Positions 1 to 33,676 of a stretch of 33,676 nucleotides of DNA are shown piece by piece. Source of the stretch: Syntrophales bacterium (lineage in GTDB: Bacteria; Desulfobacterota; Syntrophia; Syntrophales; UBA8958). The translations under genes were made by a program, and so were the position numbers. A model generated the notes under the pieces. The model was not told where the DNA came from. It saw only the letters and a program-made list of their open reading frames with translations, and did no database searches. The stretch covers positions 1 to 33,676 of the forward strand of contig JAOAFE010000017.1 in NCBI GenBank assembly GCA_026416455.1, in the 5' to 3' direction. Positions within the stretch are counted from its first letter, which is position 1, and every line of letters starts with the position of its first letter.

Positions 1-152
1 TTCTCCGGCTTCAACGCCTCATCATACGTCGTCCCTATCGTATTAATACAATCCATCTGCAACTCATCCGTACGATCTATCAACTGACCATTAAAATACA
101 CATTACGCTTCATCTTCGATAAACGCTGAATGTAATCTGCTTTCGTTCTCAA
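1..152 (-). CDS. 4-hydroxybutyryl-CoA dehydratase / HpaB-family flavoprotein (5' end only)
   Basis: The window edge cuts this gene, leaving the first 50 codons. The N-terminus (MRTKADYIQRLSKMKRNVYF, then NGQLIDRTDELQMD) resembles the start of the 4-hydroxyphenylacetate 3-hydroxylase / 4-hydroxybutyryl-CoA dehydratase (AbfD) family, whose members open with a short helix followed by a V-Y-x-x-G-x-x-I/L strand. The start is a TTG at 152-150; a GGAGG lies 7 bases upstream, and no nearby ATG preserves the family N-terminus. It is the last visible gene of the minus-strand beta-oxidation operon, about 50 bases after the DUF35 gene. AbfD enzymes convert 4-hydroxybutyryl-CoA to crotonyl-CoA using FAD and a 4Fe-4S cluster; the cluster ligands lie outside the window. 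AbfD fits the neighbours better than an aromatic hydroxylase, but the fragment cannot settle this. Confidence 0.72.
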   Translation of the reverse strand, partial: MRTKADYIQRLSKMKRNVYFNGQLIDRTDELQMDCINTIGTTYDEALKPE

Positions 153-185
153 TTTTTTTCCTCCCTAAAGTTGGTTTATATGCAT

Positions 186-201
186 CCTGTAGCGATACAG
201 G
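186..201 (-). other. Small hairpin between the DUF35 and AbfD-like genes
   Basis: CCTGTA and TACAGG form a perfect 6-bp stem around a 4-base loop, starting directly after the stop codon of the DUF35 gene. No T-run follows on the minus strand, so it does not look like an intrinsic terminator. It could be an mRNA processing or stability element separating the last gene from the rest of the operon. The stem is short enough that chance is possible. Confidence 0.4.
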
Positions 202-624
202 TCATAAACGTGGTAGACAAAAAACATAGTTTAACTGCCCGTTAGGCAGTTCGTTCACTTTTACCTCCAGTTCCATCCCAATGGAGATCTTGTCTTCCGG
301 TATGTCCTTTGCAATGCGTCCGAACACCTTGTATTCTCCGAAATCGACCACGGCGATGGTATAAGGAATATCTTTCTCGAATCCCACAGGGGCATACCGC
401 AAAGTACTGTAAGTAATGAGGCGCCCTTTCCCACTTACGGGGAACCACTCCATATCACTCGAAAGACAGAAAAAGCAATCAGCCCTAGGAGGAAAGAAGA
501 GCTTGTTGCACACGCGGCAGCGAGTACCCGTGACTTTTCCCGCTTCTAAATGGGAGATGAAGTCATTGGTCTTGGTTACAGCCGTAAAACTTACCGTACC
601 GAACCTTTTGAATCTATCGTCCAT
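202..624 (-). CDS. DUF35 zinc-ribbon/OB-fold protein, thiolase partner
   Basis: This is a 140-aa protein of the DUF35 (ChsH2/BbsA-like) family. Residues about 20-35 form the N-terminal helix. A rubredoxin-like zinc ribbon follows with CxxC pairs at C36/C39 and C50/C53, and an OB-fold runs from about residue 60 to the end (GKGRLITYSTLRYAP, IPYTIAVVDF). DUF35 proteins act as obligate partners of SCP2-type thiolases or acyltransferases, for example BbsA with BbsB and archaeal acetoacetyl-CoA thiolase complexes. Here it directly follows such a thiolase, two bases after its stop. A GTG at 630 would give a 4-base overlap with the thiolase, but the GGAGG is 8 bases from the ATG at 624 and abuts the GTG, so the ATG is preferred. 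It probably forms a complex with the upstream thiolase; the substrate is unknown. Confidence 0.88.
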   Translation of the reverse strand: MDDRFKRFGTVSFTAVTKTNDFISHLEAGKVTGTRCRVCNKLFFPPRADCFFCLSSDMEWFPVSGKGRLITYSTLRYAPVGFEKDIPYTIAVVDFGEYKVFGRIAKDIPEDKISIGMELEVKVNELPNGQLNYVFCLPRL

Positions 625-626
625 AA

Positions 627-1796
627 TCACTCCCTCCCCAAGATGGTGACATTGCCATAAAGTCCCACCCCCCCGATATTGTGAACGAGACCTATGACAG
701 GATCTTTTACTTGCATGGGTCCCGCCTCCCCCCTCAATTGAAGAACAATTGTCCTGATCTGAGAACCTCCTGTGGCTCCGATGGGATGCCCTTTGGAGAG
801 AAGACCACCGTCCACATTTACGGGTATTTTCCCCTCCTTATAAGTCTCTTTGCTTCTTATGAGGTCCTTTCCTTCACCGGGTTTGGCAAATCCCAAATCC
901 TCATAGGCCATCATCTCGGCAATGGTGAAACAATCATGTACCTCTGCAACGTCTACCTTATCTGGCGTGATACCCGCCATTTTATACGCCTGCTCGGCCG
1001 CCGCCCTCGCCACGGCCAGGCCAGTGAATAGTTCCCTACCCGTCACATTCACAGGGGCCGTGGCCGACCCCAATCCCAATATCCAAACTGGTTTTTTCGA
1101 AAAAATCTTCGCCTTTTCCTCATTGGCCACAATTACGCAGGAACTACCATCGGCGTTAGCACAACAATCTCCTACCCTTAGAGGGCTGGCGACGGGGCCA
1201 GACATGGGGTTAGCAGGATCGGAAAACATATCAAGTGTCACCGCCTTCCGGTATACCGCCTTTTCGTTTATCTGCCCGTATGTAGCCGCTTTCACTCGGA
1301 TAAGGGCTAAATCTTCCAGCGTGGTTCCGTATTTTGCCATATGAGCTTGGGCGTACATAGCATAATAGGCGGGCATCATCGTCCCGAAGGGACTCTCCCA
1401 CTGTATATCTGCCCCCCTCCCCATCCTTTCCTGGGATTCGGCCGAGGTGATCTCAGACATCTTTTGAAATCCAATGACGGCCACGATGTCGTGCAGACCG
1501 CTCTTTACCAATGAATAGGCTACCCTCAGACCCATACTACTTGAAGAACACAGGCTTTCGACGTAGAAGGTAGGTTGAGGATTCAACCCTAGGTATTCGG
1601 CAATAACTCCGGCTGGCGATCGCTGTTTGTCATATTCAGGAGCCGAACAGACAACAGATGCACTAATATCAGACACTTTGATGCCCGCATCAAGGATAGC
1701 TTCCTTGAACCCTTCAAATGCGAGTTCCCTAATCCCTCCGGGGTAACTACGGACGAAAGCGCTTTGCCCTACACCAATGATGGCAACTCTTCCCAT
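627..1796 (-). CDS. SCP2/lipid-transfer-type thiolase (acetyl-CoA acetyltransferase family)
   Basis: This 389-aa thiolase-fold protein has the features of the SCP-x/BbsB subgroup. The nucleophilic cysteine is in the ESLCSSSS motif at about C83. An HDCF motif occupies the usual NEAF position, followed by GHPIGATG and a C-terminal HNIGGVG in place of the CGGGG of classical thiolases. Together with DUF35 neighbours, such proteins catalyse thiolytic or retro-aldol cleavage of branched or aryl acyl-CoAs. The start chosen is the ATG at 1796 (MGRVAIIGVG), preceded by AGGAGG four bases away; an extension to 1841 adds 15 residues unlike the family. It sits between the acyl-CoA dehydrogenase (25-base gap) and the DUF35 gene. 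The altered C-terminal catalytic motif suggests a substrate other than plain acetoacetyl-CoA, which the next thiolase can handle. Confidence 0.87.
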   Translation of the reverse strand: MGRVAIIGVGQSAFVRSYPGGIRELAFEGFKEAILDAGIKVSDISASVVCSAPEYDKQRSPAGVIAEYLGLNPQPTFYVESLCSSSSMGLRVAYSLVKSGLHDIVAVIGFQKMSEITSAESQERMGRGADIQWESPFGTMMPAYYAMYAQAHMAKYGTTLEDLALIRVKAATYGQINEKAVYRKAVTLDMFSDPANPMSGPVASPLRVGDCCANADGSSCVIVANEEKAKIFSKKPVWILGLGSATAPVNVTGRELFTGLAVARAAAEQAYKMAGITPDKVDVAEVHDCFTIAEMMAYEDLGFAKPGEGKDLIRSKETYKEGKIPVNVDGGLLSKGHPIGATGGSQIRTIVLQLRGEAGPMQVKDPVIGLVHNIGGVGLYGNVTILGRE

Positions 1797-1821
1797 TTTG
1801 CCTCCTTTCGCCCCTCTTGCC

Positions 1822-2979
1822 TTATACCCGATTGGGTGCAAATCCCAAGGCGGCGTTAGCGATGATCATAGTATGCATATTGGACGTGCCTTCCAGGGTC
1901 TCAAACTGTTTTGAATCGCGAAGGAACCTACCACAGGGATACTCTTCGGAATAACCGAAGGAACCGAACAGTTTCATGCACTCATTGGCGTCATGTACTA
2001 CCACCTTGGCACCAAACAGCTTTGCCATGGAAGTTTCCATCGTATTGGGGAGCCCCCGGTCTTTCAGCCACGCTGCCTGATATACGAGGTATTTTAAGGC
2101 ATCGTGGTTCATCTTCATTTCGGCGATTTGCTGTTGAATGAGCTGATAACGCCCGATAAGCTGACCGAACTGGGACCTCTCCGTCGCATATTTGATCGAT
2201 GCCTCTAATATGGCTCCAGAAAGCCCCAGGGCACCCGCCGCGCAACCCAAACGAGTGGCATTGAGCTGGGTCATACAGATACCAAAACCCTCGTTTACTT
2301 TACCTAGGACAAGCTCCTTGGGAACTTTCACGTCTTCAAACGTGATCTCTGCCGTATCGGAAGCAAGAAGCCCTACTTTATCGTGTATTTTCCGCCGCGT
2401 GATACCCGGAAGGCTATAATCCATGATGAGACAAGTAACTCCTCGGGCACCTGCGTCTTTGTCTGTTTTTACATAGAGAAGTCCATGGTCACAGACGGTG
2501 CCGTTTGTGATCCACATTTTAGTTCCATTTAAAAGGAAATAATCTCCCTTGTCTTCCGCGCGACACTTCATGCCGGCAACATCCGAACCCACATCCGGTT
2601 CCGTCATGGCGAAACTCCCTACATACTCCCCGCTGACAAACTTAGGAATGTAATGTTTCTTTTGCTCTTCCGTTCCGAACTTTTGAATGGTGAGGGCCGG
2701 ACCCCAACATTGCATATTAAAAGGCATTCGCCAGGAGGTATGGACCTTTGCGATCTGTTCGATTACCAAGACTCCTTCCAGAAAACCCATGCCGTTTCCG
2801 CCGTACTTCTCGTCAATGCAGAAGCCGAAGAATCCCAATTCGGCCATCTTTTCAAATATCTCTCGACGCCAGTGCTGATTCTTCTCGTCTTCTTCCACAT
2901 AGGGTTTAATCTCGTTCTCGGCGAAATCTCTCGCCATTTCTTGAAGCATTTTTTGCTCATCCGTTAATGCGAAATTCAT
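1822..2979 (-). CDS. Acyl-CoA dehydrogenase, glutaryl-CoA dehydrogenase-like
   Basis: This is a full-length 385-aa FAD acyl-CoA dehydrogenase. It carries the FAD/substrate signature AMTEPDVGSD (about 124-133), the WITNG motif (156-160), the helical C-terminal signature around FGSFGYSEEYP, and the catalytic base E363 in TLEGTSNMH. The overall pattern resembles glutaryl-CoA dehydrogenases. By eye, R84 (HTSWRMPFN) aligns with the arginine that in human glutaryl-CoA dehydrogenase binds the distal carboxylate. If right, the likely reaction is glutaryl-CoA to glutaconyl-CoA, the non-decarboxylating form expected next to a glutaconyl-CoA decarboxylase; the sequence alone does not separate decarboxylating from non-decarboxylating types. 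The ATG at 2979 has AAAGGAG 7 bases upstream. It is the third gene of the minus-strand operon. A short-chain acyl-CoA dehydrogenase is the alternative. No ETF genes are in the window. Confidence 0.85.
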   Translation of the reverse strand: MNFALTDEQKMLQEMARDFAENEIKPYVEEDEKNQHWRREIFEKMAELGFFGFCIDEKYGGNGMGFLEGVLVIEQIAKVHTSWRMPFNMQCWGPALTIQKFGTEEQKKHYIPKFVSGEYVGSFAMTEPDVGSDVAGMKCRAEDKGDYFLLNGTKMWITNGTVCDHGLLYVKTDKDAGARGVTCLIMDYSLPGITRRKIHDKVGLLASDTAEITFEDVKVPKELVLGKVNEGFGICMTQLNATRLGCAAGALGLSGAILEASIKYATERSQFGQLIGRYQLIQQQIAEMKMNHDALKYLVYQAAWLKDRGLPNTMETSMAKLFGAKVVVHDANECMKLFGSFGYSEEYPCGRFLRDSKQFETLEGTSNMHTMIIANAALGFAPNRV

Positions 2980-3004
2980 CGCTCATCTCCTTTACTGTTT
3001 GTTT

Positions 3005-4267
3005 TTATCTTTCTACGATCATACATATTCCTTGACCACCGCCCCCGCAGATTGTTTCCAACCCAAAGCGGGCGCCGCGGCGTCTCATTTCGTAGAGGAG
3101 GGTGGTAAGCCTCATCGTCCCCGTAGCCCCAATGGGGTGTCCCAAAGAGATACCCGATCCATTAACGTTTACTTTTTCTTCTATTTCCTCATCGGAGAGA
3201 CCACACATTCGGGCATCGGCCAGACACTGAACGGCAAAGGCTTCTTGAACCTCTATTAAGTCCATATCATGAATGGAAACACCTACCTTGGCCAAAGCCT
3301 TATTTACTGCTTCCGGAACCGCCGGGTAGGTAAGGGTTGGGTCGGTCGCGGCAACAGCACAGGCCCTAAAGACGGCCATAGGTTCCACTCCGAGTTCTTT
3401 TGCCTTCCTTTCCGAAGCCATAACAACCACGGCCGCTCCATCGTTTTCGGAGGAGGAATTTCCCGCCGTACATACCCCGTCGGTGTAAATAGGTCTCAGC
3501 TTGGCCAGTTTTTCTAAGGTTGTATCCCTCCTGGGCCCCTCATCGACGGAAAAGAATATATCTTCGCCCCCTTTGCCCTTCCCGATCGGAACGGGTACTA
3601 TTTCCTCGGCAAATTTGCCAGCATCTTGCGCGGCAACAGCGCGCAGATGGCTTCTTAAAGCCCAGCGATCTGCCTCTTCTCTCGTAATCTTTTCCCTTTT
3701 GGCTGCCGTCTCTGCCCAAGTCATCATGGAACTTAATTCCCCATAGCGATGGATGGGCTGTGACATAACCCGAGCTCTCTGTATCCGGTCGTAGAGGGGA
3801 ATTCCCCACATCGCCAAAGCTCCATGACCACGGGGCATAAAACCGTACTTCTCGTGGTTTTTCCCGCCCAAACCCCATTTAATGTCCCCTGGCAGGTAGA
3901 GCTCGGCCTGACTCATAGAGTCCATGCCACCAGCAATGACGATGTTAGCATTACCTGTCTGAATCTTCATCGCTCCGATAAAGACCGAATCCAGACCGGA
4001 ACAACACCGCCGGTCCAACACCATACCCGGTATTGTATCGGGCCAACCTGCATCGAGGACGGCCATCCGCGCCCCATTTGCACATTCACCGTTTTGGTAG
4101 GCACTGCCCATAATGACATCATCCACTTGCGCGGGGTCGATCTTCGCTCTCTCTGCCGCTGCCTGCAAGACAATACTTGCCAAACGGTATACCGGAATGT
4201 CCTTCAAAGAACCTCCGTACGCTCCGATTGGTGTCCGCGCACAACTCAAGATTACTACTTTTTCCAT
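3005..4267 (-). CDS. Acetyl-CoA acetyltransferase (thiolase)
   Basis: This 420-aa classical thiolase cleaves acetoacetyl-CoA or 3-ketoacyl-CoA to acetyl-CoA in the cytoplasm. The N-terminal SCARTPIGAYGG matches thiolase I/II. The acyl-carrying cysteine is C88 in DRRCCSGLDS, the histidine lies in SLGHPIGATG, and the second catalytic cysteine in CGGGGQG. An insertion around residues 125-175 (LYLPGDIKWG, PRGHGALAMW) makes it somewhat longer than the usual 390-400 aa. AAAGGG precedes the ATG at 4267 by 7 bases. It follows 3-hydroxybutyryl-CoA dehydrogenase by 24 bases, so it can take that enzyme's acetoacetyl-CoA product. A second thiolase of the same reaction class is encoded at 10465 in the divergent operon, so the two may differ in chain length or expression. 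Confidence 0.93.
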   Translation of the reverse strand: MEKVVILSCARTPIGAYGGSLKDIPVYRLASIVLQAAAERAKIDPAQVDDVIMGSAYQNGECANGARMAVLDAGWPDTIPGMVLDRRCCSGLDSVFIGAMKIQTGNANIVIAGGMDSMSQAELYLPGDIKWGLGGKNHEKYGFMPRGHGALAMWGIPLYDRIQRARVMSQPIHRYGELSSMMTWAETAAKREKITREEADRWALRSHLRAVAAQDAGKFAEEIVPVPIGKGKGGEDIFFSVDEGPRRDTTLEKLAKLRPIYTDGVCTAGNSSSENDGAAVVVMASERKAKELGVEPMAVFRACAVAATDPTLTYPAVPEAVNKALAKVGVSIHDMDLIEVQEAFAVQCLADARMCGLSDEEIEEKVNVNGSGISLGHPIGATGTMRLTTLLYEMRRRGARFGLETICGGGGQGICMIVER

Positions 4268-4291
4268 ACGTTTACCCTTTCTTCGCTTTGA

Positions 4292-5179
4292 TTACAAATT
4301 GATATCCGTTCGAGGCTTTTTCTCCCCGGAAGTATAATCATACCATCCCTTGCCCGTCTTGCGACCCAAATCACCACACTGAACCATCTTCTCTAGGAGG
4401 AGGGGTGGTTTGAATTTGGGGTCCTTATACCCTTCGTAAAGGGTCCTAAACACATTCAAACCGATTTCAAGGCCAACAAAATCTGCCAGTTCAAAGGGCC
4501 CCATAGGGTGATTCAATCCCAGTTTTATAGCCTTGTCAATATCTTCTAATGAAGCAACACCTTCAAGCAGACACTGGTAACATTCGGCCCGGAAGGCAGC
4601 GTTGACCCGATTGACGAGAAAACCTGGCACATCTTTTACCCGTACCGTTTCTTTTTTCATGCGATGAGCTATTTCCTCGGTTATCCTCGTCGTTTCTTCG
4701 GACGTTTTGAGCGCCCGAATTACCTCCACCAATCTCATAACGGGAACGGGGCTGAAGAAGTGCATTCCAATGAAGCGATCGGGCCGCTTAGTTACTGAAG
4801 CCAGAGAGTTAATGGGGATAGAAGAGGTATTGGAGGCGAGAATCACCTCCGGTCGGCAGATTTGATCCAATTTTTGAAAGATCTCCTTTTTCACTTCATA
4901 ATTTTCAAAGGCTGCCTCGATGACAAAATCCACCTGTCCCCCATCTGCCAAATCTACAGATTTGGATATGCGGGCAAGAGTCTGCTCCTTTTCCTCTGCC
5001 GACATTTTCTCCTTCTTGACCTGTCCGTCGAGATTTTTTTCTATATTGCTCAAACCGCGTTCAACCAGCTCCATGGATACATCGTTTAAAACCACCTCGT
5101 AACCATTTTGAGCCGCAACCTGGGCAATGCCCCCGCCCATGAGGCCGGCTCCTACCACGAGAATTCTCTTTACCTCCAT
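4292..5179 (-). CDS. hbd: 3-hydroxybutyryl-CoA dehydrogenase
   Basis: This 295-aa NAD(P)-dependent enzyme oxidises (S)-3-hydroxybutyryl-CoA to acetoacetyl-CoA, or reduces it in the other direction. The N-terminal Rossmann motif is VVGAGLMGGGIA (residues 8-19). ASNTSSIPI lies near 115-123, the catalytic histidine is H140 in GMHFFSPVPVM, and the C-terminal domain has NHPMGPFELAD and the closing GRKTGKGWYDY. The reading frame is open upstream to 5608, but the ATG at 5179 is preceded by GGGAGG at 8 bases and gives the exact family N-terminus, so the upstream extension is rejected. It is the first gene of the minus-strand operon, about 43 bases downstream of the start expected from the sigma-54-like promoter at 5232-5248. 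Confidence 0.95.
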   Translation of the reverse strand: MEVKRILVVGAGLMGGGIAQVAAQNGYEVVLNDVSMELVERGLSNIEKNLDGQVKKEKMSAEEKEQTLARISKSVDLADGGQVDFVIEAAFENYEVKKEIFQKLDQICRPEVILASNTSSIPINSLASVTKRPDRFIGMHFFSPVPVMRLVEVIRALKTSEETTRITEEIAHRMKKETVRVKDVPGFLVNRVNAAFRAECYQCLLEGVASLEDIDKAIKLGLNHPMGPFELADFVGLEIGLNVFRTLYEGYKDPKFKPPLLLEKMVQCGDLGRKTGKGWYDYTSGEKKPRTDINL

Positions 5180-5231
5180 AATGTTCGCCTCCCTTGCTTT
5201 TTGCTGGATAAATGTTAACCATCGTTTCTTG

Positions 5232-5248
5232 AGCAAAGAACATACCAG
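5232..5248 (-). promoter_or_regulatory. Sigma-54 (-24/-12) promoter for the minus-strand beta-oxidation operon
   Basis: Read on the minus strand the sequence is CTGGTATGTTCTTTGCT, matching the consensus YTGGCACGRNNNTTGCW at all but three defined positions and keeping the required ten bases between the invariant GG and GC. It lies about 53 bases upstream of the hbd start codon, in the divergent region next to a sigma-54 activator gene. The motif and spacing are seen directly; activity is inferred. Confidence 0.72.
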
Positions 5249-5302
5249 ACAATACCATCGTTTTTTCGCCCTATCGGAACCCTTTGACTCAAAAGTGGGA
5301 TG

Positions 5303-5365
5303 CCCGTGAAAGATCATTGACAAAAAAACGAATCCTTGTGTATAAAAAATAAACACGGTCACGGG
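5303..5365. repeat. Widely spaced inverted 7-mer, possible activator half-sites
   Basis: CCCGTGA at 5303-5309 and its reverse complement TCACGGG at 5359-5365 are separated by 49 bases, with centres 56 bases apart (a little over five helical turns). They flank the sigma-70-like promoter of the activator gene and lie 55-130 bases upstream of the divergent sigma-54 promoter, where an enhancer would be expected. Two 7-mers can match by chance, so this is only a candidate. Confidence 0.3.
5317..5346 (+). promoter_or_regulatory. Sigma-70-type promoter of the sigma-54 activator gene
   Basis: A perfect -35 box TTGACA (5317-5322) and a -10 box TATAAA (5341-5346) are separated by 18 bases. The start codon of the activator gene follows at 5379, giving a leader of roughly 25 bases. 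This fits ordinary housekeeping expression of the regulator while its two flanking operons depend on sigma-54. Confidence 0.7.
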
Positions 5366-5378
5366 AAAGGTTCCGCTC

Positions 5379-6677
5379 ATGAAAAATTTCTTCCAATTGC
5401 TCGATTTAGCATCCGATGGAATGGCGCTTGTCACACCTCTTGGTCGGATTGAATACAGCAACCAAATCTTCAAAAACAGTTTTTCGGAACCATCGGTTTT
5501 TAAGGATAAATTCTCATTCCTTTGGGAAGCCCTCTCAAAGACAAAAAGCTGGCCCTTACAGGTAGAGCTCCCAGGCGGAGGGGAAATTACTGTATACCAA
5601 ATAAACAAAAGTCCGAAGGGTGGGGACTTTTATTATTTCCTTCTCGTCAAGGGATTAAAGATAGAAAAAGAACACCCAGTTTCGGAAGACTCTTTCCCCA
5701 GTCATCAAGAAGAGTTAGGACCTGAATTCCAAGAACTCGTGGGAGAGGACCCCCAATTTAGACGGGCGCTCTTAATTGCTAAGAGGGCGGCTAAATCCGA
5801 CCTCCCCGTACTTATCACTGGCGAAAGTGGTACGGGGAAAGAAATACTTGCCCGCGCCATCCATAGAACGAGCCGACGTCGGGAGAAGGCCTTGGTTGAT
5901 GTAAATTGTGCGGCCATTCCCGAAAGTCTCATAGAAAGCGAACTTTTCGGCTACGAAAGGGGAGCCTTCACGGGGGCGAGAAAGGAAGGTCGAGTCGGTT
6001 TTTTTGATCTCGCGCACGAGGGTACGATTTTCCTCGACGAAATTGGGGACGCCTCCCTTCAGGCTCAATCTAAGTTACTTAGAGTCTTGGAAGACGGTTG
6101 TTTCAAGCGGGTGGGCGGGAATCGAAATGTTACAGTCGATGTCAGGGTTATCTCTGCTACCAATCAAGACTTAAGGAAACTGATCGCCGAAAAAACGTTT
6201 CGTGAAGACCTTTACTACCGTCTAAACACTTTTACGATCGAGCTTCCTCCTTTAAGGGAGAGGAAAAAAGATATCCCCCTATTGGTTGAACATTTTCTTT
6301 CTCAGGCCGGTGGCGAGCAGAGGCACATGAAATTCCTTCCTTCGACCATGGACATCCTCCTTACTTACGACTGGCCGGGCAATGTAAGAGAATTAAAGGG
6401 AGTGGTAAACTACGCCATAAATATGAGCCCCTCCAAACTCGTTACGCCCGATTCTCTGCCCCGATTTCTTTTTTCTCCCACGAGGGAAGCGTCGGCGGAC
6501 AAAAAAAAACCTGATCTCTCCTCCCACCAATCGCTACCTGAGATCCTCAAGGAAGTGGAAAGAACTTTAATCCAGGAGGCACTGGAGAACTCCCCTAACA
6601 GATCGTCTGCCATCAAGCGTCTTGGCATTAGCCGAAGAACCTTCTATCAAAAACTAAAAGAGTATCATCTCGGTTAG
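5379..6677 (+). CDS. Sigma-54-dependent transcriptional activator (PAS-AAA+-Fis)
   Basis: This is a 432-aa enhancer-binding protein. Residues 1-95 look like a divergent PAS-type sensor domain (MALVTPLGRIEYSNQ), with no receiver domain. The AAA+ domain runs from about 115 to 350: Walker A GESGTGKE (148-155), the sigma-54 contact loop GAFTGA (195-200), Walker B IFLDEIGD (217-224), REDLYYRL (275-282) and WPGNVREL (332-339). The C-terminus is a Fis-type helix-turn-helix (about 395-430, SSAIKRLGISRRTFYQKLKE). It has its own sigma-70-like promoter and lies between two operons, each preceded by a sigma-54-like promoter, so it probably activates both. The lack of a receiver domain suggests direct sensing of a small ligand, perhaps an acyl-CoA or aromatic acid; the ligand cannot be read from the sequence. 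Confidence 0.95.
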   Translation: MKNFFQLLDLASDGMALVTPLGRIEYSNQIFKNSFSEPSVFKDKFSFLWEALSKTKSWPLQVELPGGGEITVYQINKSPKGGDFYYFLLVKGLKIEKEHPVSEDSFPSHQEELGPEFQELVGEDPQFRRALLIAKRAAKSDLPVLITGESGTGKEILARAIHRTSRRREKALVDVNCAAIPESLIESELFGYERGAFTGARKEGRVGFFDLAHEGTIFLDEIGDASLQAQSKLLRVLEDGCFKRVGGNRNVTVDVRVISATNQDLRKLIAEKTFREDLYYRLNTFTIELPPLRERKKDIPLLVEHFLSQAGGEQRHMKFLPSTMDILLTYDWPGNVRELKGVVNYAINMSPSKLVTPDSLPRFLFSPTREASADKKKPDLSSHQSLPEILKEVERTLIQEALENSPNRSSAIKRLGISRRTFYQKLKEYHLG

Positions 6678-6681
6678 TGAG

Positions 6682-6698
6682 TTGGAACGATATATGCT
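6682..6698 (+). promoter_or_regulatory. Sigma-54 (-24/-12) promoter for the plus-strand operon
   Basis: TTGGAACGATATATGCT matches YTGGCACGRNNNTTGCW at all but two defined positions, with exactly ten bases between GG and GC. It begins five bases after the stop codon of the activator gene. The expected transcript start near 6709 lies upstream of the ATG at 6731. With the promoter at 5232-5248, the activator gene is bracketed by two outward-facing sigma-54 sites. Confidence 0.72.
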
Positions 6699-6730
6699 TA
6701 TGGTAAACGTTCCCCTGGGGAATGGATGGA

Positions 6731-7711
6731 ATGACGCGCACAAGAAACAACGAAGAAGCAGTGATTATCGTAGAAGTGTCACCGAGAGACGGCTTACCCG
6801 TCGTCTGCGGGGGCGCGTCAGTAGTGGAAAAAGTAAATTATATCAATCTCCTCACCCAGGCAGGCATTAAATACGTAGAAAGTGTTGCCTTTACCCATCC
6901 TCGCCTGATACCTGAGACGGCTGATGCCGAAGAGGTCATGGCGCGGTTAGATAAAAGGCATGATGTGACCTATATTGGCCTCGTCCCTAATGAAATCGGT
7001 TGCCGCCGAGCCCTCATCTCCGATGTGGACGATATCCTTACGCTCGTGGCCGTTTCGGATACGTTTAATCAATTGAGTGTCGGCAGAAGCCGCCGTGAAA
7101 CGATCCATAAAATTTTACCTTCCATCTTCGAAGTTACGCATAAACACAAAAAGAATATCAGGAGCTATCTCATGACCGCCTTCGGTTGTCCGTACGAAGG
7201 GGAAGTGGCAATCGATGAGGTAATTCAACTATTTCTCACCCTCAGTTACATGGGAGCAAACGAGATAGTCTTGGTAGACTCGACGGGGATGGCCAACCCC
7301 AGACAGGTTAAGGAGCTTATAAGAAGACTTTTGGCTTTAGAAGGACGGGCAAATTTAGGGGTTCATTTCCATAATACACGTGGGGCAGCCATAGCCAATT
7401 GCATGGCTGCTTACGAAGCGGGTGTTCGTACTTTTTATACCTCCATCGGAGGGATGAGCGGTACTCCCTACGGTGCGATGGAGTTGGCATTCGGTTACTG
7501 GAATGTGCCCACAGAGGATTTGGTCCACCTTTTTGAAATTATGGGAATTTCGACGGGTATTGACCTTGACCAACTCCTCAGATGTGTTGAAAAAGCTGAA
7601 TCAATTGCAGGAAAACCCTTGCCTGGGCATATACTTAGGGCTGGCCCCGCTTGGAAAAAAACGACCGCCCCCGTCAACCTGGAGGGTATCGCTTATCGTC
7701 AGCTGCAGTAG
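6731..7711 (+). CDS. HMG-CoA lyase-like protein (DRE-TIM family) lacking the catalytic cysteine
   Basis: This 326-aa protein belongs to the HMGL/DRE-TIM metallolyase family. It has the entry motif EVSPRDG (R19, D20), a GCPYEG segment at 152-157, and the metal-binding HxH in VHFHNTRG (H212, H214). The loop that carries the catalytic cysteine in HMG-CoA lyase (GGLGGCPYA) reads GGMSGTPYG, with threonine at T245. A standard HMG-CoA cleavage mechanism is therefore doubtful, and a related aldol-type lyase or condensing role is possible. The ATG at 6722 abuts the GGGGA, whereas the ATG at 6731 lies 9 bases from it, so 6731 is preferred. It is the first gene of the sigma-54-driven plus-strand operon. 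Activity on 3-hydroxy-3-methylglutaryl-CoA would suggest leucine/isovalerate breakdown. Confidence 0.82.
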   Translation: MTRTRNNEEAVIIVEVSPRDGLPVVCGGASVVEKVNYINLLTQAGIKYVESVAFTHPRLIPETADAEEVMARLDKRHDVTYIGLVPNEIGCRRALISDVDDILTLVAVSDTFNQLSVGRSRRETIHKILPSIFEVTHKHKKNIRSYLMTAFGCPYEGEVAIDEVIQLFLTLSYMGANEIVLVDSTGMANPRQVKELIRRLLALEGRANLGVHFHNTRGAAIANCMAAYEAGVRTFYTSIGGMSGTPYGAMELAFGYWNVPTEDLVHLFEIMGISTGIDLDQLLRCVEKAESIAGKPLPGHILRAGPAWKKTTAPVNLEGIAYRQLQ

Positions 7712-7740
7712 GTGTTTGTATACAAAGGAAACAGATGTCC

Positions 7741-7783
7741 CCCCGTGAGGGGAAACCAAAAACAGGGACCGGACAGCTCGGTC
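7741..7783 (+). other. Two small hairpins in the 97-base leader before the acyl-CoA dehydrogenase gene
   Basis: CCCC-GTGA-GGGG (7741-7752) is a 4-bp stem closed by a GNRA-type tetraloop. GACCG (7767-7771) pairs with CGGTC (7779-7783) around a 7-base loop. Both lie upstream of the AAGGAGG that serves the gene at 7809. No T-run follows. They may affect processing between the first and second genes of the operon; no known riboswitch was recognised. Confidence 0.3.
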
Positions 7784-7808
7784 ATGGAAGATAATAAGGA
7801 GGATTGGC

Positions 7809-9638
7809 ATGGAATACAAATACGACATCAGGGATTTGAAGTTTATCTTAAAGGAGTGGCTACCTACGGAAGAAGTAGCCTCGTGCGAGCGATTTAAGGA
7901 CACTTTCAGCATGGACGATATTGACATGCTGCTTACTGAAGGCTTCAAAGTGGCTAAGGAAGTGCTCCATCCCATCAATGCCCCGGGAGACAAAATAGGC
8001 GTCAAGTTCGAAAATGGCAAAGTAACTCCTGTACCAGGATTTAAAGAGGCCTATCAGTTTCTCCAACAGAATGGCTGGGGGTCGACTAGTGAATGTATCA
8101 TGATCGAAACAGGTATGCCCCTTATTATGTACAAGGCGATCTTTGAAATGAACACGGGAGCCTGTCCGGCCCTCACCTCTTGTATCAAACTTACCAGTGG
8201 AGCCGCGAACTTACTGTTAAGGTTTGGGACGGAAAGGGACAAGGAATTATTCCTGCCCAAAATGTTTTCCGGTGAATGGCAAGGCACCATGTGCCTGACG
8301 GAGCCGAACTATGGCTCCGACGTGGGAGATATAATAACCCGTGCCTACCCCACAGAAGATCCACGTATTTACAAGATAAAAGGCACTAAGATGTTCATTA
8401 CCGCAGGGGACCAAGGGCACTGTGAAAATACCATTCATATGGTCCTCGCCCGCCCGGAAGGGGGTGCCCCCGGTTCACCAGGTATCGGTCTTTTCATCGT
8501 ACCCAAAATCTGGGTCAACGAGGACGGAAGTTTAGGAGAGCCCAACGATGTAACAACGGTGAGATTAGAACACAAGATGGGGCTCCACGCCCAGGCGACG
8601 GCCATGCTCAATTTCGGAGACGAGGATCGCTGTCGAGGCATCCTTATGGGTCCACCACCGGATGCCAAAGGACGATCGCAGGGGCTCGCCATGATGTTCT
8701 ACATGATGAACGAGTCTCGTATTGGTACCGGTCACAATGCCAACTCTCAAGCCGCCGCAGCTTATTACTTCGCTTCTCAATTTGCCCAAGAGAGAATTCA
8801 AGGGAGGCCCTTCGGCATCAAGGATGCTGACCGCGTCCCCATCATTAAACACGAAGATATAAGACGGATGCTTCTCGATATGAAGTCGCACGTGGATGGT
8901 ATCAGAGCCATGATCTTTAAGGGCTTCTACTATCTAGACATCGAAGCCAACAGCTCTAATAAAGAGTGGGCGGAAAAATGTGGAGATTATGCGGCTATTC
9001 TTACGCCTATCATCAAGTGCTATGGTTCTGAAGCCTCTCTCGGTGTCATCGCTCAGGCGATTCAGGTACTAGGTGGGGTTGGTTACACCCAGGAATATCC
9101 CGTTGAGCAGTACTTGCGGGATTCAAAAATCCTTACCATCTGGGAAGGCACATCCTTCATCCATGCCCAAGACTTGGTGAATCGAAAGATGAGGATGAAA
9201 GGAGGGCAACCTTTCCGGGAGTGGATGGCAGAGGTGAGAAGCTTTGCAGAAAAAAATAAAAATGCCGAAGGATTTACCCGAGAGATGAATAAACTCCTTA
9301 AGGGGTGCGATTGTATGGAGGAGGTGGCGACCATCTACGACCAGTGGTACGCCAACATGAAAGAGAAAAGGCCCCTCATCCCTCTCTATGCTATGAAAGC
9401 CCTCTTCGTTTATGCTCAAGTATACGTAGCTTATTGTCTCCTAGAACAGGCCCTCATTGCTGCCAAGAAACTGGCATCCTGCGATGACTATGATCGGGTT
9501 TACTATGAGGGGAAAGTTGCCACCGCTCGGTATTACGCCAATAACATTCTTCCGCAGGCCTTCTTAACGACGGAGATGATCAGAAATGAAGATGACACGG
9601 TCATTTCGTGCCCGGAAGAGGCCCTCATTGTACGGTAA
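7809..9638 (+). CDS. Long-form acyl-CoA dehydrogenase (609 aa)
   Basis: This belongs to the roughly 600-residue acyl-CoA dehydrogenase group that includes DmdC-like enzymes. The core has MCLTEPNYGSDVGD (161-174), FITAGDQGH (197-204) and the catalytic base E446 in TIWEGTSFIHAQDLV. An additional helical C-terminal region (about 470-609) is typical of this long form. A lead-in of about 40 residues precedes the first helical domain. AAGGAGG lies upstream of the ATG at 7809. Enzymes of this group oxidise an acyl-CoA to its 2-enoyl-CoA and pass electrons to ETF; the substrate cannot be fixed from sequence. It is the second gene of the sigma-54 operon, followed after 21 bases by the hydratase gene. 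Confidence 0.88.
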   Translation: MEYKYDIRDLKFILKEWLPTEEVASCERFKDTFSMDDIDMLLTEGFKVAKEVLHPINAPGDKIGVKFENGKVTPVPGFKEAYQFLQQNGWGSTSECIMIETGMPLIMYKAIFEMNTGACPALTSCIKLTSGAANLLLRFGTERDKELFLPKMFSGEWQGTMCLTEPNYGSDVGDIITRAYPTEDPRIYKIKGTKMFITAGDQGHCENTIHMVLARPEGGAPGSPGIGLFIVPKIWVNEDGSLGEPNDVTTVRLEHKMGLHAQATAMLNFGDEDRCRGILMGPPPDAKGRSQGLAMMFYMMNESRIGTGHNANSQAAAAYYFASQFAQERIQGRPFGIKDADRVPIIKHEDIRRMLLDMKSHVDGIRAMIFKGFYYLDIEANSSNKEWAEKCGDYAAILTPIIKCYGSEASLGVIAQAIQVLGGVGYTQEYPVEQYLRDSKILTIWEGTSFIHAQDLVNRKMRMKGGQPFREWMAEVRSFAEKNKNAEGFTREMNKLLKGCDCMEEVATIYDQWYANMKEKRPLIPLYAMKALFVYAQVYVAYCLLEQALIAAKKLASCDDYDRVYYEGKVATARYYANNILPQAFLTTEMIRNEDDTVISCPEEALIVR

Positions 9639-9659
9639 AAACAAATAGAGGAGGGTGAT

Positions 9660-10442
9660 ATGAGTTACGAAACGATCATCGTAGAAAAGAGAACAGACGA
9701 CAAAATTGCCATCATTACTTTCAATCGACCGGAAGTACGCAACGCTATTAACCCCCAGATGAGGATGGAACTCCTCAAGGCTGTCTCGGAACTGGAGGAT
9801 GACGAAGAGGTACGGGTGGTAATCCTTACGGGAGGAACTAAGATCTTTGCCGCCGGCGCCGATATTGCGGCCATGGTTAACAGCACGGCCATGGAAATGT
9901 TCGGTCCTGCCGCTCTTTGGGATGTAACTTTCAAAATGGAGGAATCTAAAAAACCTTACATAGCTGCTATTGCCGGATTTTGCCTCGGAGGTGGTTGCGA
10001 ACTTGCCCTCGCCTGTGACATTCGCATTGCCGCCGAATCGGCACAGATGGGACAGCCGGAAATTAACATCGGTATCATCCCCGGTGGAGGTGGCACGGTT
10101 AGACTCACGAGGCTAGTAGGCATGGGAAAGGCTTGTGAATTGGTGCTTACTGGCAAACCCATTCCCGCCAGCGAAGCCCTGGCCATCGGTCTGGTCAACA
10201 AAGTGGTTCCAGAAGACAAGCTCATGGAAGAAGCGATTAGTATGGCCAAGTCGATTATCCGACATAGTCCTGTCGCCGTTGGGCTTGCCAAATACGCCCT
10301 CAAGAATGCAGCCGAGGCAGACTTAAAGACGGGCAAATCCATCGAACGGGCTTGCTTCTCCCTTGCCTTCTCAAGCGAAGACCAAAAGGAGGGAATGCGG
10401 GCTTTTTTAGAAAAGCGTAAACCAGCCTATAAGGGCAAATAA
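9660..10442 (+). CDS. Enoyl-CoA hydratase (crotonase)
   Basis: This 260-aa crotonase-fold enzyme hydrates a 2-enoyl-CoA such as crotonyl-CoA to the 3-hydroxyacyl-CoA. The oxyanion-hole region is FAAGADIAAM (63-72), followed by the signature IAGFCLGGGCELALACD (105-120). Both catalytic glutamates of the hydratases are present, E114 and E134 (GQPEINIGIIPGGGG). Length and motifs are those of short-chain hydratases rather than of naphthoate synthases or isomerases. A GAGGAGGGT lies just before the ATG. In the combined pathway it links glutaconyl-CoA decarboxylation (product crotonyl-CoA) to the 3-hydroxybutyryl-CoA dehydrogenase encoded on the other strand. A 3-methylglutaconyl-CoA hydratase role is the alternative if the first gene is a true HMG-CoA lyase. 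Confidence 0.93.
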   Translation: MSYETIIVEKRTDDKIAIITFNRPEVRNAINPQMRMELLKAVSELEDDEEVRVVILTGGTKIFAAGADIAAMVNSTAMEMFGPAALWDVTFKMEESKKPYIAAIAGFCLGGGCELALACDIRIAAESAQMGQPEINIGIIPGGGGTVRLTRLVGMGKACELVLTGKPIPASEALAIGLVNKVVPEDKLMEEAISMAKSIIRHSPVAVGLAKYALKNAAEADLKTGKSIERACFSLAFSSEDQKEGMRAFLEKRKPAYKGK

Positions 10443-10464
10443 CTAAAATGAGGAGTATCGAGAT

Positions 10465-11649
10465 ATGAGAGAGATATACCTTGTTGCCAGTGCGCGGACC
10501 GGCATAGCCAAAGCGGGCAAAAATTCATGGTTCATCAATCTGCGCGCCGATGATATGTCGGCCCTGATTATAAACGAGCTTATTAGAAGAGCAGGTCTGG
10601 AAGATAAAAAAGAGCAGATCGATGATGTCATTTGGGGCGGTACAGCTCTCATGAAGGACATGGGCTCCAACATAGGCCGCTACGCTGGTATTATGGCGGG
10701 CCTTCCCTATAGCGTGCCCGGCTGCACGGTTGACCGATTCTGTGCCTCCGGACTCCAATCCATCGCCTTTGCTATCGCCGCCATTAATATGGGATGGGCG
10801 GATCTCATTCTGGCGGGGGGCGTCCAACACATGACCCATGTTCCAATGGGAACCATGTCCGAACCCAACCCAAGACTTCATCTTTTCTGTGATCCCAATA
10901 TGATATCTATGGGCTATACGGCGGAAATGGTGGCCAGGAAGTACGGCATAACAAGAGAAGAACAAGACGAAATGGCCGTAGAAAGCCACGCCAAGGCGCA
11001 CGAAGCGACGGTCAAAGGTTTATTTAAAGAAGAAATCCTCCCTATCGAGGTAGAAGTACCTCAGGAAGACGGATCCCTGAAAAAGATGATCGTCGATCGC
11101 GATCAGGGTATCCGGCCGGGAACAACCATGGAAGTCTTGGCGAAATTGGAGCCCGTGTTTTTAAAAGATGAAAAAGCAACGGTGACAGCTGGGAACTCAA
11201 GTCAAGTAAATGATGCCGCCGCCGGTGTGGTAGTAGCAAGCGCCGAAAAATGCAGAGAATTGGGTTTAAAACCGAAAATGAGACTGGTGTCCTATGCGGT
11301 GGTGGGAGTTGATCCGAAGTACATGGGCATCGGACCTGCAGTTGCCGTTCCCAAGGCCCTGGAAAGAGCGGGGCTTAAAAAGGAAGACATCGGTCTTTGG
11401 GAGATCAATGAAGCCTTTGCCGCCCAGGCAGTCTACTGCACTAAAGAACTGGGCATCAGACGCCATAAACTCTTAAATCCCCGAGGAAGCGGTATTTCAT
11501 TGGGCCATCCACTTGGTTGTACAGGGGCAAGGATCGCTACAACCATTATGCACGAGATGCCTTATTACGGAGTTAAGTATGCCGTAGAGAGCATGTGCGT
11601 AGGTCATGGCCAGGGTGTAGCAGCCGTGTGGGAGTGGGTCGGAGATTGA
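10465..11649 (+). CDS. Acetyl-CoA acetyltransferase (thiolase)
   Basis: This 394-aa classical thiolase has all three catalytic residues: C93 in VDRFCASGLQS, H348 in SLGHPLGCTG and C378 in SMCVGHGQGVA. The last two positions coincide with the numbering of the well-studied Zoogloea enzyme, so length and spacing are normal. NEAFAAQ is also present. It would split acetoacetyl-CoA into two acetyl-CoA in the last step of the pathway. It follows the hydratase gene by 22 bases and precedes gcdA by 26, clearly within one operon. It is distinct from the thiolase at 3005-4267, which has an insertion in the cap region. Confidence 0.94.
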   Translation: MREIYLVASARTGIAKAGKNSWFINLRADDMSALIINELIRRAGLEDKKEQIDDVIWGGTALMKDMGSNIGRYAGIMAGLPYSVPGCTVDRFCASGLQSIAFAIAAINMGWADLILAGGVQHMTHVPMGTMSEPNPRLHLFCDPNMISMGYTAEMVARKYGITREEQDEMAVESHAKAHEATVKGLFKEEILPIEVEVPQEDGSLKKMIVDRDQGIRPGTTMEVLAKLEPVFLKDEKATVTAGNSSQVNDAAAGVVVASAEKCRELGLKPKMRLVSYAVVGVDPKYMGIGPAVAVPKALERAGLKKEDIGLWEINEAFAAQAVYCTKELGIRRHKLLNPRGSGISLGHPLGCTGARIATTIMHEMPYYGVKYAVESMCVGHGQGVAAVWEWVGD

Positions 11650-11675
11650 AGTAATAAAAGAAAAGGAGGCACGTC

Positions 11676-13439
11676 ATGCGCCGATATTTTGAACAAATGG
11701 AAAAGATCGGACGTCCCCTGCGACCACGCCAGCAGGAAGAGATGAAGGAAAACGCTGCACAGATCGAAGAGATCATGCAGGAAATAGAGAGGGAAGCGGC
11801 CCGGATAAGAGAATTCGGTGTCCCGACGGAGGAACTTCATAAAAGAGGTGAGATGACCGTCTGGGAACGTATAGAATACTTAGTCGATCCGGGTATGTTC
11901 TTTCCCCTGCATACAATTTACGACCCAGAAAACGAGGAATCAGGACAAACGAATGTCGTAGACGGTCTCGCCCGCATAAACGGCAAGTGGTGCGTTTTAA
12001 TCGGGTTCAACAACAAATGGATGGCCGGTGCCTGGATTGCCGGTCAGGCGGACAATAACCTCCGGGTGACGGACATCGCCAAAATCCTTCATTTGCCTCT
12101 CGTGTGGCTCGTCAATTGCTCAGGAGTGAAGTTACCGGAACAAGAAAAGGTTTATGCCAATAGGCGTGGACAGGGCACATGTTTCTTCCGTCACGCTGAG
12201 CTTGAAATAGATGGAATTCCCATCATCGCGGGTATTTACGGGACTAACCCCGCAGGCGGTGGATATCAAGGTATTAGCCCAACCATCCTTCTTGCCCATA
12301 AGAAGGCGAACATCGCGGTAGGAGGCGGTGGTATCGTAAGCGGCATGAGTCCAAAGGGATATTTCGACCTGGAAGGCGCGGAAACAATTATAGAAGCTAC
12401 CCGTCACTTCAAAGCCATTCCCCCGGGAAGCGTAGCGATTCATTATAACGAAACGGGCTTTTTCAAAGCCGTTTACGAAACGGAGACGGCCGTCCTAGAT
12501 GCCATCAAAGAGTGGATGAACTATCTTCCCGCCTACGATCCTAAGTTTTTTAGAGTAGCCGAACCGGCCGAGCCATTATACCCCGCTTCTGACCTTCTCG
12601 CCCTTATACCGGTGAATAAGAAGAAGGTGTACTCCTTCGAGGAGGTACTGGCCCGTCTTACCGATGGTTCAGAACATATGGAATTCCGGCCCGGCTTTGG
12701 ACCGGAGGTGTACTGTGGGCTCGTAAAAATCGATGGGTTCCTGATGGGGGTGATCGGAAATCGCCAGGGGATGATTCCTAACTATCCGGAGTATACAAAC
12801 GAATATCACGCCATTGGCGGAAAGCTTTACCGTCAAGGTCTCATCAAAATGAACGAATTTGTTACCCTGTGCGGCCGGGACCGGGTACCCATTATCTGGT
12901 TTCAAGATACCTCGGGCATTGATGTAGGAGACATTGCGGAGAAGGCAGAGCTCCTAGGCTTAGGGCAATCTCTTATTTACTCCATTGAACAGTCCAACCT
13001 TCCCATGATGCTCATCGTTCTAAGGAAAGGCACAGCCGCGGCCCATTACATCATGGGTGGACCGACAGCAAATAATAACAACGCCTTTACCTTAGGTACG
13101 CCAGCCACAGAAATCAACGTCATGCATGGAGAAACGGCAGCCGTAGCCTCTTACGCAAGAAGATTACTAAAAGAAAAAGACGCGGGAAAATCTTTGGAAC
13201 CGATTATCGAAAAAATGAATGAACTCGTCAGGCATTATGAGGAGACATCTCGACCTTTCTACTGTGCTAAGAAGGGATTTGTAGACGAAGTGGTGAGGTA
13301 TGAGGCCCTAAGAGATTACATGAAGGCATTTGCCAACTGTGTCTACCAGAATCCGCGCTCCTTCTGCCCTCACCATCACATGATGCTACCGAGAATAATA
13401 AAATCGCAAATAACGACGGGGTTACCGAGGCCAAAATAA
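11676..13439 (+). CDS. gcdA: Glutaconyl-CoA decarboxylase alpha subunit (carboxyltransferase)
   Basis: This 587-aa carboxyltransferase has the length of GcdA from Acidaminococcus and closely follows its pattern throughout. Shared features include the opening MRRYFEQMEKIGRPL, GAWIAGQADNNLR, LVNCSGVKLPEQEKVY, IYGTNPAGGGYQGISPT, GGKLYRQGLIKMNEFVTLC, QDTSGIDVG and the ending YQNPRSFCPHHHMMLPR. It moves the carboxyl group from glutaconyl-CoA to the biotin of a carrier subunit; the membrane beta subunit then decarboxylates carboxybiotin and exports Na+. The two acyl-CoA/biotin crotonase-like lobes are intact. AAAGGAGGC precedes the ATG. gcdB follows after one small gene. No biotin-carrier gene is nearby. 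Related methylmalonyl- or methylcrotonyl-CoA carboxyltransferases are shorter or different at the N-terminus, so the glutaconyl-CoA call is preferred. Confidence 0.93.
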   Translation: MRRYFEQMEKIGRPLRPRQQEEMKENAAQIEEIMQEIEREAARIREFGVPTEELHKRGEMTVWERIEYLVDPGMFFPLHTIYDPENEESGQTNVVDGLARINGKWCVLIGFNNKWMAGAWIAGQADNNLRVTDIAKILHLPLVWLVNCSGVKLPEQEKVYANRRGQGTCFFRHAELEIDGIPIIAGIYGTNPAGGGYQGISPTILLAHKKANIAVGGGGIVSGMSPKGYFDLEGAETIIEATRHFKAIPPGSVAIHYNETGFFKAVYETETAVLDAIKEWMNYLPAYDPKFFRVAEPAEPLYPASDLLALIPVNKKKVYSFEEVLARLTDGSEHMEFRPGFGPEVYCGLVKIDGFLMGVIGNRQGMIPNYPEYTNEYHAIGGKLYRQGLIKMNEFVTLCGRDRVPIIWFQDTSGIDVGDIAEKAELLGLGQSLIYSIEQSNLPMMLIVLRKGTAAAHYIMGGPTANNNNAFTLGTPATEINVMHGETAAVASYARRLLKEKDAGKSLEPIIEKMNELVRHYEETSRPFYCAKKGFVDEVVRYEALRDYMKAFANCVYQNPRSFCPHHHMMLPRIIKSQITTGLPRPK

Positions 13440-13458
13440 AGAAAGGAGAATGCAGGTC

Positions 13459-13599
13459 ATGGTAGAAAAAATGCAGTTAGGAGCGTGGGGAGTAGCGCTA
13501 ATAACTTATGCCATAAGTGCCGTCGTATCTTTCGGAGTTGCAGGTGTAATTAAACTTATCTTCGCCACCATCCGATTGCGAAGTGAAAACGGCAAGTAG
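13459..13599 (+). CDS. 46-aa single-helix membrane protein, possible delta (OadG/GcdD-like) subunit
   Basis: This short gene lies between gcdA and gcdB. The product has one predicted membrane helix (about residues 8-36, WGVALITYAISAVVSFGVAG) and a positively charged C-terminal tail (IRLRSENGK). A GGAG lies 10 bases from the ATG at 13459; an in-frame ATG at 13450 is only one base from it. Na+-transporting decarboxylases use a small one-helix gamma/delta subunit to hold alpha, beta and carrier together. Position and topology fit that role, but at 46 aa it is shorter than usual and lacks a long cytoplasmic tail. It has no biotin motif. Function is inferred mainly from context. Confidence 0.68.
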   Translation: MVEKMQLGAWGVALITYAISAVVSFGVAGVIKLIFATIRLRSENGK

Positions 13600-13620
13600 A
13601 CGAAAGGAGCAAAGAGATAA

Positions 13621-14826
13621 ATGGCTGATTTCAATTGGTTGTATCTTTTCCAAGGCATAGCGACGCTGCTGGCAAGTGAACCGGGGATTACCATCGGTCG
13701 ACTCGTCCTCATTGCCTTGGGGTTACTGTTCGTCTATCTCGGTGCCAAGGGGACTCTGGAGCCGCTTATTATGATTCCCATGGGGGTAGGCATGGCAGCG
13801 GTCAACGGAGCTGTGTTGTATCTTTCCGCAACGAAAATGGGAACGATCTTCATCGACCCCATGGTAAGTGACCCAGCCCCTCTTTTGGATGCTTTACAAA
13901 TAAACTTTTTACAGCCCATCTACACCTTCACGTTTAGCAATGGTCTCATTGCGTGCCTCGTGTTCATGGGTATTGGGGTCATAACAGATGTGGGTTTTAT
14001 ACTCATGGCCCCGTTCAGCTCTATGCTCATTGCTATCTGTGCCGAATTGGGAACGATTTTAACTTTCCCCGTCGCCGTCTGGATGGGTCTTACTTTTAAA
14101 GAAGCAGCCGCCATCTCTGTAGTTGGCGGTGCCGATGGACCCATGGTGTTGTTTACCTCCCTCATGCTAGCCAAGCACATGTTCGTTCCCATTACCATCG
14201 TTGCCTACCTGTACTTGAGTCTCACGTACGGAGGCTACCCTTACCTGATTAAGTTGTTCATTCCCCAGAAGTTGAGGGGCATAAAGATGGATTTAAAGGG
14301 TATGCCGAAGGTTACCCCAGGCGAAAAGATTGCCTTTTCTCTCATAACCTGTACGATTCTATGCCTTCTCTTTCCGGTTGCGGCTCCTCTTTTCATGTCT
14401 TTTTTCTTGGGGGTAATTATCAAAGAATCGGGGATAAAGAAGTTTGTAGAATTTCTCGAAGGTCCCGTATTATTCGGTTCTACCTTTTTTCTAGGTCTCC
14501 TACTTGGGGTACTTTGCGAAGCCTCGACCATTCTCAACCCGAAGGTGCTAAATCTTCTTATTCTGGGCATGTTTGCCCTACTTATGTCAGGTATCGGTGG
14601 GATCATCGGCGGCTACATCATGTACTTTATATCCAAGGGCAAATTCAATCCGGTGGTGGGTATTGCTGGCGTTTCCTGCGTCCCAACGACAGCCAAGGTA
14701 GCCCAGAAAGAGGTACAAAAGATAAACAAACATGCCCTCATACTCCCTTACGCGATGGGGGCAAACGTATCGGGAGTAATAACCAGTGCCATTATCACGG
14801 CTATCTTCTGTACAATTTTAAGGTAG
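13621..14826 (+). CDS. gcdB: Glutaconyl-CoA decarboxylase beta subunit (Na+ pump)
   Basis: This 401-aa polytopic membrane protein belongs to the OadB/GcdB/MmdB family, which decarboxylates carboxybiotin and couples this to Na+ export. Family motifs are present: EPLIMIPMGVG (47-57), the Na+/carboxybiotin site VVGGADGPM with D172, the late GVSCVPTTAKVAQKE segment and the terminal NVSGVI helix. It follows the 46-aa gene by 21 bases and has GAAAGGAGC upstream of the ATG. With gcdA it forms the core of a decarboxylase that conserves the free energy of glutaconyl-CoA decarboxylation as a sodium gradient. Confidence 0.95.
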   Translation: MADFNWLYLFQGIATLLASEPGITIGRLVLIALGLLFVYLGAKGTLEPLIMIPMGVGMAAVNGAVLYLSATKMGTIFIDPMVSDPAPLLDALQINFLQPIYTFTFSNGLIACLVFMGIGVITDVGFILMAPFSSMLIAICAELGTILTFPVAVWMGLTFKEAAAISVVGGADGPMVLFTSLMLAKHMFVPITIVAYLYLSLTYGGYPYLIKLFIPQKLRGIKMDLKGMPKVTPGEKIAFSLITCTILCLLFPVAAPLFMSFFLGVIIKESGIKKFVEFLEGPVLFGSTFFLGLLLGVLCEASTILNPKVLNLLILGMFALLMSGIGGIIGGYIMYFISKGKFNPVVGIAGVSCVPTTAKVAQKEVQKINKHALILPYAMGANVSGVITSAIITAIFCTILR

Positions 14827-14830
14827 ACTA

Positions 14831-15037
14831 ATGAAAAAGACGTGGTATTATGGGTACTGGGCGGCGGGGGTACTAACATCTTCAATCGGGGTAACCCTGG
14901 TGAAAGTGGTAACCCCGACGCTAACCGGGGGGTACGCAAAATGGACAATCGTGCTCGGGTATGTGCTGTCACTGGCGGGCCTGCTGATTATCGTCTCCGG
15001 CATTAGAAGATCGAAGTCAAAAAGGGGGGAAAGTTAA
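14831..15037 (+). CDS. 68-aa two-helix membrane protein of unknown function
   Basis: The gene starts four bases after the gcdB stop, so it is almost certainly co-translated. The product has two predicted membrane helices (about 8-28 and 37-58) and a basic tail (IRRSKSKRGES), suggesting a cytoplasmic C-terminus. I do not recognise a family. Its position between gcdB and the TAXI binding protein allows two readings: an accessory subunit of the decarboxylase, or a small partner of the transporter. No catalytic motif or cysteine is visible. That it is a real gene is supported by spacing, frame and hydrophobic pattern. Confidence 0.7.
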   Translation: MKKTWYYGYWAAGVLTSSIGVTLVKVVTPTLTGGYAKWTIVLGYVLSLAGLLIIVSGIRRSKSKRGES

Positions 15038-15095
15038 AGATAAATCCGGCCTTATCAGCCAAGAATCTAAGAAAATATTCAGACAGGAGGGAAAA

Positions 15096-16124
15096 ATGCG
15101 AAAAAGTAGATGCAAATTTAGCCTATTATTGGCCACTTTGGCCATTTTTGTCATTGGCCTATCCAGCCCGGCCTCGGCGGATGTACTAAAAACGGCGAAA
15201 TTCCTCTCCGGTCCTACGGGCACCACCTGGTACGCGCAGGTAGCAGCTTTTTCTGGCATTGCCAAAAATAAGCTGGGCATGAACATTGATGTTCTCACAG
15301 GCTCCGCCATCAGTAACCCGATTCAGGTCGAGCGCGGGAAGGCCCAGTTGGCCCTCACCTTTTCTTCGGTCCTTCCCCATATGGCCAAGGGCATCGTCGT
15401 CACAAAAATAGGCAACGAAGAGTACTTCAAAGAACCACTCAAGAAGACGAACATTTTGTGCTACACCACCACCGCCGCACCGGTACTCATTGTCGATGCC
15501 AGCTCACCTTACCATAAAATCTCCGACCTGAAAGGAAAGAAGATCCGTTTTATCACCTATCCTCCGGGATTCAATGCCCGCATTGTGCCTGATGAGATTC
15601 TCGAAGCCCACGATATCACCCATGAAAGCATTAAACAGGCAGGCGGTAAGATTGATATCGTAAGTAAATATGCCGAGGCCTGTGATCTCCTGGCCAAAGG
15701 GCAGGCAGATGTTATAGCCTACATCATGGCCATAAATGCCCCGGCCGCGAACCTGCAGGAATTGGAGGCGCAAAAGAAGTTCCGCATCTTAGAGCTCGAT
15801 TTCAATGCCGTCGCTAAGGTCTTAAAAGAGATGCCGCTGATGGTAACTACGGTCAAGAAGGGCCTCCATAAGAGTATCGAAAAGGATGTCACCGTTCTCG
15901 GTGACATAACGACCTGGCTGGTGGCAGCCGATGTATCAGCCGAGACAATCACGGCCATCCTCGATACTTTGGTCAAGAGTATGGACACCATGGCGCAGGT
16001 AGGAAACTCGGAATTCCAAGGCTTTACGGCGAAAGAATTATCCCGTTTGTACGGAAAAGGTACTCAGCTACCCATGCATCCGGCGGCCTTGAAGTTCTTT
16101 AAAGATCAGAAGGCTATAAAATAA
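15096..16124 (+). CDS. TAXI-family TRAP transporter substrate-binding protein
   Basis: This 342-aa periplasmic binding protein has an N-terminal signal peptide (basic start, hydrophobic stretch about 9-24, likely cleavage after PASA at residue 29) and no lipobox. The mature part opens with FLSGPTGTTWY, matching the TAXI motif GTxxGTxY, and continues with ISDLKGKKI and a typical two-lobe fold. It would deliver a carboxylic acid to the permease encoded just downstream. An AGGAGGG sits before the ATG. A 12-bp hairpin separates it from the permease gene, a common way to let the binding protein accumulate in excess. Its place behind the acyl-CoA pathway suggests it imports that pathway's starting acid; the ligand is not determinable. 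Confidence 0.92.
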   Translation: MRKSRCKFSLLLATLAIFVIGLSSPASADVLKTAKFLSGPTGTTWYAQVAAFSGIAKNKLGMNIDVLTGSAISNPIQVERGKAQLALTFSSVLPHMAKGIVVTKIGNEEYFKEPLKKTNILCYTTTAAPVLIVDASSPYHKISDLKGKKIRFITYPPGFNARIVPDEILEAHDITHESIKQAGGKIDIVSKYAEACDLLAKGQADVIAYIMAINAPAANLQELEAQKKFRILELDFNAVAKVLKEMPLMVTTVKKGLHKSIEKDVTVLGDITTWLVAADVSAETITAILDTLVKSMDTMAQVGNSEFQGFTAKELSRLYGKGTQLPMHPAALKFFKDQKAIK

Positions 16125-16142
16125 AAAAGCGGGGATGATCAC

Positions 16143-16172
16143 ACCCGGAGGGGGCTCTTCCCCCCTCCGGGT
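16143..16172 (+). other. Strong intercistronic hairpin between binding protein and permease genes
   Basis: ACCCGGAGGGGG (16143-16154) and CCCCCTCCGGGT (16161-16172) form a perfect 12-bp GC-rich stem around the six-base loop CTCTTC. It is followed by seven A residues and the permease ribosome site rather than by T residues, so it should not terminate transcription efficiently. Hairpins here usually protect the upstream binding-protein mRNA or stall polymerase, giving more binding protein than permease. Confidence 0.75.
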
Positions 16173-16190
16173 AAAAAAAGGAGGTGCAAG

Positions 16191-18089
16191 GTGAATAGAA
16201 ACTTAACCGGTATCCCGGGGCATGTCATGAACGTCCTGGGTATGCTTTTAACCCTTTTTGTCCTTTCCATTCTCATCTACGGGCCTTACGTAGGCTACCA
16301 GCTCACTTTGGCCATCTTTCTCTTTGTCGGCCTACCCATGACGTTTTTTATGTACTCCGGTGGAAAGAGTCCTTTCTGGATGAAAATCAATTTCGTCGAT
16401 TGGTTGTTTGTGATTATGTCCATCATATCGATGGGCTACCTTATAATAAACGCCGAATACGTGGCCAAAATCAGGATAGAATACGTAACGGAAATTACGA
16501 AACTTGAGTTTACTCTCGGTATCATCGCCCTCATTTGCGTCTTGGAAGCTACAAGAAGGGCCATGGGCCTCTCCATGGCCATCATCGCCCTGGTGCTCAT
16601 CCTCTACATAGTTTTGGGGAAGTACATACCCCCCCCCTTCGGCACCTCGGGTTTTGATTGGGACTGGTTGATCGATACCATGTACCTGACCACCAAAGGT
16701 ATTTTCAGTAGTCCCCTATGGGTAGTCATTACCCTGGCGTTTCCTTTTATCCTCTACGGTGTTATTTTGGAAGAACTGGGTATTCTGAGAACGTTCATCG
16801 ATTTCGCCAACAGAGTGCTTGGGCGAACCCCGGGAGCTCCCGCCAAATCAGCCATCATCGCCGGTACTTTTATGGGGATGGCAAGTGGTCTTCCTATGTC
16901 GACGACCTATCTGATTGGGTTCCCCACCATTCCGGAAATGAAAAAAGTCGGATATCCTCCCATGACCGCCGGGGCTATTGCCGCCGTCGTCGGAACAGCT
17001 GCCCAACTGATGCCGCCCATGTTGGGGGTGGCCGCTTTCGTCGTGGCCCAATATATGAATGTTCCCTACGTCACCGTCTGTCAATATACCCTGCTGCCAG
17101 CCCTTATGTTCTACTTCGTTTTCTACTGCACAATCGATTTCGAAACGAGGAAATGGAACATCATGCCCGTAGATATCGTCACCAAACCCATGGGCAAGAT
17201 ATTTGCTGACGGTTTTTACATTTTTCTGATTAGCATTATCGTTCTCGTGTTCTTTCTGGTCCAGTTTTATCCAGTCGGCCTTTCGGCTCTTTATGCTTGC
17301 CTGACGGCCCTGGTTCTTGCCGTCTTTCGCAAATCAAATCGTTGGAACCTTAAAACACTTTACATCGTCATGGGTAAAACGGGGAAAACGGCCGTATACA
17401 TATCCATCGCCTGTGTTGCCGCCGGTGTCATCATCGGAACCTTAGTGGAGACGGGTTTGAATATGAAATTTGCCAACATGGTTATATCCATAGGACGAAA
17501 TTCTTACTTCCTCGCCCTGGTCCTTTCTGCCCTCGCCATTCTCATTTTGAGCATGGGTATGCCATCCATCCCCGCCTACATCACAGGTATTGCCATCTTC
17601 GGACCCGCTCTCATAGAGCTGGGGGCGCCCAAGGAAGTAGCCCACATCTTCTGCTTCTACTATGCGACCCTATACGCCATCACCCCACCGGTTGCCTTCG
17701 CCTCCTACGCCGGGGCACAGCTGGCGGGAACAGATCCCTTTAAGACCGGTCTGGTTGCTTGTAAATTGGGCATTATGACCTATGTCATCCCTTTCTTATT
17801 TGCCTACCACCCTGCCTACCTCCTCATCGGTAAGTATTGGAATGTATGGGAAGTGCTGAGATTTATACTCCTTTATATTCCGGGATTGATTTTATTTGCC
17901 GCTGGCTTAAGCGGCTTCTGGACAAAGAGAATGAAGCTACTCGAACAGCTAATAGCCATTGCCGGTGGCACTTTGCTTCTCACACCCTTTATTTGGTTAC
18001 AGCTAATAGGAGTATTCATCTTCGCCTACACGTTCTGGCGGCAAGACATATACGGTACTTACATAAAGAAAATTTTCCAGAAGGCATGA
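16191..18089 (+). CDS. TRAP transporter permease, fused 4TM/12TM (TAXI type)
   Basis: This 632-aa polytopic membrane protein combines the small (DctQ-like) and large (DctM-like) TRAP subunits, as in TAXI systems. The N-terminal part (about 1-125) has four helices. The rest carries the DctM pattern, including GTFMGMASGLPMSTTYLIG (about 225-243), a PPMLGVAAFVVAQYM segment, GMPSIPAYITG and the late CFYYATLYAITPPVAFASYAGA. The start is a GTG at 16191 with AGGAGG six bases upstream; no ATG near the beginning has a comparable site. TRAP transporters use an ion gradient, usually Na+. This one is encoded in the same operon as a Na+-pumping decarboxylase. The gene ends just before an intrinsic terminator. 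Confidence 0.94.
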   Translation: MNRNLTGIPGHVMNVLGMLLTLFVLSILIYGPYVGYQLTLAIFLFVGLPMTFFMYSGGKSPFWMKINFVDWLFVIMSIISMGYLIINAEYVAKIRIEYVTEITKLEFTLGIIALICVLEATRRAMGLSMAIIALVLILYIVLGKYIPPPFGTSGFDWDWLIDTMYLTTKGIFSSPLWVVITLAFPFILYGVILEELGILRTFIDFANRVLGRTPGAPAKSAIIAGTFMGMASGLPMSTTYLIGFPTIPEMKKVGYPPMTAGAIAAVVGTAAQLMPPMLGVAAFVVAQYMNVPYVTVCQYTLLPALMFYFVFYCTIDFETRKWNIMPVDIVTKPMGKIFADGFYIFLISIIVLVFFLVQFYPVGLSALYACLTALVLAVFRKSNRWNLKTLYIVMGKTGKTAVYISIACVAAGVIIGTLVETGLNMKFANMVISIGRNSYFLALVLSALAILILSMGMPSIPAYITGIAIFGPALIELGAPKEVAHIFCFYYATLYAITPPVAFASYAGAQLAGTDPFKTGLVACKLGIMTYVIPFLFAYHPAYLLIGKYWNVWEVLRFILLYIPGLILFAAGLSGFWTKRMKLLEQLIAIAGGTLLLTPFIWLQLIGVFIFAYTFWRQDIYGTYIKKIFQKA

Positions 18090-18096
18090 GTTTAGT

Positions 18097-18138
18097 AAGC
18101 CCCCGAACCAAAGGAGACAGGATCGGGGGCTTTTTTTA
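18097..18138 (+). terminator. Rho-independent terminator of the plus-strand operon
   Basis: AGCCCCCGA (18098-18106) and TCGGGGGCT (18123-18131) form a 9-bp stem with a 16-base loop, followed directly by a run of seven T residues. It lies 9 bases after the TRAP permease stop codon and ends the roughly 11.4-kb operon that begins near 6709. Confidence 0.9.
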
Positions 18139-18208
18139 TACGTGGAATTACCCCCTATTTTCTGGTAAATAGGCTATCCTCGCGCGTTAATCCATTCCGA
18201 GGGGAATT

Positions 18209-19072
18209 ATGCTGAGAAGATTCTCTCCTGAAGAAACGCTTACTTTATGTATGCTCTTTCTACTGAACATTTTAATTATTTTCAGCGGTCAATTGAGTAA
18301 AGCCTATCACTATTTTTTCTTAAATCTCGCCCTCATCAGCGTTATATTTCTTCTTACCTATCTTCCCCTCTCTTGGCGTTGGGTACGCGATTGGTACATA
18401 ATTATTTACCTTCTAGTTATCTTCTTCGAAAACGGAACACTCGTGCCACTTATCAATCCTTACGAAATGGACGAGTTTCTCATCCAAGCCGATCGCCTTC
18501 TCTTTGGCGGTCATGACCCTTCACTCTTTCTCGGGAAATGGGTTATTCCTCCCTTCGTAGAAATCTTACAGATTGTATATGCAAGTTTCTATTTCCTCCC
18601 CCTTCTCCTTTGCCTCCTCCTTTACGTAAAAAAAAGGGACAAACGGGATTTCCACCTTTGCGCCTCCAGTATCCTCCTGGGATTTTATCTTTCATACATC
18701 GGCTACTACCTGTGTCCTGCCTTAGGGCCCCGATTTACCCTAGAACATCTGCAGGAAAAACCATTAGTTGGCTTGTGGAGTTTTACATACGTTCGAGAGC
18801 TACTCGCTTGGATGGAGGGGAAAATGTACGATTGTATGCCAAGCGGCCATACTTTGGTTTCCCTACTGACCGCCCTTCTCGCTAGGCGATACTTTCGCCC
18901 CTTTTATGCAATCTCACTTATTTGGGCTTTGCTTATGGTCGTCTCTACCGTTTATCTCCGTTATCACTACGTCTGGGATGTGATAATGGGAGTCGCCTTG
19001 GTAATCCCCGTCTATGCCCTAACCCGTAGATGGGAAGAAAACCCCTGGTTTTCTCAAACGGGCCGCTCGTAG
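18209..19072 (+). CDS. PAP2-superfamily membrane phosphatase/phosphotransferase (IPC-synthase-like)
   Basis: This 287-aa protein has several predicted membrane helices and the three PAP2-type motifs: CPALGPRF (169-176), CMPSGHT (209-215) and RYHYVWD with H253 and D257. The form CPALGPRF plus PSGHT is that of the Aur1/inositolphosphotransferase branch, which moves a phospho-headgroup between lipids, rather than of undecaprenyl-diphosphate phosphatases. The active site is expected on the outer face of the inner membrane. GAGGGG lies four bases before the ATG. It has its own short leader after the terminator at 18138. Its last 19 bases overlap the end of the convergent YghO-like gene. Either a phosphatase or a headgroup transferase is possible. 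Confidence 0.85.
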   Translation: MLRRFSPEETLTLCMLFLLNILIIFSGQLSKAYHYFFLNLALISVIFLLTYLPLSWRWVRDWYIIIYLLVIFFENGTLVPLINPYEMDEFLIQADRLLFGGHDPSLFLGKWVIPPFVEILQIVYASFYFLPLLLCLLLYVKKRDKRDFHLCASSILLGFYLSYIGYYLCPALGPRFTLEHLQEKPLVGLWSFTYVRELLAWMEGKMYDCMPSGHTLVSLLTALLARRYFRPFYAISLIWALLMVVSTVYLRYHYVWDVIMGVALVIPVYALTRRWEENPWFSQTGRS

Positions 19073-20178
19073 ATGCGATAGGTCTTATAAGGAGCAGCCG
19101 CCAAAGGTCTTAGTGCCCTAATCATCGCTCGGTTCGTCTCGACTATTAGAGAACAGTCGCTTTCTGTGTAACCCATGGCAATACCGTCCTCGATAGTTCG
19201 AAGATAGAAGATATCGTCAATGTGACGCCCCTGATGCTCAGGTAATACACCCATGATGATAGTTCTCACCCTTTTAATCTTCCTCTTTTCCCACAAGAAT
19301 TTCAGAATCCTCCAGGGATAGAGACGGCCATTTAAGCATTTGAGGGCCGGGTTCACGTCTGGCAGAGATATAATAAAACCCACCGTTTCATCACCCTTTT
19401 CGGCAAAGATGGCAAGTTCTGGGATGGCAATCATTTTCAAATCTTGCGCAATCATATCTATCTGTTTATCCGTAAGAGGTAAATGCCCCCAGTTTCCATC
19501 CCATGCCGTGTTGAAGATATGTTGGATTTCTTTGATGCGGCGGTCAATTTCTTTCTTTTTTAGCGTAACGAAACGGTATTCCGTCTTACGCAGGAGCTCT
19601 TCTTTTACCTGCTTAAGATAGTCAGCGTAAGCGGAGAAATTTTCTTCTTTAACGACAAAACAGTGCCAATCTATGCACTTGGAAAAACCGCATGCCTCCG
19701 CTAGCTGCCGATAATAAGGGGCAAAGTGAAAGAGGCCCACAGCGGGCATGATATCAAAGCCTGCAACTTCAAAACCAACTGAGTCATAAATGGAGAAACT
19801 CTGAGGGCCGTTCAAGCGTTTCTTCCCTTTCTTCCGCACCCATTCAGCAGCCGCGTCGAAGAGGGCCTGTGCCACCTCAAGGTCATTTATTGACTCATAA
19901 AAACCAAAAAAGCCCGTTTCCTGATCATACCGCTCTTCGTATAAACGATTTACGTGAGCGGTGATGCGTCCCACTGGCCGACCGTCTTTGTAGGCCATAA
20001 AATATTCCGCCTCTCCAATTTCGAAGAAGTAACCGCGATTCCGATCCAACATGAGTTTCATATCCCTAATCAGAGGGGGAACCCAGGCGGGATCATCTCT
20101 GTAAATACCCGCCCGCCACGGAAAATAAATAAATTCTTTCAACATTTTTTTTCCTTCTACTCGCTTGATCTCGACCAT
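19054..20178 (-). CDS. YghO-like GNAT-fold acyltransferase
   Basis: This 374-aa protein resembles the YghO family. It opens with the characteristic FIYFPWRAGIYRDDPAWVPPL (about 16-36) and has GPQSFSIYDSVGF in the middle. The C-terminal GNAT half contains the acyl-CoA loop-like VLPEHQGRHIDD. No signal peptide or membrane helix is seen. From memory, related proteins include an N-acyltransferase proposed as a bacterial ceramide synthase, so N-acylation of a long-chain base is a candidate reaction; this is inference. It is the last gene of the five-gene minus-strand operon, 12 bases after the DUF72 gene, and overlaps the PAP2 gene tail-to-tail. AAGGTG lies upstream of the ATG at 20178. Confidence 0.78.
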   Translation of the reverse strand: MVEIKRVEGKKMLKEFIYFPWRAGIYRDDPAWVPPLIRDMKLMLDRNRGYFFEIGEAEYFMAYKDGRPVGRITAHVNRLYEERYDQETGFFGFYESINDLEVAQALFDAAAEWVRKKGKKRLNGPQSFSIYDSVGFEVAGFDIMPAVGLFHFAPYYRQLAEACGFSKCIDWHCFVVKEENFSAYADYLKQVKEELLRKTEYRFVTLKKKEIDRRIKEIQHIFNTAWDGNWGHLPLTDKQIDMIAQDLKMIAIPELAIFAEKGDETVGFIISLPDVNPALKCLNGRLYPWRILKFLWEKRKIKRVRTIIMGVLPEHQGRHIDDIFYLRTIEDGIAMGYTESDCSLIVETNRAMIRALRPLAAAPYKTYRIYERPV

Positions 20179-20190
20179 TTCATCACCTTC

Positions 20191-20910
20191 TTAAGATTTT
20201 CCTATCATTTCTATGAGACGTGCCGCATTAAAAGGGGCATAGGCCATGTAGTCATTATCAAAATACACGTAAGTTTCTTTCTTCCAATCTTTAATCTTTT
20301 CCTTCCATGTTTCTAGCTCCTCATCCGTATAGCATGAACGGTAAAGGGATTGAGAGCCGTGTAACCGGATATATACAAAATCAGTTGTTATTTCCTCTCT
20401 GTAAGGGTAACGACCGGCGGTATCGGAAATACACCAACCTAAACCCAGTTCTCTTAACGTATCGATGCACTCTTGGGTAAACCACGTCTTGTTTCTTGCT
20501 TCGATGGCTACCTTAAAGTGATGGGGAATCAAAGGGCGAAAAGCTTTAACCGTTTCACGCTCAAAAGAGAGACTGGGTGGGAGCTGGATGAGCAGGCAGC
20601 CTAACCTTTCGCCTAGCAATGAAACGCCTTCCAGAAACTTCGATACGGCTTCCTCGCAGTTTTTCAACCTCTTAATATGAGTGATAACCCGACTAACCTT
20701 AACCGACCAAAGGAAGCCGGGGGGGGATAAATTTCGCCATTTGATATAAGTGTCCGGTCGTATGGAGCGATAAAATGAGGCATTCAATTCTACGGTGGGA
20801 AACTGGGTCATATAAAAGCTAATCCACCGATGCCTCGGCAGCCCATGGGGATAGAAAGTTCCCGCCCAGTGGGTGTAGGTCCACCCCGAAGTGCCAATGA
20901 AGATTCCCAT
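20191..20910 (-). CDS. DUF72 family TIM-barrel protein
   Basis: This 239-aa protein begins with the DUF72 (YecE) signature IGTSGWTYTHWAGTFYP. It continues with FPTVELNASFYR (about 36-47), SVKVSRVITH and LLIQLPPSL, then VAIEARNKTWF and the late YIRLHGS and YVYFDNDYMAYAPFNA motifs. It is a predicted cytoplasmic TIM barrel. The biochemical role of DUF72 proteins is not established as far as I know; the conserved acidic and histidine residues suggest metal-dependent hydrolase or phosphodiesterase chemistry. The gene lies between GH130 and the YghO-like gene on the same strand; a 58-base gap upstream and a weak ribosome site may reduce its expression relative to its neighbours. Confidence 0.9.
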   Translation of the reverse strand: MGIFIGTSGWTYTHWAGTFYPHGLPRHRWISFYMTQFPTVELNASFYRSIRPDTYIKWRNLSPPGFLWSVKVSRVITHIKRLKNCEEAVSKFLEGVSLLGERLGCLLIQLPPSLSFERETVKAFRPLIPHHFKVAIEARNKTWFTQECIDTLRELGLGWCISDTAGRYPYREEITTDFVYIRLHGSQSLYRSCYTDEELETWKEKIKDWKKETYVYFDNDYMAYAPFNAARLIEMIGKS

Positions 20911-20968
20911 AACGTCTCAATATCAGTACAACCAATTTTTCACCCTCTATCTCTATTTTACGATGCCG

Positions 20969-21898
20969 TCAACATTTTCTGCTTTCCGTTAGATAGCTTA
21001 GAACGTCTGGAAGGGAAGCCTGGGCCAAGGCAAGACATTTATCTCCTCCACCATAGTACAGTTTGATATCCCCTCCCTGAACAACCCATCCACAGGGGAA
21101 CACTACCTTATCCACATCACCACTTATTTCATATGATTCTTCCGGCCCAAAAATCCACTCCTCGCTTCTTTTCACAACCCTCGTAGGGTTTGACAGGTCG
21201 AGGAGGGCAAGCCCGAGACGGTAGATAGGACCACTCGCCGTGTTTTTTACGCCATGATATAGGATAAGCCATCCCTCATGGGTCTTAAGTGGAGGCGTAG
21301 CGCAACCTATTCTGCCTGCATCCCACCATCCTCCTTCTCGCGCAGGAATCACTAATTGATGATCTCCCCAATGTTTGAGATCGGGACTGAAAGAAATCCA
21401 TATGCTAGCACTGGCCCCGGTCATGGCAGGAACCGGTCGGTGCAGCATGGCGAAACGGCCCTGAAACCGCTCTGGGAAAAGGGCAGCATTCTTATTTTCT
21501 GGAGGCAGAACACATCTAATTCGACTAAATTCACGGAAATCAGAGGTAGTCGCCAAAGATACCAGCGGTCCCCTACGAGAGTAAGCGGTATAAGCAATAA
21601 CCCACAATTCGAGCTCCGGAATAAAAGTAATACGGGGATCCTCGATGCCCCATTCTTCCTCTGGATACTTCACCGGATCGGGCAGTAGGACAGGGGTCTC
21701 CTTCACCTCCCATCCATCCACCCCATTGTCGCTTATCGCCAATCCGAAATGAGATAAACCCCTCTTATCCTCTACCCGCATGAGCAGGAGCACCTTTTCT
21801 TTAAAAAAAGTAGCTCCAGCGTTAAATACGGAATTTACAGGATAGGGTATGTCTGATGGCTTGATGATTGGATTTTGTTCATGGCGCTTAAACAACAT
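20969..21898 (-). CDS. GH130 family glycoside phosphorylase/hydrolase
   Basis: This 309-aa five-bladed beta-propeller enzyme belongs to family GH130. It opens with NPIIKPSD, keeps the family's central EDPR motif with the probable general acid D87 (EEWGIEDPRIT), and has later WDAGRIGCATPPL, LILYHGV and LYYGGGDKCLALA segments. Family members phosphorolyse or hydrolyse beta-mannosides (Man-GlcNAc, Man-Man). The absence of a signal peptide points to a cytoplasmic enzyme. It follows the glycosyltransferase at 21909 by 10 bases, with GGAG before the ATG. Beside two glycosyltransferases it could trim, recycle or control the length of the glycan they make. Phosphorylase and hydrolase subtypes cannot be separated here. 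Confidence 0.9.
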   Translation of the reverse strand: MLFKRHEQNPIIKPSDIPYPVNSVFNAGATFFKEKVLLLMRVEDKRGLSHFGLAISDNGVDGWEVKETPVLLPDPVKYPEEEWGIEDPRITFIPELELWVIAYTAYSRRGPLVSLATTSDFREFSRIRCVLPPENKNAALFPERFQGRFAMLHRPVPAMTGASASIWISFSPDLKHWGDHQLVIPAREGGWWDAGRIGCATPPLKTHEGWLILYHGVKNTASGPIYRLGLALLDLSNPTRVVKRSEEWIFGPEESYEISGDVDKVVFPCGWVVQGGDIKLYYGGGDKCLALAQASLPDVLSYLTESRKC

Positions 21899-21908
21899 AG
21901 ATCTCCAT

Positions 21909-23135
21909 TTAAAACTCCAAATCGAGAATTATTGGTTTTCCTCTACGTACGGCCCGGCGGGCCAGCTCGTACGCTTCGGCGTACTGTCTAGCCACCACTT
22001 CCCATGAGACAACCTGTTCCAAGTAACGCTTTAGGTTATTTGCTAGTTGTTCTCGTAGGCGGGCATCCGTTGCTAACTGAATGATCCGACGTCTGAGCAT
22101 AGCTTTGGTTGTAAACAGCAATCCTCCTTCACTTTCAATTGTTTGAGCGGTCAGTCCTTCGACAGGTGCCGTAGTTATGAACGGTTTATTTAGGGCAATA
22201 ATTCTCGCTAATGTACCCGATTGAGTTTCATCCACCGTTGGCAAGACGACAAAATCGCAAATAGCCATTAATTTATAATAGTCTTCGCCTCGAGGTATAA
22301 ATTCGTGATAGAAACCCATTTTTTTTCGGGCCAGCGAGAGGCATTCAGCTTTCCATTTCTCGTAAAACCGGCGATGATTGGGATCTCTCATCGTCCCGGC
22401 CGCAAGAAGCCACCAATTTTCCCCTGTTTGATCCTTTATCTCTTTTCGAATGTCCTCCCACATGGAAAGAAGGATATCCCATCTCTTGTTATCTTGAATC
22501 CACCCTATCATCCCCACCAGGCGTCCATCTACTCCCGCCTCATCGAGTCCTAGCTCCCGGCGCAAATGAGGAATGTCTTCTGGTCGATAGCGTCTGTCTG
22601 GCCTTGCACCATGCGGAACGACCATTATATTTCTCGGTGTCTGCCAACCTAACGTTTTGAATGTCCAGTCTAACCTCCACTTCTGATAATGGCACTTAAA
22701 CAAAACCACATGACTCCTTTGGCATAGTCTGTAGATAAAGTCCGCCTCCGAATCCCTCAGTCTGCCATGCACCGTGTGAGGCTCTACCACAATCGGGTAA
22801 TTTCCGATGGCCTCGAGGAGACGTAAAAAACCTTCATTGCCATCACCTACGCCTCGCGAATCGCGGTACTCAAACAAACCGTACTCATGCTCAATATGAA
22901 TAGCGTAGGGATCAAGTTCTTCCACTTTTCTCGCAACACGTTTCCACCAATCCCGACGGCTTACGTCTATGATGGGAAAGACACCATGCCCTTCTCCGTC
23001 AAGGTGACTTATGACCAAAACCTCACGTTTTGGGTTGGCACGCTGAATGAATTCCCGCGCCTCTTCACAAAAGGTCGCAATCCCGCATAGGCGAGGAGGA
23101 TATGAACTGATCATGACAATCGGTTTTGGCCTCAC
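21909..23135 (-). CDS. GT4-like glycosyltransferase
   Basis: This 408-aa GT-B glycosyltransferase opens with SSYPPRLCGIATFCEEAREF and IEHEYGLFEYRD. These closely parallel the N-terminal half of the neighbouring fused protein, so the two are paralogues. The C-terminal Rossmann half contains GMIGWIQDNKRWDILLSMWE and the donor-site-like TVDETQSGTLARIIALNKPFI. It lacks a signal peptide and is probably peripheral to the cytoplasmic membrane. The start is a GTG at 23135 seven bases after a GGGGGA, three bases beyond the stop of the upstream gene, so the pair is translationally coupled. Sugar donor and acceptor are not readable; mannose is suggested only by the adjacent GH130 gene. Confidence 0.88.
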   Translation of the reverse strand: MRPKPIVMISSYPPRLCGIATFCEEAREFIQRANPKREVLVISHLDGEGHGVFPIIDVSRRDWWKRVARKVEELDPYAIHIEHEYGLFEYRDSRGVGDGNEGFLRLLEAIGNYPIVVEPHTVHGRLRDSEADFIYRLCQRSHVVLFKCHYQKWRLDWTFKTLGWQTPRNIMVVPHGARPDRRYRPEDIPHLRRELGLDEAGVDGRLVGMIGWIQDNKRWDILLSMWEDIRKEIKDQTGENWWLLAAGTMRDPNHRRFYEKWKAECLSLARKKMGFYHEFIPRGEDYYKLMAICDFVVLPTVDETQSGTLARIIALNKPFITTAPVEGLTAQTIESEGGLLFTTKAMLRRRIIQLATDARLREQLANNLKRYLEQVVSWEVVARQYAEAYELARRAVRRGKPIILDLEF

Positions 23136-23138
23136 CTC

Positions 23139-25436
23139 TCAATCCCCCGCCGATGCAGCAAAAAGAGATATTTGATAGTGACGGAAACGATGGAAGTTCA
23201 GGAAGGCAAGAAGACAAGAAAGGGTAGATTCGGCCCCTTGATTAAGATTGGGACCACTGGCATGGAGTCCATCACAGCATCCACCTGTCTGGTGATCATA
23301 AAGGGGGACATTTAGATCATTGCGACCTAGAAACCATTCAATACATCTCTGGGCGTGGGTCAACCACCTGATATCCGCCGTAACCTCGTATGCAGTACGG
23401 CAGGCCTCTATCATTTCCACCGCTTCTATCGGTTGTTGATCAAAGCGAGCCTTTTCTTGCCCTTTTCTGTACCATCCGTTGTTTCCAATAGGCACGAAGT
23501 GGCCTCGGGGATCGGTTTGGATTTCAATCAACCAACTTAGAGATCTAATTCCCGCGTCCAGCATATCTCCGTGTTGGAGAGCCTGGCCTCCCAAAATGAG
23601 AGCTTGAGCAATTCGACTATTAGCATAGGCTACTATATCTTCCAACCACGGCCAATCTTCGGTGGCGTGATCTCGAAATTGGTTGTAGAGGCGTAAGGCC
23701 AGTTGCTCCCTTATTCTTCTCACTTCGCTGTTGCCTCCGAATCGGCGTAGATAGGCACTCATACCGGCAATGCCATAGGCAATACTCCGAGGGGAGCGAA
23801 ATTCAACCATTGCCTTGAGTGCCCTGTCGAATAACTCTTGGGCTGCCGCCCGGATGCCCTCGGATTCTGTCATAGAAACTGCCTCCCCCAAGCCCCAAAG
23901 GGCACGCCCGTGGCTATCCTCGGAGCCTACATCTTCCAGCCATCGACGGTCGTAACCCATAAAATTTCTGAACCTACCCGTTTCATCGTTAAAGGCATGA
24001 TAAAGGAAGCTCAAGTATATACAAGCCAGGTCATTCAAATCGTGCGCATCCATCACAGTTTCCTGAGCCATAATAACAGCTATCAAGGCCCTCGCATTAT
24101 CGTCCGTACAGTAACCATGCCAACGATCGGGCACAATGTACTTAGCGTGTTGGAGGATGCCTACATCATCCGTAAGACGCCTTATATGGTCAAGATTAGC
24201 TCGGGGAATTTCTCGGGGAGATACATCCATGGTCTTTGCCCGGAAGATAGGTCGTGGCCTACTTTCCCTTTCTCTTATCACTTCTTCAAAAGTTTCTAGA
24301 TAACGCCGAGCCACTTCCTTCCATACCATCTCTCGAGTAAATGTATAGGCCCGTTTTCTCATAGCATGCCTTTCTGCCTCGTGGTCTAGGAGATAATTTA
24401 CAGCCGAGGCGAGGGCCCCTGCATCCCGAAAAGGCACGATTAATCCCCTTCCTTCAGCCAGCATCTCTTCGGCATACCAATACGGTGTAGAGATGGTTGC
24501 CTTTCCGTTACCTAAGGCATAGGCAAGAGTCCCCGAAGTAATCTGCTCTTGATTGAGATAAGGGGTGACATAGATGTCAGCTGCTCCCAAGTACTCGCAG
24601 AGCTCTTTTAGCTCGACAAAACGGTTGTGGAAGATGATATGTTCTCCTACCCCTAATTCACGAGCTTTCTGTTGAAGAGAAAGTCGATAAGCTTCGCCTT
24701 GGATTCTACGTATATGTGGATGTGTGGCCCCCAAGACGATGTAGACTACATCGGGATGCTTATCGATAATTTGGGGCAGGGCCTCAATCATCGTTTCAAT
24801 CCCCTTCCCGGGAGAAAGGAGGCCGAAGGTTAGAATCACTTTTCTACCCTCGACGCCGTACTGATCTTTATAATAATTAGGGTCAACGAAGGGCACATCA
24901 GGTATACCGTGATGAATAAGTATTATTTTTTCTTTCTGGACTCCGTACACATTGACCAAAATCTCGACGGCCCGGTTGCTCATCACAACCAGACGATCGG
25001 AGAGGTGGGATATGCGTCTCAAAACGTTGAGCTGGCCGGGATTGGGGTTCTTAAGTACCGTATGCAATGTAGTAACTATAGGCATGCGCAAATTACCCAC
25101 CAGATCCAGAATATAGGCACCATTCTCACCGCCAAAAATACCATATTCATGTTGAAGACAGACAATATCCACGCGATTTGTATTGAGAAAATCGGCGGCC
25201 AAGTTGTAATCTTCAAGCGAGCGATCCCGAATCTCAAAACGCACTGCTGGAGGATAGGGATATCCTTCCGGTGTATCGTTCATAACCACGGCCCAGCATT
25301 CGCCTTGAGCATTCTCTTCAGACACGGCGGTAAGCAGATCCGTGGTAAAAGTAGCAATACCACATTGGCGAGGAACAAAATTACCGATAAAAGCCACCTT
25401 GAGAGGATGATAGTGATAAGTGCCTAATCTTACCAT
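23139..25436 (-). CDS. Glycosyltransferase fused to an (alpha/alpha)-barrel glycosidase-like domain
   Basis: This 765-aa two-domain protein has an N-terminal GT4-type glycosyltransferase at about 10-390: PRQCGIATFT, LQHEYGIFGG, the IHHGIPD donor segment (174-180), GLLSPGKGIETMIEAL (205-220) and EQITSGTLAYALG. From about 400 to 765 comes an all-helical toroid-like domain with WHGYCTDDNARAL (439-451), EDSHGRALWGLGEA and WPWLEDIVAYANSRIAQAL. These repeated aromatic/acidic helices resemble (alpha/alpha)6 glycosidases. GGAGG lies seven bases before the ATG. It is the first gene of the five-gene operon. The fusion suggests a coupled build-and-trim activity on one glycan, or a helical domain used to bind it; the catalytic acids have not been established. 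Confidence 0.86.
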   Translation of the reverse strand: MVRLGTYHYHPLKVAFIGNFVPRQCGIATFTTDLLTAVSEENAQGECWAVVMNDTPEGYPYPPAVRFEIRDRSLEDYNLAADFLNTNRVDIVCLQHEYGIFGGENGAYILDLVGNLRMPIVTTLHTVLKNPNPGQLNVLRRISHLSDRLVVMSNRAVEILVNVYGVQKEKIILIHHGIPDVPFVDPNYYKDQYGVEGRKVILTFGLLSPGKGIETMIEALPQIIDKHPDVVYIVLGATHPHIRRIQGEAYRLSLQQKARELGVGEHIIFHNRFVELKELCEYLGAADIYVTPYLNQEQITSGTLAYALGNGKATISTPYWYAEEMLAEGRGLIVPFRDAGALASAVNYLLDHEAERHAMRKRAYTFTREMVWKEVARRYLETFEEVIRERESRPRPIFRAKTMDVSPREIPRANLDHIRRLTDDVGILQHAKYIVPDRWHGYCTDDNARALIAVIMAQETVMDAHDLNDLACIYLSFLYHAFNDETGRFRNFMGYDRRWLEDVGSEDSHGRALWGLGEAVSMTESEGIRAAAQELFDRALKAMVEFRSPRSIAYGIAGMSAYLRRFGGNSEVRRIREQLALRLYNQFRDHATEDWPWLEDIVAYANSRIAQALILGGQALQHGDMLDAGIRSLSWLIEIQTDPRGHFVPIGNNGWYRKGQEKARFDQQPIEAVEMIEACRTAYEVTADIRWLTHAQRCIEWFLGRNDLNVPLYDHQTGGCCDGLHASGPNLNQGAESTLSCLLAFLNFHRFRHYQISLFAASAGD

Positions 25437-25493
25437 AACTATTCCTCCTTACCTAAGCCTTATTAAGATGAGCCGAAAGATTCAATCCGCGGA

Positions 25494-25507
25494 TGAAGAA
25501 TTCTTCA
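25494..25507. repeat. Perfect 14-bp palindrome upstream of the glycosyltransferase operon
   Basis: TGAAGAATTCTTCA is fully self-complementary and centred about 64 bases upstream of the start codon at 25436. It has the form of a dimeric repressor operator. No clear -35/-10 pair was found close by, so its relation to a promoter is uncertain. Confidence 0.4.
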
Positions 25508-25582
25508 CCTCCAGGGTGATGGTTCTTCTTCAATGTGTGACCGAGGGAAATATAGTGTTTTTTTTTCTGCAGGCAAGGGGGT

Positions 25583-25615
25583 CCCCCCCAGGGTCGGGGC
25601 TCGACCTCAGGGGGG
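25583..25615 (-). other. Hairpin after the flavin oxidoreductase gene
   Basis: An outer six-pair C/G stem (25584-25589 with 25610-25615) encloses an inner GGTCG/CGACC stem (25592-25596 with 25602-25606). It lies just past the stop codon at 25624. No T-run follows on the minus strand; the nearby T-run at about 25558-25566 would read as A in the transcript. It may therefore be a 3'-end stability structure or factor-dependent end, not a classic intrinsic terminator. The rest of the gap 25437-25623 holds only the palindrome described separately. Confidence 0.45.
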
Positions 25616-25623
25616 ATGTCACA

Positions 25624-27561
25624 CTACAGAGACCAAGCGGCTCGTGCTCCTTCTTCGACTGCTTCGATAATCCTTCGGGGTGCCTTAGCATCCCCCACCA
25701 CCGCGAAAGGAATACCGAGACGTTCTAAAGCATATTTCAAATCATCTTTCGGTTTTAAACCCACCGCCACCACTACCTTGTCTACCGGAGCAATAGTTTT
25801 CTTCCCTTCTGCTGTTTCCACTTCCACCGCTCGATCTCCAATGGCTATGACCTTCGCCCCGAAGATGAGATTACAGTTCTTATCCCGCAGCCTCTTATGC
25901 AACATATACCCGTGGGAGGTAATTTTAAGAACAGGGGAGCGCTCGAGCATCTCCAAAATCGTAACCTGTACACCTTTTTCGCTCAAAAAATCTGCCGTCT
26001 CCATCCCAACTAAGGCTCCTCCCATGACAATTACGTGCCCCGTAGGTCGAACTTTACCCTCCAGCACCTGCCAAGCATCACATACTAGATCACGCTCAAT
26101 GCCGGGGATAGGGGGAATAATTTTTTCTCCCCCCGTAGCCACAATTACAAAGTCTGGTTTGCCCTCTCGGATAAGACCTTCATCAACTTCTATACCGGTT
26201 TTAATCTCGATGCCCATTTTCCTCACCTGATCAATTTGCCAATCGATCCAGCGACCGTATATCTCTTTATGGGGTGGAATTTGGGCATAACGGATCTGGC
26301 CGCCTAGGGATTTATTCTTCTCCCAAAGGATAACCTTATGGCCTAAACGATGAGCTTCCGAGGCGGCAATTAAACCCGCCGGTCCACCTCCGATGACCCA
26401 AACGTTCTTAGGATTCCGAGATGGAGTGGTGGGATAAACGGTCTCTTGCCCCGTCTCTGGATTTATGGAGCAACGAATATTACCCTCCCCGAGGATTTCT
26501 CTTTCAATACACCCCTGATTACAGGCAATACACTGTCTTATATCTTCTTCTCTCCCCTCACGGGCTTTAATGAGAAAATCGGGGTCAGCCAAAAATTGGC
26601 GTCCGAAGGCAACTAGATCCGCATCACCACGCGCCAATACCTCTTCGGCCTGAGAAGGCAAAGTAAAGCGGCCGACGGCAATCACAGGTACATTTACCAC
26701 CTCTTTTATCTTACGAGCAAGCCAGACATTGAATCCCGGCTCATATTCAGCCGGCGCCTGGGTAATTCCCGCTGGGCTACCATGGGTACCAAAAGAAGCA
26801 TGTATGATATCTGCTCCTGCCTCCACCATGTCGGGGAGAATAGTCTGCATATCTTCTACTGTGTAGCCATTCCTAATTGACTCTTCTGCTGAGATGCGGA
26901 CGGAAACGGGAAAATCTGGTCCTACTTGCCTCCTCACCTCACGTATTACTTCTAGGACGAAGCGTGACCTTTCTTTCAAGGTTTTTCCACCATATTCATC
27001 CGCCCTTTGATTAGACAGCGCCGAAAGAAACTGGGTGAGGAGATAACCATGGGCACAATGTATTTCCACAGCATCAAAACCCGCCTCCTTTGCCCTTCGT
27101 GCGGCCTGACCAAAAGAAGCAATAGCTTCTTTAATATCATCAATCGTCATCTCCCTGGGAGTACCCCGAAATACAATACTCGGTATAGCGGAAGGAGCCA
27201 TAGCACGCCCCGCTCGCAAGAGGTAGACGCTCTCCCGACCACAGTGGTGAATTTGCATAGCAATTTTAACCCCTGCCTCGTGCGCCACCTGCGCTAGCTT
27301 TGCCAAACCCGGTATAAAACGGTCATCATAGGCACCGAGCTGATGGGGACTCACTACCCCATCGGGGTGGACACCTGTAATCTCAGTTATAATAAGTCCT
27401 GGCCCACCCTGAGCTCTTCTCTTCATATAGGCAATGTTCTCCTCACTAACCGTACCGTCCGCATTACCTAAATTGGTGCCCATGGGTGGCATAACAACAC
27501 GATTTGATAGAGTAAGGCTTTTCACTGTAATAGGTGAAAACACGTGTTTTAGTGCAATCAT
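25624..27561 (-). CDS. NADH:flavin oxidoreductase / 2,4-dienoyl-CoA reductase-type enzyme
   Basis: This 645-aa three-part enzyme has an FMN-binding old-yellow-enzyme barrel at about 1-340 (SNRVVMPPMGTNL, QIHHCGRES, AHGYLLTQFLS). A 4Fe-4S site follows at about 350-375 with the pattern CxxCxxxC-x11-C (QCIACNQGCIERE). The C-terminus holds FAD and NAD(P) Rossmann domains with GGGPAGLIAA and GGALVGMETADFL. This is the architecture of 2,4-dienoyl-CoA reductase (FadH), trimethylamine dehydrogenase and bile-acid-inducible BaiCD/H enzymes. Given the neighbours, reduction of an unsaturated acyl-CoA or aromatic-derived intermediate is most likely. The ATG at 27561 has AAGGAG six bases upstream; the 38-residue extension to 27675 lacks family similarity. 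It is transcribed alone, with its own promoter. Confidence 0.9.
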   Translation of the reverse strand: MIALKHVFSPITVKSLTLSNRVVMPPMGTNLGNADGTVSEENIAYMKRRAQGGPGLIITEITGVHPDGVVSPHQLGAYDDRFIPGLAKLAQVAHEAGVKIAMQIHHCGRESVYLLRAGRAMAPSAIPSIVFRGTPREMTIDDIKEAIASFGQAARRAKEAGFDAVEIHCAHGYLLTQFLSALSNQRADEYGGKTLKERSRFVLEVIREVRRQVGPDFPVSVRISAEESIRNGYTVEDMQTILPDMVEAGADIIHASFGTHGSPAGITQAPAEYEPGFNVWLARKIKEVVNVPVIAVGRFTLPSQAEEVLARGDADLVAFGRQFLADPDFLIKAREGREEDIRQCIACNQGCIEREILGEGNIRCSINPETGQETVYPTTPSRNPKNVWVIGGGPAGLIAASEAHRLGHKVILWEKNKSLGGQIRYAQIPPHKEIYGRWIDWQIDQVRKMGIEIKTGIEVDEGLIREGKPDFVIVATGGEKIIPPIPGIERDLVCDAWQVLEGKVRPTGHVIVMGGALVGMETADFLSEKGVQVTILEMLERSPVLKITSHGYMLHKRLRDKNCNLIFGAKVIAIGDRAVEVETAEGKKTIAPVDKVVVAVGLKPKDDLKYALERLGIPFAVVGDAKAPRRIIEAVEEGARAAWSL

Positions 27562-27586
27562 ATCAAACTCCTTCTGTTTTTTTACG

Positions 27587-27615
27587 AGTTTAATTTTTTT
27601 TATTGTCGATGTCAA
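27587..27615 (-). promoter_or_regulatory. Sigma-70-type promoter of the flavin oxidoreductase gene
   Basis: On the minus strand TTGACA (27615-27610) is followed after 17 bases by TAAACT (27592-27587), a consensus -35 with a four-of-six -10. The leader to the ATG at 27561 would be about 20 bases and contains the AAGGAG. Confidence 0.6.
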
Positions 27616-27652
27616 ATGTTGCCATCTTAATTTTCTACTTTGTGTATGACTA

Positions 27653-27694
27653 CCCTTTGAAGGGAGGAAACACATAGTTGAAGGGAACCTTCAA
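27653..27694. repeat. Repeated TTGAAGGGA boxes with a perfect inverted repeat, likely operator
   Basis: TTGAAGGGA occurs at 27657-27665 and again at 27678-27686, 21 bases apart (two helical turns). The second copy is part of the perfect inverted repeat TTGAAGG-GAA-CCTTCAA (27678-27694); the first lies in the imperfect palindrome CCCTTTGAAGGG (27653-27664). It sits between the divergent promoters of the oxidoreductase and the sensor kinase. Two ordered sites on one face of the helix suggest cooperative binding, perhaps by the response regulator encoded at 29072. Confidence 0.5.
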
Positions 27695-27708
27695 ATTCGG
27701 TAAATAAT
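27678..27708 (+). promoter_or_regulatory. Possible sigma-70 promoter of the two-component operon
   Basis: TTGAAG (27678-27683) could serve as a -35 box and AATAAT (27703-27708) as a -10, with a 19-base spacer that is longer than ideal. The -35 lies inside the inverted repeat at 27678-27694, so a bound regulator would overlap the promoter. The kinase start codon is at 27735. Confidence 0.35.
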
Positions 27709-27734
27709 TAAGAACTACTAGACTGGGGGGGACC

Positions 27735-29060
27735 ATGAATGAAAGCTATAAAGAATGGCTGGAAAGTATCGCCCATCCTCTCATCCTTTTAGATGCAAAG
27801 GGAAACATCATTTCAGCCAATTATGAAGCTAAGAAGTCGTTCGGATTTCTGAAAGGGCGAACTTTTTTACGCCTGATAAGGGAAAAGGAGCTCTCACCTG
27901 AAAAACAAATTGAAAAAGAAGTAAATTTTAATGGATACGATATTGATATACGTCTTCGTCCTGTCTTTTCGGAAGATGGGTGTATATATTTTATCGCAAG
28001 TCTCACGGACATTACAGCCGCCAAGAGGACGGAGCAAGATTTAAAAAATATATCAGAAGTTTATCAAACGGTGGTGGAAAATTCGCTGGCCGCCATATCG
28101 ATTCATCAGGATGGGATAACCCGATTCGTGAACCGTCGCTATGCAGAAATGCTCGGTTTTGAAGATCCCGCGCAGTGTATCGGGCGCCCCTTCTGGGCTT
28201 CCATTCACCCTGATGACGTACCCATGGTAAAAGAACGGGGTCTCATGAGGGAGAAGCATCAAGTTCTACCGGCGCAATACGTCTTCCGAGAGGTTAAACA
28301 GGACGGCACCGTGATTTGGGTAGAAATCAGGGCAACCCATGCCACCTATATGGGAAAACCAGCAGCGGTGACGAATCTCATCGACATCACCCAGCGGGTA
28401 AAGGCAGAAGAAGAGATTAGAACCCTATCCCAACGACTAGTTCGCGTCCGTGAGGATGAGCGTAAGAAGCTGGCCGCCGATCTGCACGATCAAATGGGAC
28501 AGACGCTTACGGCCATGCACTTCGATTTGGAAAATCTACGTACTTATATCCCAGACTTACCTCCGGAAGGAACCCGATTGTACGAAAGACTGGTGGCAAA
28601 TGTGGAAGCCTTAGCTGATCACCTGAGGAAAACCACCTTATACATGAGAAGTGACCTACTAGAGCAGAAAATGCTCATCGCCGTTTTGGATCAGCTGGTA
28701 AAAGAATTCATGCATCAGCATCCACAAATGAAAGTGTCTTTTCAGTCCTTGGGCTTTAAAAAGCGTCTAAACCCGGAGATCGAACTGACCGTATACCGTA
28801 TCTTCCAGGAAAGCTTGAGAAACATCTCTAAACATGCGAGAGCCGATCACGTGGAGATCATCCTTACATACAGCCACCCCCGAATTATACTTACCATCCG
28901 GGATAATGGCGTCGGCTTCTCGCCGAAAAAGAAGGCCAAGACGCGGGGTATCGGTCTTATCAGTATGAAAGAAAGGGTGGTCTCTTTCGGAGGCGAAATG
29001 GATGTCATTTCGGCACCGGGTAAGGGTACCACCCTCCGCTTCGACATACCCGTTTGCTAA
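27735..29060 (+). CDS. Cytoplasmic PAS-PAS sensor histidine kinase (NarX/DegS type)
   Basis: This 441-aa kinase lacks membrane helices and a signal peptide, so the signal is sensed inside the cell. The first PAS domain is at about 5-98 (IAHPLILLDAKGNIISANY). The second, with its PAC motif, is at about 105-225 (AISIHQDGITRFVNRRYAEMLG, FREVKQDGTVIWVEI). A HisKA_3 dimerisation domain follows with the phospho-acceptor H251 in LAADLHDQMGQTL, then a HATPase_c domain with QESLRNISKHA, DNGVGF and GIGLISMKER. It is followed after 11 bases by a NarL/FixJ response regulator, its obvious partner. It likely controls the second TRAP system downstream. There is no haem or Fe-S cysteine cluster in the PAS domains that would name the ligand. 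Confidence 0.93.
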   Translation: MNESYKEWLESIAHPLILLDAKGNIISANYEAKKSFGFLKGRTFLRLIREKELSPEKQIEKEVNFNGYDIDIRLRPVFSEDGCIYFIASLTDITAAKRTEQDLKNISEVYQTVVENSLAAISIHQDGITRFVNRRYAEMLGFEDPAQCIGRPFWASIHPDDVPMVKERGLMREKHQVLPAQYVFREVKQDGTVIWVEIRATHATYMGKPAAVTNLIDITQRVKAEEEIRTLSQRLVRVREDERKKLAADLHDQMGQTLTAMHFDLENLRTYIPDLPPEGTRLYERLVANVEALADHLRKTTLYMRSDLLEQKMLIAVLDQLVKEFMHQHPQMKVSFQSLGFKKRLNPEIELTVYRIFQESLRNISKHARADHVEIILTYSHPRIILTIRDNGVGFSPKKKAKTRGIGLISMKERVVSFGGEMDVISAPGKGTTLRFDIPVC

Positions 29061-29071
29061 GGACAGGAAGC

Positions 29072-29743
29072 ATGAAAAAAATTTCCGTTCTCATCGCTGA
29101 CGACCATGAAGTGGTAAGAGACGGGATTAAGGAACTTTTAAGGCGTCAACCAGATATAGAAATCGCAGGAGAAGCATCCGATGGGAAAGAGGCCATCGTG
29201 CGTGTTCGAGAAATACATCCTGACGTCGTCCTCCTCGACATATCCATGCCGGGATTAAATGGTCTCGAGGCTATCAATATAATTCGTCGGGTCATCCCTC
29301 CGCCGGAGGTAGTGGTACTTACCATGTACGACAAAGACGCCTATATTAAACAGCTCTTTCAAGCCGGGGCCAGGGGATTTGTCTTGAAAGCCTCCCCCAG
29401 CCGCGAAATTGTGGAGGCCATAAGGGCAGCCCATCGAGGAGAAATGTTCATTAGCACAAAACTGCAAGAAAGGGTTGTTTCAGGATACCTTAAGGCCTCA
29501 TCTACCGTATCCGCCAGTCCTAGCCGCTATGACCTTCTCACGGAGAGAGAGCAGCAGGTCTTCCGGCTCATTGCTCAGGGAAAATCGTCAAAGGATATAG
29601 CTGAGTTTCTCTCCATCAGCCTCAAAACCGTAGAAAAGCATCGGGCCCACATTATGCAGAAACTGGGACTTCATGATCGAGTAGACATTGTCAAATATGC
29701 AATTAAAATCGGAATCATGGATCCCGACCTTTGGAACGAATAG
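29072..29743 (+). CDS. NarL/FixJ-family response regulator
   Basis: This 223-aa regulator has a receiver domain at about 1-120 with the acidic pair D10/D11, the phosphorylated D56 in VLLDISMPG and a conserved lysine in GFVLKASP. It ends with a LuxR-type helix-turn-helix at about 155-205 (LTEREQQVFRLIAQGKSSKDIAEFLSISLKTVEKH, given here in outline only by position). The ATG at 29072 gives the canonical MKKISVLIADDHEVV start, so a TTG extension to 29054 is rejected. It pairs with the kinase immediately upstream. The likely target is the TAXI/TRAP operon starting at 29870, and possibly its own promoter through the TTGAAGGGA boxes. Confidence 0.94.
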   Translation: MKKISVLIADDHEVVRDGIKELLRRQPDIEIAGEASDGKEAIVRVREIHPDVVLLDISMPGLNGLEAINIIRRVIPPPEVVVLTMYDKDAYIKQLFQAGARGFVLKASPSREIVEAIRAAHRGEMFISTKLQERVVSGYLKASSTVSASPSRYDLLTEREQQVFRLIAQGKSSKDIAEFLSISLKTVEKHRAHIMQKLGLHDRVDIVKYAIKIGIMDPDLWNE

Positions 29744-29774
29744 AATATGGGGCCTACCACCCATTAAATATACC

Positions 29775-29847
29775 GAGGGGAACCTATTGCTTCCCTCAGA
29801 AGAAAGCTCTAGTATTCAATATGGGTATCTGCCCTTGGCGGGGGGCA
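29775..29847 (+). other. Leader region of the second TAXI operon with two hairpins
   Basis: The 126-base gap between the response regulator and the TAXI gene holds two possible stems. One is GAGGGGAA/TTCCCTC (29775-29797, one bulged G, 8-base loop). The other is TGCCC/GGGCA (29830-29847), close to the very strong AAGGAGGGGGG ribosome site. Neither is followed by a T-run. The second could modulate translation of the binding protein. I could not identify a convincing promoter here. Confidence 0.35.
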
Positions 29848-29869
29848 CTTTAAAAAAAGGAGGGGGGAT

Positions 29870-30832
29870 ATGAAAACGCACAAAAAAGTAGGGATTGTCG
29901 TAGTCGTAATCTTTTTTCTTTTCGTGACCATTGTAACCAACACAACAGCCACCACGAGATTATCCATTGGCACAGCCAGCACGGGTGGCACTTGGTATCC
30001 CTTAGGTGGAGCCATCGCATCCGTAATCAGTAAGTATGTGAAAGATACAGAAGCGACGGCACACCCATCGGGAGCCTCGGTGGAAAACATTCGCTTGCTA
30101 AAAAAAGGACAAACAGACATCGTGATGCTTATGCCCGATTCGGCTTACTGGGCCTACACGGGCACGGAACAGTTTGCCAAAGAGAAGCCTTATCAAGACA
30201 TCCGGGCCATCCTAGCCATGTATCCCATTTATAACCAGATTGTCGTCCTAGAATCGTCTAACATAAATTCCATTTATGACATGAAGGGGAAAAGAATTGC
30301 CGTTGGTGCACCCGGCAGTGGAACGGAAATAATGAATCGTTTGATTTTAGCAGAATATGGAATAACCTATAACAATTGTTCACCGAAGTTCCTGTCGGCA
30401 CCAGAAGCGGTAGAAGCCCTCAAAGACGGAAACGTAGATGTTATTATGTATTCCCTCGGCGCACCTGCACCGGCCATAATGGATCTGGTTACTGTCCGAA
30501 AATGTCGTTTTATAGATATGGAACCGGCCATGATGAAACAAATAAATAAAAAATACCCTTACTATATTCCCAGTCAAATCAAGGCCGGCACCTATCAAGG
30601 GCAAAATAAACCGGTTAATATGATGGCCTGGATGGGCATCCTGGCCGTCGATGCCAAAATGAAAGACGACCTCGTTTATAATATTCTCAAAGCCTTCTGG
30701 GATCATAAGGATGAAATTGACAAAGTACATGTGCAATTTAAGGACATAACTTTGGGGAATGCAACGCAGGCACCAATACCACTTCATAACGGTGCTATCC
30801 GCTTCTACAAAGAACGGGGCGTACTGAAGTAA
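29870..30832 (+). CDS. TAXI-family TRAP transporter substrate-binding protein (second system)
   Basis: This 320-aa periplasmic binding protein has a signal peptide (KTHKK, then a hydrophobic stretch about 8-23; cleavage probably near residue 28). The mature start is LSIGTASTGGTWYPLGGAIA, the standard TAXI signature. Later features are MYPIYNQIVV, the IYDMKGKRIAVGAPGSGTE hinge segment and VEALKDGNVDVIMYS. It is the standard type, more typical than the first TAXI protein at 15096, from which it differs strongly, so the two systems probably import different acids. The DUF1850 gene follows after six bases and the fused permease after that. The upstream two-component system is the likely regulator. 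Confidence 0.94.
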   Translation: MKTHKKVGIVVVVIFFLFVTIVTNTTATTRLSIGTASTGGTWYPLGGAIASVISKYVKDTEATAHPSGASVENIRLLKKGQTDIVMLMPDSAYWAYTGTEQFAKEKPYQDIRAILAMYPIYNQIVVLESSNINSIYDMKGKRIAVGAPGSGTEIMNRLILAEYGITYNNCSPKFLSAPEAVEALKDGNVDVIMYSLGAPAPAIMDLVTVRKCRFIDMEPAMMKQINKKYPYYIPSQIKAGTYQGQNKPVNMMAWMGILAVDAKMKDDLVYNILKAFWDHKDEIDKVHVQFKDITLGNATQAPIPLHNGAIRFYKERGVLK

Positions 30833-30837
30833 GTCTT

Positions 30838-31341
30838 ATGGAAAACCGGCGCTGGGTTGTGCTAGCAATTGTTGCCCTATCCTTATGGTCTACTTCTGCT
30901 TTCTCAAGTGGAGAGGAGATTTTTTTTCTACAGGTCAAAGATTGCCGAGAGGGTCGCGTCTATTATCATCTTCCCATCAGGCGGGGAGCGGAAATTAGTA
31001 TTCATCTACTTCACTCTTACGATCGTTTACCATACTGGGAACTATACGAGATATACGGGGAAGGAAAATTCAACCTCATCAAGATGGGGGGAAAATCGCT
31101 ATTGAATGGCCAGGGTTTCTTTTACCAAGGCTACCGAAACCTACCAGATGGGACATGGGAGATTGGAAACGTCAACGAGATTGTAGATCAGATTAGTTTC
31201 TTTATGGGTACCAAAGGGGATGCGGACCACAAAGTAATCGTTGGGGAAATGACGTTGACCCTCTCAGATCGGATCCTTCCCGGCAAGCTGATTTGTCTCT
31301 CTCTACTAGGGAGAAAGGATATTTCTTATGGTGAAAAGTAA
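30838..31341 (+). CDS. DUF1850 protein of a TAXI-TRAP operon
   Basis: This 167-aa protein has a signal peptide (hydrophobic stretch about 7-22) and the DUF1850 hallmark HLLHSYDRLPYWELYEI (about 55-71), in which HS followed by a proline-led strand is conserved. DUF1850 proteins are commonly encoded between the TAXI binding protein and the fused permease; their molecular role is not established to my knowledge. The last 14 bases overlap the permease gene, so translation is coupled. The first TRAP system in the window has no such protein. Confidence 0.82.
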   Translation: MENRRWVVLAIVALSLWSTSAFSSGEEIFFLQVKDCREGRVYYHLPIRRGAEISIHLLHSYDRLPYWELYEIYGEGKFNLIKMGGKSLLNGQGFFYQGYRNLPDGTWEIGNVNEIVDQISFFMGTKGDADHKVIVGEMTLTLSDRILPGKLICLSLLGRKDISYGEK

Positions 31342-33205
31342 GTTCTTTAATAAAAGGAGATTCGTTGAAGTTATCGCCCTGGCAATGGGCCTTTTTCATC
31401 TTTACACCGCCCAATTTGGGCTCTTCAGCGCCACCATTCAGCGGTCTATTCACCTCTTGTTTGTCTGTCTTCTCGTTTATCTCACCGTACCCTTTTTTAA
31501 AGGGGAACCAGAGGGAAAGAAAAAAGTCTGGAATGAAGTTTTAAACTTCATTTTCATCCTCGGGAGTTTGGCTTCCCTCATCTACCTTACCGTAGAATAC
31601 AAAAATCTCTATCTTCGTGGTGGTGAAGCAACTCTAGTCGATCTCACATTAGGCGCTATTCTGATTATAATCGTTCTTGATATTACTCGTCGCACCATCG
31701 GATGGCCTCTTCCAATTATTACCATTATCGCCATTGCCTATTCATTCTTCGGACACCTTATACCGGGCAGTTGGGGCCATCGACGTATAGATTTCGAACA
31801 GTTCATCAGTTTTCAATACTTGACGACCGAAGGGTTGTTTTCCATTCCCTTAGGTGTATCGGCCAGTTTCATTTTTATCTTCGTCTTGTTCGCAGCTTTT
31901 CTACTCATTTCGGGTGTTGGTCAGTTTTTTATCAACATTGCCAATGGTATAGCCGGAGCGTGGCGCGGAGGACCAGCCAAGGTAGCCATCATTGCCAGCA
32001 GTCTCTTCGGAACTATTTCCGGTTCGGCGGTGGCGAATGTGTCGAGTGTTGGCACTTTTACCGTCCCTCTTATGAGGAAGCTCGGCTACACCCCAGTTAT
32101 GGCAGGGGCGGTAGAATCGGTGGCCTCAACGGGGGGCCAAATTATGCCGCCCATTATGGGGGCCGCCGCCTTTATCGTAGCGGAGATGGTAGGAGTTACG
32201 TACCTTAAAGTGTGCATCGCCGCAGCCATTCCAGCGATCATGTACTATTTTTCTCTCTTCTATATTGCCCACTTAGAAGCAGTGAAAGTGGGCATGCAGG
32301 GCTTACCCAAGGAAGAGTTGCCCTCCGTGAAAAAAGAAATCCTCTCCAGGGGTCATCTGATAATTCCCGCTGTTCTACTGGTAGCCTTGCTAGTGTATGG
32401 CTACTCTCCCATGAAGGCGGGTTTTTGGTCCATTCTCTCTCTCGTGGCCGTTTCATACATTAAGAAAGAAACGCGCATGAACTGGGGAAAAATTATCGAA
32501 AGTTTTACCCGAGGGGCGACGGGTGTACTTTCCGTTGCAACATGTTGTGCTTGTGCCGGTATCGTAATCGGAGTTGTAACCCAAACCGGCCTTGGTTTGA
32601 AATTTTCCAATCTCGTTATCAGCGCCGCTCAAGGTAAACTCCTTCTTACACTCATTTATACCATGATTGCGGCCCTTATTCTCGGCATGGGGCTCACCAC
32701 TTCTGCCGCCTATATTCTGACCGCTATCATCGCTGCACCTGCCCTGGTGGACCTGGGAGTCAAACCCCTAACTGCCCATCTCTTCGTGTTCTATTATGCC
32801 TGCCTGTCTACCATTACTCCACCTGTCGCTCTCGCTTCGTACGCAGCCGCTGGCATCGCTGAAGCACCACCTTTTCGAGTAGGCTATCGCGCTATGTGGT
32901 TGGCCATCGTAGCTTACATCGTACCTTACTTTTTCGTTTACAATCCAGCGCTTCTCTTCCAAGGCCCCTTGTGGTTCATCGCTTTTTCTTTCTTCACAGC
33001 CGTGATTGGTTGCATGGCTATTGGATCGGCTGTGGAAGGCTTCCTTTTTACCAATATAACTTGGCCCGAAAGAGGCTTGCTATTCATAGCAGGGATGTCG
33101 CTAATTGCGCCGGGGATTACGGAGTCAATTCTAGGCTTTGGCCTATTTTTTGCCAATGCCATTGTACGCTATTTCATAGCAAAAAAACGAACAAACAGGG
33201 GGTAA
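31328..33205 (+). CDS. TRAP transporter permease, fused 4TM/12TM (second system)
   Basis: This 625-aa polytopic protein has the four-helix DctQ-like part (about 12-130) followed by the large DctM-like domain. Conserved segments are SLFGTISGSAVANVSSVGTF in outline (about 220-240), TGGQIMPPIMGAAAFIVAEM, GLTTSAAYILTAIIAAPALV and FYYACLSTITPPVALASYAAA. Compared with the permease at 16191 it keeps the common GSAVANV motif, where the other reads GLPMSTT. The start overlaps the DUF1850 gene by 14 bases, with AAGGA upstream of the ATG. It would move a carboxylic acid inward using an ion gradient, probably Na+. Confidence 0.94.
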   Translation: MVKSKFFNKRRFVEVIALAMGLFHLYTAQFGLFSATIQRSIHLLFVCLLVYLTVPFFKGEPEGKKKVWNEVLNFIFILGSLASLIYLTVEYKNLYLRGGEATLVDLTLGAILIIIVLDITRRTIGWPLPIITIIAIAYSFFGHLIPGSWGHRRIDFEQFISFQYLTTEGLFSIPLGVSASFIFIFVLFAAFLLISGVGQFFINIANGIAGAWRGGPAKVAIIASSLFGTISGSAVANVSSVGTFTVPLMRKLGYTPVMAGAVESVASTGGQIMPPIMGAAAFIVAEMVGVTYLKVCIAAAIPAIMYYFSLFYIAHLEAVKVGMQGLPKEELPSVKKEILSRGHLIIPAVLLVALLVYGYSPMKAGFWSILSLVAVSYIKKETRMNWGKIIESFTRGATGVLSVATCCACAGIVIGVVTQTGLGLKFSNLVISAAQGKLLLTLIYTMIAALILGMGLTTSAAYILTAIIAAPALVDLGVKPLTAHLFVFYYACLSTITPPVALASYAAAGIAEAPPFRVGYRAMWLAIVAYIVPYFFVYNPALLFQGPLWFIAFSFFTAVIGCMAIGSAVEGFLFTNITWPERGLLFIAGMSLIAPGITESILGFGLFFANAIVRYFIAKKRTNRG

Positions 33206-33211
33206 TCGATA

Positions 33212-33676
33212 ATGCAAAATGCCATCTGGCAAATATATAGAGACAGGCTCCGCTCAGCGGAAGAAGCAGTGCGGATCGTGAAGAGCGGAGATTGGGTTTT
33301 TTATAGCCATTTCGCCATGTTCCCATACGAGCTCGATTGTGCTCTCGCCAAACGAGTTGGAGAGATGGAAAATGTTAGCGTTATTGTATCGACGGCTATG
33401 CACCCGTCTCAAGTTGCTGCCTGCGATCGAGAAAAAAGGACTTTTACTTATTACAGCACCTTTTTCAGTGCCAACGATCGAAAGCTAGGAAAGGAAGGGT
33501 TATGCTACTACATACCCGGTACGTTTCGGGAGGAGCCGGATCGCATTAGACAGGGCTACTATCCTCGTCCCAACGTGGCTATGGTTAAAACGACACCTAT
33601 GGATGAACATGGTTTCTTTAACTTCGGCACCTCCTGCTCTTACATAGGTGCTGCTGTGGAAGCGGCAGACGTGGTA
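33212..33676 (+). CDS. Acetyl-CoA hydrolase/CoA-transferase family protein (N-terminal part)
   Basis: The window ends after 155 codons of an open gene. The visible part matches the N-terminal domain of acetyl-CoA hydrolases and 4-hydroxybutyrate or butyryl-CoA:acetate CoA-transferases: YRDRLRSAEEAVRIVKSGD (about 9-27), the VSVIVSTAMHP strand and the later VAMVKTTPMDEHGFFNFGTSC motif (about 124-144). A CAGGGGG precedes the ATG, six bases after the permease stop. Such enzymes pass CoA from acetyl-CoA or another acyl-CoA to a carboxylic acid, so the product of the TRAP importer could be activated here. The catalytic glutamate lies in the missing C-terminal half, so hydrolase and transferase cannot be told apart. 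Confidence 0.85.
   Translation, partial: MQNAIWQIYRDRLRSAEEAVRIVKSGDWVFYSHFAMFPYELDCALAKRVGEMENVSVIVSTAMHPSQVAACDREKRTFTYYSTFFSANDRKLGKEGLCYYIPGTFREEPDRIRQGYYPRPNVAMVKTTPMDEHGFFNFGTSCSYIGAAVEAADVV

Follow-up and report, generated by a model that had tools for sequence, protein, structure and literature searches.

The DNA analyzed here, referred to as the window, is a stretch of 33,676 nucleotides from a Syntrophales bacterium (genome G000). It contains a block of six genes (Table 1), and all six open reading frames were recovered at the coordinates given in an earlier note on this sequence. The minus-strand genes are separated by intergenic gaps of 3, 10, 58 and 12 bases, and the last of them, encoding an acyltransferase (AT), overlaps a plus-strand PAP2 gene tail to tail by 19 bases. 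The PAP2 protein matches Pfam PAP2_3 at 9.9e-22 and contains both the CPALGPR and the PSGHT motif, and the DUF72 protein matches Pfam DUF72 at 1.5e-69. As judged by the ORF list, Pfam and the sequence itself, the genes, coordinates, gaps and motifs of the earlier note all hold.

Table 1. Genes of the block, with positions in the window and the basis of each assignment.
Gene product	Position	Strand	Basis
PAP2_3-family membrane protein; proposed ceramide phospho-headgroup transferase (IPC-synthase-like)	18209..19072	+	Pfam PAP2_3, triad, motif 3, model, AT pairing
AT, tandem-GNAT acyltransferase, YghO / bacterial ceramide synthase (bCerS) family	19054..20178	-	YghO identity, fold, Spt linkage, tree
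DUF72 protein; outside the conserved lipid pair	20191..20910	-	Pfam; not beside AT elsewhere
GH130 beta-mannoside phosphorylase-like protein; within a separate GT4/GH130 module	20969..21898	-	Pfam; nearest structures; GT fusion linkage in relatives
GT4-type glycosyltransferase; GT4/GH130 module	21909..23135	-	Pfam; L089 ortholog between GT fusion and GH130
GT4-type glycosyltransferase with C-terminal domain of unknown family; GT4/GH130 module	23139..25436	-	Pfam, N-terminal only

Two further regions of the window lie outside this block. At 11676–14826, a carboxyltransferase gene is followed by one for a sodium-pump decarboxylase beta subunit, which scores 534 bits with the malonate decarboxylase model, not far below its cut-off of 597; acyl-CoA degradation genes surround the two. 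At 25624–27675, an Old-yellow-enzyme type flavoprotein gene, with BaiCD/bilirubin reductase as best models at a score below their cut-offs, diverges from a PAS histidine kinase/LuxR regulator pair.

Both glycosyltransferases (GTs) have GT4-type domains in Pfam and, as previously suggested, are paralogous (24% identity over 429 columns, E 5e-14). The larger one, of 765 amino acids, had been described as a fusion to a glycosidase and is called the GT fusion below; the glycosidase part was not confirmed, as residues from about 410 to 765 have no Pfam match and the C-terminal half gives only a weak PDB match (7tem, 2.9e-6). The GH130 protein is covered by its Pfam domain over the full length (residues 16–304, 1.7e-54), and its nearest solved structures are beta-mannoside phosphorylases. 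The GH130 phosphorylase clusters of Thermoanaerobacter (PMC4264767) likewise combine GH130 with a GT4 gene; the window GH130 differs in lacking neighboring ABC transporter or GDP-mannose genes.

Comparison with relatives resolves the block into two modules: the AT–PAP2 pair and an independently moving GT4/GT4/GH130 module. When the window proteins were compared by BLAST with 13 loci containing AT relatives, taken from named genomes, AT and PAP2 alone were held in common, and family clustering of further loci gave the same result. Window-type GTs do not adjoin the AT–PAP2 pairs of other genomes, and BLAST of the AT-relative loci found no DUF72 gene beside AT in other genomes. Sixteen of the 140 class genomes carry the GT fusion; in the loci read, GH130 adjoins it in most and the second GT in some, and AT or PAP2 is never beside it in the relatives' loci. 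In locus L089, which comes from a member of the window genome's family, the order is GT fusion, GT, GH130, further GT, second GH130. Among the genomes read, the two modules adjoin each other in the window genome only, and the GT fusion is found in the same genome as AT no more often than expected by chance (3/15 versus 13/125, p 0.38). The idea that the block is one conserved system was rejected, the GT/GH130 and AT–PAP2 genes being apart in every relative read.

The short gaps of 3–58 bases mean that AT may be co-transcribed with the GT/GH130 genes in the window genome, where a local link between them is conceivable. They are also compatible with one operon for a mannosylated sphingolipid, in which the GTs would mannosylate ceramide and the GH130 protein, with its likeness to beta-mannoside phosphorylases, would trim or recycle the product. 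We consider this highly improbable, given that AT–PAP2 occurs elsewhere without GT/GH130 and that the GT fusion shows no association with AT; a mannosylated sphingolipid is unsupported because relatives repeatedly carry the GT4/GT4/GH130 genes with no AT, PAP2 or serine palmitoyltransferase (Spt) alongside. Of the glycolipid proposed in the earlier note, the mannolipid half falls, and with it the sugar genes as partners, whereas a sphingolipid role for AT and PAP2 stands as probable; the neighborhood comparison recommended there found AT–PAP2 conserved and GT/GH130 unlinked to it. As far as the comparative evidence goes the sugar genes do not share that role; they form a separate module, probably for making and recycling mannosides, that precedes AT in this lineage. 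In L091, L092, L096 and L089 the GT fusion/GH130 genes adjoin groES/groEL-, hsp20- and dnaJ-like genes (identified by eye) or DUF6178, which suggests a stress-related mannoside.

The AT shares 33% identity with E. coli YghO over its length, in agreement with the YghO-like identity assigned earlier, and 31–43% with Spt-linked members of the YghO/bCerS type, with 22 invariant columns. The predicted model is a tandem GNAT (pLDDT 70). A PDB search with the AT sequence gave no relative, and NCBIfam offered no usable name for either AT or YghO. The window AT is the sole family member in G000. In the AT phylogeny, the clade that includes the window protein (21 rows, support 100/100) has as its sister (100/99) a clade in which most members are some 5 kb away from Spt, and AT nests among Spt-linked members; it does group with the N-acyltransferases, one of the points on which the earlier note had made the lipid role depend. 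By sequence, then, we assign AT as a Spt-linked ACYLTRANSFERASE of the YghO/bacterial ceramide-synthase family.

The linkage of this family to Spt extends across the phylum. An even sample of 394 phylum genomes contained Spt in 52 and an AT family member in 107, and the family was present in 50/52 Spt genomes versus 57/342 others (odds ratio 125, p 1e-30, a value that overstates independence, the genomes being related by descent). These counts are conservative, because Spt was accepted at a limit of 1e-105 that the Spts of L109, L113 and L114 just miss. AT and Spt are immediate neighbors in 31 genomes, and another 6 have them no more than 6 kb apart; in the class, close AT and Spt are weakly linked (2/8, p 0.05). 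In two genomes of different families, G167 (L110) and G252 (L112), the operon runs from a CerR-like gene of the epimerase family through Spt to AT, which meets PAP2 tail to tail; this is the AT–PAP2 arrangement of the window with the Spt genes still attached. Outside the phylum, AT is beside or near Spt in Rubrobacter (Actinomycetota), Aureispira (Bacteroidota) and E. coli, and in a plasmid collection 19 of the 20 AT records, among those listed, also carry Spt.

The E. coli case (NZ_MG591698.1, 5000–20000; L126) places yghO with genes for an acyl-AMP ligase, an epimerase-type (CerR-like) reductase, ACP, Spt, lptG and lptF; its Spt scores 599.9 bits, above the NCBIfam cut-off, and the Caulobacter sphingolipid region holds the same kinds of genes (PMC11324152). 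In K-12 MG1655, yghO (L017, NC_000913 14044–16341) is abutted by IS5 with the other genes missing, and appears to be what is left of a sphingolipid-type cluster. Other neighbors were noted in passing. A B12-binding radical SAM gene, which could modify lipid chains, lies near AT or Spt at L004 7447–8820 (Pfam-supported), L005 3989–5296, L007 4846 and L083 3259. In L105, L107, L108 and L109, all of one family, Spt and AT flank a MacB-type ABC transporter-like gene and two conserved hypotheticals (by eye), possibly a sphingolipid export set.

The earlier note saw no serine palmitoyltransferase, which is correct within the window and incorrect for the genome: an Spt is encoded on another contig (G000:C41:92943-94115), so its absence from the genome can be discarded, and the search for Spt and long-chain-base genes that the note called for yields both this gene and an adjoining SDR gene. 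In the PDB, the G000 Spt matches the SPTs 3a2b/8guh best, at 417 bits, and the top KBL entry reaches 236; it resembles proven SPTs more than it does KBL, BioF or ALAS. Its best NCBIfam model is serine palmitoyltransferase (CFB model), at 524 bits below the equivalog cut-off of 640. The closest Spt found to it is that of G167 (66%). Another strong match to the family, on G000:C33, was dismissed as Spt, being BioF within a bio operon. The KDSR-like SDR gene lies directly upstream of Spt on the same strand; its sequence does not set it apart from other SDRs. An Spt-neighboring SDR is also present in G109, with 31% identity to that of G000, and a KDSR known from Bacteroides is BT_0972 (discussed in PMC11087976).

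The PAP2 gene is the constant partner of close AT genes. It is tail to tail with AT in 26/394 phylum genomes, and Spt is found in 33 of the 45 PAP2 genomes of that sample (odds ratio 48). PAP2 is present in every one of the 19 genomes whose AT is close (over 500 bits), adjacent to AT in 16 and tail to tail in 15 of these; in G146–G148 it is on a different contig from the close AT. His214, His253 and Asp257 are invariant across 11 PAP2 homologues, including those from Spt operons, a His-His-Asp triad that PAP2 phosphatases have in common with them. Motif 3 reads STVYLRYHYVWD in the window protein and STMYLTHHYFVD in Aur1, both without the SR of the phosphatase pattern SR-----H---D; in PAP2 phosphatases, PgpB for example, the second residue is an arginine, which is missing in 11/11 homologues. 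In the predicted fold (pLDDT 71, medium confidence), the best match is the IPC synthase 9vj4, which aligns over the full length (248 residues) with a Z of 13.5, in a range where values to about 13–14 can be helical background. Aur1–Kei1 (9ivc) follows at Z 12.8, PgpB at 10.7 (170 residues) and SMSr (8ijq) at 10.0; by Foldseek alone, the best match has E 0.014 and probability 1.00.

We weighed these data against a reading in which AT is a ceramide synthase and PAP2 a lipid phosphatase acting on ceramide-1-phosphate, a long-chain-base phosphate or a carrier lipid. The fold is common to PAP2 phosphatases (Z about 9–11), B. subtilis PgpB is the best sequence profile match (3.8e-6) and outscores Aur1, and the phosphosphingolipids of Caulobacter begin with a ceramide kinase and not with a PAP2 transferase (PMC11324152; PMC10331486). 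The motif 3 arginine, missing from every homologue aligned, and the full-length match to IPC synthase rather than the shorter one to PgpB argue the other way, and we regard a phosphatase as rather unlikely. In motif 3, and tentatively in the modeled fold, PAP2 is closer to IPC synthase than to the phosphatases, and from these features we infer that PAP2 is a ceramide head-group transferase. The proposed chemistry has a bacterial precedent, because genetic work in Bacteroides has shown the Aur1 relative BT_1522 to be its PI-dihydroceramide synthase (PMC9246714).

Based on these observations, we lean toward a model in which AT and PAP2 act at the end of a bacterial sphingolipid pathway, with the sugar genes separate. 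Starting from the genes, the conservation of the pair, its Spt linkage and the conserved triad, all directly observed, we infer four reactions: (i) Spt, from the other contig, would join a long acyl chain to an amino acid (probably serine) by condensation; (ii) the adjoining SDR would reduce the 3-keto base; (iii) AT, the predicted tandem GNAT, would put a second acyl chain on the amine to give ceramide; and (iv) PAP2 would move a phospho-head group from a phospholipid to ceramide by means of an IPC/sphingomyelin-synthase-type His-His-Asp triad, giving a phosphosphingolipid. Placing reduction before acylation is likewise provisional, as is the nature of the head group.

The pair extends beyond genomes with Spt. 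Of the 19 close AT–PAP2 genomes, 13, some of them 96–100% complete, have no Spt model match at E 1e-40, a limit so permissive that it catches even BioF in G000; the pair is therefore not tied to de novo long-chain-base synthesis. Such pairs would act either on imported bases or on an amine other than a sphingoid base. It is conceivable that this applies to AT–PAP2 in general, the pair acylating and head-grouping another long-chain amine or salvaging the bases of neighbors, with an ancestral relation only to Spt. The retention of both genes in the 13 genomes fits this reading; the sister AT clades are nevertheless Spt-linked, and six genomes of the same AT clade, G000 and G109 among them, do have Spt, and we judge this reading unlikely. 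For the window genome we retain the sphingolipid pathway ending in AT and PAP2. For the Spt-free lineages, we raise as a speculative and rather doubtful possibility that the pair uses a long-chain amine not made by any alpha-oxoamine synthase to form a ceramide-like phospholipid, i.e. a sphingolipid-type lipid without Spt, or obligate salvage in anaerobic consortia.

We know of no account of how anaerobic deltaproteobacteria and spirochaetes finish their sphingolipids. The head-group enzymes of bacterial phosphosphingolipids are partly open, and a PAP2 gene travelling tail to tail with a ceramide synthase offers a concrete, testable candidate; the Spt-free pairs also call into question the use of Spt alone as a marker of sphingolipid-like lipids. 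A study of Bacteroides found no EPC synthase match (PMC8791184). Our literature search combining PAP2 with bacterial sphingolipids returned no relevant paper. The AT family, as ceramide synthase, and the core pathway are of an already known kind, and the new part, absent from the literature searched, is the PAP2 partner as head-group enzyme together with the Spt-free pairs.

Among known systems, Aur1 resembles the window PAP2 protein in the PAP2-type fold predicted for the latter, its His-His-Asp triad and its ST-YL--HY--D motif 3, and both Aur1 and BT_1522 share with it a genetic link to ceramide synthesis (PMC9246714). Identity to the IPC synthase Aur1 is about 14% in the structural alignment, the window PSGH corresponds to PSLH, and, in contrast to Aur1/BT_1522, there are no inositol genes beside the window PAP2. 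A Black Sea study (PMC11334938) likewise searched for Spt, bCerS and CerR homologues and placed Desulfobacterota among potential sphingolipid producers; the term PAP2 is absent from its main text. The window AT appears to be the same kind of Spt-linked N-acyltransferase as bCerS/CerS (CC_1154) of Caulobacter, a likeness drawn from family members and gene context. Homologues in E. coli and Roseomonas lie in clusters with the same kinds of genes as the CC_1154 region (PMC11324152), which comprise CerR-like, ACP, acyl-AMP ligase and LptF/G genes as well as a CDP-alcohol transferase, a lipid kinase family member and a nucleotidyltransferase. Unlike its counterpart in the Caulobacter bCerS cluster, the window AT is not beside Spt, and it belongs to a separate clade in which its partner is PAP2.
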